From Alphaproteobacteria bacterium (GTDB lineage: Bacteria; Pseudomonadota; Alphaproteobacteria; UBA9219; RGZA01), in NCBI GenBank assembly GCA_033762625.1, contig JANRLI010000009.1, forward strand, positions 1 to 62,038: a DNA stretch of 62,038 nt, in the 5' to 3' direction. The position numbers were made by a program, and so were the translations under genes. Positions 1 through 62,038 of the stretch are shown here, piece after piece. Under the pieces are notes generated by a model that was not told where the DNA came from, searched no databases, and saw only the letters and a list, made by a program, of their open reading frames with translations. Every line of letters starts with the position of its first letter. Position 1 is the stretch's first letter.

Positions 1-1
1 T

Positions 2-1102
2 CGTGCGGGCTTGCCACTGCAAGATATGGAGTTCATCCAGTTCCATCCAACCGGTGTTTATGGCGCGGGTTGTTTGATTACCGAAGGTGCACGCGGTGAA
101 GGCGGTTATGTCACCAATGGTAATGGCGAACGCTTCATGGAACGCTACGCACCATCTGCCAAGGATTTGGCTAGCCGCGACGTGGTCAGCCGTTCGATGA
201 CCATCGAAATCCGCGAAGGCCGTGGCTGTGGACCGAAAAAAGATCACATCCATTTGCATCTTGAACATCTTGATCCAAAAATTCTGCATGAACGTCTGCC
301 GGGCATTTCCGAAACCGCTAAGGTGTTTGCGGGCGTTGATGTGACCAAGGAGCCCATCCCCATTCTGCCAACCGTGCATTACAATATGGGCGGTATTCCA
401 ACAAATTATCACGGTGAAGTTATTCGCCCGACTAAAGATAACCCCGATGCCATCGTGCCGGGTTTAATGGCGATTGGCGAAGCGGCATGTGTTTCTGTAC
501 ACGGCGCAAACCGTTTGGGTTCAAATTCGCTCCTTGATTTGGTGGTGTTTGGACGCGCCGCCGCTATCCGCGCAGCTGATGTAATTAAACCCAACGCGCC
601 GCATAAGGTGCTGCCGGCATCCAGTGTGGATGGTATCATGTCGCGATTTGATAAACTGCGTAATGCCAATGGCGGCAGTAAAACTGCGGATATCCGTGAC
701 AAAATGCAACATGTGATGCAAACCAATTGTGCCGTGTTCCGCACCGAAGAGACATTGAAAGCGGGTGTGGATGGCATTAGTGCGCTATTGAAGCAACGCG
801 CTGATATAAAGGTTTCAGACCGGTCCTTGATCTGGAATTCCGATTTGGTTGAAACGCTGGAGCTGGATAACTTGCTGGTACAGGCAGCCGCGTCGGTTGT
901 TTCTGCGCATACCCGCAAAGAGTCGCGCGGTGCACATGCTCGCGAAGATTATAAAGATCGCGATGATGTGAACTGGATGAAGCACAGCATTGCCTATGTG
1001 GATGATGCAACAGGTAAGGTGACGATGGATTATCGCCCTGTGCATCTGTACACCATGAGCAAAGACGTAGAAGTCGTTCCGCCAAAGCCCCGTGTATACT
1101 AA
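2..1102 (+). CDS. sdhA: Succinate dehydrogenase flavoprotein subunit, 3' part
   Basis: C-terminal part of the FAD-bearing subunit of respiratory complex II, which oxidises succinate to fumarate at the inner membrane. The reading frame is already open at the left edge, so the 5' part including the N-terminal FAD site lies outside the window. Visible family motifs are QFHPTG near the start, [10 protein letters not shown] (substrate region), [20 protein letters not shown] in the FAD-binding C-terminal section, and the C-terminal helical domain with [13 protein letters not shown]. The protein ends in the usual PKPRVY-type tail. Unusually, sdhB does not follow directly: two minus-strand genes lie between. 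Confidence 0.96.
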
Positions 1103-1122
1103 TGGGCGTGTACTAAGTACAC

Positions 1123-1653
1123 TCAGCTCGGATCATTTTCGTTCGATTGACGTTGTCTAACCAGAAAATCTGGCGCAACTGCCCGGTGTTCCTGCTCCAT
1201 GCGATAGGTTGCAAGGGCAGATGGATTAGGTGGTTTTTTCATCCGCAGTTTGATTTTTTCAACGGCTTTTCGGCTGATGGAGTCAATCACCTCAATCGGG
1301 CCATGTTCCAGATCGTGGAAAAATTCACTTACCACAGGCAGTAACATCACCTGATCATAATTCACGATACGGTCAGATATATCGCTCACTGGAACGCGTC
1401 CTGTGATCGCATATACCAACAATTTGAAACTACCTGCTCTGATTTTGCCGCCGGTTTTTATAAGCCGTTCAATTTCTTTACTTGAATGCACCATCGTGAA
1501 TACGGGCACGCCCAATTCGCGGTCATAGTGCTTACCAACAATAAGCGCGACGTGTTCATGTTCCGATGGTTCGCGTGGATCGAGGCGCATATGTGGAAAG
1601 TTACAACGCACAAAATTGCCCACGCGCAGATGACTGTAATTTTTACGGCTCAT
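1123..1653 (-). CDS. Hypothetical protein, possible PemK/MazF-like fold
   Basis: 176-residue protein that I do not firmly recognise. Residues about 10-60 read G-FV-C-FP, then HEHVALIVG, then VFTMVHSSK. That order resembles the SH3-like barrel of PemK/MazF endoribonuclease toxins (GDIV..FP, RPALVI, TSK). A later segment, SDRIVNYDQVMLLPV, is compatible with the MazF strand carrying a conserved aspartate. The C-terminal 40 residues are basic and probably disordered. No small antitoxin gene is adjacent: upstream is the YidB gene with its own terminator. The leader before ATG is A/T-rich and lacks a clear Shine-Dalgarno. The toxin assignment is an inference; a non-toxic relative is equally possible. 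Confidence 0.45.
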   Translation of the reverse strand: MSRKNYSHLRVGNFVRCNFPHMRLDPREPSEHEHVALIVGKHYDRELGVPVFTMVHSSKEIERLIKTGGKIRAGSFKLLVYAITGRVPVSDISDRIVNYDQVMLLPVVSEFFHDLEHGPIEVIDSISRKAVEKIKLRMKKPPNPSALATYRMEQEHRAVAPDFLVRQRQSNENDPS

Positions 1654-1745
1654 ATGTTTATTTAAAAAAAATCTTAAAATAGTTCAGCAGAATGTATCAA
1701 ATATCTGTCCTCTATGGACGTATGGAATTACTTTCGAGCCATATG

Positions 1746-1778
1746 AAAAAACCCGCAAAACTGCTGGTTTCGCAGGGT
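1746..1778 (-). terminator. Rho-independent terminator after the YidB-family gene
   Basis: Read on the minus strand, an imperfect GC-containing stem (ACCCTGCGAAAC paired with GTTTTGCGGGT around a CAGCA loop) is followed by six T residues. It lies about 30 bases past the stop of the minus-strand YidB/DUF937 gene, as expected for intrinsic termination. Confidence 0.6.
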
Positions 1779-1808
1779 CTTAAGCCATGGACTGAGTGTT
1801 GGTTAATA

Positions 1809-2216
1809 TTAAGCGGCTTTTTGTGCGTTAAAAATGCCAAGGACCGTGCTGATCATTTGCGTATCCAATTCACCACTGGGTGAAAGCTTGTCCACCAGTT
1901 TTGGCAAAATTTGTGCAAGCTGTGTGGTTGTTTCTTGCGGCGTCATGTTGGCGGCGCTGGAGATTTGTTGAACATGTGCTTCGCCCAAACCTTGTTCAAC
2001 TTGTTCTGGCGTGATTGGCATATTCTGTCCGGTAGAAATCCATGATTGCACGATTCGACCAAGACCATTCTTTTCAAAATTCTCTATCATCGTGGCGATG
2101 CCTTGCTCGCCGCCATGTTGCTGAACATAGTCGATGAACGCATGTACGAGCGGGCCTTGTTGCCCGTTGCCAAGTGATTTAATAGCTTGTTCCAAAATCA
2201 TGTTCATCAGGTTCAT
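1809..2216 (-). CDS. YidB/DUF937 family protein
   Basis: 135-residue cytoplasmic protein of the YidB/DUF937 family, whose molecular role is not settled. Family features are an N-terminal helix (MNLMNMILEQAIKSLG), the repeated G-GI-hydrophobic pattern (GGEQGIATMIENFEKNGLG), the ISTGQNMPITPEQVEQGLG segment, and a C-terminal LPKLVDKLSPSGEL stretch. The start at 2216 was chosen because AAAGGAT precedes it at good spacing and because the family begins here. An upstream in-frame ATG at 2294 would add 26 residues unlike the family. The gene is followed by its own terminator, so it is probably a single-gene unit. Confidence 0.85.
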   Translation of the reverse strand: MNLMNMILEQAIKSLGNGQQGPLVHAFIDYVQQHGGEQGIATMIENFEKNGLGRIVQSWISTGQNMPITPEQVEQGLGEAHVQQISSAANMTPQETTTQLAQILPKLVDKLSPSGELDTQMISTVLGIFNAQKAA

Positions 2217-2408
2217 GGCAGATATCCTTTTAAAAAAGTAAGCGGGCAATATAGCGGGGTGGGGTTCGGCTGTCGAATCATGCGCATCTGCCATGTAAAA
2301 CCGTGGTTTTTCATTGTTAATTGCATAAGAAAACCGTTGAAGTCAGAACCTACAGTTCATATTATGAATGCACCTTAAATTCCTGCCTCTTACCTATATT
2401 GAAATCCT

Positions 2409-3191
2409 ATGGTTGAACTTACCCTTCCGGCGCATTCCAAAGTCCAAACCGGTGTTACACACCCAGCGCCTGCCGGCGTTAAAAATCCGCGCAAGTTTAA
2501 AATCTACCGTTTCAATCCTGATAAAAACGAAAATCCATCACTCGATACCTATACCGTTGATATGGATGATTGTGGCCCGATGGTGCTTGATGCACTGCTC
2601 TATATTAAAAACAAAATTGATCCGACGCTGACGTTTCGCCGTTCCTGCCGTGAAGGTATTTGTGGTTCATGCGCGATGAACATTGATGGACAAAATACAT
2701 TAGCCTGCTTAAAGGCAACCGAAGATTGCCATGGGGATGTCGCTGTTTACCCGTTGCCGCACCGCCCGGTGGTGAAAGATTTAATTCCCGATGTAACGCA
2801 GCTTTACGCACAATACGCATCCATCCAGCCTTGGCTGCAGACACAAACCTTGCCGCCACCGGATAAAGAGCGTTTACAATCGCAAGATGAGCGCAAAAAA
2901 CTTGATGGCTTGTATGAATGCATTTTGTGCTTCTGCTGCTCAACTTCATGCCCGAGCTATTGGTGGAATGAGGAACGCTATCTTGGCCCTGCGATATTAC
3001 TGCAAGCCTATCGCTGGATTGCAGATAGCCGCGATGAAATGACGGGTGAACGTCTGGATAATCTTGAAGATCCATTCCGTTTATATCGCTGCCATACCAT
3101 TATGAACTGCACCAATGCTTGTCCAAAGGGGTTGAACCCCGCGCAAGCGATTGCAGAAATTAAGCAGTTAATGGTTGAACGCCGCGCTTAA
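2409..3191 (+). CDS. sdhB: Succinate dehydrogenase iron-sulfur subunit
   Basis: 260-residue electron-transfer subunit of complex II, passing electrons from SdhA FAD to quinone. The N-terminal ferredoxin domain carries the 2Fe-2S ligands ([16 protein letters not shown], then TLAC). The C-terminal domain carries the 4Fe-4S and 3Fe-4S ligands in [16 protein letters not shown] and [17 protein letters not shown]. All cysteines expected for the three clusters are present. Length is normal for alphaproteobacteria. It is separated from sdhA by about 1.3 kb holding two opposite-strand genes, so it probably has its own promoter. Confidence 0.97.
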
Positions 3192-3298
3192 AAAAGAAGC
3201 GTTTAATACGCCGCCAAAACATTCTTGACCACTTATGTGCGGTGTGAAAAGCTATTCGCATATTCACACCCTTTATTCACATTCGTGGAGATTACTGC

Positions 3299-3922
3299 AT
3301 GGTCATGGATACTGTTACGGATGCTGGCACAGCAACGACGCACGCAGGGAAGAAACCAGATATTCTGGCTTGGTTTGATTGGGCGGAACGCTTGACCACC
3401 GGTCTTGGCACGAAAAGTGAATTGAATGTGATAGAAGAAAACAACTTCGATGCGGTGTTGCTTTCTGCGGTTGCGGCGCTGCATGCAAACAAACCCGGCG
3501 TTCATTTGCCAGAACAACTTCAGGCGGATTTGGATAGAACAGGGGTGGCGGCACCACAACGTCTGGTCGTTAATTCGGGTTCTGCAATTGCCGTTGAAAC
3601 CATCACATTGTTTATGCTGGAACGCCTTGCTACACGCGATGATGAACGCGCATTTGAACTTGCCGAAGATTTACGAATTATTTCAAGGGGCGGTGTTTTT
3701 GCAAACCAGCTTGCACTGTTTCAAATGAGCCTTGCCGATATTAATCCAGATTTGAATACGCGTAATTTTGAACCATGGGGCGATAAGGCGGATCATCTTA
3801 AAGTAGCCAGTGCTCAGCGTTTGGTGAAACCTGATAGTTTTGAAGGGCAAGCAGTTCAAAGCGCCAACCGCGTAATGCAGAGCTATTTTAAAGCACCTGT
3901 ACCACGCCTGGATGCGGCTTAG
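3299..3922 (+). CDS. Hypothetical protein (207 aa)
   Basis: Not recognised. A soluble, mostly helical protein with no signal peptide, membrane segment or cysteine motif. The central part (residues 100-150: VETITLFMLERLATRDDERA, then LAEDLRIISRGG) looks like packed amphipathic helices. The start at 3299 follows GTGGAGATTACTGC, a good ribosome site; a second in-frame ATG two codons later is possible. It follows sdhB by about 107 bases and converges on the next gene, leaving only 9 bases between the two stop codons. Confidence 0.7.
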   Translation: MVMDTVTDAGTATTHAGKKPDILAWFDWAERLTTGLGTKSELNVIEENNFDAVLLSAVAALHANKPGVHLPEQLQADLDRTGVAAPQRLVVNSGSAIAVETITLFMLERLATRDDERAFELAEDLRIISRGGVFANQLALFQMSLADINPDLNTRNFEPWGDKADHLKVASAQRLVKPDSFEGQAVQSANRVMQSYFKAPVPRLDAA

Positions 3923-3931
3923 CTTTTCAAA

Positions 3932-5056
3932 TTAATTGGGGTCGCGGTCACCGCGAACCGTGCGCCATGCGCCGCCAGGAATAACTTCCGTGCCGAATGG
4001 CGTGCGGATAGGAATTTCACGAATAACAACCTTTTGACCTTCGCGGCGCTCAAAACTTTCGCCCTGATGTGCCTCGGCTGACGCATCGTAATCGGCAATT
4101 GGCGGCAGGCTGCGTGGGTCACGTTCTACAGCGCGCTCAACAACTTGCTCTGCTGCTGCGCGTGGACGAGGTTGGCCAGCTATTTCCAATTCATCAATCT
4201 GGATTTTTCCAGCATTGTCCCAAAGGCTGAAGCGAATGCGTGCTCCGCCCCTTAATGTTGTGCCATCAGGATATCCGGAACGGCGAAATGCAGAAACATG
4301 CAAAAATGCATCACGGCCAGCAAGTTCCGGTATGTTTTGGTCCGGTTGAACAAAAGTGAAGCCACGATCAAAATCCTGCTTCAGGCGACCGGAGTATGGC
4401 AAGCCATCGGATTCCGGAATTCCTGCAATATCCTGTGCATCAAAATCACGGTCTGAAGAATAGCTTTGTTGTTGCAAAGGGCGCTCGCCAATTTCACGTG
4501 CCGCGCCACCTAGAATGGTTGTGCGCTCAGGCGGGCGCGCAGAAGGCGTCGCAGTAGGTGTAGCTGTTGGCGCTGCTGCTGGAGCTTTCGGCGTTACTTC
4601 CCATTTGCCGATATGCTTTTCGATTTCAATGCATAATGCGCCAATCGTCATAGTACGATCGCGGCGGCGCTGTGCTTGTATTTGCTGGCCACCTTCAGTA
4701 TCCCACAAATATTTATCATTTACCCATTGGGTAAGGTTTTCGCGTAAATCTTTCGGCAATTTTTTACCTGGCAGGCTGATAATAAAAAGATCCGAACCTT
4801 TATAGGTCCCAGCTATGCGAAGGCCTGTGGTGCCTTCTGCTGCAATCTGTTCATCGCCTTCTTGGATGAGTTCAAAATAAACTGATATAAATGCCTTGGT
4901 GTCTTTATTCCATACCACAGCAACGGCTTGTTTATCATCTGGGGCTCTAAGGATGGGTTGGCGTGGCTTCGCCGTCATGCCGCTAAATGCTGTTTGGCCA
5001 TTCCAAAGCGTATATTCGCTATCTGCCTTTAAATTGAATTCTGTTGGTATGCCCAT
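3932..5056 (-). CDS. Unknown protein with a C-terminal cold-shock-like domain
   Basis: 374-residue protein with three visible parts. Residues 1-165 form an unrecognised globular region without a signal peptide. Residues about 165-185 are a Pro/Ala/Thr linker (PAAAPTATPTATPSARPP). Residues about 222-290 resemble a cold-shock/OB fold: a GRLKQDFDRGFTFVQPDQN segment with an RNP1-like core (RGFTFV, compare KGFGFI), followed by DAFLHVSAFRRSG (RNP2-like, compare DVFVHFSAI), then RIRFSLWDNAGKIQ. This suggests single-stranded nucleic acid binding, but the fusion is unusual, since classical Csp proteins are about 70 residues. The charged C-terminal tail is probably disordered. The cold-shock assignment is by eye. 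Confidence 0.75.
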   Translation of the reverse strand: MGIPTEFNLKADSEYTLWNGQTAFSGMTAKPRQPILRAPDDKQAVAVVWNKDTKAFISVYFELIQEGDEQIAAEGTTGLRIAGTYKGSDLFIISLPGKKLPKDLRENLTQWVNDKYLWDTEGGQQIQAQRRRDRTMTIGALCIEIEKHIGKWEVTPKAPAAAPTATPTATPSARPPERTTILGGAAREIGERPLQQQSYSSDRDFDAQDIAGIPESDGLPYSGRLKQDFDRGFTFVQPDQNIPELAGRDAFLHVSAFRRSGYPDGTTLRGGARIRFSLWDNAGKIQIDELEIAGQPRPRAAAEQVVERAVERDPRSLPPIADYDASAEAHQGESFERREGQKVVIREIPIRTPFGTEVIPGGAWRTVRGDRDPN

Positions 5057-5212
5057 AAAAAAATTCCTTAAATGTTATAATCCGCAATTTATCATGCCGT
5101 TTTGAAAGTAATTTGAAGTTTTGCTAACATCGGTATTAACAACCGCGCTCGACAGATTAATAAAACCCTATAATCTATGGGGATTAGTAAACATTAATAG
5201 GGTTTGGTTTTT

Positions 5213-6736
5213 ATGGTCGCACGCATACGCACCGTTGCCTTTGAAGGCGTGGATGTCCTTGATGTGGATGTGCAAGCGCAGATTTCATCTGGTCTCGTTG
5301 CCTTTACTCTTGTCGGTTTGCCGGACAAGGCCGTGACGGAATCCCGTGAACGGGTGCGCGCGGCGCTTCATGCGCTTGGGCTTTCCATGCCCGCCAAGCG
5401 CATCACCGTAAATTTGGCGCCAGCGGATGTACAAAAAGAAGGAAGCCATTTCGATCTACCCATCGCGCTTGCCTTGCTCGTTGCGATGGGCGTCGTGCCG
5501 CAAGACGCCGTTGCTGATTATATTGCGCTGGGCGAATTGGCACTTGATGGAAGTCTAACACGCGTAACAGGCGTTTTGCCTGCGGCGATTAATGCTAAGG
5601 CACATGAGTTTGGTTTGATTTGCCCCGCCGCAAATGGCAGCGAAGCATTGTGGGCAGGGGATGATATGAATGTGCTTGCGCCGCAATCATTGCTGCAACT
5701 CATCAATCATTTTAAGGGCACCCAAGTCCTTACGCGGCCTGAGCGCCGCATGGAAAATCTGGATGGCGCATCACCAGATTTGCGCGATGTGAAAGGGCAG
5801 GAAGCTGCCAAGCGTGTGTTGGAAGTTGTCGCGGCAGGCGGGCATAATTTATTGATGCTGGGCCCGCCGGGTTCCGGTAAAAGCATGCTTGCTGCGCGTC
5901 TGCCGGGTTTATTGCCGCCACTTTCACCACGCGAAGCGTTGGAGGTATCGATGATTCATTCGGTGGCTGGCATGTTGCCTGATGGACAATTGCTGCGCCG
6001 TCGTCCGTTTCGTGATCCGCATCATTCAGCTTCACTACCGGCACTTATTGGCGGCGGGATGAAAGCTAAGCCCGGTGAAGTCTCGCTCGCGCATTTTGGT
6101 GTGCTATTTTTGGATGAGCTTCCCGAATTCCAGCGTCCAACATTGGAAGCGCTGCGTCAGCCATTGGAAACAGGACGCGCGGTTGTTGCACGCGCTAATC
6201 ACCATTTAACCTATCCTGCACGGTTCCAATTGATCGCCGCGATGAATCCGTGCCGTTGCGGTTATCTGGGCGATGCGTCGCAAGCATGCAATAAAGCCCC
6301 TGGCTGCGGTGCGGATTATCAAAACAAGCTTTCTGGGCCGCTGCTTGACCGTATTGATTGCCATGTAGAAGTTCCCGCTGTCAGCGCAAATGATTTAAGT
6401 TTGCCACAAGCCAAGGAAGATAGTGCAACGGTGGCCGCGCGCGTTGCGCAGGCCAGAGCATGTCAGATCGAGCGCTATTCGAAAATGGATGCACCAATAA
6501 AACCAAATAACAATTCCGAAGCAGATGGAGAGTTGCTACAGAAAGTTGCAACCCCCGACAGTGGCGGCCAGAATTTATTAAGCCAGGCTGCTGAGCAACT
6601 TAAGCTATCTGCGCGGGGTTACACCCGCGTTGTGCGTGTTGCCAGAACCCTAGCAGATTTGGAAGGCGTGGATGGCGTAAAGCGCGCCCATGTTGCAGAA
6701 GCATTGAGTTATCGCCGCGTTGCCAATAGCCGCTAG
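5213..6736 (+). CDS. YifB/ComM-family Mg-chelatase-like AAA+ ATPase
   Basis: 507-residue member of the YifB/ComM family. Naturally transformable relatives use ComM as a helicase promoting branch migration of incoming DNA; in other bacteria the role is less clear. Order of parts: N-terminal ChlI-type domain (ISSGLVAFTLVGLPDKAV), AAA+ core with Walker A GPPGSGKSMLA and Walker B-like LFLDELPEF, the MNPCRCGYLGD cysteine motif, and the C-terminal Mg-chelatase domain (LKLSARGYTRVVRVARTLAD). The ATG at 5213 fits the family N-terminus MVARIRTVAFEG better than the TTG three codons earlier. It sits 48 bases before pdxJ and may share its transcript. Confidence 0.93.
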   Translation: MVARIRTVAFEGVDVLDVDVQAQISSGLVAFTLVGLPDKAVTESRERVRAALHALGLSMPAKRITVNLAPADVQKEGSHFDLPIALALLVAMGVVPQDAVADYIALGELALDGSLTRVTGVLPAAINAKAHEFGLICPAANGSEALWAGDDMNVLAPQSLLQLINHFKGTQVLTRPERRMENLDGASPDLRDVKGQEAAKRVLEVVAAGGHNLLMLGPPGSGKSMLAARLPGLLPPLSPREALEVSMIHSVAGMLPDGQLLRRRPFRDPHHSASLPALIGGGMKAKPGEVSLAHFGVLFLDELPEFQRPTLEALRQPLETGRAVVARANHHLTYPARFQLIAAMNPCRCGYLGDASQACNKAPGCGADYQNKLSGPLLDRIDCHVEVPAVSANDLSLPQAKEDSATVAARVAQARACQIERYSKMDAPIKPNNNSEADGELLQKVATPDSGGQNLLSQAAEQLKLSARGYTRVVRVARTLADLEGVDGVKRAHVAEALSYRRVANSR

Positions 6737-6784
6737 TAAACGAGCCGCTGGCAAAACGCCAAAAAACCACATATATATCTGGTT

Positions 6785-7513
6785 ATGCGATTAGGAATTA
6801 ACATTGATCATGTAGCGACTTTGCGCAATGCGCGCGGGGGCAATAACCCGGACCCATTACGTGCTGCCCTTATGGCTAAAGACGCGGGTGCGGATTTGAT
6901 CACCGCACATCTACGTGAAGACCGTCGCCATATACGCGATGCGGATATGGAGCGTTTGCGGGCTGAGTGCGGTTTACCACTCAATATGGAAATGGCTGTC
7001 ACGGATGAAATGACCAAGATTGCATTGCGCCTTAAACCACATGCAGTATGTCTGGTCCCCGAGCGCCGCCAGGAAATCACGACCGAAGGCGGGCTTGATG
7101 TCATCACGCATTTTGAAAAAATAAAAACCTGCGTTGGCGCATTACAGGATGCCGGGATTGAAGTCGCCTTGTTCATCAGCCCCGATGAAGCACAGATTGA
7201 CGCTTCCAAAAAAACCGCATGCAAAGCGATTGAATTGCACACTGGTTCTTACGCCGATGCTGGCGCGCAGCAATCACAGGAATTAAAGCGCCTGCGCGTT
7301 GGCGCTGATTATGCAGCACTGCTTGGCATTGAAGTACATGCGGGCCATGGTCTTACCTATGATAATGTCTCGCCCGTGGCTGCAATTAAGCCGATTGTTG
7401 AATTGAATATAGGGCATTTCTTGATGGGTGAAGCAATGTTTGTTGGCATGCACAGCAGTATCCAGAAAATGAAAAACATTATGGCGGATGCGCGCAAGAA
7501 AGCTGCTGCATGA
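6785..7513 (+). CDS. pdxJ: Pyridoxine 5'-phosphate synthase
   Basis: 242-residue TIM-barrel enzyme that condenses 3-amino-2-oxopropyl phosphate with 1-deoxyxylulose 5-phosphate to give pyridoxine 5'-phosphate, the last step of DXP-dependent vitamin B6 synthesis. Diagnostic segments are [14 protein letters not shown] at the start, [14 protein letters not shown], the catalytic ELHTGSYAD region and [13 protein letters not shown]. Length is typical. It heads the compact run pdxJ-acpS-lepB-rnc-era and overlaps acpS by 4 bases (ATGA), indicating translational coupling. Confidence 0.97.
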
Positions 7514-7911
7514 TTATCGGCATTGGTAATGACATTTGCGATATTACGCGCATCGAAAAGACCTATGCCAAATATGGGGAGCGTTTTTTAAAACGTATTT
7601 ACACACCGATTGAACAAAAAAAAGCATTGCAGCGTTCATCGGCGCCTCCAACGCTTGCTAAACGCTTTGCTGCAAAGGAAGCTTGCGCAAAAGCATTGGG
7701 TACAGGAATGAGCGCAGGCGTATTTTGGAAAGATATGGGCGTTGTGAACGACCCAAACGGGAAACCCACGCTTGTTCTGACGGGCGGCGCACTAAAGCGC
7801 CTGGAGGCGATGACCCCCAAAGGGTACAGCGCCAGCATCCATTTAACATTGACCGATGAATATCCGAATGCGCAGGCCTTTGTGATTATTGAGGCTATTA
7901 AAAAGGATTGA
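7510..7911 (+). CDS. acpS: Holo-[acyl-carrier-protein] synthase
   Basis: 133-residue phosphopantetheinyl transferase of the AcpS type. It moves the 4'-phosphopantetheine arm of CoA onto the serine of acyl carrier protein, activating fatty-acid synthesis. The two family signatures are present: [19 protein letters not shown] near the N-terminus, with the Mg-binding aspartate, and [15 protein letters not shown], with the conserved Lys-Glu pair. It begins inside the pdxJ stop and lies 57 bases before lepB. Confidence 0.96.
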
Positions 7912-7968
7912 CCAACCCCTAGTGAAAGCGCCACATTCGCGCTTTAATTCAAAGTTAAGCAGTAGTTT

Positions 7969-8805
7969 ATGAAACAAAATCAATCCGCCGTGCCCGCAAA
8001 AAATGTACAAAACGAGCAGCCAAAAGATGATGGCCTGTTCGAATTTCTTCGCACGCTGACCGTTGCTGCGCTCATTGCAATTGTATTCCGCGCGTTCTTC
8101 TTTGAACCGTTCAGTATTCCATCGGGTTCCATGGTGCCGACCTTGCTGGTAGGTGATTATTTGTTTGTTTCGAAATATTCTTACGGCTATAGCGGGCTTT
8201 CTGTTGGTTTGGGTTTTTTGGAACACACCTTTGGTTTGAAATTGCCTGCTGGCCGTTATGGCCAAACGAATAAACCGCAGCGCGGTGATGTGATTGTGTT
8301 TAAGGTTCCGTATGATGGTAAAACAGACTACGTAAAACGTCTCATCGGTTTGCCGGGCGATACCCTTCAGATGGTAGAAGGCCGTTTACATGTGAATGGC
8401 GAAGTGGTTCCACGTGATGTAACAGGCAGCTACAACATTACTGGCGATGATCTGGAAGAAGACCATGAAGCGTTTCGCCAGCCATTTAATCTTCCTGCGA
8501 TTGAATATAATGAAATATTACCTGGTGGTCGCCAACACCACATTCTGGAAATGAGTGATGATAGGCAGCTAGATGATACGCAAGCTTATAAGGTGCCGGA
8601 AGGCCATTATTTTGTCATGGGCGACAACCGCGATAATTCGCAAGACAGCCGCGTGATGCGCCGTGTTGGGTTTGTGCCGGAAGAAAATCTTGTTGGCCGC
8701 GCGGAGTTTATTTTCTTCTCGTTGAAAAACGGCTCTCCATTCTGGCAGTTGTGGAAATGGCCAAGCCATTTGCGCTTTGATCGTATGTTAAAACCAATCC
8801 GATGA
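7969..8805 (+). CDS. lepB: Signal peptidase I
   Basis: 278-residue inner-membrane serine protease that removes Sec signal peptides. A single N-terminal membrane segment (TVAALIAIVFRAFFFEPF, residues about 25-45) precedes the catalytic serine in SIPSGSMVPTLLVGDY and the general-base lysine in TDYVKRLIGLPGD. The third signature, GHYFVMGDNRDNSQDSR, is also intact. Its stop codon overlaps the rnc start by 4 bases; the lepB-rnc-era order is conserved in many proteobacteria. Confidence 0.97.
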   Translation: MKQNQSAVPAKNVQNEQPKDDGLFEFLRTLTVAALIAIVFRAFFFEPFSIPSGSMVPTLLVGDYLFVSKYSYGYSGLSVGLGFLEHTFGLKLPAGRYGQTNKPQRGDVIVFKVPYDGKTDYVKRLIGLPGDTLQMVEGRLHVNGEVVPRDVTGSYNITGDDLEEDHEAFRQPFNLPAIEYNEILPGGRQHHILEMSDDRQLDDTQAYKVPEGHYFVMGDNRDNSQDSRVMRRVGFVPEENLVGRAEFIFFSLKNGSPFWQLWKWPSHLRFDRMLKPIR

Positions 8806-9482
8806 CACCGGCTTACAAAAACCTCACCTCAAAACTGGGCTATACCTTTAAGGATGAGCCCTTGCTGCGCGATGCGATGACTCATCCCAGCCAAGAAAGG
8901 GATAATAAAAAAGTATCCAGCTACGAACGGCTGGAATTTTTAGGAGACCGTGTTCTATCGCTGTTGATTGCTGAATGGCTTTATGAAATTTATCCGAATG
9001 AAAGCGAAGGCGAATTGGCAAAACGACATGCCGCGCTGGTCAACCGCGATTGCCTTGCGGAAATCGCTGAAACACTTGCATTGTCGGAATGTTTGCATCT
9101 CGTCAATCCCGATGATTTACGCAGGGGCCGCGTGAATATTTTATCCGATGCGCTCGAAGCGCTGATCGGTGCAATTTACAAAGATAGTGCCCAACAGTTG
9201 GATATCTTGCGTCTTCTGATTAAACAGCTTTGGCAACCGTTCATTCATCGTGATGCCGCGCCGCAAGATGCAAAAAGTGCATTGCAGGAATGGGCGCAGG
9301 GCAAGGGATTGCCGCTGCCCGAATATCGCGTCATTAGCCAGTCAGGTCCGGTGCATGCGCCAACCTTTATTGTGTCTGTTCAAGTCAAAGGGTTTGAAGC
9401 GGTAGAGGCAGATGGTGCATCCAAACGCGATGCAGAAAAGAAAGCTGCAACCATGCTGTGGCAGAAATTGGTGAAGGCATGA
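8802..9482 (+). CDS. rnc: Ribonuclease III
   Basis: 226-residue double-strand-specific endoribonuclease that processes rRNA precursors and structured mRNAs. The catalytic domain has the signature ERLEFLGDRVLSLLIAEWLY and the second acidic cluster in SDALEALIGAIYKD. A C-terminal double-stranded RNA-binding domain (about residues 155-225) shows ALQEWAQGKGLPLPEYRV and a SKRDAEKKAATMLW helix. It is coupled to lepB upstream and era downstream by ATGA-type overlaps. Confidence 0.97.
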   Translation: MTPAYKNLTSKLGYTFKDEPLLRDAMTHPSQERDNKKVSSYERLEFLGDRVLSLLIAEWLYEIYPNESEGELAKRHAALVNRDCLAEIAETLALSECLHLVNPDDLRRGRVNILSDALEALIGAIYKDSAQQLDILRLLIKQLWQPFIHRDAAPQDAKSALQEWAQGKGLPLPEYRVISQSGPVHAPTFIVSVQVKGFEAVEADGASKRDAEKKAATMLWQKLVKA

Positions 9483-10387
9483 GTGAACAATCCTGCGGAT
9501 ATGTAACATTGCTGGGCGTACCCAACGCCGGTAAATCCACGTTGCTCAATCAGATTGTGGGACAAAAACTGGCAATTGTTAGCGCAAAGCCGCAAACTAC
9601 CCGCGCGCGTATGCTGGGGATTGTCATGGAAGGTGATGCGCAGATTATTTTTGTGGATACGCCGGGCATTTTTAATCCCAAAAAACCGATTGAAAAAGCC
9701 ATGGTCGGCGCGGCATGGGGCGGGGCAGATGATGCCGATGTGATTTTGTTGGTTGTTGATGTAACGCACCGCCAGCCTGACAGCGGCACGCAGGAAATTT
9801 TACAGCACATTAAGCACCAGCATAACGAGAAACCCGTATGGCTGGTATTGAACAAGGTGGATGCTGCAACGAATAAAGGGCGTCTATTGCCGATTGTGGA
9901 AGCGTTGCATAAAGAACATGATTTTGCGCAGACCTTTATGGTGTCGGCAAAAGACGGCGAAGGCGTGAAGGATATTATTGCTAAGCTAGGCACTGCGATG
10001 CCCAAAGGCCCATGGCTGTATGATCCCGAACAAATTACCGATATGCCGGAACGCGTTATGGCCGCTGAAATCACCCGCGAACAGCTATTTATCCAGCTAT
10101 CGCAGGAACTGCCCTATAGCGCAACAGTTGAAACCGATGCATGGGAACAATTTGAAAATGGTGAAGCCAAAGTCACGCAAACCATTTATGTGGAACGCGA
10201 TGGACAAAAAGCGATTGTCATTGGCAAGGGCGGCGAACAACTCAAAGCAATAGGCGCAGCCGCGCGTGCAGAAATGGCAAAAGCATTTGGTTTTAAAGTG
10301 CATTTATTCCTGCACGTCAAGGTGAAGGAAGATTGGCAACAGCATAAAGAATTTTATGAAAGTCGCGGCTTAACGAAGCAAGATTAA
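9479..10387 (+). CDS. era: GTPase Era
   Basis: 302-residue essential GTPase that binds 16S rRNA near its 3' end and helps 30S subunit maturation. The GTPase domain shows G1 GVPNAGKSTLLNQ, G3 DTPG and G4 NKVD. The C-terminal KH domain shows AIVIGKGGEQLKAIGAAAR. The ATG at 9479 overlaps the rnc stop and is preferred over a TTG seven codons upstream. It ends exactly one base before the stop of the opposite dps gene, so no terminator space remains between them. Confidence 0.97.
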   Translation: MSEQSCGYVTLLGVPNAGKSTLLNQIVGQKLAIVSAKPQTTRARMLGIVMEGDAQIIFVDTPGIFNPKKPIEKAMVGAAWGGADDADVILLVVDVTHRQPDSGTQEILQHIKHQHNEKPVWLVLNKVDAATNKGRLLPIVEALHKEHDFAQTFMVSAKDGEGVKDIIAKLGTAMPKGPWLYDPEQITDMPERVMAAEITREQLFIQLSQELPYSATVETDAWEQFENGEAKVTQTIYVERDGQKAIVIGKGGEQLKAIGAAARAEMAKAFGFKVHLFLHVKVKEDWQQHKEFYESRGLTKQD

Positions 10388-10882
10388 TTATTTGCCCCGT
10401 AACATTGTGCGTAGCATCCACGCGGTTTTATGCACTTCGTGTAATTGCCCCGTCAGTAAATCTTCGGTATCCACATCATCGGCTTCATCGGCCGCGTCGA
10501 TACCATTTACCAGATCTTCAGCCAATACTTCAAAATCGGAAAGTAATTGCGCGATCATCCCCTCGGGCGATGGAACCTTCGTTTCTTCCATAATGTTGCC
10601 AAGGCGGGAAAATTGAGCGAAGGATGCAGGCGCATAGGTATCAAGGGCACGAAGGCGTTCTGCAAGTTCATCTGCGGCATCGGTCAATGCTTCATATTGC
10701 TTGCCGAAAAATTCATGCAGTTGCAAAAACAATGGCCCTTCCACATTCCAGTGAAAGCCATGCGTTTTAAGCGCCAAGATATAGGTATCAGCCAAAACAA
10801 CATTCAAGCATTTCGCAACGGCATCGCTGGGCGATGCTTTGCGCGCAGCTTGCTTAGGAACTTTTTTTGCTTTCTTGGCCAT
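10388..10882 (-). CDS. dps: Dps/ferritin-like DNA-protection protein
   Basis: 164-residue Dps-family protein, a dodecameric mini-ferritin that oxidises Fe2+ with peroxide and can coat DNA. Family residues lie in LKTHGFHWNVEGPLFLQLHE and DAADELAERLRALD, which supply the intersubunit ferroxidase ligands. The N-terminus is lysine-rich (MAKKAKKVPKQAARK), as in DNA-binding Dps proteins. The start at 10882 was chosen for its AAAGGAAT ribosome site; longer in-frame versions lack family similarity. It follows the aminotransferase gene by 34 bases on the same strand and may be co-transcribed. Confidence 0.93.
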   Translation of the reverse strand: MAKKAKKVPKQAARKASPSDAVAKCLNVVLADTYILALKTHGFHWNVEGPLFLQLHEFFGKQYEALTDAADELAERLRALDTYAPASFAQFSRLGNIMEETKVPSPEGMIAQLLSDFEVLAEDLVNGIDAADEADDVDTEDLLTGQLHEVHKTAWMLRTMLRGK

Positions 10883-10916
10883 AAACCTATTCCTTTCAAG
10901 ATTAACGCAGATTTTC

Positions 10917-12164
<1,248 letters not shown>

Positions 12165-12188
12165 TCAATTTCAGGCCTGACAAGTATT

Positions 12189-13757
12189 ATGGGAATGGAT
12201 TATAAAGGGCGCATGACACAATTAACACAAACAGCCATCTGGTCAGAAATTATTAAAAGCTCGCAAAGCTTAAAGTCGCAGCATTTGCGGGATTTGTTTG
12301 CAAGCAATCCTCACCGCTTTGAACAGATGAGCATGTATGTTGGCGAAGTGTTCCTTGATTATTCGCGTCAATGCCTGACGCCGCAAACAATCGAATTGCT
12401 GGCAAGCTGTTTGGAACAACAGGATTTTACAAAAAAACGCGCCGGCTTATTTGCCGGTGACAAAGTTAATGCAAGCGAAGGCCGTGCAGCGTTGCATATC
12501 GCGCTTCGTTCATCGGATAGCAAAACGCCGAATTATAAAGAAATAAAAGCTGAGCGTGAACGTGCATTAGAATTCGCAGAAAAACTTCGCGCGAAAGCTG
12601 TTATTGGTGCTTCGGGCAAAGCTATCAAAAATATTATTCATATCGGTATTGGTGGTTCTGATTTGGGCCCCCAACATCTGGTAACCGCGCTGGGTGATGA
12701 ATTATCACCCCATATCGTCTTTATACGAAATGTGGATGCTGCTCCGATTGCAAACGCCATGGCGCAATTAAACCCGCACGAGACAATGGTGTTTGTTGCT
12801 TCCAAAACATTTACGACAGCTGAAACCATGTTGAATGCCAACACAGTGCTTGGTTGGTTATCTGATGCGCTTGGTAAAGACAAAGCGTTGCAGCATGTTG
12901 TTGCATTGACCGCAGCGCCGGATAAAGCCAAAGCACATGGCGTGGATGAAGCGCGCATCTTCCGTTTCTGGGATTGGGTTGGTGGGCGTTTCTCTGTCTG
13001 GTCATCTATTGGGTTGCCTGCAATGGCTGCAATGGGCCGTAAAAAATTCATCGAATTCCTGCGTGGTGGCGAAGCCATGGATAACCATTTTTACGATGCG
13101 CCATTACTCGTGAACATGCCGGTGGTGCTCGCCATGCTTAGCGTGTGGAACATTAACGTGCTGGGTTATCAAGCGCGCGCGGTGTTGCCGTATTCCGAAG
13201 CGCTTCGCGAATGGCCCAGCTATTTGCAGCAATTGGAAATGGAAAGCCTTGGCAAATCGGTGGATAAGGATGGTAAGGCCATTTCTTATTCAACAGCGCC
13301 AGTAGTGTTTGGTATGACAGGAACGCCTGCACAACACGCATTCATGCAGGCATTACATCAAGGAACGCAAATTATTCCTGCCGAAATTATCATGGTGAAA
13401 GCCGGACATCCAAAACTACCCGGCCATCATGCGATGCTTAATGCCAACGGCCTTGCGCAGGCTGAAGCATTGCAACAAGGCAAACAAACAGATGATTTGC
13501 AAAAAAGCTTTTCCGGCAATCGGCCCAGCAGCATTTTGGTGCTTGATAGATTGTCGCCATTTGCGGTTGGCGAACTGCTTGCTTTGTATGAACATAAAGT
13601 CTTTACCGAAAGCGTGTTCTGGAATTTAAACCCATTTGATCAATGGGGCGTTGAGCTGGGCAAAACACTCGCTACGCCAATTCAAAACGCTTTAGAAACA
13701 GATGCCGCGCCAAATGGTGCAGCTGCTGGCCTTATCAAGCGTTTAAGAAATCTTTAA
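12189..13757 (+). CDS. pgi: Glucose-6-phosphate isomerase
   Basis: 522-residue enzyme of glycolysis and gluconeogenesis, interconverting glucose 6-phosphate and fructose 6-phosphate. Diagnostic segments are IGIGGSDLGPQ (phosphate binding), VGGRFSVWSSIGLP, YSEALREWPSYLQQLEMESLGK with the catalytic glutamate, and the catalytic histidine in GTPAQHAFMQALHQG, followed by the C-terminal LNPFDQWGVELGK. A second ATG at 12213, preceded by AAAGGG, gives 514 residues and may be the true start. No other sugar-metabolism gene is adjacent. Confidence 0.95.
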   Translation: MGMDYKGRMTQLTQTAIWSEIIKSSQSLKSQHLRDLFASNPHRFEQMSMYVGEVFLDYSRQCLTPQTIELLASCLEQQDFTKKRAGLFAGDKVNASEGRAALHIALRSSDSKTPNYKEIKAERERALEFAEKLRAKAVIGASGKAIKNIIHIGIGGSDLGPQHLVTALGDELSPHIVFIRNVDAAPIANAMAQLNPHETMVFVASKTFTTAETMLNANTVLGWLSDALGKDKALQHVVALTAAPDKAKAHGVDEARIFRFWDWVGGRFSVWSSIGLPAMAAMGRKKFIEFLRGGEAMDNHFYDAPLLVNMPVVLAMLSVWNINVLGYQARAVLPYSEALREWPSYLQQLEMESLGKSVDKDGKAISYSTAPVVFGMTGTPAQHAFMQALHQGTQIIPAEIIMVKAGHPKLPGHHAMLNANGLAQAEALQQGKQTDDLQKSFSGNRPSSILVLDRLSPFAVGELLALYEHKVFTESVFWNLNPFDQWGVELGKTLATPIQNALETDAAPNGAAAGLIKRLRNL

Positions 13758-13803
13758 GGCATTAATCTATAGTTCCATAAGTAGAACGCCTTTTAGAAAA
13801 CGC

Positions 13804-15039
13804 ATGGCTAATACCCTCGATAAAAAACATTTAACCCCCATTTCGCAGACCGAACTTGATGTCGCAATCAAGAAGCATGCCATGTATGCCAGTGCCAAAG
13901 TGGGCGGTGCTCGCGCCATCCTGAGTTACAAGGATTTATCGGGTTTGGTGTTACGCGGTGTTGATTTATCCAGCGCTGATTTCAGCGGATCATTGTTTTA
14001 TGATGCTGATATGCGCAATTGCAAAATGGAAGGAAGCGTTTTCTTTTGCGCCAATTTGCAAAAAGCGCATTTGAATGATGCGCGCCTTGCCCGTATTGAT
14101 TTGCGTGGTGCCAATGTTCAGGGTGTTGACTTCTCCGGCGCGGATCTAACGCAAGCCGATATGCGCGAAGGTTCAATGGCAACCAAAGATCGTCGCGGCA
14201 ATATCAAAGTAAAGCCGCTTGGCGGAGCAGCTTCGGGAAAAGCCGATAGCAAGAAAACCGATGTTCCTGTTTATACGGATGATGTGGATGCTCGTGAAGC
14301 ACTATTTATTGGTACAAAAATGCACCGCGCGATGTTACGCGGTGCAAGAATGCAGGGTGCAATTTTTGAAAACGCCGATTTAACTGGCGCGCAGATGGAT
14401 GGCGCAAGCCTGCGCGAAGCTGTGCTGCTTAATACGACACTGGATGGCATTGAATTATCGCAGGTTGATTTTGCCCATGCCCTGCGGGATGAAATTCAAG
14501 GTCTTGGCATTGAAGATACGTTTGAGCCCCTGCCGCAACTGTTCACTAAACATGCAGTATGGGTCGAAAGCGGCGGGGTGATTGGAACGCGGCTTGACTT
14601 AACGCGCTATGATTTGCGTGCCCATAAAAGCCAGTATATTGATTTCAAGGAACAAAATTTAATTATGATGAAGGCGCGTCAGGCGATTTTCTATCATGTG
14701 CGGTTCAGCGGGGCGCAAATTCAGGCCTGTGATTTCCGCAATTGCGATTTCCGCCTTGCCTTGTTTGACAAGGCCGATTTGCGTGGCAGTGATTTTTCGG
14801 GTTCGAACATGATGCGCGCACGCTTTCAATTGGCGTTGCTTTATCCGTTGAAACTTCCTGATGGTCGGATTGTACCAACCAACATGAGCAATTGTAATCT
14901 GCGCTATGCAGATTTTACCGGTGCGGATTTAAAGAGCGTGAATTTTACCGGCGCCGACCTTTCCTATGCCGACATGCGTGGCACGAATCTGGCGGGCGCA
15001 GACATTACCGGCGCAATCACTGAAAACACGCTTTTTTAA
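13804..15039 (+). CDS. Pentapeptide-repeat protein
   Basis: 411-residue protein dominated by A(D/N)LXX-type pentapeptides, which fold as a right-handed quadrilateral beta-helix. Repeat blocks cover residues about 42-125 (LRGVDLSSADFSGSLFYDAD), 165-215, and 285-411, ending TGADLSYADMRGTNLAGADI. A charged, repeat-free linker (about 126-160) and another interruption near 225-285 separate them. There is no signal peptide or membrane segment. Some pentapeptide proteins mimic DNA and bind gyrase, but nothing here shows that; the role is unknown. It is probably transcribed with its neighbours pgi and mutL, 46 and 50 bases away. Confidence 0.9.
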   Translation: MANTLDKKHLTPISQTELDVAIKKHAMYASAKVGGARAILSYKDLSGLVLRGVDLSSADFSGSLFYDADMRNCKMEGSVFFCANLQKAHLNDARLARIDLRGANVQGVDFSGADLTQADMREGSMATKDRRGNIKVKPLGGAASGKADSKKTDVPVYTDDVDAREALFIGTKMHRAMLRGARMQGAIFENADLTGAQMDGASLREAVLLNTTLDGIELSQVDFAHALRDEIQGLGIEDTFEPLPQLFTKHAVWVESGGVIGTRLDLTRYDLRAHKSQYIDFKEQNLIMMKARQAIFYHVRFSGAQIQACDFRNCDFRLALFDKADLRGSDFSGSNMMRARFQLALLYPLKLPDGRIVPTNMSNCNLRYADFTGADLKSVNFTGADLSYADMRGTNLAGADITGAITENTLF

Positions 15040-15089
15040 GGCCTAAAAACCCGTTTTAGTTAGAACCGTTTTGGCATTAGAATGGTGCT

Positions 15090-16922
15090 ATGACCATTCG
15101 TTTATTGCCATCCCATCTTGTAAACCAAATCGCCGCCGGTGAAGTCATCGAACGGCCTGCTGCCGTTGTAAAAGAACTGGTTGAAAACGCACTTGATGCA
15201 GGCGCAACCCGTGTTGATGTGACAACACGTGAAGGCGGCGTGAGCGCGATTACGGTTCAGGATAATGGCGACGGGATGTCGGCGGATGAATTGAAACTGG
15301 CAGTAGAGCGCCATGCTACATCCAAGCTTCCTGAAGACAATCTTGAAATGATTTCCAGCTTTGGCTTTCGCGGCGAAGCCTTGCCGTCCATCGCATCGGT
15401 CAGCCGTATGACCATTACCAGCCGTAAGCGCGGCAGTAATGACGCATGGAATTTGCAGATTGAAGGCGGTGTAATGCGCGATGTGAAACCTGCATCATTA
15501 TCGCAAGGTACACGAATTGATGTGCAGGATTTGTTTTATGCCACACCTGCGCGGTTAAAGTTTTTAAAATCTCTGCCAACTGAATATGGACATATCCTTG
15601 AATCTCTGGAACGTCTTGCCATGGCATGGCCAGCTGTCAGCTTTTCGTTATTCGAAGATGGGCGTAAACCATGGCGCTGCGAAGCGGTGCCAGGATTATT
15701 CCCCGAACAGCGCAAAGCTCGCCTTGGCGCAATATTGGGCGCTGATTTTGCTAATAATGCCATTCCGGTTGATGCGTCGCGCGGTGGCGTGAACCTAAGC
15801 GGGTGGATTGGTTTGCCAACCCTGAATCGCGCTTTTGCACGCGACCAGTATTTATTCGTCAATAACCGCCCCGTGCGTGACCGCGTATTGCTTGGTGCGG
15901 TAAAAGCGGCTTACGGCGATTTAATCCCGCATGGTCGTCATGCCGTGGTGGCATTATTTTTGGACATGCCAATGGCAGAGGTCGATGTGAATGTACATCC
16001 CGCTAAACTGGAAGTACGTTTCCGCGATGGCGCGCTTATTCGCGGCCTAATCATCAGTACGCTACGTCAAGCATTGCACGCCGAAGCCAAGGTTACGTCA
16101 AATACACTAAGTGATGCGACCTTGCATAGTTTCCAAGCAAGTCAAAGTTTTCATCGTGCTGCCGCACCATATGGCGGGCAACAAACGTATAATTGGCAGT
16201 CACCGCCCGAACAACACTATGAGCAACAGCGCAGCATGAGCGGATTTAGCGAAGTCGCGCAACCTTTCGCCAAGCAATATGTAAATAATGATTTTGCTGC
16301 TGTAAGCCAGCAGGATAATTCACCCAATACACAAGCGCAGGATTTCCCATTAGGGGCAGCGTTAGCGCAAATCCACGAGACCTATATTGTTGCACAAACG
16401 GCGGATGGTCTTGTGCTGGTTGACCAGCATGCCGCGCATGAACGCCTGACTTATGAGCGCATGAAAGCTGCATTAGCCAGTGGCGGTGTAAAACGCCAAG
16501 GACTGCTTATTCCAGAAGTCGTAGAACTGAGTGATCTTGATGCTACGCGCATTTTGGAAAAGCAAAGCGAGTTTGCAGAGCTTGGGCTGATTATTGAACC
16601 TTTTGGCGGTAATGCGATTGTCGTGCACGAAATTCCCGCGCTTTTAAATAAAACAAATATTCCAAAATTGATTCAGGATTTGGCAGCAGAAATCGGTGAA
16701 TGGGGTCATGCCATCAGCCTTAAAGAAAAACTGGAAGAGGTATGTTCAACCATCGCTTGCCATGGCTCTATCCGCGCAGGGCGCGCGCTAAATTGCGAAG
16801 AAATGAATACCCTGTTGAGGCAAATGGAAGCAACGCCGCATTCAGGCCAATGCAATCATGGTCGCCCGACTTATATTGAGTTAAAGTTCAGCGATGTTGA
16901 AAAGCTATTCCAGCGTAAATAA
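15090..16922 (+). CDS. mutL: DNA mismatch repair protein MutL
   Basis: 610-residue mismatch-repair ATPase. The GHKL motifs are complete: ELVENALDAGA, DNGDGM, RHATSK and FGFRGEALPSIASV. A disordered Gln/Ser-rich linker covers about residues 345-420. The C-terminal dimerisation domain carries DQHAAHERLTYE, matching the metal-binding DQHA(X)2E(X)4E endonuclease motif, with ACHGSIRAGR and QCNHGRPT further on. MutL is therefore probably the nicking enzyme itself, as in bacteria without MutH. Its stop overlaps the xerD start by one base (TAATG). Confidence 0.96.
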   Translation: MTIRLLPSHLVNQIAAGEVIERPAAVVKELVENALDAGATRVDVTTREGGVSAITVQDNGDGMSADELKLAVERHATSKLPEDNLEMISSFGFRGEALPSIASVSRMTITSRKRGSNDAWNLQIEGGVMRDVKPASLSQGTRIDVQDLFYATPARLKFLKSLPTEYGHILESLERLAMAWPAVSFSLFEDGRKPWRCEAVPGLFPEQRKARLGAILGADFANNAIPVDASRGGVNLSGWIGLPTLNRAFARDQYLFVNNRPVRDRVLLGAVKAAYGDLIPHGRHAVVALFLDMPMAEVDVNVHPAKLEVRFRDGALIRGLIISTLRQALHAEAKVTSNTLSDATLHSFQASQSFHRAAAPYGGQQTYNWQSPPEQHYEQQRSMSGFSEVAQPFAKQYVNNDFAAVSQQDNSPNTQAQDFPLGAALAQIHETYIVAQTADGLVLVDQHAAHERLTYERMKAALASGGVKRQGLLIPEVVELSDLDATRILEKQSEFAELGLIIEPFGGNAIVVHEIPALLNKTNIPKLIQDLAAEIGEWGHAISLKEKLEEVCSTIACHGSIRAGRALNCEEMNTLLRQMEATPHSGQCNHGRPTYIELKFSDVEKLFQRK

Positions 16923-17824
16923 TGATTACTTTACTTGAACCCTTTCTGGATATGCTCGTTGCAGAGCGCAGCGTTTCTAAAAATACCAAAGCGGCTTATG
17001 AGGCTGATATCATTCAAGCAGCGCAGTTCTTTGCGCGCCGCAAGAAAGACATCGCTAACGCAGATGAAAATGATATTGCAGCATTCCTGAAATCTATCTC
17101 ATCGCTTGCGCCAAAAAGCCGCGCGCGTAAATTATCATCGCTCAAGCAATATTATCGTTTTTTGGTTTCCGAAAATCATCGCAAGGATAACCCGACGACA
17201 GAACAGGAAGGGCCAAAGCTCGCGCGTAAACTCCCTGATGTGCTCAGCGTTGATGATATGCAAAAATTATTTGCGGCTGTTTCCGGTAATACCCCTGAAT
17301 CCATTCGTATGAATGCGCTGCTAGAGCTTGCTTATGGTTCGGGCTTGCGCGTCAGTGAACTTATGAGCCTGCCACTATCGTCGTACAGTAATAAGCGCCG
17401 TGCCATGCTGGTGCGCGGAAAGGGAGATAAAGAGCGCCTCGTACCATTATCACAGCCAGCCCATGCCGCAGTTGCAGCTTACCTCGAAATTCGCCAAAAA
17501 TTTCTTCCTAAAAAAGCAAAACAATCGCCTTATCTTTTTCCATCACACGGTAAAGATGGTTATCTATCACGCATTCGTTTTTACCAAATGTTGAAAGATG
17601 TTGCGGCGAAAGCCGGGTTGCCATTTAAGAAAATCCACCCCCACAGTTTGCGCCACGCCTTTGCCACCCACGTATTGTCAGGTGGTGCCGATTTGCGCAG
17701 TCTACAACAAATGTTAGGGCATGCCGATATCGGTACAACGCAAATTTATACCCATGTGGTGCGTGATCATCTGCAAAAAACCGTTGAAACACATCATCCA
17801 TTAGCCAAGAAACGTAAAAGTTAA
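16922..17824 (+). CDS. xerD: Tyrosine recombinase XerD
   Basis: 300-residue tyrosine recombinase, most like XerD, which with XerC resolves chromosome dimers at dif during division. The N-terminal SAM-like domain (residues 1-90) is followed by the catalytic domain with its arginine in GSGLRVSELMSLPL, the HPHSLRHAFATHVLSGGADL box, LGHADIGTTQIY with the second histidine, and the nucleophilic tyrosine in IYTHV. Being coupled to mutL, with no phage or integron genes nearby, it looks like the housekeeping enzyme and not a mobile-element integrase. XerC and XerD cannot be separated with complete certainty by eye. Confidence 0.9.
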   Translation: MITLLEPFLDMLVAERSVSKNTKAAYEADIIQAAQFFARRKKDIANADENDIAAFLKSISSLAPKSRARKLSSLKQYYRFLVSENHRKDNPTTEQEGPKLARKLPDVLSVDDMQKLFAAVSGNTPESIRMNALLELAYGSGLRVSELMSLPLSSYSNKRRAMLVRGKGDKERLVPLSQPAHAAVAAYLEIRQKFLPKKAKQSPYLFPSHGKDGYLSRIRFYQMLKDVAAKAGLPFKKIHPHSLRHAFATHVLSGGADLRSLQQMLGHADIGTTQIYTHVVRDHLQKTVETHHPLAKKRKS

Positions 17825-17887
17825 TCCTGCGATTTGCCATTCGATGGCTACTGTGCTATCTGCTTTACTCCATTTTTCGAGGAACTA

Positions 17888-18844
17888 ATGCACTTACTTG
17901 ATTTCGAACAAAGCGTTGCTGAATTGGAAGCCAAAATCGAAGAGCTTCGCCACCTATCCGTTGGCGGGCAGGTCAGCATTGCAGGTGATGTCGCCAAGTT
18001 GCAAGGCAAGCTTGATAAGCAGCTCAAAAGCCTCTACGCGAAACTCACCCCCGCACAAAAGGTGCAAGTTGCGCGTCATCCAGATCGCCCACATACCATC
18101 GAAATAATCAAGAACCTGATTGAAGATTTTGTACCGCTTTCTGGAGACCGTTTATTCGGCGATGACCAGGCAATCATTGGTGGGCTTGGCCGGTTCCGTG
18201 GTACAGCGGTCATGGTTATGGGCCATGAGCGTGGCCATGATACTGAAACGCGTTTGAAGCATAATTTTGGCATGGCTAAACCCGAAGGTTACCGCAAAGC
18301 ACAGCGGCTAATGGAACTTGCGGCAAAATTTAATCTACCGATTTTAAGTTTCGTTGATACTGCGGGCGCGTTTCCCGGCGTTGATGCCGAAGCGCGTGGT
18401 CAAGCCGAAGCGATTGCTAAGGGTATTGAAGTTTGCCTGCAAGTGGCTGTTCCATTTGTTACGACCATCATCGGGGAAGGTGGTTCAGGCGGTGCAATTG
18501 CCATTGCCGCTGCTGACCGTGTGTTAATGCTTGAACATGCAATTTATTCAGTAATTTCTCCTGAAGGTTGCGCATCAATTTTATGGCGTAGTCCAAGCCA
18601 TGCGAGCGATGCGGCTGAGGCGCTTCGTTTAACTGCGCAGGATTTAAAGGAATTGGATGTAATTGATGAAATTGTCCCGGAACCTTTGGGCGGTGCACAT
18701 CGCCAGAAGGAAGAAACCTTGGCGCGTCTCGCAGATGCGATAGAAAAGCACCTAAGCGATTTAATAGGCACGGAACCTGCCAAACTTATCAAAAACCGTC
18801 AGGATAAGTTTTTGAATATGGGCCAAAAGAGTCTGGCGGCCTGA
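17888..18844 (+). CDS. accA: Acetyl-CoA carboxylase carboxyltransferase subunit alpha
   Basis: 318-residue alpha subunit of the carboxyltransferase half of acetyl-CoA carboxylase, which makes malonyl-CoA for fatty-acid synthesis. Family segments are MHLLDFEQSVAELEAKI at the N-terminus, RHPDRPHTIEII, FVDTAGAFPGVDAEARGQAE, GEGGSGGAIAIAAADRVLML and SPEGCASILWR. The start at 17888 was chosen for the GAGGAACTA site and the family N-terminus; an upstream ATG adds 18 unrelated residues. A terminator follows. Confidence 0.96.
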   Translation: MHLLDFEQSVAELEAKIEELRHLSVGGQVSIAGDVAKLQGKLDKQLKSLYAKLTPAQKVQVARHPDRPHTIEIIKNLIEDFVPLSGDRLFGDDQAIIGGLGRFRGTAVMVMGHERGHDTETRLKHNFGMAKPEGYRKAQRLMELAAKFNLPILSFVDTAGAFPGVDAEARGQAEAIAKGIEVCLQVAVPFVTTIIGEGGSGGAIAIAAADRVLMLEHAIYSVISPEGCASILWRSPSHASDAAEALRLTAQDLKELDVIDEIVPEPLGGAHRQKEETLARLADAIEKHLSDLIGTEPAKLIKNRQDKFLNMGQKSLAA

Positions 18845-18883
18845 ATCTCTGTCTGATTGTTGCATAAGCGACTCGGTTTATTC

Positions 18884-18910
18884 GGCTGCGGCGCGGCGCA
18901 GGGTTTTTTT
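18884..18910 (+). terminator. Rho-independent terminator after accA
   Basis: A short GC stem (GCTGCG, loop, CGCAGG) runs directly into a seven-T tract about 40 bases past the accA stop. It probably ends the mutL-xerD-accA transcript. Confidence 0.6.
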
Positions 18911-18986
18911 GCCTTGAATTATGCACAGCGTTAATTAACATGAACTTTCATTTCCTTTCCCTATACCCCCTTTTAAGGTGCTTCAC

Positions 18987-19298
18987 ATGCAGTGCGAAAA
19001 TTCCAGTCTTTGCGGTCGTCTTACTTACATTGCCAGTATTCTGGTGTTGGTAATGTTTGTTATCAATGCAGGCTTCATCATGTCTAATCGTGCTCTTCAA
19101 GAAGACCTGATTGCGCAACAAGCAGTGTTCACCAGCAAGAATAACAAAATTCAACAAAACAGCACTTTTGCAAATATTAATCAAAGCCTCATTCAGGCGC
19201 TTACCACTGCGGTGATTGCGCGTAAGGATGAACAAATTAAAGCGCTGTTGATTCAAAATGAAGTGAACCTTCAAGGTATCGGCGCACCAAAACAATAA
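18987..19298 (+). CDS. Small single-pass membrane protein
   Basis: 103-residue protein of unknown role. One hydrophobic segment (YIASILVLVMFVINAGFIM, residues about 14-33) is followed by a polar, Gln/Asn-rich helical part (residues 35-95) likely to form a short coiled coil. The ATG at 18987 is preferred because AAGG precedes it by eight bases; a GTG three codons earlier is the alternative. It is followed after 37 bases by another protein of the same architecture, and the pair ends at a strong terminator. Confidence 0.65.
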   Translation: MQCENSSLCGRLTYIASILVLVMFVINAGFIMSNRALQEDLIAQQAVFTSKNNKIQQNSTFANINQSLIQALTTAVIARKDEQIKALLIQNEVNLQGIGAPKQ

Positions 19299-19335
19299 TT
19301 GTTAAATCAGTTCCATTTAAACCGAGGATTACGCA

Positions 19336-19785
19336 ATGTCAGACCAAACACACAAATCAGTTACCATCCTTGCAGTCGCCCTGCTTGGCTTCACGGTATT
19401 TCAATTCACGCAAATTTTTGTCGATCGCGACAATATTCATGTAATGCAAGAACAAGTGAAGAAGAACATCGAGCAAGCTGATAAAGTACTTGCCGATAAC
19501 CAGAAGATGCTTGACCAACTTAACGCGATTGCGATTGGTACGCAGCGTTTGGCCGATGCAGGAAATGCAAATGCAAAGGAAATTGTGGTGCAGTTAAACC
19601 GCCTTGGCATCAAGATTAACCCGAACTTCAAACCCGGTCAGCAAGAAGGTCAGCCAGCACCAGCTGGTCAACCGCAAGCTGCTCCGGCTCCAGTACCTGC
19701 GCCAGTGCCAGCACCAGCAGCGCATAACAACGATGGTCCGCCACCTGTGGTACCCCCAGAACCAAAGCCACCGGTTAAGCCATAA
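19336..19785 (+). CDS. Single-pass membrane protein with coiled coil and Pro/Ala tail
   Basis: 149-residue protein of unknown role. A membrane segment (SVTILAVALLGFTVFQF, residues about 8-27) is followed by a charged coiled-coil stretch (residues 32-75, EQVKKNIEQADKVLADNQK). A C-terminal Pro/Ala-rich tail (residues 95-149, PAPVPAPVPAPAAH) ends in PPEPKPPVKP. The anchor, coiled coil and extended tail suggest a structural or tethering protein, perhaps spanning the envelope. It may be an ancient paralogue of the preceding gene. A terminator lies 24 bases downstream. Confidence 0.7.
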   Translation: MSDQTHKSVTILAVALLGFTVFQFTQIFVDRDNIHVMQEQVKKNIEQADKVLADNQKMLDQLNAIAIGTQRLADAGNANAKEIVVQLNRLGIKINPNFKPGQQEGQPAPAGQPQAAPAPVPAPVPAPAAHNNDGPPPVVPPEPKPPVKP

Positions 19786-19808
19786 GCATTTTAGTTGATA
19801 CGATTTAA

Positions 19809-19839
19809 ATATCCCCGCTTGCAGCGGGGATATTTTTTT
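19809..19839 (+). terminator. Strong Rho-independent terminator
   Basis: A perfect 11-bp stem with core ATCCCCGCT / AGCGGGGAT and a three-base loop (TGC) leads into a seven-T run. It closes the two-gene membrane-protein unit. The same stem core recurs after the parvulin gene at 44500-44529. Confidence 0.9.
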
Positions 19840-19869
19840 GTGGTGATAAAACCTGCTCGGTTTTGTAGT

Positions 19870-20385
19870 ATGGATTTTATGAGCGAAAACCCAAATCTAA
19901 AACCTTTTCCTGTTTCATGGGACGAACTGCACCGCTATTCCAAGGCCCTTGCGTGGCGTTTGCATGACGCTGCACCAAACGGCGCGCCGTGGAAGGGCAT
20001 TATTGCCATCACGCGCGGTGGCCTCGTCCCAGCCGGCATTATTGCGCGCGAGCTGGAAATCCGCACGGTAGAAACCATCTGCATTTCTAGCTATGACCAC
20101 CAGAAGCAACGCAAGGCGGAGTTGCTAAAGCCGGTTATGCAGGCGGTAGGTGATGGTAAAGGTTGGCTGGTGATTGATGATTTGGCTGATACGGGGCGCA
20201 CTCTGGAACTAGTACGTCAGATTTTGCCTCAGGCAACCTATGCGACAGTATATGCAAAACCGATTGGTAAACCCCTCGTTGATCACTACATCATGGAAGT
20301 AAGTCAAGATACGTGGATTTACTTCCCATGGGATGTTGAACTGCAATTCATTCAGCCTATTTCCGTGCAGCGCGGCAAACAGTGA
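19870..20385 (+). CDS. gpt: Xanthine-guanine phosphoribosyltransferase
   Basis: 171-residue type I phosphoribosyltransferase that salvages xanthine and guanine to their nucleotides using PRPP. The PRPP-binding motif is WLVIDDLADTGRT, and upstream GIIAITRGGLVPAGIIAREL and ICISSYDHQ match Gpt closely. An in-frame ATG at 19879 (MSENPN) aligns with the E. coli Gpt start and is an equally good choice; the more distant TTG upstream would run into the terminator. Its stop overlaps the rlmI GTG start (GTGA). Confidence 0.9.
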   Translation: MDFMSENPNLKPFPVSWDELHRYSKALAWRLHDAAPNGAPWKGIIAITRGGLVPAGIIARELEIRTVETICISSYDHQKQRKAELLKPVMQAVGDGKGWLVIDDLADTGRTLELVRQILPQATYATVYAKPIGKPLVDHYIMEVSQDTWIYFPWDVELQFIQPISVQRGKQ

Positions 20386-21569
20386 ATACATCTTTAAAAC
20401 TTGCTGCGATTACCCTACAAAAACGTCAGGAAAAACGCGTCTTATTTGGCCATCCATGGGTGTATTCCAATGAAGTGGTCATGGATGAAACAGCAAAAAA
20501 ACTACCGCCCGGCAGCGTTGTGCGCGTATTAGCTGCTGATGGCCAATTGCTTGGTATTGCGCATTTCAATCCGCATACACTCATTGCAGCACGCATGCTC
20601 AATAAGTATGTGGAGCCGGTTGATAAGGATTTTTGGGTAAAACGATTATCGCAATCCTTGGCAATGCGCGACCAGTTATTTGCCAAGCCGTATTACCGTT
20701 TGGTGCATGCGGAAGCCGATTTATGTCCCGGGCTCATCGTTGACCGGTATGGAGATGTAATCGTGATGCAAGCAAATACAGCGGGCATGAACGCTGCGCG
20801 TGATGATTTAGTCGCAGCGTTAGATGAATTGATAAAGCCAAAAACCATTTTGCTGCGCGGTGATAATCCATCACGTGTTCTGGAAAAATTGCCTGAAGAA
20901 GTGGTGCTGCTCAAAGGCAGTGCGCCTGAAGGGCTTGATGTGTTTGAAAATGATTTAACATATTGTGCCGATATATCGGGCGGGCAAAAGACGGGCTGGT
21001 TTTATGACCAGCGTGCTAACCGTGCCATGGTTGCAAAATTGGCCAAAGGGCGCACCATGCTTGACTTATACACGCATACAGGCGGGTTTGGATTATGTGC
21101 GGCAAAAGCAGGGGTCGCATCGGTGCTGTGTGTTGACCGAAGCGAGCATTCGCTAGCGCTGGCAAAACAGGCAGCGGCAAAACAAAACCTCACACAAGTT
21201 GGGTTTGAACAAGAAGAAGTATTCGAATTTTGTGAAAAGCATGGCAAGAGTAAGCGGTATGATATTGTCGTTGCTGATCCACCAGCCTTTGCCAAAAGCA
21301 AAAAAGATGTTGGCGCAGCCTCGCGCGGCTATCGCAAGCTGGCAAAGCATTGCGCCGATATGGTTGAGCGGGGCGGGTTCTTTTTCATTGCATCATGCAG
21401 TCATGCAATTAACCGTGAACGCTTTGATGAAGAGGTCTTGCGTGGTGTAAGTGAAGCGCGTCGTGGTGCGCGCATTCTGGCGCGAACAGGCGCGGATATG
21501 GATCACCCAACCCATCCGCAATTGCCCGAAAGCGCATATCTGAAAGGAATATTGCTGCATGTGGATTAG
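20382..21569 (+). CDS. rlmI: 23S rRNA (cytosine-C5) methyltransferase RlmI-like
   Basis: 395-residue SAM-dependent RNA methyltransferase. An N-terminal PUA-like domain (KRVLFGHPWVYSNEV) is followed by a Rossmann methyltransferase with DLYTHTGGFGLCAAKAG, the DPPAFAKSKKDV motif and a catalytic-cysteine segment FIASCSHAI. RlmI methylates C1962 of 23S rRNA; the family match is good, though the exact target base is inferred. It starts with GTG coupled to gpt, and its 3' end overlaps the EndoU gene start by 11 bases, which makes gpt-rlmI-EndoU-immunity look like one transcript. Confidence 0.9.
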   Translation: MNTSLKLAAITLQKRQEKRVLFGHPWVYSNEVVMDETAKKLPPGSVVRVLAADGQLLGIAHFNPHTLIAARMLNKYVEPVDKDFWVKRLSQSLAMRDQLFAKPYYRLVHAEADLCPGLIVDRYGDVIVMQANTAGMNAARDDLVAALDELIKPKTILLRGDNPSRVLEKLPEEVVLLKGSAPEGLDVFENDLTYCADISGGQKTGWFYDQRANRAMVAKLAKGRTMLDLYTHTGGFGLCAAKAGVASVLCVDRSEHSLALAKQAAAKQNLTQVGFEQEEVFEFCEKHGKSKRYDIVVADPPAFAKSKKDVGAASRGYRKLAKHCADMVERGGFFFIASCSHAINRERFDEEVLRGVSEARRGARILARTGADMDHPTHPQLPESAYLKGILLHVD

Positions 21570-22014
21570 ACACCGGAATAAGATACTGGCAATTTTGGTT
21601 TTAAGCGTGCTTGCCAATCTTGCGGCTTATTTTCACATATCTATTCCGGGTCTTCCAAAGACAGAAAGCCCTGCTGTTATTGAGCAAACCACATCTTCTG
21701 AAAAAGATGGTTTGGCACAAAATTTCAAAATGACTGATTACCGACGCACGCATATTTTGGTTGGCAGCGAAACGGGCGGCGGGCATCGCTTTGGTGCAGG
21801 CAAGCCCGGCAAGACGGAATTTCCGCAAAGCTGGAGTGATGATAAGATTATTTCGACGATTGTTCGCATAGCGAATGACCAAACTCTGCCTCTGCGTCAA
21901 TCTGGGCGTTATTGGTTACGTATGGGCGAAGCAGAAAATGTGCAAATCCGCGTTGTGCTCAATAGGGAAAACGGTGAAATTGTCACGGGTTATCCGGTTG
22001 AGAAGCGTAAATGA
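21559..22014 (+). CDS. Short EndoU-type nuclease with N-terminal signal anchor (putative toxin)
   Basis: 151-residue protein. Residues about 8-25 (ILAILVLSVLANLAAYF) form a signal peptide or anchor. Residues about 59-146 match the bacterial EndoU nuclease pattern: RRTHILVGSETGGGHRFG with histidines at 65 and 76, a GKPGKTEFPQSW stretch, and the closing IVTGYP. Histidines plus a lysine and a Thr/Tyr in the final motif form the EndoU active site in characterised CdiA-CT toxins. EndoU domains cleave RNA. This one is free of any large delivery module, and the next gene, overlapping by 4 bases, looks like a MafI-type immunity protein. The nuclease assignment is an inference from pattern; secretion versus anchoring is open. 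Confidence 0.78.
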   Translation: MWIRHRNKILAILVLSVLANLAAYFHISIPGLPKTESPAVIEQTTSSEKDGLAQNFKMTDYRRTHILVGSETGGGHRFGAGKPGKTEFPQSWSDDKIISTIVRIANDQTLPLRQSGRYWLRMGEAENVQIRVVLNRENGEIVTGYPVEKRK

Positions 22015-22250
22015 TACCTAAAATTGAAAAACAGTTACGCAGCCTTTGGAAAAGCATTCGCAGCAAAAACACGCCTTACCCAGATGCGGTTGATGATATC
22101 GAAGAATTTCTTGCAGCCGAAGAATGGGGATTGGCATTAGAACATATTCTTGATTGGGCGGCGGCTGAGAAAAAACTGGCGCAGGCTGAAAAAAGTGCTA
22201 TAGAAATCCGCGCGGAAATGAAGAAAATCCCCAAGAAAACTAACGGCTGA
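22011..22250 (+). CDS. MafI-family-like immunity protein
   Basis: 79-residue acidic/helical protein coupled to the EndoU gene by an ATGA overlap. The central segment IEEFLAAEEWGLALEHILDW matches the EFL-GE-GLALE-L pattern of MafI immunity proteins, which neutralise Neisseria MafB and related EndoU-type toxins. The ends are Lys-rich. Together with the preceding gene it forms the classic toxin-then-immunity order. Its last 11 bases overlap the 3' end of the opposite-strand methyltransferase gene. The immunity role is inferred from pattern plus context. Confidence 0.68.
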   Translation: MIPKIEKQLRSLWKSIRSKNTPYPDAVDDIEEFLAAEEWGLALEHILDWAAAEKKLAQAEKSAIEIRAEMKKIPKKTNG

Positions 22251-23493
22251 AAAGGCCTATTAACTCGATATGATGTGACCATAAAAACTGGTCAAACACA
22301 TGAATATTTTTCAGTTTATATCCGCCTTGAGCAAGTGTGCGGGCGTCGCGCATGAAGGTAGCCGGGTTGCAACTGACATAGGCAATGGTTTGAATGGTTG
22401 ATCGCGCAAGTTCCGAGGCTTGTTCTTTTGCGCCAGCGCGTGGTGGATCAAGACACACCGCGTCGGCATTTTTTAACTCAATCGCTTTCAATGGATCACG
22501 GAACAAATTGCGACGTTGCGTTGTGAACCCGCGCAGATTATGGGTGGCTGATTGTAGCGCGCTTATGGCAGCACCATCCACATCAACGGCAAGCATTGAT
22601 TTTTGTTTTCTGTATAGGTTCAGTGCAAACAATCCGGTACCACAAAATAAATCTGCAATTGATTTTGATTTTTCAAAATAAGGTTTGATGCAGGAAAGCA
22701 TCGCAGCTTCGGCTTCATCGCTTGCCTGCATAAATGCTGCGGGTGGTAAGGTGACTTCAATCTCGCCGTAATGGCCTGTAAACGTAGTTTGATCTAATAA
22801 AACACTGTATTCTGCGCTGTCTTCGCTGCATGTAAATAACCGTGAAATCTGGTGCTCGGCGCCCCAGCTAATGCATTGCTTGATTTGTTCAGTATTAAAT
22901 GCTGCGCCACTTAGCACAATCTCGATAGCACCATTTAATGTGGTGCAATGCACAGATAGATGTCGATTATTTTCTAAAACCGCATCAAGCAGATTTCGCA
23001 GTGGTTTAATCAGCGCTGCAAGTTGTGGTTTTAATACTGCGCACATATCAATATTTACCAATTCATGGCTTTCGCGCTTGTGAAAACCAATCTTTGTTTT
23101 ATTTGCTTCTTTATGTGCAGTAAAAGTTACACGGCGTCGCGATGCGGGCGGCGTTATAAAAACGCTTCCCACGAGCGTAGTAAAACCGTTTTTTTCTAGC
23201 AGATGATTAACAGCATCGCGTTTCCAATCCCGATACGCATTATCATGCATATGTTGCAAACGACATCCGCCGCATTCACCAAACATAGGGCAGGGCGGTG
23301 TAACGCGTGCGCTGGACGATTTTAAAATCTCAACCAGCTTGCCATGCATATGGCCTTTAAATTCGGTAATTTCGGCGCGTATGGTTTCGTTGGCTAGCGT
23401 AAATGGTATGCTCGCTATGCCGTCTTGTGTTTGTGCAAGGCCATCCCCCTCGTTGCCAATGTGGGAAATTGTCAAGTCACGCAGATTGCTCAT
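22240..23493 (-). CDS. TrmA/RlmD-family m5U RNA methyltransferase
   Basis: 417-residue class I methyltransferase with an N-terminal TRAM-like domain (residues 1-60). An iron-sulfur cysteine set follows (CPMFGECGGCRLQH plus the cysteine in IDMCAVL). The SAM fold shows DLFCGTGLFALNLYRK and LDPPRAGAKEQ, and the catalytic cysteine lies in YVSCNPATFMRD. These enzymes make 5-methyluridine in rRNA or tRNA; RlmD, RlmC and TrmA cannot be told apart safely by eye, though the 4Fe-4S cluster favours the RlmD side. It is coupled by a 4-base overlap to the thioesterase gene upstream. Confidence 0.92.
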   Translation of the reverse strand: MSNLRDLTISHIGNEGDGLAQTQDGIASIPFTLANETIRAEITEFKGHMHGKLVEILKSSSARVTPPCPMFGECGGCRLQHMHDNAYRDWKRDAVNHLLEKNGFTTLVGSVFITPPASRRRVTFTAHKEANKTKIGFHKRESHELVNIDMCAVLKPQLAALIKPLRNLLDAVLENNRHLSVHCTTLNGAIEIVLSGAAFNTEQIKQCISWGAEHQISRLFTCSEDSAEYSVLLDQTTFTGHYGEIEVTLPPAAFMQASDEAEAAMLSCIKPYFEKSKSIADLFCGTGLFALNLYRKQKSMLAVDVDGAAISALQSATHNLRGFTTQRRNLFRDPLKAIELKNADAVCLDPPRAGAKEQASELARSTIQTIAYVSCNPATFMRDARTLAQGGYKLKNIHVFDQFLWSHHIELIGLFSR

Positions 23494-23915
23494 GACCGTT
23501 CAAGCGCAGCGCGGATGTCAGCTGGAATTTTTTCAGGGCGGCGCGTTTCACTGCCAATCCATACTGATACGGTCTCGCCAAGCGCAACGCAGGTATTTTC
23601 TACAAATATCCCGCCGCACGAGGTCATAGATGTTTCGCCAAGGCGCAGCAGGCGCTGACCAATTCGTATTTTGTTGGGATAGCGAAGTTCGTTGATGAAC
23701 AGAATGGTATTTTTTGCGAGGACAAAATGCGCATCCGTTGTCCACCCTTTGGGTTGAACTTTTTCCAAAAGCGCCATGCGTGCTGTCTCAAAATAAATGC
23801 CGATGACGTTATTATTTACATGATTATATGCGTCAAGGTCATGGAAGCGGACGCTTTCATCAATCCAATTGGTATAATAACCGGGCTGTTCGCGTTCGGG
23901 GTGTTCATTTGCCAT
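23490..23915 (-). CDS. Hotdog-fold acyl-CoA thioesterase (YbgC/FadM-like)
   Basis: 141-residue single-hotdog protein. The 4HBT signature RFHDLDAYNHVNNNVIGIYFE carries the catalytic aspartate region, and RIGQRLLRLGETS and ALGETVSVWIG follow, as in acyl-CoA thioester hydrolases. The substrate cannot be read from sequence. It is the first gene of a two-gene minus-strand unit with the RNA methyltransferase. It has no obvious ribosome site beyond a weak A/T-rich leader. Confidence 0.85.
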   Translation of the reverse strand: MANEHPEREQPGYYTNWIDESVRFHDLDAYNHVNNNVIGIYFETARMALLEKVQPKGWTTDAHFVLAKNTILFINELRYPNKIRIGQRLLRLGETSMTSCGGIFVENTCVALGETVSVWIGSETRRPEKIPADIRAALERS

Positions 23916-24024
23916 ATTAATTACCGGAAAAGGCCTATTTTATTGCGGTTTAGAGATTTCTCTATTCTTTTACGCCTGCTTCGATTAGAAGAAAACAAAA
24001 TTAAACTTAATATAAGGACAACCC

Positions 24025-24282
24025 ATGGTCGATACCCCATCACAGAGTGCTGAAGCATTATTTGAAAAAGCGCTCGAAGTTGCTGATAAGCATTTAAGTG
24101 CTGCAGCAACCGAAGCAGGCCCATTGGCCGATTACGTGGTGGTGGCCATGATTGAAACGGCTGTGAACCGTGCGGTGGATGTAGCAGGACATGCCGACAT
24201 CGTCGATATGCTGCGCGACCTTGCAACCCAAATTGAGTCCGATATGGATGATGAAGACGAGCTCGAAGAAGACGACGCTTAA
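24025..24282 (+). CDS. Small acidic protein, unknown
   Basis: 85-residue protein that I do not recognise. It consists of two or three helices (EALFEKALEVADKHLSAAA, then DYVVVAMIETAVNRAVDVAG) and an extremely acidic C-terminus (MDDEDELEEDDA). The ribosome site AAGGACAACCC before the ATG is good, and the helix pattern suggests a real, soluble protein, perhaps a protein-binding factor. It precedes the SPOUT methyltransferase by 36 bases and may be co-transcribed with it. Confidence 0.7.
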   Translation: MVDTPSQSAEALFEKALEVADKHLSAAATEAGPLADYVVVAMIETAVNRAVDVAGHADIVDMLRDLATQIESDMDDEDELEEDDA

Positions 24283-24318
24283 GCTTCAAGAAGTTGTTTT
24301 TAAGATGGAAGCCCTATA

Positions 24319-24807
24319 ATGGATGCTAGGGGATATTTTTCAGTAGGCGTTGAAGGCATTAGCAAGTCCTTCAACCTTGGAAATCTGATGCGCACCGCGC
24401 ACGCTTTTGGCGCTAGTTCTTTTTTTACAATCAATGATGCAATTGTAATGAGCGAAGTACGTGGCACCGATACCAGCGATTCATCCCTGCATCTGCCATT
24501 TTACCGCTATCCATCCGTTGCGGATTTGGTATTGCCAAAAGACTGTGTGTTGGTCGGTGTTGAACTGCTGGATGATGCGGTCAATTTGCCCAGTTTTCGT
24601 CATCCACTGCGTGCTGCCTATGTGCTTGGTCCTGAAATGGGTTCGCTTTCACCGGAATTAATCAAACGGTGCGAACATACCGTCAAAATTCCTGCCAAGT
24701 TTTGCGTTAATGTTGGCGTTGCAGGCGCATTGGTCATGTATGACCGCATGGTTAGCCTTGGCCGTTACGCCGAACGTCCTGTGGGTACTAGCGCGCACAT
24801 CAAGTAA
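24319..24807 (+). CDS. TrmH/SpoU-family RNA 2'-O-methyltransferase
   Basis: 162-residue SPOUT-class methyltransferase with the characteristic deep-knot motifs: FNLGNLMRTAHAFGASSFF (motif 1), AAYVLGPEMGSLSPELI (motif 2) and VKIPAKFCVNVGVAGALVMYDRM (motif 3, split for length). These enzymes methylate ribose 2'-OH in tRNA or rRNA. The protein is the short form without an N-terminal substrate-binding domain, like TrmL. The exact target cannot be assigned. It ends next to the stop of the opposite anti-sigma gene. Confidence 0.88.
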   Translation: MDARGYFSVGVEGISKSFNLGNLMRTAHAFGASSFFTINDAIVMSEVRGTDTSDSSLHLPFYRYPSVADLVLPKDCVLVGVELLDDAVNLPSFRHPLRAAYVLGPEMGSLSPELIKRCEHTVKIPAKFCVNVGVAGALVMYDRMVSLGRYAERPVGTSAHIK

Positions 24808-25452
24808 TTACTTTTTATCACCAAATACAAATGACATAAGGCGCTGGAACCAGCTTGGCTTGTCGCTTGGCGCTGGGGTGATAACCAGAAATAATGTTTC
24901 GCCGGTCGTGGTCATGTTGACAGCAGATTTTGACTTCACAATATCGCCGCGCTGATAATCATCAAATCCGCCATTTAAAATAAGTAATATCGCATCTTTT
25001 GCAAAAGCTATGTTTGTTAATGATTGGCGTGCCCCAATTTTATAAATGAGGGTTGTCGCTTCTCCCGGCATGGTCCAGCTGGAAACCGCGCCTTGTGTTT
25101 TCCAGTGAATGCGTTCACCCGTCACGCCTGCAAAGGGTTGCAACGGTTCAGGGTAATGAAATGCTGATGCCGATTTGATAGGGATGGTCACGTCTATACA
25201 GGCAATCGGGCCATGCTCGTCAATCTTGGATAACAAATTTTGCAGACAGCCAACATCCAGCTCTTCCGGCGGTAATGCTTCAAGACCCAGGCCAGCCTGT
25301 GATTCATAGGCCTGTAACTCCTGACGGCATTGCGGGCAATATGCGAGGTGGCTTGCAACGAACATATGCATGGCTGGACTGAGTGTTCCCGCGGCATAGC
25401 GCAGTAATGTATTGCAGCATGGATGATGGTTGGGATGGGATTGGGCTGTCAT
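24808..25452 (-). CDS. ChrR-like zinc anti-sigma factor with divergent cupin
   Basis: 214-residue anti-sigma factor for the ECF sigma encoded just upstream. The N-terminal zinc anti-sigma domain keeps His10, His35, Cys39 and Cys42, the last three in SHLAYCPQC, with the same 25-residue spacing between the histidines as in Rhodobacter ChrR; the segment LLRYAAGTLSPA also matches. Residues about 105-200 correspond to the ChrR cupin, but where ChrR has an HGHxGxE metal motif this protein reads SLTNIAFAKDAILLIL, and the second histidine motif is also absent. The sensor half may therefore be metal-free. It overlaps the sigma gene by 4 bases. Confidence 0.87.
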   Translation of the reverse strand: MTAQSHPNHHPCCNTLLRYAAGTLSPAMHMFVASHLAYCPQCRQELQAYESQAGLGLEALPPEELDVGCLQNLLSKIDEHGPIACIDVTIPIKSASAFHYPEPLQPFAGVTGERIHWKTQGAVSSWTMPGEATTLIYKIGARQSLTNIAFAKDAILLILNGGFDDYQRGDIVKSKSAVNMTTTGETLFLVITPAPSDKPSWFQRLMSFVFGDKK

Positions 25453-26045
25453 ATCGGTTCTCTCTTTACTTTCTCACGTAAATGGTCGAGCGCAAGCCTT
25501 AGCCGTGATTTCACAGTGCCAAGCGGAATTTTTCTGGCTTTGGCAATCATGCGCTGCGATCGTTCCTTGAAATAGGTTTCTTCGATAATCTCGCGCTGTG
25601 CGGGTGAAAGTTCGGCTACCGCATGGTGCAATGTATTATTCTGCTCTTCCGCAGTGAGGCTTTGCGTTTGATCGTAGGGGCCTTCGGGCAGCAAAGCTGG
25701 ATCACTGTAATCAATCATATTGTTTTTTTGCGCACGCCACACGTCGATCAATCGGTTACGCGCAATCGTATAAATCCATGTGCTGGGGCGTGATTTTGTT
25801 GCATCGAATTGGCTGGCACGGTTCCATACCTGTAGCATCACATCCTGCGTGATATCATCGGCCTGTACGCTATCGACGCCCTGGCGACGTAAATAGGCTT
25901 TTACCCGCGGCGCATAATAGTTAAACAGCGTCACAAATGCAGATTTATCCTGTTGCGTGGCAATTTTGCCAAGCCAGATTACGGCGTCATCTTGGGCTTC
26001 TGAAGCCATAGCCTTAAGTGATGTCGGGGGGGCGGGTGCATCCAT
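25449..26045 (-). CDS. ECF RNA polymerase sigma factor (RpoE/ChrR-type group)
   Basis: 198-residue extracytoplasmic-function sigma factor. Region 2 reads VQADDITQDVMLQVWNRASQ (core binding and -10 recognition). Region 4 reads LSPAQREIIEETYFKERSQ followed by PLGTVKSRLRLALDHLR (-35 recognition helix). Pairing with a ChrR-like anti-sigma suggests the group that answers singlet oxygen or related stress in alphaproteobacteria. The start at 26045 has AAAGGG directly adjacent; an internal ATG at 26009 would remove 12 non-conserved residues. I saw no convincing RpoE-type autoregulatory promoter upstream. Confidence 0.92.
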   Translation of the reverse strand: MDAPAPPTSLKAMASEAQDDAVIWLGKIATQQDKSAFVTLFNYYAPRVKAYLRRQGVDSVQADDITQDVMLQVWNRASQFDATKSRPSTWIYTIARNRLIDVWRAQKNNMIDYSDPALLPEGPYDQTQSLTAEEQNNTLHHAVAELSPAQREIIEETYFKERSQRMIAKARKIPLGTVKSRLRLALDHLREKVKREPI

Positions 26046-26183
26046 CCCTTTAAACTAGACCGCGATTGCTTGGGAGAAAAGCCCCCTTGATTCCATGTGA
26101 TTTCGTGCCAAGCGTGAATCGTAACCCTTTCATAAGCCTGTGTTGTTCATCATTTTTCCATCTTTTTGAATTAAGCCATAAGA

Positions 26184-26807
26184 ATGCCGCTACGTCTGTT
26201 CATTCTGCTTTTAACCGTGCTGCTAGTGCCTGATGGTGCTCTTGCAAAAGACGGTGGTGTGCCTAAAAAGCTCGGCAGTTTTCAAGGTTGGGATGTTTAT
26301 GAAACCAAACAGGGAGCCCATCCCACCTGTTATATGACACTGCGCCCTGCCAAGCAGGATTATAAAATTCCTTCTCCTTCCAAAGTGAATGCTGCGACGA
26401 AAACAAAAGGCACAGCAAAAGACATGGCTAATGATAAGGCTAATGATAAGGCAAAAAAAATCGAAACGGTTTCAGCTAAGCGCAGCAATGTGTATCTGAT
26501 GATTACGTTTCGCCCATCGGAAAGTATGAATCCGGTGGTTAGCTATCGCGCAGGTTATATTTTCAAACCCGCATCCGAAGTCCTGCTCAGTACTGGTGAA
26601 AAGCCGTTTAATTTATTTACTGATAAGGATCAGGCTTGGGCCAGAAGCAGCGCAATGGACATTGCAATAACCAATGCCATTCGCAAGGCAAAGCGGATAA
26701 CGGTTCAAGGGGGCTCGACCGATAATGGCAAAAGCACTGATAGCTTTAATGCCGAAGGAGCTGAAAAAGCATATAAAGCAACTACTAAAGCCTGCGGGAT
26801 TACCTGA
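26184..26807 (+). CDS. Secreted protein resembling invasion-associated locus B (IalB)
   Basis: 207-residue protein with an N-terminal signal peptide ([17 protein letters not shown], cleavage near residue 22). The body starts [20 protein letters not shown] and continues with [10 protein letters not shown], the pattern of the IalB family, periplasmic proteins common in alphaproteobacteria whose function is poorly known. A lysine-rich insert (residues about 65-95) contains two copies of the 12-base unit GCTAATGATAAG and an eight-A run. The family call is moderate. It overlaps no gene if rlmN starts at 26860. Confidence 0.65.
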
Positions 26808-26859
26808 TTTTAATTTGGCTTTTGACATAGGCCCGCCAAATCGCCACATTCCTTCCACC

Positions 26860-27993
26860 ATGGAACAAGCTAAGAAGTCATTGATAGGTTTACCGCGCGA
26901 AGAATTGCTTGCGCTCGTCGCCCCGCTGGGCGTAGAGCCCTTTCGGGCCAAACAACTCTGGCACTGGATGTATGTGCGCGGCGTGACTGACTTTGCGTTG
27001 ATGACCAGTTTTTCAAAGGGGCTACGTGAAGAGCTGGCAAAACATTTTGTAGTGCAGCGCCCCGCGATTACCGAGGCGCAAAAGTCAGTAGATGGCACCC
27101 AAAAGTGGCTGCTATCCATGAATGATAATCAAAAAGTAGAAATGGTGCACATTCCATCTGTCACGCGCGACATTGGCGCGTTGTGCATTTCAAGCCAAGT
27201 GGGTTGCACACTAACCTGCCGCTTTTGTCATACCGGTACTCAGCGCTTGGTACGTAACTTGGATGCGGCCGAAATTGTTGGCCAAGTCATGCTGGCGCGT
27301 GACCAATTGGGTGATTGGACCGCGCAAAGCCAGGACCGGTTGCTCAACAATATCGTCTTCATGGGCATGGGCGAACCGCTTTATAATTACGAGAATGTGT
27401 CCAAGGCTATTAAAATGTTGATGGACCCGGATGGTATTTCCATTTCCAAACGTCGTATCACGTTATCTACGTCAGGCGTCGTGCCGATGATGAAACAATG
27501 CGGTGAGGAACTGGGCGTGAACTTAGCTATTAGCCTTCACGCAACGAATGATGAATTGCGCAATCACATTATGCCGCTTAACCGCAAATACCCGATTAAA
27601 GAACTGATGGAAGCCTGCCGCAACTATCCCGGCCTTTCCAATTCACGCCGCATTACCTTTGAATATGTAATGTTAAAAGGCGTAAATGACAGCATTGCCG
27701 ATGCCAAGGCCTTGGTCAAATTGCTTGCAGGCATTCCTTCCAAAGTAAATCTCATTCCGTTTAATGCATGGCCGGGTTCGGCATTTGAATGCAGCGATGA
27801 TGATACGATTGAAGCATTTGGAGATTATTTGAACAATGCGGGATATGTCAGCCCCATTCGCCGTCCGCGTGGGCGCGATATTCTGGCGGCATGCGGACAG
27901 CTCAAATCTGCATCAATGAAGCTAAGTGTAACCGAGCGTGCAGCAATTGCCGAATTGCAGCGCGAAAAGGAACTGGCACAAGGTTTAGTGTAA
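26860..27993 (+). CDS. rlmN: Dual-specificity 23S rRNA/tRNA adenine-C2 methyltransferase RlmN
   Basis: 377-residue radical-SAM enzyme that makes 2-methyladenosine at A2503 of 23S rRNA and at A37 of some tRNAs, which affects translational accuracy. Motifs are the 4Fe-4S CX3CX2C in [51 protein letters not shown], and the C-terminal catalytic cysteine in ILAACGQL. The start at 26860 ([10 protein letters not shown]) gives the usual length; a longer in-frame version overlaps the preceding gene and adds non-family sequence. Confidence 0.95.
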
Positions 27994-28006
27994 AGGCTTG
28001 TATAAA

Positions 28007-28237
28007 ATGGATCATCCTGCCATTCCCACATTGCTTGCGTGCATTCTTTCGCTTTATCCCTTGATGAAAATTTTTGCGCGCGTTGGGTTGCCGCGCATTT
28101 TCGCATTGCTTGTGTTTGCATCGATGGTTATTCCGTTTTCGGGTTACCTGCTGACGGCGCTGATGCTCACGCGCCCATGGCCGAAATTTCCAAAGGCCGA
28201 ACCAAAACCCAAACCTGTTAAACTGGAAATTGTATAA
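28007..28237 (+). CDS. Small membrane protein, unknown
   Basis: 76-residue protein with one or two membrane segments (LLACILSLYPLMKIFARVG and IFALLVFASMVIPFSGYLL) and a basic Pro/Lys tail (KFPKAEPKPKPVKLEIV). I do not recognise a family. The ATG at 28007 is preferred over a TTG three codons earlier. It lies 13 bases after rlmN, and its stop overlaps the next start by one base (TAATG), so the small membrane proteins here are probably expressed together. Confidence 0.6.
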   Translation: MDHPAIPTLLACILSLYPLMKIFARVGLPRIFALLVFASMVIPFSGYLLTALMLTRPWPKFPKAEPKPKPVKLEIV

Positions 28238-28479
28238 TGGAACAGCTTAAGCCAATTCTGGATGCGCTTTATGCCCCGCAAGCATGGTTCCTTGCGCAGT
28301 CACATTACGTGTCGATGACCATTGTGGGCCTAATTATTGCCGCTACGCTTACATTATCTGGTTTTGTGCTCGCTCGCCTTGGCTACAAGCCACTTTGGGC
28401 ATTGCTGCTTATTGTGCCAACCGCTAGTGTAATCAGCTTATGGGTTTTGGCGTTGGTGAAGTTTCCAAGAGAGAAGTAG
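28237..28479 (+). CDS. Small two-pass membrane protein, unknown
   Basis: 80-residue protein with two clear hydrophobic segments (MTIVGLIIAATLTLSGFVLA and PLWALLLIVPTASVISLWVL) separated by a short loop with RLGYK. Both ends are short and polar. The ribosome site CTGGAAATTGTATA precedes the ATG. Translational coupling to the previous gene suggests the two products form a complex. No function can be assigned. Confidence 0.65.
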   Translation: MEQLKPILDALYAPQAWFLAQSHYVSMTIVGLIIAATLTLSGFVLARLGYKPLWALLLIVPTASVISLWVLALVKFPREK

Positions 28480-28509
28480 CCAGATAGATAGCAACGAAGG
28501 AGAGTATTC

Positions 28510-28782
28510 ATGTCAGCTGCAAATAACACAATTAAAACAGTTATCATAACCGCGATTGTCGTTGCGGTAGTTCTGGTTGGCGCTTATGTGCTGATGCAGC
28601 CACCGCGTCCTAAGACGCTGGGCGAACGTATTGATGCTGCTGCTGAAGAAATCTCTAAGGGCATGGATAAGGCGGCAGGAAGCTTTGATGATCGTTCGCC
28701 AGCGCAAAAAGCAGCGGATGATGCAGCTCAGGCAGCAAAAGAATTCGGCGATAAAGCAAAAGCCGCGTTCGATAAAAAATAA
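28510..28782 (+). CDS. Small membrane-anchored amphipathic-helix protein
   Basis: 90-residue protein with an N-terminal membrane segment (TVIITAIVVAVVLVGAYVLM, residues about 9-29). An Ala/Lys/Asp-rich helical tail follows (residues 40-90, e.g. SPAQKAADDAAQAAKEFGD) that may lie outside the inner membrane. It has the best ribosome site of the three neighbours (AAGGAGAGTATTC before ATG). The tail resembles generic YtxH/apolipoprotein-like helices but is too low in information for a family call. It converges with parC, directly abutting the parC stop. Confidence 0.7.
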   Translation: MSAANNTIKTVIITAIVVAVVLVGAYVLMQPPRPKTLGERIDAAAEEISKGMDKAAGSFDDRSPAQKAADDAAQAAKEFGDKAKAAFDKK

Positions 28783-31014
28783 TTAGTCTTTGAAACGATT
28801 ACTTCTTGGGAAGCCTTGGGGCGGTAAGCGGCCAGCTTGCGCACGTTCGCCGCGCCATTCCTTCAAGTCATTAAAGGCATAATTGCGTCCGTTATTAGTG
28901 CAGTTAAGGCCGTCCTTGTATGTAAAGGTCATAACATCTGAAAGTCCGCCATCCTTGTATTTTTGCAGGATAACGCCTTTACCGCGGGCCATTTCTGGCA
29001 CTTCGATCAATGGGAACAGCAACAACTTGCGGTTGGTGCCAATCACAGCCACCGTATCGCCGTGCACTTCACAATAGGCCACAGCGCGTTCGGGCGCTTC
29101 CACATTCAAAATCTGTTTGCCGTTCTTGGTTTGCGCCAGCACATCTTCGGCTTTTACGATAAACCCGCGGCCCTCATTGCTTGCGACAAGATATTTATGT
29201 TCTGGGTTGTAAACCGCGAGCGCAAGAATATCTGCATCATTTGGCAAATCCAGCATCAGCCGAACAGGTTCACCATATCCACGCCCACGCGGCAGCTTAT
29301 CGCCGCCCAGCGTGTAGAACCGGCCATTGCTTGCGAACAGTAATATCTTATCCGTTGTTTCCGCCTGTAGCATGAGGGCGTGTTCATCGCCTTCCTTATA
29401 TTGCAAGGTTTTGGCATCAATATTATGTCCGCGCATTGCACGCACCCAGCCCTTGGCGGAAAGGAAAATGCTGATGGGTTCGCGTTCAATCATCGCTTCA
29501 ATCGGAACATCGGCAATTTCAGGGGCAGTTTCAAACTTGGTACGGCGTTTATCTCCTGCTTTTTTGCCAAAGCGTTCCTTGATACCGGCAATTTCACCAT
29601 CAATATGTTGCCAGCGTAGCTTTTCATCAGCGAGAAGTTTCTTAAGTCCAGCTTTTTCAGCTGACAGGCTTTTTTCTTCGCCCTTGATTTCCATTTCTTC
29701 CAATTTGCGTAATGAACGCAAGCGCATATTCAAAATCGCATCGGCCTGATTATCAGTCAGCTTGAAGGTTTTAATCAAAATTGGCTTTGGCTCATCGTTT
29801 TCACGGATGATTTTGATAACCTTATCAAGATTGAGATAGGCTATAAGGTAACCCGCCAGTAACTCCAAGCGCGCTTCAATCTTATCAAGACGGAATTTAG
29901 AGCGCCGGATAAGTACCTGCTGGCGGTGGTCAAGAAACGCCTGTAGCAATTCGCGCAAATTCATCACGCGCGGAATGCCGTTCGCATCCAGCACATTCAT
30001 GTTGATGGAAAAGCGCGTTTCCAATTCACAGGTACGGAATAGCGATTCCATCAGTACATTGGGTTCTACATTCTTGCTTTTTGGCACTAAAACGATGCGG
30101 ATATCATCGCTGGATTCATCGCGGATATCATCAAGCAGCGGAACTTTTTTATTGGTGATTAACTCTGCAATTTTTTCAATCAGACGGCCCTTTGGAACCT
30201 GATAGGGAATTTCCTTGATGATAATCTGCCATGTGCCGCGTGCTTGCTCTTCAACTTCCCATACGGCGCGCATACGAATGCTGCCGCGTCCCGTTTTATA
30301 GGCTTCCTTAATATTTGCCGCAGGCTCAACAATGACGCCGCCTGTCGGGAAGTCAGGGCCGGGCATAAAGCTCAGTAATTTATCAAAGCCGACATTCGGC
30401 GTGGTGATAACATAACGAAGCGCATCGCAAATTTCAGAAATATTGTGTGGCGGAATGGATGTTGCCATGCCCACGGCAATGCCGCTTGCGCCATTTGCTA
30501 AAAGATTAGGGAAGGCGGCTGGCAATACAACGGGTTCGCTACCATCGCCGTCATAGGTGGCGCGGAAATCGACCGCGTTTTCATTCATTCCTGCTAATAG
30601 CGCCTGCGCGACATCCGTCAGCTTGGCCTCGGTATAACGCATCGCGGCTGCATTATCACCATCCACATTACCAAAATTACCTTGCCCGCTAATCAATGGA
30701 TAACGAACGGAGAAATCCTGTGCAAGGCGTACCAATGCTTCATAAACGGCTACATCGCCATGCGGGTGGAATTTACCGATAACGTCACCCACCACGCGGG
30801 CGGATTTTTTTGGCGGCAGGTTGGGTTCCAAACCCAACTCGTTCATGGCGTGCATTAGACGGCGATGAACGGGTTTTAATCCATCGCGCACATCGGGCAG
30901 CGAGCGGGAGGTGATGGTAGAGAGAGCATAGGCGAGGTAACGCTCACCCAATAAATCGGCAAAAGGTTTTTCTAAAATATCATTCGCAGCGACGAGTACA
31001 GGTGCTTTAGCCAT
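28783..31014 (-). CDS. parC: DNA topoisomerase IV subunit A
   Basis: 743-residue type IIA topoisomerase subunit that, with ParE, decatenates replicated chromosomes. The breakage-reunion domain has the catalytic tyrosine in [21 protein letters not shown] and the quinolone-determining segment [20 protein letters not shown]. The position equal to E. coli ParC Ser80 is valine, while the equivalent of Glu84 is kept. The C-terminal half holds the coiled-coil gate ([19 protein letters not shown]) and a short beta-pinwheel with [11 protein letters not shown] and [12 protein letters not shown]. The lack of a GyrA box and the length favour ParC over GyrA. Confidence 0.93.
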
Positions 31015-31030
31015 TTAAACAAAATCCGAA

Positions 31031-31795
31031 TCACGAAACAGACAATAAGGGTTGCGGCGCAACCATACGTTGTTTATTGACCAAATCAAGCACACGTTCG
31101 CGCTTTGCTGCCAACTGGTTCAACGCGTAGCTGGGCAAATGGTGAAATACATGCCGTTCAATAAAATGGCCTGTTAATGCAAGTCCGGCGGCAATGTCAT
31201 CCCATGATGGAATCAGTACCTTGTGCATAAAATCCGGTAGAACCAGCAGCTTTTCAGCCCAAGGCTGCGCAGCGGTGCGGTTCACTGCGCGGCCCGTTTT
31301 GGGGCTGACATATGCTAAATCATCTCGCGTGCCGGTTAGCGCACAGCAACTGAAATCAAGCCCATAGCCAAGTGCGCAGAGCACTTCATTTTCAAAACGT
31401 ACATACCGTGCCAAATCATCTGCGCCTTCATCAAGCGGAAGTAAATCGGAAATGCTTTGGAATAATCCCGTTAGTGGCATGCGTTCAGGGGTGGTCAGAT
31501 CAACAAGCGCGCAAGCGCTAAGCAGTGTGGCAAGACCTAGTGGGCTATGCATTAGGTTGGCCGAATTATTTTTAACTGCCTCGCCCGTAAAACTTCCAAG
31601 ATGTTCGGAAAGACGCGCCCGCCATGTGGCGTTTACAAGATGTCCTGGTTGCCAATGCGTCCGATGTTTTTGCGATTGGCCGCCGCGCACTAATCCTGCA
31701 AAGCGCCCATGTTCTTCTGTTAGAACGCTGACAACGGCGTCGCGTTCGCCAAAGGCGCGAAAACTCAAGACATAAGCGGGAGCAGACCAGTCCAT
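31031..31795 (-). CDS. recO: DNA repair protein RecO
   Basis: 254-residue recombination mediator that, with RecR, loads RecA onto SSB-coated DNA in the RecFOR pathway. The N-terminal OB fold reads YVLSFRAFGERDAVVSVLTE and HGRFAGLVRGG. The middle and C-terminal helical domain includes RFENEVLCALGYGLDFSCCA and SPKTGRAVNR, as in alphaproteobacterial RecO. In many relatives recO follows era; here it lies immediately upstream of parC on the same strand, 16 bases away. Confidence 0.93.
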   Translation of the reverse strand: MDWSAPAYVLSFRAFGERDAVVSVLTEEHGRFAGLVRGGQSQKHRTHWQPGHLVNATWRARLSEHLGSFTGEAVKNNSANLMHSPLGLATLLSACALVDLTTPERMPLTGLFQSISDLLPLDEGADDLARYVRFENEVLCALGYGLDFSCCALTGTRDDLAYVSPKTGRAVNRTAAQPWAEKLLVLPDFMHKVLIPSWDDIAAGLALTGHFIERHVFHHLPSYALNQLAAKRERVLDLVNKQRMVAPQPLLSVS

Positions 31796-31853
31796 ATTGG
31801 CTTTATAAATAATGAAATAAAACTATGAATTTGATTTTTAACAATCTAGCCCG

Positions 31854-33968
31854 TTACATGCTTTGTTGCAATATACGGTTCGCTGGCAAGGTAATACTGA
31901 CGGTTGTGCCAACACCCACGGTGCTGGCGATGGTCAATGTGCCGCCATGCAATTCAACCAATGCCTTGGTCAATGGCAGGCCAAGGCCGGTACCTTGATG
32001 CTTACGGCTTAACGCTGATTCAATTTGTCCAAATGGTGCCAGCACGGTTTCAATATGTTCTTGTGCAATACCAATACCCGTATCTTCAACGCTTAAATGC
32101 ATCGTGCCATCGGCGTTCATCTCGCCATGCACTGTGATGCTACCGCCTTCGGGGGTGAATTTGATCGCGTTGGTAAGCAAATTTACAATAATCTGTTTAA
32201 AGGCGCGTTCTTCACCACGGAAATCCGGGAAATCTTTCGGAATTTTTACAATCAAATGTTGTTTGCTCATCTTCGCGCGCGAAGCTACAAGGCGCAGCGC
32301 TGTTTGTACAACACGGTTGATATTGATAACGCTTTCTGCCAAGTCGCGCTTGCCCGCTTCGATCTTGGACATATCCAGAATATCATTAATCAGCGATAAC
32401 AATAACTCGCCGCTGTCATAAATATCTTTGGCGTATTCAACGTATTGTTGCTGGCCAACCTTGCCGAATAATTCATCCTTGATGATCTCAGAAAAGCCGA
32501 TAATCGCATTAAGCGGCGTGCGCAATTCATGGCTCATATTGGCAAGAAATTCCGACTTGCTGCGGTTGGCATAATCCGCCTGTTCTTTCGCTGCGATAAG
32601 CGCTTGCTCGCTGCGGCGGCGCTGTGTGATGTCGTTAAATGTTGCTTCAAAATGCAGTAATTGGCCGTTTTCATTGCGCACAACGTGGCTGTTAATGCTG
32701 GCCCAGATAATCTCTCCGTCCTTGCGGCGCATCGCTGCTTCAAAATCCCGCACCAGTCCTTCATTGGTTGTATCTCTTATCCATTGCTCGCGCTGCGCGG
32801 CGTCCACAAATAGTTTATTATGGAAATCCGGCTGGCTTGCCAACAATTCGACAACATCACGGTAACCCAGGAGTGTTGCCAGAATGCGGTTCGCATTAAG
32901 CCATTCATTGCGTGGAGAAATCTGGCAAATGCCGATGCTGGCGTTTTCAAAAATGGCACGGTATTTACGTTCGCTTTCGCGAAGCGCGGCAGCCATTAAT
33001 TCGCCTTCCACAATCCGTTGTTCAAGTTCGCTAACCGTTTTGGTCAGCGATTGCGCCAGAGCATTCACTTCATTGCCGCGCTGGTCGGTATTCCATAAAT
33101 TATATCCGACCAAAAACGTAATCAGTAATCCCGTCAGCAACGCGACATAGGGGAGCACAATTACCCATAAAATAAATTTATTTGGCGATGCACCAAAACG
33201 CAGTAATAGCGCGATATCACCTATATAGAGGGATATCTCGCTGCGGATGAGTGCGCTAAATCCTTCGTTGCCTGATGCTTCGATATGGGCGAGGCGTTTG
33301 GTGCCGTCAGGTGTATAAAGTGCCAATTCATCAAGCGAACTGCTGGACAATACCGTTTTTATATCATCCAGAAATTTTTGTACATTCAGCGCAGCAAACA
33401 CATGTGGTACATCATACGTATCGTTCTTCGAAAAGCCACGTTCGGAGAAAACCAGATAGGTTGATTTCCATTCGGCTTTACGCGGAAAATCACCGACAAA
33501 AATCCGTTCGTTCAGTCGTTTGCCATCCGCAATCGCTTCGTTCCATTCATTGGGCATTTGCGGCAAATCGATATTCATCGCATTCTCGCCCAGCTGCATT
33601 ACGCTGCCTTTTTTAACAATAAAAAACGAGAGATAGGGAAGATTATCGGCCTGATCATCAAATAGCTTGGAAATTTCTTCGCTGCGCAGCCCGTTATTTT
33701 GGCGCAGTGTATTTTGAATATGAACTAAAAGGCCTAGCTGCTTTTGTGCCTGTTCTTGTTCCAGCATCACCAGTTTATGGGTAACATCCGCAAGCTGAGA
33801 ACTGACATACCACTGCCCAAAAAGTTGCATCATCCAGAACAATGCGAAGGATATAACCAGGCCAATTGCGGCAACCGGCACCACAAACCGTGCAGAATTG
33901 TAGTCAACGCTCACCTCTTTTTGAGCATCCTCTGCGGTTAATTGAAATGGCGACTGCAAATGGGTCAT
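31854..33968 (-). CDS. Membrane-bound PAS sensor histidine kinase
   Basis: 704-residue sensor kinase. Transmembrane segment 1 lies at about residues 24-44 (FVVPVAAIGLVISFALFWMM), followed by a periplasmic sensor region of about 220 residues, segment 2 (FILWVIVLPYVALLTGLLIT) and a coiled coil. A PAS/PAC domain follows (ESERKYRAIFENASIGICQI to TFNDITQRRRSE). The HisKA box is FLANMSHELRTPLNAIIGFS, and the ATPase shows LLTNAIKFTPEGG, EDTGIGIA and GTGLGLPLTKA. There is no receiver domain and no neighbouring response-regulator gene, so it is an orphan with unknown partner. The ATG at 33968 is preferred over a TTG seven codons earlier. Confidence 0.92.
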   Translation of the reverse strand: MTHLQSPFQLTAEDAQKEVSVDYNSARFVVPVAAIGLVISFALFWMMQLFGQWYVSSQLADVTHKLVMLEQEQAQKQLGLLVHIQNTLRQNNGLRSEEISKLFDDQADNLPYLSFFIVKKGSVMQLGENAMNIDLPQMPNEWNEAIADGKRLNERIFVGDFPRKAEWKSTYLVFSERGFSKNDTYDVPHVFAALNVQKFLDDIKTVLSSSSLDELALYTPDGTKRLAHIEASGNEGFSALIRSEISLYIGDIALLLRFGASPNKFILWVIVLPYVALLTGLLITFLVGYNLWNTDQRGNEVNALAQSLTKTVSELEQRIVEGELMAAALRESERKYRAIFENASIGICQISPRNEWLNANRILATLLGYRDVVELLASQPDFHNKLFVDAAQREQWIRDTTNEGLVRDFEAAMRRKDGEIIWASINSHVVRNENGQLLHFEATFNDITQRRRSEQALIAAKEQADYANRSKSEFLANMSHELRTPLNAIIGFSEIIKDELFGKVGQQQYVEYAKDIYDSGELLLSLINDILDMSKIEAGKRDLAESVININRVVQTALRLVASRAKMSKQHLIVKIPKDFPDFRGEERAFKQIIVNLLTNAIKFTPEGGSITVHGEMNADGTMHLSVEDTGIGIAQEHIETVLAPFGQIESALSRKHQGTGLGLPLTKALVELHGGTLTIASTVGVGTTVSITLPANRILQQSM

Positions 33969-34061
33969 AAACTTGAAACGAACGGGCAAGCACCGGTTTG
34001 ATGCGTGAAATAATTATCGCATAGATGGCATTAAAAAAAGAATTAAGAAATAAGACCGATA

Positions 34062-35015
34062 TTAAGGAGAGGATTTTTCCCCTGTCAGTATTTCTTGTGT
34101 ATTCAATGCTTTGGCGAGACGGCTTTGCGCTTCACCGGGCTTAAGCGGCTTTTGTTGATTATCATGCGGTGCCCATCCTGCAATGAAGATGATATCGAAT
34201 GTCGCATCAATTTTTTCGGACGGACCGTTTTCCGATTTGCCAGATTCTGATTTGGTAGCGTAACGATTTCGATATATCCGGTCAGCTTCAATAAACAGTT
34301 CACTTGGCATAAACCGCTTATCGCGGGAGTTGAGAATATTGCTTTCGCCCATGCCGCGCAACTCGCGCATTAACTGGAAACTGTTTTGGTAGGTGAGGGT
34401 AAATCGTTCTTTGTCCACCACAGGCAATGTAAAGCCTGCACGTTGCAGAAGACTGCCGCAATCCTGAATATCGGCAAAAGGGGAAATGTGCTGGCTCACG
34501 CCGCCACGCAGTTGCATTTCCGCTTCATAAAGGCATTCACGCAATTCGCGTAAGGTTTCGCCGCCAAATAAAGCACTTAAGAAAAAACCATCCGGCTTTA
34601 GTGCTCGGCGCATTTGAATGAGTGCGCCCGGCAAATCATTAGCCCAATGCAAATTCAAATTGCTGATAATTAAATCGAACGACGCATCACGGAATGGCAA
34701 CCATTCCTCATCGGCGACGCATACATGATGGGGCAATAGCTTCTTGACATCTGGCAGGGTGGGGCAGTGCACAATAAAGCGCGACGCATCCTGTTTCGAA
34801 AGTGATTTCGAGAGCGAGAAATTGCGCGAGCCCAAATCCAGTATGCGATTAAACGAACGGTTGATGCCTTGCAGCCTGTCAAGCAACTGCATGGTTACTT
34901 CTTCGAACAAAACATTGTGATCAGCAAAATTGGCGCGCGCGCGTAAGCGGTTCTGGCGCAGACGCTGGCGATTAAATAGCGCAGATGGCTGAGGATTTGG
35001 ACTGATTGCGTTCAT
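34062..35015 (-). CDS. SAM-dependent methyltransferase-fold protein, NDUFAF5/BioC-like
   Basis: 317-residue protein with a class I SAM fold: ILDLGSRNFSLSKSLSK (motif I), LPFRDASFDLIISNLNLHWA (motif IV region) and RRALKPDGFFLSALFGGETL. The N-terminal LFNRQRLRQNRLRARANF and the overall pattern match the alphaproteobacterial relatives of mitochondrial NDUFAF5, a complex I assembly factor that hydroxylates an arginine in NDUFS7, and, more distantly, BioC. The C-terminal part is charged and variable. It diverges from comF with only 36 bases between. The complex I role is an inference from family position. Confidence 0.82.
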   Translation of the reverse strand: MNAISPNPQPSALFNRQRLRQNRLRARANFADHNVLFEEVTMQLLDRLQGINRSFNRILDLGSRNFSLSKSLSKQDASRFIVHCPTLPDVKKLLPHHVCVADEEWLPFRDASFDLIISNLNLHWANDLPGALIQMRRALKPDGFFLSALFGGETLRELRECLYEAEMQLRGGVSQHISPFADIQDCGSLLQRAGFTLPVVDKERFTLTYQNSFQLMRELRGMGESNILNSRDKRFMPSELFIEADRIYRNRYATKSESGKSENGPSEKIDATFDIIFIAGWAPHDNQQKPLKPGEAQSRLAKALNTQEILTGEKSSP

Positions 35016-35051
35016 ATCACTAGTTGAGTAGATTTAGATGACACTAACCAA

Positions 35052-35828
35052 ATGGCCTTTATGATTCCAGTGGCATCGTTTTTCCAGCAGTTACAACAAT
35101 CTGCAACACATGGCCTAAATGTGTTGCTGCCACCGTTGTGCGTTGTGTGTGAAGAAATGGTTGGCGAAAGCCACGGTTTTTGTGGTACGTGCTGGCGTGG
35201 GTTTACGTTCATTTCACCACCATTTTGTTCGTGCTGCGGGTTGCCATTTGAATATGAAGGCCAAAGCATCAATGATGCGGCGTTATGCGGCGCTTGCCTT
35301 GTTGACCGGCCTGACTTTACCGCTGCACGCGCTGCACTTGTTTATAATGAAGCCAGCAAAAGCGTACTGTTGCCATTCAAACATCAGGACCGAACCGATT
35401 TTGCCCGCGCACTTGCGCGTCTTCTTGCTCATGCTGGACAAGCGTTGATTGAAAAAGCCGATGCGTTGATGCCGGTACCATTGCATTTTACGCGTCTGTT
35501 TTCGCGCCGTTATAATCAATCGGCGTTGCTTGTGCACCAGCTTGCAAAATTATGTGGTAAGCCAATGGTACTGCATGCGTTAGCGCGCATCCGTTCTACG
35601 CATAGTCAGGGACATTTATCCCGTGAGCAACGCTATTCGAATGTCAAAAATGCTTTTCGGGTGCGCCCAAATGCACTTGCGCAAATTGAGGGAAGAAACC
35701 TATTATTGATTGACGATGTGCTAACAACAGGCGCTACCGCCAATGCATGCGTTATCGCTTTGAAAAAAGCCGGTGCGGCCAATGTAGATGTGTTGACGCT
35801 GGCACGGGTGGTCAAAGCCCATAGTTAG
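35052..35828 (+). CDS. ComF-family phosphoribosyltransferase-like protein
   Basis: 258-residue ComF/GntX-type protein. An N-terminal zinc ribbon carries four CxxC-type pairs (PLCVVCEEM, CGTCWRGF, CSCCGLPF and CGACL). The phosphoribosyltransferase-like domain has RRYNQSALLVHQLAK and the PRPP-loop motif LLLIDDVLTTGATANAC. In competent bacteria ComF takes part in DNA uptake; elsewhere the function is unclear. It heads the plus-strand run comF-grxC-nitrilase, a common alphaproteobacterial arrangement. Confidence 0.9.
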   Translation: MAFMIPVASFFQQLQQSATHGLNVLLPPLCVVCEEMVGESHGFCGTCWRGFTFISPPFCSCCGLPFEYEGQSINDAALCGACLVDRPDFTAARAALVYNEASKSVLLPFKHQDRTDFARALARLLAHAGQALIEKADALMPVPLHFTRLFSRRYNQSALLVHQLAKLCGKPMVLHALARIRSTHSQGHLSREQRYSNVKNAFRVRPNALAQIEGRNLLLIDDVLTTGATANACVIALKKAGAANVDVLTLARVVKAHS

Positions 35829-35864
35829 CCCTATATTAAGTGGGTAATGGTTTAAGGAGTTTCC

Positions 35865-36125
35865 ATGGCACATATCACCGTTTATTCAGGCCCCAACTGC
35901 CCGTATTGTGAACGCGCAAAAGCCTTGCTTAAAAAGAAAGGTGTAGCTTTTGATGTCATCGATGTAAAAGCGGATGCCGTAAAGTTCGAAGAAATGCTGG
36001 CCAAGTCAAACGGCAGGCGTACCATTCCGCAGATTTTTATTAATGGCACGCATGTGGGTGGATGTGATGATTTGCATGCGCTTGATGCAGCCGGAAAACT
36101 TGACCCGATGTTGGCCCAAGCATGA
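35865..36125 (+). CDS. grxC: Glutaredoxin 3
   Basis: 86-residue glutathione-dependent disulfide oxidoreductase. The dithiol active site is CPYC in YSGPNCPYCERAKALL. The glutathione-binding TIPQIFINGTHVGGCDDLHAL segment follows in the family position. The ribosome site AAGGAG lies just before the ATG. Its stop overlaps the amidase start by 4 bases (ATGA), linking thiol redox and glutathione-derivative repair in one transcript. Confidence 0.96.
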   Translation: MAHITVYSGPNCPYCERAKALLKKKGVAFDVIDVKADAVKFEEMLAKSNGRRTIPQIFINGTHVGGCDDLHALDAAGKLDPMLAQA

Positions 36126-36952
36126 CAGCACATCCAACACTCACCCTTTCCTGTATCCAGCTTAACTCCGTTCCCAGTCTTGCGGAAAATTTGAAAACTG
36201 CCGAAGGACTTATACGCCGCGCAAAAGAAGATGGCGCAGACATGGTGGTACTTCCTGAAAACCTCGGCTGCATGGCGCGTGAACGTAAAGTTAAACTGGC
36301 GCAAGCGCATGCAGAAACTGAACATCCTGCGGTGGTCTTGTTTGCTTCCCTTGCCCGTGAATTGAAAATCTGGATTGTCAGCGGCAGTTTATCAATTACC
36401 AAGACCCATGATAAAATGGCGAACCGATCACTGGTATTTAATCCGTTTGGCGCGATTGTCGGACGGTATGATAAAATTCATTTATATGATGCAACGCCAA
36501 AGCCCGGTGAAATATACCGCGAGTCCGGTGAAATCGTGCCCGGCAATAAAGCGGTATTGGTTGATACGCCATGGGGAAAATTGGGTCTTACCATCTGCTA
36601 TGACGTACGCTTTCCTCATCTTTATCGTGAACTTGCGAAAGCTGGTGCGGTAATGTTCACCGTGCCAGCAGCGTTTACCCAAACCACGGGAAAAGCGCAT
36701 TGGCATACCTTATTGCAAGCGCGCGCAATCGAAACAGGCTGCTTTGTTTTTGCTGCTGCGCAAACCGGAATGCATGATGGTGGACGTAAGACATACGGGC
36801 ATAGTCTCATCATCTCCCCATGGGGAGAAATTCTTGCCGATGGCGGAGAAGAAGTAGGTATTATCACCGCCACAATTCAACTCGGCAAAGTTGCGGAGGC
36901 ACGCAAGGCCATCCCTTCCCTGAAACATGATCGTGATTTCGATTTAGAATAA
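36122..36952 (+). CDS. Nitrilase-superfamily amidase, Nit1/Nit2-like
   Basis: 276-residue carbon-nitrogen hydrolase. The catalytic triad is visible as Glu in VVLPENLGCM, Lys in RYDKIHLYDA and Cys in LTICYDVRFPHLYREL. Similarity is greatest to the Nit1/Nit2 branch, whose members hydrolyse deaminated glutathione or act as omega-amidases. Adjacency to grxC fits a role in glutathione metabolite repair, but the substrate is not proven by sequence. Length is typical, with no signal peptide. Confidence 0.88.
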   Translation: MTAHPTLTLSCIQLNSVPSLAENLKTAEGLIRRAKEDGADMVVLPENLGCMARERKVKLAQAHAETEHPAVVLFASLARELKIWIVSGSLSITKTHDKMANRSLVFNPFGAIVGRYDKIHLYDATPKPGEIYRESGEIVPGNKAVLVDTPWGKLGLTICYDVRFPHLYRELAKAGAVMFTVPAAFTQTTGKAHWHTLLQARAIETGCFVFAAAQTGMHDGGRKTYGHSLIISPWGEILADGGEEVGIITATIQLGKVAEARKAIPSLKHDRDFDLE

Positions 36953-37104
36953 TTCCATACGCGGAATTGATAATAAATACGCTTGCACCCAATCTGAAAT
37001 ACTTCGTTAACTAATGAAAGTATAAAATATTCATAAGTGACGCGGTCACCTTACTCTTGCAAATCTGAATATTTTCAATTCGTTCTGTCAATCCGAGGCA
37101 AGCC

Positions 37105-39123
37105 ATGAAATTCCTGAACCATATGCGTTTGATGCACAAAATTCTAGTTATCGTGGGCATCTTGCTGCTGCCCATCGGCTTTTTGTTGTATCAGGTCGTT
37201 TCAATGAATAACGCGCAGGTGGAATTCAGCCAGGCTGAAGCTGATGGTTCAAGTTTGCTTGTTCAAGTGCGGGATGTAGAAATCGCTGCTGCCCGTGGCC
37301 GCGTTGCTGAATTGAACAAACAAAAAGATCCCTACAGTAAAATGGACAGTGAATGGGCAGAGGTGAAGAAACTCGCTGAAACTTCTCCGTTCCTCACCAA
37401 AGAAGCAATTGCTACGTTTGATGATGCCAAAAACATCGAATTCAAACTTGACCGTATCGTGGATATTGTTGGTCTTGTCGCGGATAAATCCAACCTCACA
37501 CTCGACCCCGATATCGATAGTTTCTACACCATGGACAGCGTGACGGTTAAGATCCCCAGCCGTGTCATGGAAATGAGCGATGTGCATGCCATTCTTACCG
37601 GTGCAATCGAAGCAGGTGGAACCCTTTCCGAAGAGAACAAGCAGGCATTACAACTTAAGTCAGCGATGCAGACCACTTACTCTGATGGATTGAATACCAA
37701 TCGTGAAAAAAGCTTTGCCGGAAATGCAGACGGTTCATTAAAGGCTGCACTGGATATTTACTACAAGGAAGCAGAAGATTCAGCGCAAACAATGATTGAT
37801 CTGACCAATGCGGTGTTATCCAAAGGCGATGCCAAAGATTTAACTACTGCTAAACTGAATGACGCTTATCTGGCCTTCTTGAAAGCCAACGAAATCCTTT
37901 GGGAAAAAGGTGATGCAGAACTTCAACGTCTCTTGAAGAAGCGCATTAGCGGTTTTATAGCAAAAGAAATAGAAAGTGCAATCATTACAACTGTGCTTTT
38001 GTTATTTGCCATGATCGTGATGTGGCTCGTATCGCATTCGATCACCAAGCCTATATCAGAGCTGGTCGGGATTATGAGCCGGTTGGCCAAAGGCGAATTG
38101 AATCTGGTCGTGCCCGGGCAAGATCGCAAGGAAGAAGTGGGTGATATTGCCCGTGCCGTTGTGGGAATTAGCGAAAGCGTTGCCGCCCGCTCGAAGAGTG
38201 AAGCGGAAGCCAAAGCATTGGCTGATGAACAGCGCCGTCAAGAAGCCCAACAGATGGAACATATGGCGGCAATGGAACGCAAGAAAGCCATGAACGATAT
38301 GGCTGACCATTTTGAGTCAAGTGTGGGTAGCGTGGTTGATACGGTTTCATCGGCTGCAACCGAACTTCGTTCAAGCGCTGAAAGCATGACCCAAATCTCC
38401 AACCAGACAACCGACCGTGCTACGGCAGTTGCCGCTGCAACCGAAGAAGCAACTGCATCGGTGCAAACCGTGGCAACAGCTTCCGAACAGCTCTTGGCTG
38501 CGATTAACGAGATTTCACAAAAAGTTGAAGAATCCGCAGGATTCACGCGTCAGGCCGTCAGCCGTGCGCAAGCAACTAATGTAACTGTGGAAGGTCTTGC
38601 AGAATCCGCCAAGAAGATCGACAACGTCGTGAAGATGATTCAAGACATTGCATGGCAAACCAATTTGCTGGCGTTGAACGCGACCATCGAAGCTGCGCGC
38701 GCAGGTGATGCTGGTAAAGGCTTTGCGGTAGTTGCGGCAGAAGTGAAGAATCTTGCCGACCAGACCTCCAAAGCAACCGTTGATATCTCCGAGCAGATTT
38801 CGAACATGCAAACCAATACGCAGGACGCAGTCAAGGCAATCAAGGATATTTCCGGTCAGATTGGCCAAATCAACCAGATATCCGAAAGCATCGCGGCAGC
38901 GGTCGAAGAACAATCGGCATCGACAAAGGAAATTGCCCTGAACGTGCGTCAGGCATCGACCGGTACACAGGAAGTCGCCAAGAATATCGTCGAGGTTAGC
39001 CGTGCATCGAGCGAATCGGGTGAGGCCGCAGCGCAAGTACTTGGCGCATCGGGCGAGCTATCGAAGAAGTCGGAACAACTGCGCGGCCTTGTTGAAGAGT
39101 TTATCGCGCAAATCCGTAGCTAA
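37105..39123 (+). CDS. Methyl-accepting chemotaxis protein
   Basis: 672-residue membrane chemoreceptor. Segment 1 is at about residues 13-34 (ILVIVGILLLPIGFLLYQVV), a helical periplasmic domain spans about 35-290, and segment 2 lies near 291-311. HAMP follows (SHSITKPISELVGIMSRLAKG), then a long cytoplasmic coiled coil whose hairpin tip reads DIAWQTNLLALNATIEAARA, the site that contacts CheA and CheW. The ligand is unknown. No C-terminal CheR-tethering pentapeptide is present. GAGGCAAGCC precedes the ATG. It is 97 bases before a CheY-like gene and about 14 kb from the che operon. Confidence 0.94.
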   Translation: MKFLNHMRLMHKILVIVGILLLPIGFLLYQVVSMNNAQVEFSQAEADGSSLLVQVRDVEIAAARGRVAELNKQKDPYSKMDSEWAEVKKLAETSPFLTKEAIATFDDAKNIEFKLDRIVDIVGLVADKSNLTLDPDIDSFYTMDSVTVKIPSRVMEMSDVHAILTGAIEAGGTLSEENKQALQLKSAMQTTYSDGLNTNREKSFAGNADGSLKAALDIYYKEAEDSAQTMIDLTNAVLSKGDAKDLTTAKLNDAYLAFLKANEILWEKGDAELQRLLKKRISGFIAKEIESAIITTVLLLFAMIVMWLVSHSITKPISELVGIMSRLAKGELNLVVPGQDRKEEVGDIARAVVGISESVAARSKSEAEAKALADEQRRQEAQQMEHMAAMERKKAMNDMADHFESSVGSVVDTVSSAATELRSSAESMTQISNQTTDRATAVAAATEEATASVQTVATASEQLLAAINEISQKVEESAGFTRQAVSRAQATNVTVEGLAESAKKIDNVVKMIQDIAWQTNLLALNATIEAARAGDAGKGFAVVAAEVKNLADQTSKATVDISEQISNMQTNTQDAVKAIKDISGQIGQINQISESIAAAVEEQSASTKEIALNVRQASTGTQEVAKNIVEVSRASSESGEAAAQVLGASGELSKKSEQLRGLVEEFIAQIRS

Positions 39124-39165
39124 ACAAAGCTATTGAGTCGGATATGGTTCTCGAACATGATTTAG

Positions 39166-39191
39166 AAGTGCCCTTCACGCGAAGGGTGCTT
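39166..39191 (+). other. Hairpin between chemoreceptor and CheY-like gene
   Basis: An 11-bp stem with two G-U pairs (AAGTGCCCTTC, loop ACGC, GAAGGGTGCTT) lies about 45 bases past the chemoreceptor stop. No clean T-tract follows, so it may be a weak terminator or an mRNA-stabilising hairpin that lowers expression of the downstream genes. Only the stem is certain. Confidence 0.45.
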
Positions 39192-39220
39192 CGTGCGATT
39201 TATTTTCTGACTTTCCACCT

Positions 39221-39661
39221 ATGATGCAATCCATCACGCCAAGTGAAAAAACATGGCTCGCGCTGGTCGTGGATGACCATGTCTATATGCGCAGTCTGAT
39301 CCGCACCATGCTGCATCAGATTGGTATCAAGCAGGTCGAGGAATTCGAAAATGCAGAAATATGCCTGCGGCGCATCAGCATGACCGGCGCTACCGTTCCT
39401 GATTTGATTGTGCTTGATTGGCACATGCAGGGGATGGACGGTTATGAATTCTGCAATACGGTGCGGCTAAACAAAAACCTTCGGGAAAAACATATTCCTA
39501 TTATCATGGTTACCGGTGAAAAAGATCCGATGCTGCTGGAACAAGCAACGGATATGGGCGTGAAGGCCGTTTTGAATAAGCCTGTATCACTGCCGAAGTT
39601 CAAAGAAGCCATTCGCATCGCCATGGGCGCTCAAGCGCCGTTTAGCAAGCAGAGGCCGTAA
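39221..39661 (+). CDS. CheY-like single-domain response regulator
   Basis: 146-residue receiver domain protein. The acidic pocket is in ALVVDDHVYMRS, the phosphorylated aspartate in DLIVLDWHMQGMDGYEF, the switch Thr in IIMVTGEKDP and the conserved lysine in AVLNKPVSLPKF. There is no output domain, so it acts by protein contact, as CheY does. A short Gln/Lys tail follows. It probably belongs with the neighbouring chemoreceptor. Its stop overlaps the next start by one base. Confidence 0.93.
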   Translation: MMQSITPSEKTWLALVVDDHVYMRSLIRTMLHQIGIKQVEEFENAEICLRRISMTGATVPDLIVLDWHMQGMDGYEFCNTVRLNKNLREKHIPIIMVTGEKDPMLLEQATDMGVKAVLNKPVSLPKFKEAIRIAMGAQAPFSKQRP

Positions 39662-40506
39662 TGCTGACTATTTCCATTCCCAGTGGCGATATCATCCGGC
39701 ATTTTGCAGATTTGGCTAAACATTTTTTAGCGTCGATCGCCGAAGATACATCCTTTGGTGGCGAGTATAAGCATTTGCGGATGCTTAGTTCCAAATTGAA
39801 CATCGCTAAAGGGTTTATTGTCGATATTGCTGCCGCCGACGGCATTGACCAGTCCTGTACGCTTGGCTTTTTTAAAGATGCGAATTGGAATGGGCTTGCC
39901 GTGGAAATGGACCCGTTGAAATTTTCAAAGCTGGCTTTCCTTCATACAAACTTTCCAAATGCAAAACTTGCACGTGGGCGCGTAACACCATTGAATGTCG
40001 CTGCGTTGCTTCAGGGGTTTGAAGTGCCCGCCGATTTTGACATTTTGAACCTTGATATTGATTCGTATGATCTTGATGTTCTCGATGCGATGATTAAATC
40101 CGGGTTCCGGCCAAAGATTATTTCGATGGAAATCAATGAAAAAATTCCGCCACCGCTTTATTTCAATGTAAACTTTACCCCTACCCATGTCTGGCAGACG
40201 GACCATTTCTTTGGTTGTTCTCTCACCGCTGCGGCTGAAGTGATGCGTCCGCACGGATATATTTTGGAAAGTCTGCAATATAACAACGCCGTGTTTGTCC
40301 GTGCAGATTTGGCAAGAGGGCTGTTTACCGACCAGGACGTCGCAGCTGCTTATGATGCGGGCTATCGCAACCAGCCTGACCGGGTCAAATTATTCCCCTG
40401 GAATGCCGATATGGATTGCTTGCTGACCTATACCCCGCAGCAGGCTGTCGAATTTGTGAATAACTATTACAAGAAATACGCAGGCAAATATACGCTGCGT
40501 ATCTAA
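39661..40506 (+). CDS. Unknown protein with FkbM-like methyltransferase features
   Basis: 281-residue soluble protein coupled (TAATG) to the CheY-like gene. Residues about 50-85 read KGFIVDIAAADGIDQSCTLG then WNGLAVEMDPLKF, comparable to motif I and the acidic loop of FkbM-type SAM methyltransferases. DFDILNLDIDSYDLDVLDAM matches the next conserved strand, followed by PKIISMEINEKIPPPLYF. The C-terminus is Tyr/Asn-rich (VNNYYKKYAGKY). The family match is partial. The link with a receiver and a chemoreceptor is noteworthy but unexplained. It ends 4 bases before the stop of the opposite secA. Confidence 0.6.
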   Translation: MLTISIPSGDIIRHFADLAKHFLASIAEDTSFGGEYKHLRMLSSKLNIAKGFIVDIAAADGIDQSCTLGFFKDANWNGLAVEMDPLKFSKLAFLHTNFPNAKLARGRVTPLNVAALLQGFEVPADFDILNLDIDSYDLDVLDAMIKSGFRPKIISMEINEKIPPPLYFNVNFTPTHVWQTDHFFGCSLTAAAEVMRPHGYILESLQYNNAVFVRADLARGLFTDQDVAAAYDAGYRNQPDRVKLFPWNADMDCLLTYTPQQAVEFVNNYYKKYAGKYTLRI

Positions 40507-40510
40507 TTAT

Positions 40511-43270
40511 TTACTCCAGCGAACCGTGGCAATGTTTGAATTTTTTGCCTGAACCGCACGGGCAGGGGGAATTGCGTTGCACCTTGCCCCATGTTGCGGG
40601 GTTCTTGGCATCAAAGCCCGTTGCCGCCACTGCTGCTGCGCCTTTTCCATAAGCCGTTGGTGCATACGAGCTGGATGAACCAGCGGCTCTGCGTGCCATG
40701 CCTTCGGGAATGCTGGCGGGTTCATCATCACCGCCGCGATTTTCAATCATCTGAAGGCCACGACGTTGTGCCAATACTTCTTCTTCGGTTGGTGCACGGG
40801 TGCTATCTGCCAGCAATCTGGATGTTGCATCGACGCGCAGCAGATCAAGCATATTGCTGAACAAATCAAACGCTTCGCGACCATACTCATTCAACGGGTC
40901 ACGTTGACCATAAGCGCGAAGGCCAATCCCGCTGCGCAAATGGTCAAGCGCAAGCAAATGGTCTTTCCATACTTGATCAAGGGTTGAAAGCAAAATCAGC
41001 TTTTCAACATGATGGCGCATGCCTTCTTCAACAGCATTGATTTTAGAGGCGTATTTTTCATCGGCCGCTTTCTTGATCCGTGCTTCAAATTCACCTTCGG
41101 CAATACCATCTTCCTTGCCCCATTCTTCAACAGGTAAATCAAGATGCAGGTTGGTTTTAATACGGTCGCGCAATTCGCCAAGTGACCATTGTTCAGGATA
41201 TGAATTGGCTGGCACGGCCACGCGCACCATATTTTCGATCACATCATGGCGCATGGCAGTAACTGTTTCAGATACGTTGTCGGCATTCATGATTTCGCGG
41301 CGCTGTTCATAAATCACCTTGCGCTGGTCGTTCATAATGTTATCGAACTTCAACAGGTTTTTACGGATATCAAAGTTGCGTGCTTCAACTTTTTCCTGCG
41401 CTTTCAGCAATGCGCGGCTAATCCATGGATGCTCAATGGATTGTCCATCACGAAGACCAAGGCTTGCCAAAATCGCATCCATCTTATCTGCGCCATAGAT
41501 GCGTAATAAATCATCTTGCAAGGACAGGAAGAAACTGGATGTACCGGGGTCGCCCTGACGACCTGAACGGCCGCGCAACTGGTTGTCAATGCGGCGGGAT
41601 TCATGACGCTCCGTACCAATTACATAAAGACCACCCGCTTGGCGTACGATTTCGCGTGCAGCTTCCACTTCCTTGCGGATTTCTTCAGCCTTCGCGCTGC
41701 GCGCAGCTTCGTCCGGAAGTGTTGCTGCTTCCTGCGCTATACGCATATCCAAATTACCGCCAAGCTGAATATCCGTACCACGTCCCGCCATGTTGGTTGC
41801 GATGGTTACTGCGCCCGGGCGACCAGCCTGCGCAATAATATAGGCTTCCTGTTCGTGGTAGCGTGCATTCAATACGTTATGCGCAATCTTGCGCTTCTTC
41901 AAAAGCTCGGAAAGCAATTCCGATTTTTCGATCGATACCGTGCCAACCAGAACCGGTTGCTGGCGCTTTCTGCATTCTTCGATTACATCAATAATTGCAT
42001 TGTATTTTTCGGCAGCGGTGCGGAATACCACATCGTCATGATCAATACGCTGTACGGGCACGTTTGTCGGCATATCGACAACCGATAGGTTATAGATTTC
42101 CTCAAATTCCGCAGCTTCGGTAAGCGCAGTACCCGTCATGCCTGATAGTTTGGGATATAGGCGGAAATAATTTTGGTAGGTGATGCTGGCAAGCGTTTGA
42201 TTTTCACGCTCGATCGTCACGTGTTCCTTGGCTTCCAAAGCCTGATGGAGGCCCTCGCCATAACGGCGGCCTTCCATCATACGGCCAGTGAATTCATCAA
42301 TAATGACAAGTTTATTGTCTTTTACAATGTAATCCACATCGCGCGTAAACAAGGTGTGGGCACGCAAGCCCTGCTGCACATGGTGCAGCGTGTTGACGTT
42401 GCTGCTATCATACAATCCGCCGGGGTTTAAAAGACCAGCTTCGGAAAGCCAGCTCTCCATATCCACCATGCCGCTTTCAGTTAAGTTCACCGTGCGTGAT
42501 TTTTCATCTTTCTCATAAACATCAGGCTTTAAATGCTTGACCAGAATTTCATCAATACGGCGGTAAAGCTCGGATGAATCCTCAGCAGGACCTGAAATAA
42601 TCAGCGGGGTGCGCGCCTCATCAATCAAAATGCTGTCTACTTCGTCAACAACCGCGTAGTTGAACGGGCGTTGTACCAAATCAGATGAACGGAATTTCAT
42701 ATTATCGCGCAGATAATCAAAACCGAATTCATGATTGGTACCATAGGTAATATCGGCGGCGTAAGCTTGGCGTCGCTCTTCTTCATTCAAGCCATGAACG
42801 ATGCAGCCGACTTTTAAACCAAGGAAGCTGTGCACGCGGCCCATCCACCCGCTATCGCGCTGCGCCAGATAATCATTCACGGTAACAATGTGAACGCCTT
42901 TGCCTGTCAACGCGTTTAAATAAGCAGGAAGGGTTGCAACCAGTGTTTTACCTTCACCGGTGCGCATTTCAGCTATTTTGCCCTGATGCAATACCATGCC
43001 GCCCAACAGCTGCACATCGAAATGGCGTTGGCCCAGTGTCCTTTTGGCGGCCTCGCGCACCACGGCAAATGCTTCGGGCAATAAACGATCAAGCTTTTCA
43101 CCATCTTGTAAACGCTTGCGGAAAAGGTCGGTTTGCGCGCGCAACTCCTCATCGGACATAGCAGCGTATTTTGGTTCCAGTGCATTAATCACGCCAACAA
43201 CGGGGCGGAGCTGCTTTAAAAAACGTTCATTGGCTGTGCCAAAGATATTACGGGTAAGTGCCGCAAGCAT
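40511..43270 (-). CDS. secA: Preprotein translocase ATPase SecA
   Basis: 919-residue motor of the Sec translocase, pushing unfolded preproteins through SecYEG. Motifs are Walker [25 protein letters not shown]-box [36 protein letters not shown] and [20 protein letters not shown], then the helical scaffold ([18 protein letters not shown]). The C-terminal zinc finger [14 protein letters not shown] binds SecB and lipids. Length is typical. GAGG lies about 11 bases before the ATG. The secA / parvulin / argJ / mutT order is common in alphaproteobacteria. Confidence 0.98.
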
Positions 43271-43602
43271 TTCAAAATTAACCTCAAAAGATGTGGGCTG
43301 GATTGCCCCTTAAAACCATCATCAGTAAGCGGGGCAAATTAGCCGAAACTTTGACCAATTGCCAACACCAAGCTTTGCCCTCGGCTTTGAATGACTCTGC
43401 TTAAGATATAGGCGGCCAAAGTGCTATGGGCAAACCCTTCATATCTTTGCCATTATTGCTTGTTACGCATCACTTTTATGAGGGACTTGCAGGCATACTG
43501 GCCTTCCGCTAGAGAATGAAAGCCCCGCAACACAAGCGATTCACACAGCCTCCAATTAACCCAACATACCCCCAAAAAAACCTGTTAAGAAAGGAACTTT
43601 CT
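43271..43602. other. Intergenic region between divergent secA and parvulin genes
   Basis: A 332-base non-coding stretch that must hold promoters for secA (minus) and the peptidyl-prolyl isomerase gene (plus). An in-frame extension of the isomerase from 43516 is open, but its sequence is unlike a signal peptide and I reject it. I saw no convincing -35/-10 pair, operator or RNA gene; the last 60 bases are A/C-rich and lead into AAAGGAAC, the ribosome site of the isomerase. Confidence 0.6.
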
Positions 43603-44472
43603 ATGTTCAACCCAAAAAAAGCACTGCCAAAGGGAATAATCGTCAGTGTTTTATTGTCGGCATTCCTTGCCCCGTTTCCAGCGATTGCTGAAGACGATGT
43701 TGTTGTAGCGCGCGTAAACGGTTCTGAAATCCGTAAATCGGATGTGATGCATGAACTCTCCGCATTACCGGCTCAGCTGCAACAAATTCCCGTTGATCAA
43801 ATTTACCCGCAGCTTCTTGATCGGATGATTGATGCAAAATTGCTGCTCGCTGAAGGCTATGCAGCCAAGGTAAACGAAACGGCAGATTTCAAGGACCGCA
43901 TGAAGCGCGCTGAAGAACGCATCATCACCGATGTGACGTTGCGTGAAAAAATCAAACCTATGGTTACGGATGATAAAATCAAAGCCATGTACGACAGCAT
44001 TGTAAAGGCAAGCCCGAAAGAAGAAGAAGTTAAAGCGCGCCACATTCTGGTGAAAACTGAAAAGGAAGCCAAAGACATCATCGAGCTTTTGAACAAAGGC
44101 GGTGATTTCAACAAACTGGCTGCTGAAAAATCAACCGACACTGCTTCGGCAACCCAAGGCGGCGATTTGGGCTACTTCACCAAAAAGACCATGGTGAAGC
44201 CATTTGCTGATGCAGCATTCGCAATGAAAGCTGGTGATTATTCCAAAACCCCAGTGAAGTCTGATTTTGGCTATCACATCATCAAGGTTGAAGATAAGCG
44301 CGAAGCAAAGCCTGTTGAGCTTGAAAAAGTCAAACCGCAACTTGAAGCCAAGGTTTCTGATCAGGCTGCCAACGAATATATTGAAGCCATGCGCAAGAAG
44401 GCAAAAATCGAACGATTTGGCCTTGATGGTAAGCCGATGAAGGAAGAAGACAAGAAAGAAGAAAAGAAGTAA
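43603..44472 (+). CDS. Periplasmic parvulin-type peptidyl-prolyl isomerase
   Basis: 289-residue secreted foldase related to SurA/PrsA/PpiD-type parvulins. The signal peptide is MFNPKKALPKGIIVSVLLSA plus the stretch to AIA near residue 27. An N-terminal helical chaperone region follows (PQLLDRMIDAKLLLAEGYAA). The parvulin domain covers about residues 145-240, with VKARHILVKTEKEA, GGDFNKLAAEKSTD, GGDLGYFTKKTM and FGYHIIKVED. The C-terminus is Lys/Glu-rich. The start at 43603 has AAAGGAAC at good spacing and gives a proper signal peptide. A strong terminator follows the gene. Confidence 0.92.
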   Translation: MFNPKKALPKGIIVSVLLSAFLAPFPAIAEDDVVVARVNGSEIRKSDVMHELSALPAQLQQIPVDQIYPQLLDRMIDAKLLLAEGYAAKVNETADFKDRMKRAEERIITDVTLREKIKPMVTDDKIKAMYDSIVKASPKEEEVKARHILVKTEKEAKDIIELLNKGGDFNKLAAEKSTDTASATQGGDLGYFTKKTMVKPFADAAFAMKAGDYSKTPVKSDFGYHIIKVEDKREAKPVELEKVKPQLEAKVSDQAANEYIEAMRKKAKIERFGLDGKPMKEEDKKEEKK

Positions 44473-44499
44473 TTTTTCTTCATCTTTTAACTGATACCC

Positions 44500-44529
44500 G
44501 CATCCCCGCTTTAGCGGGGATGCTTTTTT
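44500..44529 (+). terminator. Strong Rho-independent terminator after parvulin gene
   Basis: A perfect 11-bp stem GCATCCCCGCT / AGCGGGGATGC with a two-base TT loop precedes six Ts. It sits 28 bases after the isomerase stop and just before the argJ ribosome site. Its stem core matches the terminator at 19809-19839. Confidence 0.9.
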
Positions 44530-44544
44530 GAGGAACGAAAAGAA

Positions 44545-45789
44545 ATGGCTATCAAACATCCACGCTCGCCCCTTGCGCCCAAAAAACCTGCAGCTTTAAA
44601 ACCAGTGCGCGGTGTTCAGCTTGCAACGCTGGCAACAGGTCTGCGTTATACGGGCCGTGATGATTTGCTGTTGGCGGTCATGCCCCATGGCACCGCTGTC
44701 GCAGGGATGTTTACGCAATCGACCACAGCAGCTGCGCCTGTTGCGTGGTGCCGCCTGTTGCTGAAAGGCAAGAAAGCGCGCGCTTTGCTAATTAATGCAG
44801 GTAACGCGAATGCCGCAACAGGTAAGGCTGGCATTGCATTGTTGGAAGAAAGCGTGCGTGCTGTGGCATTTGAAACGGGCTGCGATGCTGGCGAAGTATT
44901 TGTTGCATCCACAGGTATTATTGGCCGCCCGCTTCCAAAAAAAGCGATTGCCAATTTTGTGCCCGCAATTGTAAAAAAATTGAAAAGCGACGCTGCGGTT
45001 TGGACCAAGGCATCCAAAGCAATTTTAACAACCGATACATTCCCAAAAACCGTCAGCCGGCGCGTTAAGATAAATGGCAAGACCATTACCCTTTCCGGTT
45101 TTGGCAAGGGTAGCGGTATGATTGCCCCGAATATGGCAACCATGCTTGGGTTTGTGTTTACCGATGCATCGATTGACGCCGGCGTTTTACAAAAAATGGT
45201 AAAACCTGCAACCGATAAAAGCTTTAACAGCATCACGGTGGATGGTGATACATCAACCAATGACACGCTTCTGGTTTTTGCAACAGGTGCAGCGCAGAAC
45301 ACTAAAATAACCAAAACCGATAGCAAGGATGCCCGTGCATTTGCCGCAGCACTTGAAGAAGTGCTGATGGAGCTTGCACAACTTATCGTGCGTGATGGCG
45401 AAGGCGCGCAAAAGCTTATAACCATTGATGTAACCGGCGCAGAAAACGACAAGGCCGCGCGGTTACACGCGCTTACTATCGCCAACTCCCCACTTGTGAA
45501 AACAGCCATTGCTGGCGAAGACGCAAATTGGGGACGTATTCTTGGAGCAGCAGGGCGCAGCGGCGCGCGTTTGAATATGCAGCGTGTCAAAGTTTCAATT
45601 GGTGGCTATGTCATTTGCAGAAATGGCGAGCAGATTAAAAATTATGATGAAACACCCGTTGCCAAATATATGAAGGGCCGCGATGTGCATATTGAACTTG
45701 ATGTCGGTGTGGGTAAGGGCAAGGCCCGTGTGTGGACATGCGATTTGACCCACGGCTATATCGACATTAACGGCAGTTATCGAAGCTAA
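44545..45789 (+). CDS. argJ: Bifunctional glutamate N-acetyltransferase / ornithine acetyltransferase
   Basis: 414-residue enzyme that recycles the acetyl group from N-acetylornithine to glutamate in arginine biosynthesis. It is made as a precursor that cleaves itself before the threonine in KGSGMIAPNMATMLGF, giving alpha and beta chains. Other family segments are LLINAGNANAATGKAG, VASTGIIGRPLP, NSITVDGDTSTNDTLLV and EDANWGRILGAAGRSG. GAGGAACGAAAAGAA precedes the ATG. It is coupled to mutT by TAATG. Confidence 0.96.
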   Translation: MAIKHPRSPLAPKKPAALKPVRGVQLATLATGLRYTGRDDLLLAVMPHGTAVAGMFTQSTTAAAPVAWCRLLLKGKKARALLINAGNANAATGKAGIALLEESVRAVAFETGCDAGEVFVASTGIIGRPLPKKAIANFVPAIVKKLKSDAAVWTKASKAILTTDTFPKTVSRRVKINGKTITLSGFGKGSGMIAPNMATMLGFVFTDASIDAGVLQKMVKPATDKSFNSITVDGDTSTNDTLLVFATGAAQNTKITKTDSKDARAFAAALEEVLMELAQLIVRDGEGAQKLITIDVTGAENDKAARLHALTIANSPLVKTAIAGEDANWGRILGAAGRSGARLNMQRVKVSIGGYVICRNGEQIKNYDETPVAKYMKGRDVHIELDVGVGKGKARVWTCDLTHGYIDINGSYRS

Positions 45790-46229
45790 TGTCCTGCATC
45801 GATGTCACAGCGCCAATTCCACCAAACCCAGCCAAGCTGGTGTTGGTGGTTGCGGTTGCATTGATTGACGCTGATGGCCGCGTATTGCTAGCACAGCGCC
45901 CAGCAGGAAAAGAAATGGCGGGGTTATGGGAATTTCCCGGCGGAAAAGTCAATCAATTGGAAACACCGGAAATGGCCTTGTGCCGCGAATTGCGCGAAGA
46001 ACTGAATATTGAAACATCGCCCGGTTGCTTATATCCGCTTACGTTTGCTAGCCATGCTTACGAAAAATTCCATTTATTGATGCCGCTTTACGTATGCCGC
46101 ATGTGGCATGGCACGCCCCAATCGGTGGAAGGACAAAAACTGAGCTGGGTGCGTATCAACCAGCTTCACGAATTTGAAATGCCGCCTGCGGATGTGCCGC
46201 TCATCGCAGCATTGCGTGACTGGTTATAA
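45789..46229 (+). CDS. mutT: 8-oxo-dGTP diphosphatase (MutT-type Nudix hydrolase)
   Basis: 146-residue Nudix hydrolase. The complete Nudix box starts in EFPGGKVNQLETPEMALC and continues RELREELNIE, matching GX5EX7REUXEEXGU. MutT cleans the nucleotide pool of 8-oxo-dGTP, preventing A:T to C:G mutations. It directly follows argJ. Its last 64 bases overlap the 3' end of the opposite membrane-protein gene in a tail-to-tail arrangement. Confidence 0.92.
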   Translation: MSCIDVTAPIPPNPAKLVLVVAVALIDADGRVLLAQRPAGKEMAGLWEFPGGKVNQLETPEMALCRELREELNIETSPGCLYPLTFASHAYEKFHLLMPLYVCRMWHGTPQSVEGQKLSWVRINQLHEFEMPPADVPLIAALRDWL

Positions 46230-47404
46230 CTAAGCAGCGCAAACAGAATTGCTGCTGCGATATGCCCTGATAACCACCATGCTTGTAGCAGCGAGAATGT
46301 GGTGCTCAGCATCATCAAACTGCAAAAGGCTGCCGCCACAATATAGGGCTGTGCCGTTTCATGTGCATTGTAAACGCGGTAAGTCAGCATCAATAATAAT
46401 CCACCCCACAGCAATGCGCCAACCATTCCGAAATCCAGCCAGATTTGCAGAAAGATATTATGCGGATGATGACTTACCACATTTACGCCTGGTTCAAAAA
46501 ATCCGCTGCCGGTGCCCGCATCGGTTTCCATTCCTTTGGAGGCATCAATGCCGTGCCCAAATAGCGGTTCTTCCAGAATATGTTGTGATGTAAATGTCCA
46601 TATCTTGATGCGTGCCAGCGCTGAATCAAACAACTGGCCGGTAATTTCCTGCGGAATGAGTGGCAGTAATGTTGAAATGGGCACAATAAAAAAGCAGCCA
46701 AGGCCAATCATCACCACGAGTGCCCAACGCGCTAAAACCGGCTGGAAAAAGGCAAAAAACAAGATGCCGGTGCCAACCACCATGCCAAGCATGGATGAAC
46801 GATTGGTAAGAAATGCACTCAAAATCAAAAAGCCGATAACAGCTAAGATACTTAAAACTGTTTTGCCTTTGGTCTTAAGCCATAACGCAAATGGCCATAT
46901 AGAAAGCGCAAAGAGAGCTGCAGTGCGCTTAGTTATATTTTCATTGACTATCGTTGCTGCATCCAGATGTTCATACCAGCGATGGATCGGATGATCAAAA
47001 AAGCTTTCGACGCACAATAAGGCAAATCCAAAGCACCAGCTCACGACAAACAGTTTGATAAGCACATCCAGTGCCTGCGCTTTAATAAATGGCAGTGTCG
47101 TAAAAATAATCCAACAGCAGACACTGATATAAAACACATCAAATGCCGTATGCCATGCCTTGTCGTTCGGGCTCCAGAACGCGCTAAGGCAAGTATAAAT
47201 TATTGCACCGCCCAGCAAGATAAAGCTGTGTTTATTGATGTTTTGAACAATTTCTTTCCAGTGCTTTTTTAGCTTGGGCAGTAACACGAGTGCCGAATAG
47301 ATAATCAGCGCCATCATCCCGCGGGGCATCAACGCCATGAATGGCCCGAACATCAAAACCGGAATACATAAGAGCAGGGTAGTAATGGAAAATTGCTGGT
47401 TCAT
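46166..47404 (-). CDS. O-antigen ligase/polymerase-like membrane protein
   Basis: 412-residue polytopic inner-membrane protein with about ten to twelve hydrophobic segments, e.g. TLLLCIPVLMFGPFMALM and WALVVMIGLGCFFIVPIST. The Wzy_C/WaaL hallmark SHHPHNIFLQIWLDFGMVG follows a large periplasmic loop with EEPLFGHGIDASKG. Such proteins ligate O-antigen to lipid A-core or polymerise polysaccharide repeats; which applies is unclear. No glycosyltransferase or LPS genes are nearby. It starts in the ruvX stop (TAATG) and overlaps mutT tail to tail by 64 bases. Confidence 0.85.
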   Translation of the reverse strand: MNQQFSITTLLLCIPVLMFGPFMALMPRGMMALIIYSALVLLPKLKKHWKEIVQNINKHSFILLGGAIIYTCLSAFWSPNDKAWHTAFDVFYISVCCWIIFTTLPFIKAQALDVLIKLFVVSWCFGFALLCVESFFDHPIHRWYEHLDAATIVNENITKRTAALFALSIWPFALWLKTKGKTVLSILAVIGFLILSAFLTNRSSMLGMVVGTGILFFAFFQPVLARWALVVMIGLGCFFIVPISTLLPLIPQEITGQLFDSALARIKIWTFTSQHILEEPLFGHGIDASKGMETDAGTGSGFFEPGVNVVSHHPHNIFLQIWLDFGMVGALLWGGLLLMLTYRVYNAHETAQPYIVAAAFCSLMMLSTTFSLLQAWWLSGHIAAAILFALLSYNQSRNAAMSGTSAGGISNS

Positions 47405-47898
47405 TATGTTTTGTTATTTTGGGAATTATAAAAATCGAGTGCTGATTGCAAAATGCTGTGTGCTGCCAGCTTATCAATTACCGCGTCGCGGCGTTTGTGG
47501 CGCAGCTTTGCCTCATCACTTAAAAAATCCCGCATCGTGCTGGTGGATAGGCGTTCATCATAAAAACTGATTTGGGGCTCTGCCGTAAATACATTTTTGG
47601 CTTCCAAAATCTGCGCCGCAAATGTTCGAACTTTTTTGGCCATCACGCCTTCGCTTTCATCCATGTTCAAGGGAAGCCCAATAACCAGCCCGCCCGCATC
47701 ACGCTCTGCTACTAATTTGGCCAGCACAGCAATATCGTTGGCCAGCTTTCCTCTATTAATCGTTAAAAGTGGGGAAGATTGCTTAAAGCCTGGGTCGCAG
47801 ACCGCAACCCCAATCGTTTTACTGCCCACATCAAGGCCCAGCAGGCATTGGCCTTTTTTAACGCGCTTTAGAATATGGGGCCACGGGTGAATAGACAT
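47404..47898 (-). CDS. ruvX: Holliday-junction-resolvase-like protein RuvX/YqgF
   Basis: 164-residue RNase H-fold protein of the YqgF/RuvX family, involved in 16S rRNA 5' maturation in E. coli and also proposed as a Holliday junction resolvase. Motifs are LLGLDVGSKTIGVAVCDPG (first catalytic aspartate), GGLVIGLPLNMDESEG, FYDERLSTSTMRDFL and a terminal DAVIDKLAAHSILQSAL with the last aspartate. The ATG at 47898 fits the family start; an open extension upstream crosses the gatC promoter region and is rejected. Confidence 0.92.
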   Translation of the reverse strand: MSIHPWPHILKRVKKGQCLLGLDVGSKTIGVAVCDPGFKQSSPLLTINRGKLANDIAVLAKLVAERDAGGLVIGLPLNMDESEGVMAKKVRTFAAQILEAKNVFTAEPQISFYDERLSTSTMRDFLSDEAKLRHKRRDAVIDKLAAHSILQSALDFYNSQNNKT

Positions 47899-47975
47899 TT
47901 GTCTTTCTTTACATAAAAATGCTAAATCCTGAATACCAATTATCACCCTCCAACCGTTACTTTTTCTTAAAACAC

Positions 47976-48263
47976 ATGTCGATTGATAAAAATACCGTTG
48001 CTCGCATTGCAAACCTTGCCCGAATTCGCCTGACGGAAGAGGAACAAAATGCAATGACAAAAGAGTTCCAATCCATTTTGGGCTGGATTGACCAATTGCA
48101 GGAAGTAAACACCGATGACATACCTCCACTCACTTCGGTAGTGGAAGTAACCTTGCCGCTTCGTGAAGATAAGGTGGCAGATGGCGGTTATCCGGAAGAT
48201 GTCTTGGCCAATGCGCCCAAACAGGCAGCTGGCTTTTTTGTTGTTCCAAAAGTTATCGAATAA
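47976..48263 (+). CDS. gatC: Glutamyl-tRNA(Gln)/aspartyl-tRNA(Asn) amidotransferase subunit C
   Basis: 95-residue small subunit that wraps GatA and GatB in the tRNA-dependent amidotransferase, which makes Gln-tRNA(Gln) or Asn-tRNA(Asn) where the direct synthetase is absent. Family pattern: VARIANLARIRLTEEEQNAM, ILGWIDQLQEVNTDDIPPL and the C-terminal LREDKVADGG. The ATG at 47976 gives the standard N-terminus MSIDKNTV. It opens the gatC-gatA-gatB operon, 15 bases before gatA. Confidence 0.95.
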   Translation: MSIDKNTVARIANLARIRLTEEEQNAMTKEFQSILGWIDQLQEVNTDDIPPLTSVVEVTLPLREDKVADGGYPEDVLANAPKQAAGFFVVPKVIE

Positions 48264-48278
48264 AAATCAGGATATTGC

Positions 48279-49760
48279 ATGTCATCACTTATTGAACTCA
48301 CATTGGCGCAAGCGCTTGATGGTTTGAAGACCAAGAAATTCACTGCCACGGAATTAACGCAGGCGTATATCACGGCAACCGAAAAGTGCCGTTCGCTGAA
48401 TGCCTATATTGTTGAAACACCGGAACTTGCGCTGAAACAAGCGAAGGAATCCGATGCACGATATGTAAAAGGTACTGCGCTGCCGCTTGATGGGTTGCCA
48501 CTCGGCATCAAGGATTTATTTTGTACAGATGACGTGCAGACAACCGCGGGTAGCAATATTTTGCGTGGCTTTAAACCGCAATATGAATCAACTGTCACCA
48601 GCCAGCTATTCCGTGATGGTGCAGTGATGCTTGGCAAACTAAACCTTGATGAATTTGCGATGGGTTCGGCAAATATTACATCGGCTTATGGTAATGTAAT
48701 TAATCCCTGGAGTGGCGCTGATCCAGCGAATGCTGCGCGCAAACTTGTTCCCGGCGGATCTAGCGGGGGTAGTGCGGCTGCCGTTGCTGCGCGTTGCGCA
48801 ATTGCCGCAACCGGAACCGATACCGGCGGTTCCATTCGTCAACCTGCAGCCTTCACTGGCATCACGGGTATTAAACCCACCTACGGTCGCTGTTCACGCT
48901 GGGGTATTGTTGCTTATGCTTCATCCCTCGACCAAGCAGGGCCGATGACACGCGATGTGCGAGATGCTGCTATCATGCTGCGTTCGATGGCGGGGTATGA
49001 TCCAAAAGATTCAACCTCGGTTAATCGCCCAGTTCCAAATTACCTTGAAGCGATTGAAGGCGGTATTGCAGGCTTGCGTATTGGTATTCCAAAAGAATAT
49101 CGCGTCGATGGAATGCCGGCGGAAATTGAAACGCTGTGGCTACAGGGTATTAAAATGCTGCAAGATGCTGGCGCCGAAATTGTCGATATTTCATTGCCGC
49201 ATACCAAATATGCGCTTGCCACTTACTATATCGTGGCAACGGCGGAGTGTTCATCGAACCTCGCACGATATGATGGCGTGCGTTACGGTCAACGTGAAGC
49301 AGGAAAGAACCTGATTGAAATGTATGAAAATACCCGTGCCAAAGGGTTTGGCGCGGAAGTGCGCCGCCGTATCATGCTTGGTACTTATGTGTTATCGGCA
49401 GGTTATTACGATGCCTATTATCTCAAAGGCCAAAAAGTCCGTAATGCAATTGCCCGCGACTTCGGTCAGGCATTCAAGCAATGTGACGCCATTTTAACGC
49501 CAACTGCGCCTTCTGATGCCTTTGCAATTGGCGAAAAACAGGATGACCCGATTAAAATGTGGCTTAATGACGTATTCACAGTGCCCGTGAACCTTGCAGG
49601 ATTGCCGGCGATGTCGCTGCCGGTTGGGTTAAGCGCAAATAATTTGCCGCTTGGCTTGCAGATTATTGGCCGTCCATTTGATGAATCAACCGTGCTGGGC
49701 ATTGGCGCCGCACTTGAAGCTGCGGCTAACTTCAAAGCATTGCCGCCATTTCACGCATAA
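48279..49760 (+). CDS. gatA: Glutamyl-tRNA(Gln) amidotransferase subunit A
   Basis: 493-residue amidase subunit that releases ammonia from glutamine and channels it to GatB. The Ser-cisSer-Lys triad is visible: Lys in [10 protein letters not shown], the cis-serine in [18 protein letters not shown], and the nucleophile in [15 protein letters not shown]. The remaining amidase fold ([35 protein letters not shown]) is complete and of normal length. AGGATATTGC precedes the ATG. Confidence 0.97.
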
Positions 49761-49779
49761 GATTTTTTGGGATACGAAC

Positions 49780-51243
49780 ATGACTGCAAATAAAAATCTA
49801 ATTAAAGGCGAAACAGGTGATTGGGAAGTTGTCATCGGCATGGAAGTTCATGCACAGGTGCTTTCTGAATCCAAATTATTCTCCGGTGCGGCAACCGCAT
49901 TTGGTGCAGAACCCAACGCGCAGGTAAGTTTTGTTGATGCGGCCATGCCCGGCATGCTGCCCGTAATTAACAAAAAATGTGTTGAGCAAGCGGTACGCAC
50001 GGGGTTGGGCATTAATGCTAAAATCAATTTGCATTCAGTGTTCGACCGTAAAAACTATTTTTATGCTGACTTACCCAGCGGTTATCAAATCAGCCAGTTC
50101 AAAGATCCGATTGTCGGCAAGGGCCAGATCATACTCGATATGCCCGATGGTTCCACGCGTGCCATCGGCATTACGCGTCTGCATCTCGAACAAGATGCGG
50201 GCAAAAGCATGCATGACCAAAGCCCGACAGAATCGTATATTGATTTGAACCGTTCCGGCGTTGCCTTGATGGAAATTGTGTCTGAGCCCGATTTGCGCTC
50301 TTCGGAAGAAGCCGGTTTGTATCTTAAAAAACTCCGCACCATTTTGCGTTATCTTGGCACGTGTGATGGCAATATGGATGAAGGCAGCATGCGCGCCGAT
50401 GTCAACGTCTCCGTACGTAAACCCGGTGATCCTCTTGGTACGCGTTGCGAGATTAAAAACGTCAACTCCATGCGCTTTGTGGTGCAGGCAGTGGAATACG
50501 AAGCGCGCCGCCAAATTGAAATTATCGAAGGCGGCGGGGTCATCAAACAGGAAACACGTCTGTTTGATAATGCAAAAGGCGAAACCCGATCCATGCGTTC
50601 GAAAGAAGAAGCGCATGATTACCGTTATTTCCCGGATCCTGATTTATTGCCGCTTATTCTGGATGAAGCATGGGTCAATCATATTAAGGCAACGCTTCCA
50701 GAATTGCCCGATGACCGTAAAAACCGCTACATCAATGATTTTGGTTTAACGCCGTATGATGCGGGTGTGTTGGTCGCCGAAAAAGATACCGCTGTTTATT
50801 TTGAAAATGCAGCGAAAGGCCGCGACGGAAAACTGGCTGCGAATTGGGTGATGGGTGAATTATTCGGCGTGCTGAATAAAGAAAACAAGGCGATTACCGA
50901 AAGCCCGGTATCGGCTGAGGCGCTGGGCGGTCTTCTTGATCTCATTATCAATGGCACCATTTCCGGCCGCATTGCCAAGGAAGTGTTTGAAGAAATGGTC
51001 GCCTCAGGCAAGCCAGCCGCAAAAATCGTGGAAGAAAAGGGCCTACAACAGGTCAGTGATGTTGGCGCATTAGAAAAAGCAATTGATGATGTGATTGCGC
51101 AAAATCCGGATAAGGTTGCGGAATACCGCGGCGGCAAGGACAAACTGTTTGGCTTCTTTGTCGGTCAGGTGATGAAGAATACCGGCGGCAAAGCCAACCC
51201 TGGTGTTGTGAATGACTTGCTGAAGAAAAAGCTGGCGGGTTAA
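49780..51243 (+). CDS. gatB: Glutamyl-tRNA(Gln) amidotransferase subunit B
   Basis: 487-residue subunit that binds the misacylated tRNA, phosphorylates the side chain with ATP and completes transamidation. Segments are [57 protein letters not shown] and [13 protein letters not shown]. The helical and YqeY-like tail domain ends in [17 protein letters not shown]. The ATG at 49780 gives the family N-terminus; a much longer in-frame version overlapping gatA is rejected. It ends with a 4-base overlap with the opposite Sel1 gene. Confidence 0.97.
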
Positions 51244-52295
51244 TTTCGTTCGGCTTCTTCGCGTTGCCGTGGCGTCATATGGCTGCGCACATATTGCATA
51301 TCCTGAATGGCTTGCGGGTAACCTTGCTGTGCCGCTTTATTGATCCAGTAGTAGGATTGTAGCCAATCTTGCGGTGCACCGTCCTTGCCATCGCCATACA
51401 TAACTCCCAGATAATCTTGCGCCAGCGCATAGCCGTTTTGTGCCGATTGTTTGATGAGTTCAAACGCGGCAGCCGTTTGTACTGCGGTGCCAAGACCATT
51501 GAAATACATATAGGCTAGATCATGCTGTGCAATCGCATTTCCGCGCTGCGCTGCACGCTGGAAATGAATCACGGCTTGAGTATCGTCCTTGGGGCGGCCT
51601 GTTCCTTTGAAATACGCAACGCCAGTTAGATAATCCGCATCCTGAAATTCCGATGCAAAGCGCGTTAAATATCCGGCAAGCGGCGCTGGTTTATTTGGCG
51701 TTATCACTACACGGCTTGATAGTTTCCAAGCAATCCCATATCGCCCGTTTTTAAACAAGACGATGGCTTTGGTTTGCCCGGGTTGCAGTTTTTGATATTC
51801 ATCGTGTGAAACAGATATATCTTCGGTTTCATCCAGATTTATAAATGGAATGGTACCATCCACACATGCAGGAATACGCGCATAATAACTTCTGCTCGAT
51901 TTATGGGTCTCGATATGTTTCGAAAGAACGATTTTTTCGCATTGCTGTTCAGGCGTATCATCGAACTTTCCATTCATAAAATATGCCATACTGTAGGTTA
52001 ATAAGATCCCGCACAAAAAGCAGCCAAGTGAAAGCTTTGTGGTGTTAATACCAAGTTGTAAGGCGAGAAGGCGGGTTTTGAAGTAGTCGGATATCAGAAC
52101 CCAAATTGGGCTGGTGATAACACCAATCAAAAGCGTTGCCTCATAAATGCGCAGGGGATGGTAAATCGAAATCGAAACCCCGAACAGCACAATGATTACA
52201 ACATATACCAACGCAATTCCAATAACGACACCAGTGGCGGGTTTGCGTGGCGGTGCTGGTTCGTTAGGTTGTGCTGGGGCGGGTTCGGTTAACAT
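51240..52295 (-). CDS. Membrane protein with C-terminal Sel1-like repeats
   Basis: 351-residue protein. After a Pro-rich cytoplasmic start come three membrane segments ([57 protein letters not shown]), then a soluble region (about 115-210). Three to four Sel1-type repeats follow (about 225-340): [33 protein letters not shown] and [15 protein letters not shown]. Sel1 repeats are protein-interaction scaffolds; the partner is unknown. The first ATG at 52295 was chosen over a TTG at 52316 that lies within the terminator of the upstream gene. Confidence 0.8.
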
Positions 52296-52314
52296 TTGGA
52301 TACGGCTGTATGAC

Positions 52315-52347
52315 AAAAAAAAGGCCAGCGGAGGCGCTGGCCTTTTT
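52315..52347 (-). terminator. Rho-independent terminator of the 80-aa gene
   Basis: A perfect 8-bp stem GGCCAGCG / CGCTGGCC with a four-base loop is flanked by an A run on the left and a T run on the right. Read on the minus strand it gives a stem followed by eight Ts, directly after the stop at 52365. The symmetry means it could also stop plus-strand transcripts. Confidence 0.85.
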
Positions 52348-52364
52348 GCTTAGCTAAAAGAAAC

Positions 52365-52604
52365 TTATGCGTAACTGCCAGCGCTTTCCTGGAAGATACG
52401 GCGGCGGCGGCCACGGCGTGGCACTTCGCCAAGAATTTCGTCGTCGTTAGTTGCAGCACCGCCAGTCAGTGCAGAAAGTTCGCACATGGCTTTTTGCAGG
52501 GCTACTTTTTCACGTAAATCATCTCTGTCTTGCACGGTCATGCAGCTCAGCTTAATCTCGATGAGGTCAATTAATGACGTTACTGTTTGTCTTGATAGGG
52601 ACAT
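52365..52604 (-). CDS. Small unknown protein with basic RRGRRRR tail
   Basis: 79-residue protein that I do not recognise. The first 50 residues form one or two helices with two cysteines (SLIDLIEIKLSCMTVQDRDD, then LQKAMCELSALTG). The C-terminus has a strongly basic patch PRRGRRRRIF followed by QESAGSYA, suggesting contact with nucleic acid or acidic protein. The ATG at 52604 has AAAAGGTGCGGCT as ribosome site; another ATG six codons upstream is less well placed. It is a single-gene unit with its own strong terminator. Confidence 0.75.
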   Translation of the reverse strand: MSLSRQTVTSLIDLIEIKLSCMTVQDRDDLREKVALQKAMCELSALTGGAATNDDEILGEVPRRGRRRRIFQESAGSYA

Positions 52605-53052
52605 AGCCGCACCTTTTCCCATAAATTGTTGAAATCAGTTCTCTGTTCAAATTCTTGTTCAGCGAATGACATAGTTTTGCCAGAAATAAGTAAAAACTAT
52701 CTAAAGTTTGAACTAAATTTCTGTAAAAAATCATTCTAAATCATATAGTTAATGCTTTGCTAACCAGCTAAGTGCTTGAGTTGCCTCAAAGGTCATTTCC
52801 GGCGCGTACCAACCGCCAAAGTTTTTTTGAAAAAAATAAAAAATCGTCACACCGTTTTGCATCTCAAAACAGAATCACCGCGTCGCATCGGTGTGTGTAT
52901 CAAAAACTACATTCTATATTGGGTTTTCTGCATACCCCGCGCTGGCGGTGTTAAACATTTGGTAGCAACTGGAGTCATAAACTATTAAGTATCAAAGGGC
53001 GCTTCTTATTCGGATCTGCCCGCCAGTTCTCTTCCTATCAATAGTGTCCTCA
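52605..53052. other. Intergenic region upstream of the che operon
   Basis: 448 bases without a supported gene. It is A/T-rich in the left half and must contain promoters for the small minus-strand gene and for the plus-strand chemotaxis operon. A weak sigma-70-like pair (TTGGTA at 52959-52964, 17-base spacer, CTATTA at 52982-52987) could serve the operon. Two short open frames near 52772-52988 have poor starts and no protein-like composition and are rejected. No RNA gene was recognised. Confidence 0.5.
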
Positions 53053-53322
53053 ATGACTACATTGACTGCCCAATTTGATAATAATGCCGCCGTACAATTC
53101 TTTGATGGTGCGCGTGAATGGCCATTAACCCAGGATGTAGCCCTTGATGCTGGTGGGGTCATGCATATTACAACCCTTGCCGTGCAAACCTTGCTTTCAC
53201 TTGATACATCGCTTCGCCAGCAGGGACATAAATTATGGGTGATCAACCAATCCAAGGATTTTACCGAAACGCTGACGGATATGGGACTTGCCGACATCCT
53301 GAAACGCTGGAGCAAAGAGTGA
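53053..53322 (+). CDS. STAS-domain protein of the chemotaxis operon
   Basis: 89-residue STAS-like protein, similar in layout to anti-sigma-factor antagonists: a beta-strand start (TLTAQFDNNAAVQFF), a central segment VMHITTLAVQTLLSLDTSL where SpoIIAA has its phosphorylated serine loop, and a C-terminal helix (FTETLTDMGLADILKRW). Genes of this type often precede cheY-cheA in alphaproteobacterial chemotaxis operons, though their job is unclear. The ATG at 53053 is preferred over a GTG three codons earlier. It overlaps the cheY GTG start by 4 bases. Confidence 0.78.
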   Translation: MTTLTAQFDNNAAVQFFDGAREWPLTQDVALDAGGVMHITTLAVQTLLSLDTSLRQQGHKLWVINQSKDFTETLTDMGLADILKRWSKE

Positions 53323-53684
53323 GCAAGACAGTTCTAACCGTTGATGATTCTAAAATGATGCAGCATATGGTGGGGTTCACCTTGAAGCAGGCTGGCTTTG
53401 ATGTGAAACAGGCCTTTGATGGCCAGAACGCGCTGGATGTATTGGGCGGCCAAAAGGTTGATTGCATCGTCACTGATTTAAACATGCCGGGCATGGATAG
53501 CGTGGAATTCATCAAATATCTGCGTCAGCACCCCGTCTATAAAGTGACGCCGATTTTGATGCTGACTGACCAAAAGGATGAAATCAGAAAGCAGGCAGGA
53601 CGTGATGCAGGTGCAACCGGCTGGCTGGTTAAACCGTTCAATACCGACAAACTGATAAATACAATAAAAAAAGTAACACTGTGA
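53319..53684 (+). CDS. cheY: Chemotaxis response regulator CheY
   Basis: 121-residue single receiver domain. The phosphorylation pocket is VDDS (N-terminal acidic pair), the acceptor aspartate lies in CIVTDLNMPGMDSVEF, the switch Thr in ILMLTDQKDE and the lysine in GWLVKPFNTDKL. It starts with GTG inside the STAS gene stop, and cheA begins 14 bases later. Phospho-CheY normally sets the direction or mode of the motility motor. Confidence 0.93.
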   Translation: MSKTVLTVDDSKMMQHMVGFTLKQAGFDVKQAFDGQNALDVLGGQKVDCIVTDLNMPGMDSVEFIKYLRQHPVYKVTPILMLTDQKDEIRKQAGRDAGATGWLVKPFNTDKLINTIKKVTL

Positions 53685-53698
53685 AATGGTGATACAAC

Positions 53699-55777
53699 GT
53701 GGATGATCAATTAGAAGATTTCAAAAAAACATTCTTTGAAGAATCCGCAGATTTGCTCGGTATGGCGGAAATGCATCTGATGGATTTGTCCATCACCGAA
53801 CCCAGTGCGGAAAGCCTTGGCGCAATTTTTCGTTCCGTGCATTCGATCAAGGGTGGCGCAGGCGCCTTTGGCATGGAACGGCTTGTCAAATTTACCCATA
53901 GCTTTGAAAGTGTGCTGGATGCCCTGCGCAGTGGAAAAATTTCGATTGATAAATCACGCCATGATTTATTGATGAAAGGCTTTGACGTTGTTTCTGATCT
54001 GGTGCGTGAAGCAAAGGGCGATGTGCAATTGCCTGCTGACCGTGAAGCGGCAGTGCTTGCCGGCCTTAATGACTGGTGGCCACAAGAAGGTGGCCATGGC
54101 GGTGGTAATGGTGCAGGTGCGGCCAAAGCAGCAGCTCCCGTCAAAAAAATTCAGAAGTTTATCATCCGCTTTAAGCCGCTGCGCACGCTTTATGCCAAAG
54201 CGAACGAGCCATTGCTTATTTTACGTCAGATTAAAAATCTTGGTAACGCCATCATCGCCTGCACCACGGGCGGTATTCCAACGCTTGACCGTTTCGATCC
54301 TGAAGAAGCGTATATCGGCTGGATTATCCAGATTGAAACCGATATTGGCGAAGCAGCCTTGATGGAAGTGTTTGAATTCGTAGATGTGGATTCAGAATTA
54401 TCTATTCAATTACAACCCGATGGCCCGCAAACCATTGATACGCCGTTTGCAGCTTCCGCGCCTGCAATCAGCCAAGAAACCCATCAAGACGTTGCAAAGA
54501 CGACGCAAGCTCCTTCGCCAGCTAAAGAAGCTGTAAAAGAGAAAGAAGGGGGCGAAAAAACTGCAGCCGTTACATCTATCCGCGTTGACTTGGACAAGAT
54601 TGACCGCCTTGTGAATATGGTTGGCGAAATTGTGATTACGCAGGCCATGGTTGCCGAGCAATTAAAGCAACTTGATATCGAGAACAAGAATTTGATGAAC
54701 GGCCTTGAATCGATGCAGCAACACACACGTGAATTGCAGGATAGCGTGATGTCGATACGCGCGCAGCCTGTCAAATCGGTATTCCAGCGAATGCCACGTC
54801 TAGTGCGCGAGCTGGCCGGAACTCTGAATAAGGATGTGCGCTTGGTAACATCCGGCGAAAATACGGAAGTTGATAAAACAGTCATTGAACAGCTCAGTGA
54901 TCCATTAACCCACATGATCAGAAATTCCGTGGATCACGGAATTGAAATGCCGGATAAGCGCGAAGCAGCGGGTAAGCCGCGTGAAGGCACTATTCTATTG
55001 TCAGCTGAACATCGTTCCGGTCGTATCGTTATTCAGATTGTTGATGATGGCGGCGGCATCAACCGTGAGCGCGTTAAGCAAAAGTGCATCGAAAAAGGCC
55101 TTATCAATCCCGATGCACAGTTGACGGATGAAGAAATCGATAATTTTATTTTCCTACCCGGTTTTTCAACTGCTGAAAAAATCTCCAACGTATCCGGACG
55201 CGGCGTAGGGATGGACGTGGTAAAGAAAAATATCCAGGCCCTTGGTGGCCGCGTTAATGTTGTAAACAAGCCGGGTCTTGGCTCACGCTTTGTGCTATCG
55301 CTGCCGCTTACGCTTGCGGTGCTGGATGGCATGGTGGTGACGGTTGGGCAGGAACGCTATGTTTTGCCATTGACCAGTATTATTGAATTGCTACGACCCA
55401 CGCCGGAAATGATTTCCAAGCTGATTACGCATGGTGATCTTATTCACATTCGCGGTGAATACATCCGTTTGCTATATGTGCATGATGTATTCAACATCCG
55501 CGATGCCATTACCAATCCTGCAGATGCGCTGGTGGTATTGGTCGAAGTGGATGGTGGCCAGAAAGTCGGCCTAGTGGTGGATGAAGTGATTGGCCAGCAG
55601 CAGGTTGTGATCAAGAGCCTTGAATCCAACTACCGCCAGATTGAAGGTGTTTCTGCCGCCACCATTTTGGGTGATGGCCGTGTTGCCCTTATTCTTGACG
55701 TGATTGGCCTGCGGCAAATTTTGCTTGATCGCGCTGTCACAAAAAATCCCGCCCATACCCTCGAAGCAGCTTTATAA
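53699..55777 (+). CDS. cheA: Chemotaxis histidine kinase CheA
   Basis: 692-residue signalling kinase. The P1 domain has the phosphorylated histidine, residue 48, in FRSVHSIKGGAGAFGME. A His/Gly-rich linker and an unusual P2-like region cover residues about 135-245. P3 dimerisation reads DKIDRLVNMVGEIVITQ. P4 ATPase has LTHMIRNSVDHGIEMPDKRE, VDDGGGINRE and SGRGVGMDVVKKNIQALGG. P5 (TLAVLDGMVVTVGQERYVLP) docks CheW. It starts with GTG. Together with CheW and receptors it forms the sensory array core. Confidence 0.96.
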   Translation: MDDQLEDFKKTFFEESADLLGMAEMHLMDLSITEPSAESLGAIFRSVHSIKGGAGAFGMERLVKFTHSFESVLDALRSGKISIDKSRHDLLMKGFDVVSDLVREAKGDVQLPADREAAVLAGLNDWWPQEGGHGGGNGAGAAKAAAPVKKIQKFIIRFKPLRTLYAKANEPLLILRQIKNLGNAIIACTTGGIPTLDRFDPEEAYIGWIIQIETDIGEAALMEVFEFVDVDSELSIQLQPDGPQTIDTPFAASAPAISQETHQDVAKTTQAPSPAKEAVKEKEGGEKTAAVTSIRVDLDKIDRLVNMVGEIVITQAMVAEQLKQLDIENKNLMNGLESMQQHTRELQDSVMSIRAQPVKSVFQRMPRLVRELAGTLNKDVRLVTSGENTEVDKTVIEQLSDPLTHMIRNSVDHGIEMPDKREAAGKPREGTILLSAEHRSGRIVIQIVDDGGGINRERVKQKCIEKGLINPDAQLTDEEIDNFIFLPGFSTAEKISNVSGRGVGMDVVKKNIQALGGRVNVVNKPGLGSRFVLSLPLTLAVLDGMVVTVGQERYVLPLTSIIELLRPTPEMISKLITHGDLIHIRGEYIRLLYVHDVFNIRDAITNPADALVVLVEVDGGQKVGLVVDEVIGQQQVVIKSLESNYRQIEGVSAATILGDGRVALILDVIGLRQILLDRAVTKNPAHTLEAAL

Positions 55778-55794
55778 TAATGGAGAAGACTCTC

Positions 55795-56322
55795 ATGGCA
55801 AAAACATCGGCAAATACCCCCGCACGGATTGATGAAGATGGTAAGGGCGAAGATGGCGTTGCAAACTTGCAATTCATCACCTTCCGTGTTGGCAAGGAAG
55901 AGTATGGCGTGGATATTATGGCTGTGCGCGAAATTAAAGGCTGGGTTCCCGCAACACGTCTTCCTAACTCTCCGCATTTTGTGCGCGGCGTAATTAATCT
56001 GCGCGGTATTATGGTGCCGATTTATGATTTACGCGCACGCTTTGGCGGCGGGGAAACTGAAATCACCCGCACCCATGTGGTGATTATCGTAAAAGTGGGC
56101 GAGCGTATGTTTGGTGTGCTCGTGGACGGGGTGTCAGACATCCTAACCATCACCGAAGACCAGATTAAACCAGCCCCAGAAATGGATTCGACCGTGGATA
56201 GTGCTTATTTGCGCGGCCTTATCACCATCAAGGAACGCATGGTTGCGCTTCTGGTGCTTGAAAAGCTGTTCACCTCGAATGATGTGGACGAAGCTAAGCT
56301 GATTGCTGAAAGCGCCGCATAA
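55795..56322 (+). CDS. cheW: Chemotaxis coupling protein CheW
   Basis: 175-residue adaptor joining receptors to CheA. After an acidic start, the CheW fold reads FITFRVGKEEYGVDIMAVRE, LPNSPHFVRGVINLRGIMVP, RTHVVIIVKVGERMFGVLVD and LRGLITIKERMVALLVLEKL. The ATG at 55795 has GGAGAAGACTCTC as ribosome site and is preferred over the ATG at 55780, which lies right after the cheA stop. The longer N-terminus is moderately unusual. Confidence 0.94.
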   Translation: MAKTSANTPARIDEDGKGEDGVANLQFITFRVGKEEYGVDIMAVREIKGWVPATRLPNSPHFVRGVINLRGIMVPIYDLRARFGGGETEITRTHVVIIVKVGERMFGVLVDGVSDILTITEDQIKPAPEMDSTVDSAYLRGLITIKERMVALLVLEKLFTSNDVDEAKLIAESAA

Positions 56323-56418
56323 AAATCCCATAAATTCGTGTCCTACCCTTGTCATGGGGTCGGTCACATGCAATTGTGTGTGATCTAAAGAATCATTACG
56401 ACCTTGCTAAGTGGATCA

Positions 56419-57483
56419 ATGACATCTAGCCCGATTAAAGTAATCATTGTCGATGATAGCGCCTTGATGCGCCAGATCCTTACGGAACTGCTCAGCTGCG
56501 ATGACATTAAAGTTGTGGGCAGCGCTCCTGATCCAATCCTAGCGCGCGAGCTTATCAAACAGCACAACCCCGATGTTCTTACGCTGGATATCGAAATGCC
56601 GAAAATGGGTGGGCTGGAATTCCTTGAACGCATCATGACACTGCGCCCGATGCCGGTGATTATGATTTCAAGCTTAACAGCACTGGGCGCTGATTCTACG
56701 GTGCGCGCGCTCGAACTGGGCGCTGTTGATTATGTAACCAAGCCCACAAATGATTTGCATAAGGAAATGCATGTGCTGGCTGATGAGTTGCGTAACAAGG
56801 TACGCGTTGCCGCAAAAGCAAAAGTCCATCCTTATGTCATGCCTGTGCGCAAGCCTTATGAAAAAAAGGTGCAACCGGTAGCGGAGGTTGTCCCGCCATC
56901 GCAGCAACAGCTTATTGCAATTGGCGCATCAACAGGCGGCGTTGAAGCCATCACCGAAGTATTAACCGGCATGCCGCCTGAATCGCCGCCTATTATCATT
57001 ACCCAGCACATGCCGGAAAAATTTACAGCATCATTTGCGCATCGTTTGAATTCCATCACGCCCATTCGTGTGGCTGAAGCAAAAGATGGTGATCGTTTGG
57101 AACAAGGCCATGCCTATATCGCGCCAGGTGGTTTTCAAATGGAGCTGGCAAAATCAGGGAATGTCTTTTCATGCAAAGTGTATCAGGGTGAGACAGTTTC
57201 AGGTCACCGCCCATCGGTTGATGTGCTGTTCCGTTCTGTTGCTAAACACGCAGGTCGCCAAGCCGTTGGCGTTATCCTAACCGGAATGGGTAGGGACGGC
57301 GCGGATGGATTGTTGGAAATGCGTAAAGCAGGCGCGCAAACCATCGGTCAGGATGAAGCAAGCTGCGTCGTTTACGGTATGCCCAAAGTCGCCTTCGATC
57401 TTGGCGCTGTTGAAATGCAGACCACGCTAAAAGATATAAATAAACAGCTTATAAAGCTATTAAAGCTCAATTCCGCCCAGTAA
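56419..57483 (+). CDS. cheB: Chemotaxis protein-glutamate methylesterase CheB
   Basis: 354-residue receptor-demethylating enzyme. The receiver domain has IIVDDSALMRQILTELL, phospho-aspartate LTLDIEMPKMGGLEFLER and VTKPT. After a linker the esterase triad appears: serine in GASTGGVEAITEVL, histidine in IIITQHMPEKF and aspartate in LTGMGRDGADGLLEM. It opposes the methyltransferase CheR, which is not encoded in this operon. The ATG at 56419 is preferred over a TTG five codons earlier. It is the last gene before the tRNA. Confidence 0.95.
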   Translation: MTSSPIKVIIVDDSALMRQILTELLSCDDIKVVGSAPDPILARELIKQHNPDVLTLDIEMPKMGGLEFLERIMTLRPMPVIMISSLTALGADSTVRALELGAVDYVTKPTNDLHKEMHVLADELRNKVRVAAKAKVHPYVMPVRKPYEKKVQPVAEVVPPSQQQLIAIGASTGGVEAITEVLTGMPPESPPIIITQHMPEKFTASFAHRLNSITPIRVAEAKDGDRLEQGHAYIAPGGFQMELAKSGNVFSCKVYQGETVSGHRPSVDVLFRSVAKHAGRQAVGVILTGMGRDGADGLLEMRKAGAQTIGQDEASCVVYGMPKVAFDLGAVEMQTTLKDINKQLIKLLKLNSAQ

Positions 57484-57506
57484 TAAACGCATATTGCCTG
57501 CCAAAC

Positions 57507-57532
57507 CCCACCCCTTGTTTTTATGGGGTGGG
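57507..57532 (+). other. GC-rich hairpin after cheB
   Basis: An 8-bp perfect stem CCCACCCC / GGGGTGGG surrounds a ten-base T-rich loop, 23 bases past the cheB stop. No T-tract follows, so intrinsic termination is doubtful; it may end or stabilise the che transcript. Confidence 0.45.
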
Positions 57533-57575
57533 CTTGCTACAAAACACCTCACAAATGTTACGTTTGTAAATGTGC

Positions 57576-57668
57576 GGACGGGTGGCCGAGTGGCCGAAGG
57601 CGGCGGTTTGCTAAACCGTTATAGGGGGTAAACCCTTATCGGAGGTTCGAATCCTCTCCCGTCCGCCA
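57576..57668 (+). tRNA. tRNA-Ser (GCT)
   Basis: A class II tRNA of 93 bases. The acceptor stem GGACGGG pairs with CCCGTCC; discriminator G and an encoded CCA follow. The D-arm starts TGGCCGAG. The anticodon arm GCGGT-TTGCTAA-ACCGT carries anticodon GCT for AGC/AGU codons. The long variable arm (TATAGGGGGTAAACCCTTATC) is typical of serine tRNA, and the T-arm is GAGGTTCGAATCCTC. Its 3' end borders a perfect palindrome and foreign-looking DNA, a usual place for integration. Confidence 0.95.
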
Positions 57669-57705
57669 GTTTATAAAAAGGGCCATATGGCCCTTTTTAT
57701 AAACT
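57668..57705. repeat. Perfect 38-bp palindrome at the tRNA 3' end
   Basis: The 19-base half-site AGTTTATAAAAAGGGCCAT is followed immediately by its exact reverse complement, without spacer, starting on the last base of tRNA-Ser. As RNA it would form a GC-topped hairpin ending in a U-rich strand, so it can serve as the tRNA terminator. Perfect symmetry over 38 bases with A/T arms is longer than termination needs and might also be a protein-binding or recombination site. Confidence 0.85.
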
Positions 57706-57730
57706 AACGTCAGAAGTTTTGAACCGATAA

Positions 57731-57833
57731 GAGGTTCGACAATTTTCGGGAGCGCCCGAAGGTTTTATTTGGGCGCGACCAGAAAATTGCAACTTTGCGA
57801 GCGGCTTAGCCGCGTGGCAAAGTAATCCTCTCC
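57731..57833. repeat. Split copy of the tRNA-Ser T-arm enclosing two hairpins
   Basis: GAGGTTCGA (57731-57739) and AATCCTCTCC (57824-57833) reproduce the T-arm of the adjacent tRNA-Ser (GAGGTTCGAATCCTCTCC at 57642-57659) but are separated by 84 bases. The insert holds two nested inverted repeats: CAATTTTC (57740-57747) with GAAAATTG (57782-57789) around GCGCCC/GGGCGC, and ACTTTGC (57792-57798) with GCAAAGT (57817-57823) around GCGGC/GCCGC. Because AGAGG and CCTCT can pair, the whole could fold as a three-way junction. It looks like a tRNA remnant carrying a small palindromic element; the origin is inferred. Confidence 0.6.
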
Positions 57834-57866
57834 ATTTTTGTTTTCTAAACTAACCCAAGCAAATTT

Positions 57867-58757
57867 ATGGCACCATCCAAAAACCATCACTGGTGGCCTA
57901 TATGTATTTCCGAATTTTGGAAAGATACAAATGGTTGTACAACTAGGTTATCGCCAAGTGGAGAAGCTTTGTGCCGACCGCCAAAAAATTTTGGAGTGAT
58001 TGGGCATGGCCATACTATCAAAATGAGCCGGAAAGCAGGTGAAACAACTGTATGGGATTATAATTTTGAAAATGAGTTTGATAAAGCCGATACTAATTTT
58101 CCAAATGTAATCAAATGGCTAAATAGTCTTCGTCAAGAAAAACGTACCAATGCGCGTAATTCCATAGGTAGATTTTTACCACAAGAGGTACCCGAAGAAA
58201 TGCTTGGCTTACTTATGGAAGGTCTTGTTTCCCTTTGTGTGCGAAGTCCTATGAACCGTAACGCAGCCGCCAGTATAGCTGAAGAATTAAGAGGGGGACT
58301 TGGAGTCCGTGAGCGCAATACCATCATAGCAGCAAATATGCGCTACCAGCAGAGAAATATTGCAGATGGTTTGGGTACTCGTGGCAAGTTTGCAGTTATA
58401 TTTTCTCCAGATCGTGAATATATTTTTGGCGATGGATTCTTTCAGAACCTTTCGTCATCAATTGGTTTGCCGCTTAACCCAGAAATGCTAGTACCGTTAA
58501 CGCCAAGCATAAGCGTGCTGTTTGTTAGGCCGCATCAGTATTCAGCGGAGCCTAGACTTTCGACAATTGTAGTCAGTGCTCAGGAGACAGACATGATGAA
58601 TCATTTTGTTCAAATCTATGCAAAAGATATGATCTTTTATCGACAAGAGAAGCCAGTCTTGGCTCAAGAATTTTATAAAGGAGAGCATCTTTGCCTTAAT
58701 GGCCCAAATAGACCGATTGATGGACTAATACATGGTGTTCTTAATGTGCGTACTTAA
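57867..58757 (+). CDS. DUF4238-like protein, probably horizontally acquired
   Basis: 296-residue protein of unknown function. The start KNHHWWPICISEFWKDTNG and the later FGDGFFQNLSS with LVPLTPSISVLFVRP resemble the order seen in DUF4238 proteins (an N-terminal His/Trp-rich motif and a mid-to-late PLTP segment), a family scattered through mobile DNA. No signal peptide or membrane segment is seen. The gene is AT-richer than its neighbours and uses AGA/AGG arginine codons that they avoid. It sits just downstream of tRNA-Ser and the split T-arm, which suggests island cargo. The family call is moderate. Confidence 0.6.
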   Translation: MAPSKNHHWWPICISEFWKDTNGCTTRLSPSGEALCRPPKNFGVIGHGHTIKMSRKAGETTVWDYNFENEFDKADTNFPNVIKWLNSLRQEKRTNARNSIGRFLPQEVPEEMLGLLMEGLVSLCVRSPMNRNAAASIAEELRGGLGVRERNTIIAANMRYQQRNIADGLGTRGKFAVIFSPDREYIFGDGFFQNLSSSIGLPLNPEMLVPLTPSISVLFVRPHQYSAEPRLSTIVVSAQETDMMNHFVQIYAKDMIFYRQEKPVLAQEFYKGEHLCLNGPNRPIDGLIHGVLNVRT

Positions 58758-58876
58758 AAAAGATGTAATTGTTGAAAATTTCTACATGGATTTTAGAGAA
58801 GCCTTATGCAAAGCTAATATGGTAAAAAAAATAGCTTAAATGGGCCAGTTTATGCCGCCTATCATCAATACTTTTC

Positions 58877-59614
58877 ATGAAACTCACTGCCTATACCTTT
58901 GATAACCTGCCATTTGAAATACGGCCTGCACCGTTTGAACGTGCTTGGATGGATGCAACACGTGAACGCTATGCGTATCGCTGCCTGCCGCTGACGATTG
59001 CCAACACGCATGGGTGGGAGATCTTATGCCCATCGCGGTTTGGTGCAGTGTGGGATGGCGGCGAAAACATGCAGTCCATTCAGTTGATTGAAGATCCGGT
59101 CATCAAGCCATACGCTGTGAGCCATTTCGGGTTTGGCATACTTACTTTCCATATTCACGCATTGTTCCGCACGGAACCCGGATTTGACATGTTTGTGCAA
59201 GGCCCAGTCAATCAGCCCAAAGATGGCATTGCGCCGTTATCGGGCGTTGTTGAAACGGATTGGTCGCCTTATACCTTCACGATGAACTGGAAGTTTACAC
59301 GCAAAGATCATCCGGTGTTTTTCGAGAAGGACGAGCCGTTTTGCCATATTTTTCCAGTGCGACGCAGTGATTTGGAATTAATGGAACCTGGCACACGCCC
59401 GCTTACCGATGTTCCGGAATTAAAACGTGAATACGATACATGGAATGCGAGCCGCACGGGGTTCATCGCCGATCTAAAGCAGGCGGGAACCGAGGCTTAC
59501 GTGAATAAATGGCAAAAATTATATCAGCGCGGCGTAATGCCAGATGGGGAAACGCAAACCGCGCCCGAACACAGAACACGCTTGCGCGTGAAGCCATTTG
59601 TTGAACAGAAATAG
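58877..59614 (+). CDS. DUF6065-like protein
   Basis: 245-residue protein resembling the uncharacterised DUF6065 family: WMDATRERYAYRCLPLTIAN, HGWEILCPSRFGAVWDGG, SHFGFGILTFHIHALFRTEP, VQGPVNQPKDGIAPLSGVVE and DWSPYTFTMNWKFTRKDHP. It is rich in Trp, His and aromatic residues and lacks a signal peptide, suggesting a soluble enzyme or binding protein. No catalytic motif could be named. It converges on the cupin gene with two bases between the stops, and is the left member of an accessory cluster. Confidence 0.68.
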   Translation: MKLTAYTFDNLPFEIRPAPFERAWMDATRERYAYRCLPLTIANTHGWEILCPSRFGAVWDGGENMQSIQLIEDPVIKPYAVSHFGFGILTFHIHALFRTEPGFDMFVQGPVNQPKDGIAPLSGVVETDWSPYTFTMNWKFTRKDHPVFFEKDEPFCHIFPVRRSDLELMEPGTRPLTDVPELKREYDTWNASRTGFIADLKQAGTEAYVNKWQKLYQRGVMPDGETQTAPEHRTRLRVKPFVEQK

Positions 59615-59616
59615 GC

Positions 59617-60297
59617 TTAATGTTCGACCCTGTGGGTACCATTGAACATCGGATGATTGAATTCCAGTCCTGATGGCGGAGAGCTGAAAATATGCAATGG
59701 CAACACCAGTAATGAATCGCCATCTGTCTCGAAGTGGTGGGGGCACATCGGATGTAATACCAATGACATCCCGGCGCTTAGCTCCTGTTTAGCTTGCCAT
59801 TGTTCCATGCCAACGACGCAGCGCCCACGGCCTTCAAGCACATGCACGATGCGTGCAGTGGAATGGATATGATGCGCCTGTTCACTTGAATGCGGTGGCA
59901 AATGTAGTAATTGCAAAGTTGGGTCGCCAATACGCTCTGGCGTAAAGATCTGGCGTGTCGAGCAGCCATTGATGTAAGGCAAATGGGTGGCGCGGCCAAC
60001 GGTCACCGAACGGGCGGATGGTGTATAACCACGGATAACGGTGGCGATGATGGTAGACTGAAATTTAAATGGGCCCGATTGCACATGCGCAACGCCATTT
60101 TTGTCATAGTAATAAACGCAATCCCCTTTTTCAACGTCCACTGCGTGATTACCGTAATAGGTTTTGTAGGTATAAAGATCTGTTTCGCGCGAGCTGCTGG
60201 TTGCTGTGACGCCAGGTTGGAAATATTCGACGCCAAATTTTTTCATCAACTCGCGATGCTTGGCTATCTCGGTATCTTGAAATGCGCTCACATTCAT
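59617..60297 (-). CDS. Cupin-domain protein
   Basis: 226-residue protein with a C-terminal cupin. The first motif is LPPHSSEQAHHIHSTARIVH (His-X-His present, the usual glutamate replaced), then HVLEGRGRCVVG; the second motif is LVLHPMCPHHFE. A three-histidine metal site is plausible. The first 100 residues (YKTYYGNHAVDVEKGD) are unrecognised but may form a second, degenerate cupin-like sheet. TGGAGAAAACAG precedes the ATG. It is the last gene of a minus-strand set with the unknown 197-residue protein and the ATP-pyrophosphatase. Function could be oxygenase, isomerase or sensor. Confidence 0.8.
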   Translation of the reverse strand: MNVSAFQDTEIAKHRELMKKFGVEYFQPGVTATSSSRETDLYTYKTYYGNHAVDVEKGDCVYYYDKNGVAHVQSGPFKFQSTIIATVIRGYTPSARSVTVGRATHLPYINGCSTRQIFTPERIGDPTLQLLHLPPHSSEQAHHIHSTARIVHVLEGRGRCVVGMEQWQAKQELSAGMSLVLHPMCPHHFETDGDSLLVLPLHIFSSPPSGLEFNHPMFNGTHRVEH

Positions 60298-60374
60298 CTG
60301 TTTTCTCCATTCCCACTCTTAACGATTAGGTAATAATTGACACAAAACTCTAAACAATCTCTATACAGCTGGGT

Positions 60375-60968
60375 CTAAATCCTCATTTTTTCTACTTCGG
60401 CGGCAATTAAATCGTTCGCTTTGTCATATTCATGATCCCGGAGCAGCTGGCGGACCTTAAATTCCAGTCGATTCAGGTAAGAAATGACCGTGCGGTAGGA
60501 TTCATATTGCAGCCAAAGCTTGGTGACCAAGGCATCAGGGGTTAGATTTTGTTCATCCGTTTCCAAAAGCGAAGTAATGATCGTGCATTCATCCAAACTT
60601 CCGTTTTTGCGGTATTGGCGGATTTCATCAACCAGCAAGACATCCATTAATGGCTGGCCAATCGAATTATCCGTGTATTTGGCGCGCTGCGTATTTGTGA
60701 TGGTATTAAGCCCGGCTAAAATCTGAAGCTGCTTGATAAGACCTTCGCGTTCATCCCAGTTGGGCGGTAACTCGCCTTCAACCGTATAAAAGCCTTTTTG
60801 CATGCTGTAACCGACATTGCCCCTTGTCACCATATCGTTCAGCGGCATGGGAATGGCGCCGGTGATGCTGTACCATTTTACTTTTTGAACGGCGACCGGC
60901 TTGCTGTATAGCGTTTGCGGGGTCCAGTAAATAATACGCTCTTGAAAAAGATAAATATAAGCACTCAT
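60375..60968 (-). CDS. Unknown protein of the accessory cluster
   Basis: 197-residue protein that I do not recognise. It starts MSAYIYLFQERIIYWTPQT, is beta-rich to about residue 70 and helical afterwards (e.g. LIKQLQILAGLNTITNTQRA, then LEFKVRQLLRDHEYDKANDL). There is no signal peptide or metal motif. It overlaps the ATP-pyrophosphatase gene by 4 bases, so the two products are probably made in fixed ratio. The position suggests a partner or substrate-handling protein of that enzyme. Confidence 0.7.
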   Translation of the reverse strand: MSAYIYLFQERIIYWTPQTLYSKPVAVQKVKWYSITGAIPMPLNDMVTRGNVGYSMQKGFYTVEGELPPNWDEREGLIKQLQILAGLNTITNTQRAKYTDNSIGQPLMDVLLVDEIRQYRKNGSLDECTIITSLLETDEQNLTPDALVTKLWLQYESYRTVISYLNRLEFKVRQLLRDHEYDKANDLIAAEVEKMRI

Positions 60969-61996
60969 CGGATATACTCCACAGCTTGTTCTCTGGTCAG
61001 GTAGTTATAGTCGGTATCAATCGCTTCATAGAATTCGGAAGAGTACCAAATCTGGTACAAGCTACCTACTTTGGGCTTATTGATATAATCAGCAAACCCT
61101 GTTGAGTTGACGATATATTCTTTGGCGGCAAGCTTGTACGTCGAATAACTCTTGGCAATTTTTTTATCGTGATTATCAAAGCTCCAGCGTTGCCATGCGG
61201 GTGTATCATAGAAATGTTTGATTTTCGGGAATGTGTTTTTGGGGTCTGTCCAGCCATTATGCGCAAGTAAGCGGTATTTTACATGCTGCCATTTATTGGT
61301 GAAGTTAAACCACCATATCCAGTCGAATGCGGTAGTAAGCGGGAAAGGGCAGTAGGAAAGGGTTTGTTCATATCGCGGTATGAATGAGGCGGTAATTTCA
61401 GGCCCAAACATGCTACGATAAACGGGCGGCATAATTTCCTGCCACGGTTTGAAAATCCCCCCATCACCATATGTATGCCAAATCGCACGGATTACATCGG
61501 AACCAAACAGCTGATCACCATGTTCACCCGTTACGATATAGCCTTTTTTGAGGTAATATTCGACATGCCGGAAGGACGGCAGAATGCGTCCTTTGAACTT
61601 ATCAACTACAACATTCCAAAGTTCAGGAAATTCAAGCGCACTGTGATGCGATGAAAGAATATAAACGCGTTGCAGCTCTTGGGCTGACCATGTACGTAAA
61701 AACGCAATCACTGCGGATGAGCTGTCAATCCCGCCACTGTACATAATATAAATATTGCCATCGCATTTTTTCATCGCCACCGCATGTTCTTCGGCAACAT
61801 CACCAAAGCTTTTATTGGTGGATGGCATTTTTAGAATATCGCTAATCGGTTCGCAGCCCGCCGAGTAATGAAACGGATCGATCTGGTCAATCAAAACACG
61901 GCTGACCATCTGCGTATAAGGATACTGCCTTGGAAAGCCAGGCTTGAGCGGCAGGGTTTTGACACCTGACATATTTAAGTGAAGAAGCAGACCCAT
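60965..61996 (-). CDS. Asparagine-synthetase-like ATP-pyrophosphatase without glutaminase domain
   Basis: 343-residue protein with the N-type ATP-pyrophosphatase loop SGGIDSSSAV (residues 87-96) and the downstream GEHGDQLFGSD motif of the asparagine synthetase C-terminal domain. The N-terminal Ntn glutaminase domain of AsnB is missing: the protein is about half AsnB length and the first 80 residues show no Cys2 catalytic start. Such stand-alone synthetase folds adenylate a carboxyl group and couple it to an amine, as in lactam or lasso-peptide cyclases. Substrate unknown. An ATG at 61972 is an alternative start. It lies at the right window edge, so upstream partners are unseen. Confidence 0.8.
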   Translation of the reverse strand: MGLLLHLNMSGVKTLPLKPGFPRQYPYTQMVSRVLIDQIDPFHYSAGCEPISDILKMPSTNKSFGDVAEEHAVAMKKCDGNIYIMYSGGIDSSSAVIAFLRTWSAQELQRVYILSSHHSALEFPELWNVVVDKFKGRILPSFRHVEYYLKKGYIVTGEHGDQLFGSDVIRAIWHTYGDGGIFKPWQEIMPPVYRSMFGPEITASFIPRYEQTLSYCPFPLTTAFDWIWWFNFTNKWQHVKYRLLAHNGWTDPKNTFPKIKHFYDTPAWQRWSFDNHDKKIAKSYSTYKLAAKEYIVNSTGFADYINKPKVGSLYQIWYSSEFYEAIDTDYNYLTREQAVEYIR

Positions 61997-62038
61997 GGGT
62001 TCTAGATTATTTCCAGAAGAGAAGCGGAGTGGCGATGG

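Follow-up and report, generated by a model that had tools for sequence, protein, structure and literature searches.

A palindromic hairpin module framed by tRNA-matched T-arm copies in Alphaproteobacteria

The window analysed here (the whole stretch of 62,038 nucleotides from an alphaproteobacterial genome, GCA_033762625.1) contains an intact tRNA-Ser(GCT) gene that is followed by a compact series of repeats and hairpins (Table 1). An 84-bp insert of two hairpins (57740-57823), termed the module, separates GAGGTTCGA from AATCCTCTCC in a downstream copy of the tRNA T-arm. Within tRNA-Ser(GCT) these sequences lie at 57642-57650 and 57650-57659 with one A common to both, and the split copy therefore carries a one-base (A) duplication. 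A preliminary description, made from the sequence, had reported T-arm halves recurring around paired hairpins. This arrangement is real, as judged from the sequence, the folds and a second genomic copy that has the halves of its own tRNA, but the halves are not strictly contiguous in the tRNA as had been stated, because of the one-A overlap. The split copy was thus described correctly, whereas an inverted T-arm copy and a palindrome at the CCA end were overlooked. The general order of a unit is an intact tRNA (with T-arm copy T1), a palindrome at its CCA end, an inverted copy (T2) and a direct copy (T3) whose T-loop is interrupted by the hairpins. In the window fold, the left half of T3 (A) pairs with T2 to form another hairpin, hp0. 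The right half (B') lacks the acceptor part and CCA here; both are kept in other genomes.

Table 1. Features of the tRNA-Ser(GCT) locus and its downstream flank
Feature	Position	Strand	Basis or remarks
tRNA-Ser(GCT), intact	57576..57668	+	ARAGORN; Rfam tRNA, 56 bits
Copy T1	57642-57659		T-arm of the intact tRNA-Ser(GCT)
Perfect palindrome, 36 bp	57669..57704	.	Bidirectional terminator-like; begins directly after CCA; sequence, folds, cross-tRNA comparison
T2	57704..57731	-	Inverted, degenerate repeat of the 3' part of the tRNA; minus strand reads CTTATCGGTTCAAAACTTCTGACGTTAG
T3 left half (A)	57731..57739	+	GAGGTTCGA, exact match to the T-arm 5' side
Module hairpin hp1	57740..57789	+	CAATTTTCGG-GA-...-GA-CC-A-GAAAATTG; stem with GA/GA internal loop
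Module hairpin hp2	57792..57823	+	ACTTTGC-GA-...-GT-GGCAAAGT
T3 right half (B')	57824..57833	+	AATCCTCTCC, exact match to the T-arm 3' side
DUF4238-like gene	57867..58757	+	Sub-threshold (E 0.002); comes with the unit; missing from the corresponding site of sister species G008
GCCAGTTTA	58844..58852	+	May be what is left of the tRNA's original 3' end; lies immediately ahead of the DUF6065 gene
DUF6065 gene	58877-59614		Directly after tRNA-Ser(GCT) in G008

Across units, the palindrome at the CCA end is long and near-perfect, and the acceptor part of T2 is degenerate. The Asp unit of relative G006 provides an example of T2 (minus strand TCGCGGGTTCAAGTCTCTCAAACCCGGCATTTACAATAAAACC, tRNA TCGCGGGTTCAAGTCCCGTCACTCGCGCCATTTACAATAAAACC). 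Among the tRNAs of G000 (the window genome) and G008 that were compared, long CCA-end palindromes are found mainly at unit-bearing tRNAs, and most unit-free tRNAs lack one. In G006, tRNA-Asp and tRNA-Gly (L189 and L190) are followed by more tandem tRNA 3' ends with another palindromic spacer (GGGGGTGAAG...CTTCA).

The tRNA-Ser(GCT) site of G008 is empty, lacking the whole unit and its cargo. Only 31 bp separate this tRNA from the DUF6065 gene in G008, whereas the unit and the DUF4238-like gene lie between them in the window (1.2 kb in total). From 58877 to 61996 the window carries the DUF6065 gene, a cupin gene and two genes without a Pfam match. Genes that adjoin units in relatives include AbiTii and dCTP deaminase-like genes (both above cut-off), as well as sub-threshold matches to SieB and SEC-C. 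No recombinase gene is present in the window unit or its cargo, or in any other unit. On contig C16 of G000 (L188, 126-2700), a 2.4-kb insert with an AbiTii gene follows tRNA-Met, and beyond this insert lie a tRNA 3' end and then a hairpin unit of type II (see below). In L064, from a Rhodospirillales MAG, a 1.4-kb ordinary-looking island (2442-3950) lies in tRNA-Thr(GGT), between this tRNA and a hairpin unit, with a 46-bp repeat that extends from the anticodon loop to CCA. In the sister species G007 (L187, 402-1649), a tyrosine-integrase-like gene, assigned by eye from sequence, directly follows tRNA-Met.

The window-type module (type I) is not confined to this locus. The window genome (26 contigs, 2.23 Mb) has one further copy, 75% identical, located 3' of tRNA-Ser(TGA) and framed by the T-arm halves of that tRNA; its right framing sequence, AATCTCACC, differs from that of Ser(GCT). 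In relatives, type I is found at Ser-TGA (G008), at Ser-GCT (G007) and at a displaced tRNA 3' end or remnant (G017). Type I hp1 also occurs at Met in G008 and at Thr in L064, where the right framing sequence is the complete tRNA 3' end through CCA. When the window-type model was compared with 385 genomes of the class, matches were confined to this genus; a scan of the order with looser filters added G007 and G017. A gapped-pattern scan of genome contigs gave 34 stretches, four of which are real (L056, L058, L064 and L066), three of these being the G008 and G017 copies known already. The other stretches look like chance matches, mainly within coding sequence. No true copy was found in viral contigs (exact 22-mer and gapped-pattern scans) or in the plasmid search. 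The genomes surveyed are largely drafts or MAGs, and some units lie near contig ends (L002, end of G000 C7; L039, start of G008 C38; L040, start of G017 C40), as repeats are expected to break assemblies.

A second kind of module (type II) was traced with R2, a covariance model built on the Met units of G000, G005 and G006. R2 matches 14/33 genomes of the order at E-values up to 0.05. Matches linked to tRNAs in the order occur at Thr-CGT, Leu-CAA, Leu-TAG, Pro-CGG (two tandem units), Pro-GGG, Lys and Glu, and outside the order at Gln-TTG in G132. A match in G115 (L202), with neither a tRNA nor a T-arm frame, was taken as a false positive. In all, searches found two type I and two type II copies in G000. 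The two types have a common architecture and common boundaries and appear related by these features, rather than by demonstrated sequence homology. The preliminary description had proposed to check whether every copy is located 3' of a tRNA gene. This is so for all window-type copies with readable context. It is not so for type II, which is also dispersed away from tRNAs in G025, G028, G030 and G031, mostly within larger palindromic repeats. In G028 (L226), a terminator-like palindrome is followed by a type II module whose frame resembles a T-arm (AGGGTTCGA...AATCCCC); no tRNA is detectable there, and the site possibly marks a lost tRNA gene.

G030 provides a presence/absence comparison for type II with clean borders, between nearly identical repeats in a single genome. 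There, ten copies of a palindromic repeat whose ends are CGTC/GACG are without the module and three copies have a module of ~82 bp, located at one exact position. The sequence GATCCGGAAYCC is uninterrupted in the ten module-free repeats, which read GATCCGGAAYCCAG, one being a GGCTAG-variant further on. In the three filled copies the module lies between GATCCG and AAYCCAG. This break falls inside GAATCC and thus agrees, in both motif and position, with the T-loop break of T3 (TTCGA|AATCC). We infer that the difference arose by insertion rather than by loss.

About 20 units were found among the 33 genomes of the order and in two genomes outside it, beside Ser, Met, Glu, Asp, Lys, Arg, Thr, Leu, Pro and Gln tRNAs. 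For 20 module-bearing units, the 3' framing, the 5' framing and the inverted copy each fit their own tRNA better than in all 20,000 permutations; several of these units, all chosen because the searches had detected them, are related by descent, so they do not represent 20 independent events. In 123 tRNA genes from seven genomes, sampled regardless of this feature and not including the window locus, 9/123 have their own 3' half repeated (at least 12 nt, within 350 bp), compared with 0.07 expected. The T-arm similarity is thus beyond chance and the sequence is neither single-copy nor unconserved, the two observations that, according to the preliminary description, would have spoken against it; the genome-wide search proposed there yielded the second copy at tRNA-Ser(TGA), and further copies are present in relatives. 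The position and orientation of the module in T3 are fixed: without exception, hp1 adjoins the GGTTC side and the final hairpin the AATCC side. In every copy at tRNAs, the module occupies the spare T3 and never the tRNA itself. Tandem units are found at Met in G006 and at Pro in G025. In several units B' is the full tRNA 3' end through CCA, and one also retains the terminator. Units without the module occur at Lys, Gly, Tyr and Val tRNAs, consisting of an inverted left half, a small hairpin and an intact T3, and their copy numbers differ between G000 and G008.

The explanation preferred here, with a probability of roughly 0.6, is that of a mobile DNA element, palindromic and non-autonomous. 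The 84-bp insert would have as its landing site a GAATCC-like motif within palindromic DNA, represented at tRNA genes by the T-loop/T-stem, and beside tRNAs it is found only in a spare T-arm copy. The spare copy would have arisen when the 3' part of the tRNA was duplicated locally, first inverted and then direct, giving T1 in the tRNA, T2 inverted and T3 direct; this order resembles tandem inversion duplication by template switching at palindromes, which may have been the step involved. Insertion into the tRNA itself would destroy it, and the module would lie in the spare T3 instead. An enzyme supplied in trans would presumably act on the hairpins, either as cruciform or as ssDNA. The type I module of the window is presumed to move as type II does. 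Of the options raised in the preliminary description, a mobile palindromic element that targets the T-arm is the best supported, since numerous tRNAs, and other places too, have related modules and the break point in G030 falls cleanly in GAATCC; the presence/absence was seen for type II.

Candidate systems for such movement were considered. The Y1_Tnp domain (RAYT/IS200-like, PF01797) is present in 8/33 genomes of the order and absent from G000 and from the module-rich G025, G028, G030 and G031; mobilisation by a RAYT was rejected, as the occurrence of Y1 does not correlate with the module. A bridge-RNA guide (IS110/IS1111) was considered because the T-arm halves flank a stem, and was rejected because B' is a direct copy that in other units reaches CCA, and because no transposase of this kind adjoins it. 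Homing of a CAST was also considered; no CRISPR-associated gene was noticed in a general view of the genes beside units.

The whole unit (a new 3' half for the tRNA, the palindrome, the inverted T-arm, the left half and the hairpins) could instead be a miniature integrative element that a site-specific (tyrosine) recombinase inserts at the T-loop, displacing the old 3' half as B'. T-loops of tRNAs are known integrase crossover sites, and the CCA-terminated B' sequences (one with its terminator), the tandem units and the ordinary islands at the same tRNAs (the 1.4-kb L064 island with its 46-bp repeat and the integrase-like gene at tRNA-Met of G007) are all consistent with this. It is nonetheless unlikely: in module-bearing units the hairpins lie exactly between both crossover halves, a related module is also found inside unrelated palindromes, a recombinase is encoded in no unit, and transfer to another tRNA would import the wrong 3' half, yet the arms fit their own tRNA. 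By analogy with integron attC and CTX attP, T2 and the split T3, which are able to pair in the folds, might fold on one strand into a double-stranded T-arm with the module bulged out. Such a folded recombination site could use the adjacent tRNA T-arm as attB, and units with defence-like cargo would accumulate behind tRNAs; this is distinctly unlikely. Slighter still is the probability that the units are purely a by-product of replication, in which template switching at T-arm and terminator palindromes gave triplications and imperfect hairpins with no mobile element involved. Tandem inversion duplication is a class of rearrangement with just such order and junctions, so the T1-T2-T3 order and palindromic junctions fit, as do the module-free units of variable copy number. 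This would leave unexplained why one module recurs, with precise boundaries, at different tRNAs, across families and within dispersed repeats, and is disfavoured by the G030 comparison.

The folds bear on a possible RNA role for the module. The RNA fold of 57711-57850 reaches -57.3 kcal/mol (z -5.8), and the ssDNA folds of the window are significant for both strands (z -5.6 and -4.6). The two module strands fold about equally well and the hairpins are nearly all Watson-Crick, with G-U pairs making up 3.9% of the module stems versus 11.9% in shuffled controls. The palindromes are kept as symmetric DNA. A structured RNA with a conserved function, made by read-through from the tRNA or transcribed off the other strand, would fit the strong fold, the compensatory changes in the Met-unit hairpins (four pairs with double compensatory changes and none broken, in three sequences only) and an inverted copy that could pair with the tRNA. 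The near-equal folding of both strands, the rarity of G-U pairs, the long terminator-like palindrome between tRNA and element, the differing occupancy among species and an Rfam search with no family above the gathering score for the element make this highly improbable. A kink-turn reading of the GA/GA loops was rejected because the three-nucleotide bulge is missing. Least probable of all is that the units are remnant attachment sites of unrelated classical islands. Gene neighbours vary from unit to unit (AbiTii and dCTP deaminase-like; SieB, SEC-C and DUF4238 below threshold), as such remnants would predict, but the T-arm is split, in the units examined an inverted copy precedes the module, and the plain att remnant suggested earlier leaves unexplained a hairpin module that is common to different tRNAs.

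The palindromic element has partial likenesses among known systems. The repeats of E. coli tyrT (rtT) are tandem, lie 3' of a tRNA gene and each hold the tRNA 3' end. The module-free Gly and Lys units are tandem direct repeats with a tRNA 3' end and may be comparable to rtT in arrangement; we know of no inverted T-arm copy or hairpin module in rtT. Rickettsia palindromic elements (RPEs) are known for insertion in ORFs and, to our knowledge, have no tRNA T-arm framing. The module may be likened to them in kind, as an alphaproteobacterial palindromic repeat (PMC3733652). CGTC REPs are small non-coding palindromes, mostly alphaproteobacterial, for which a survey found no dedicated transposase, and REP dimers have been reported inserted within longer palindromes (PMC3733652). 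The module resembles CGTC-tagged REPs and REP dimers (BIME-like) as a small non-coding palindrome, and in G030 the repeat around it has CGTC/GACG ends. Unlike CGTC REPs, it is ~53-101 bp in length, has two or three hairpins rather than the single 20-40 bp hairpin of high-copy REPs, is low-copy in G000 and lies in tRNA T-arm copies. The terminal GTAG/CGTC tag is absent from the module, which has the ends CAATTTTC.../...GCAAAGT in the window and ACGAAAC.../...TTTTCACA in G030. REP/RAYT and IS200/IS605-derived miniatures have hairpins at both ends, little or no target duplication and no long terminal inverted repeats (PMC2817692; PMC3733652). The module has hairpins at both ends and at most one A duplicated, and may in this be comparable to the IS200/IS605-derived miniatures; it is unlike RAYT systems in that the Y1 transposase is missing from its richest genomes and from G000. 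MITEs have terminal inverted repeats of 15-30 bp and duplicate their target, whereas the ends of type II share only ~5 nt (CAAAA/GCAAAAA) and no more than one A is duplicated. The duplicated tRNA 3' half (the B' repeat) beside an intact tRNA recalls integrative islands of tRNA genes, which are bounded by att repeats, but the unit lacks their recombinase gene, measures only ~150-200 bp and has its attachment halves split by hairpins. As the defining features were tested and are absent, no membership among REPs, MITEs or integrative islands is claimed. The unit is real, non-random and wider in extent than a single locus, and is best seen as a palindromic, probably mobile repeat with tRNA-arm framing.

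In this family the point at which the module is present or absent is defined exactly, a probable target motif is common to REP-like palindromes and tRNA T-arms, and the framing matches each host tRNA. The family thereby gives a handle on how orphan palindromes with no known transposase move, and on why islands and defence genes gather at tRNA 3' flanks.
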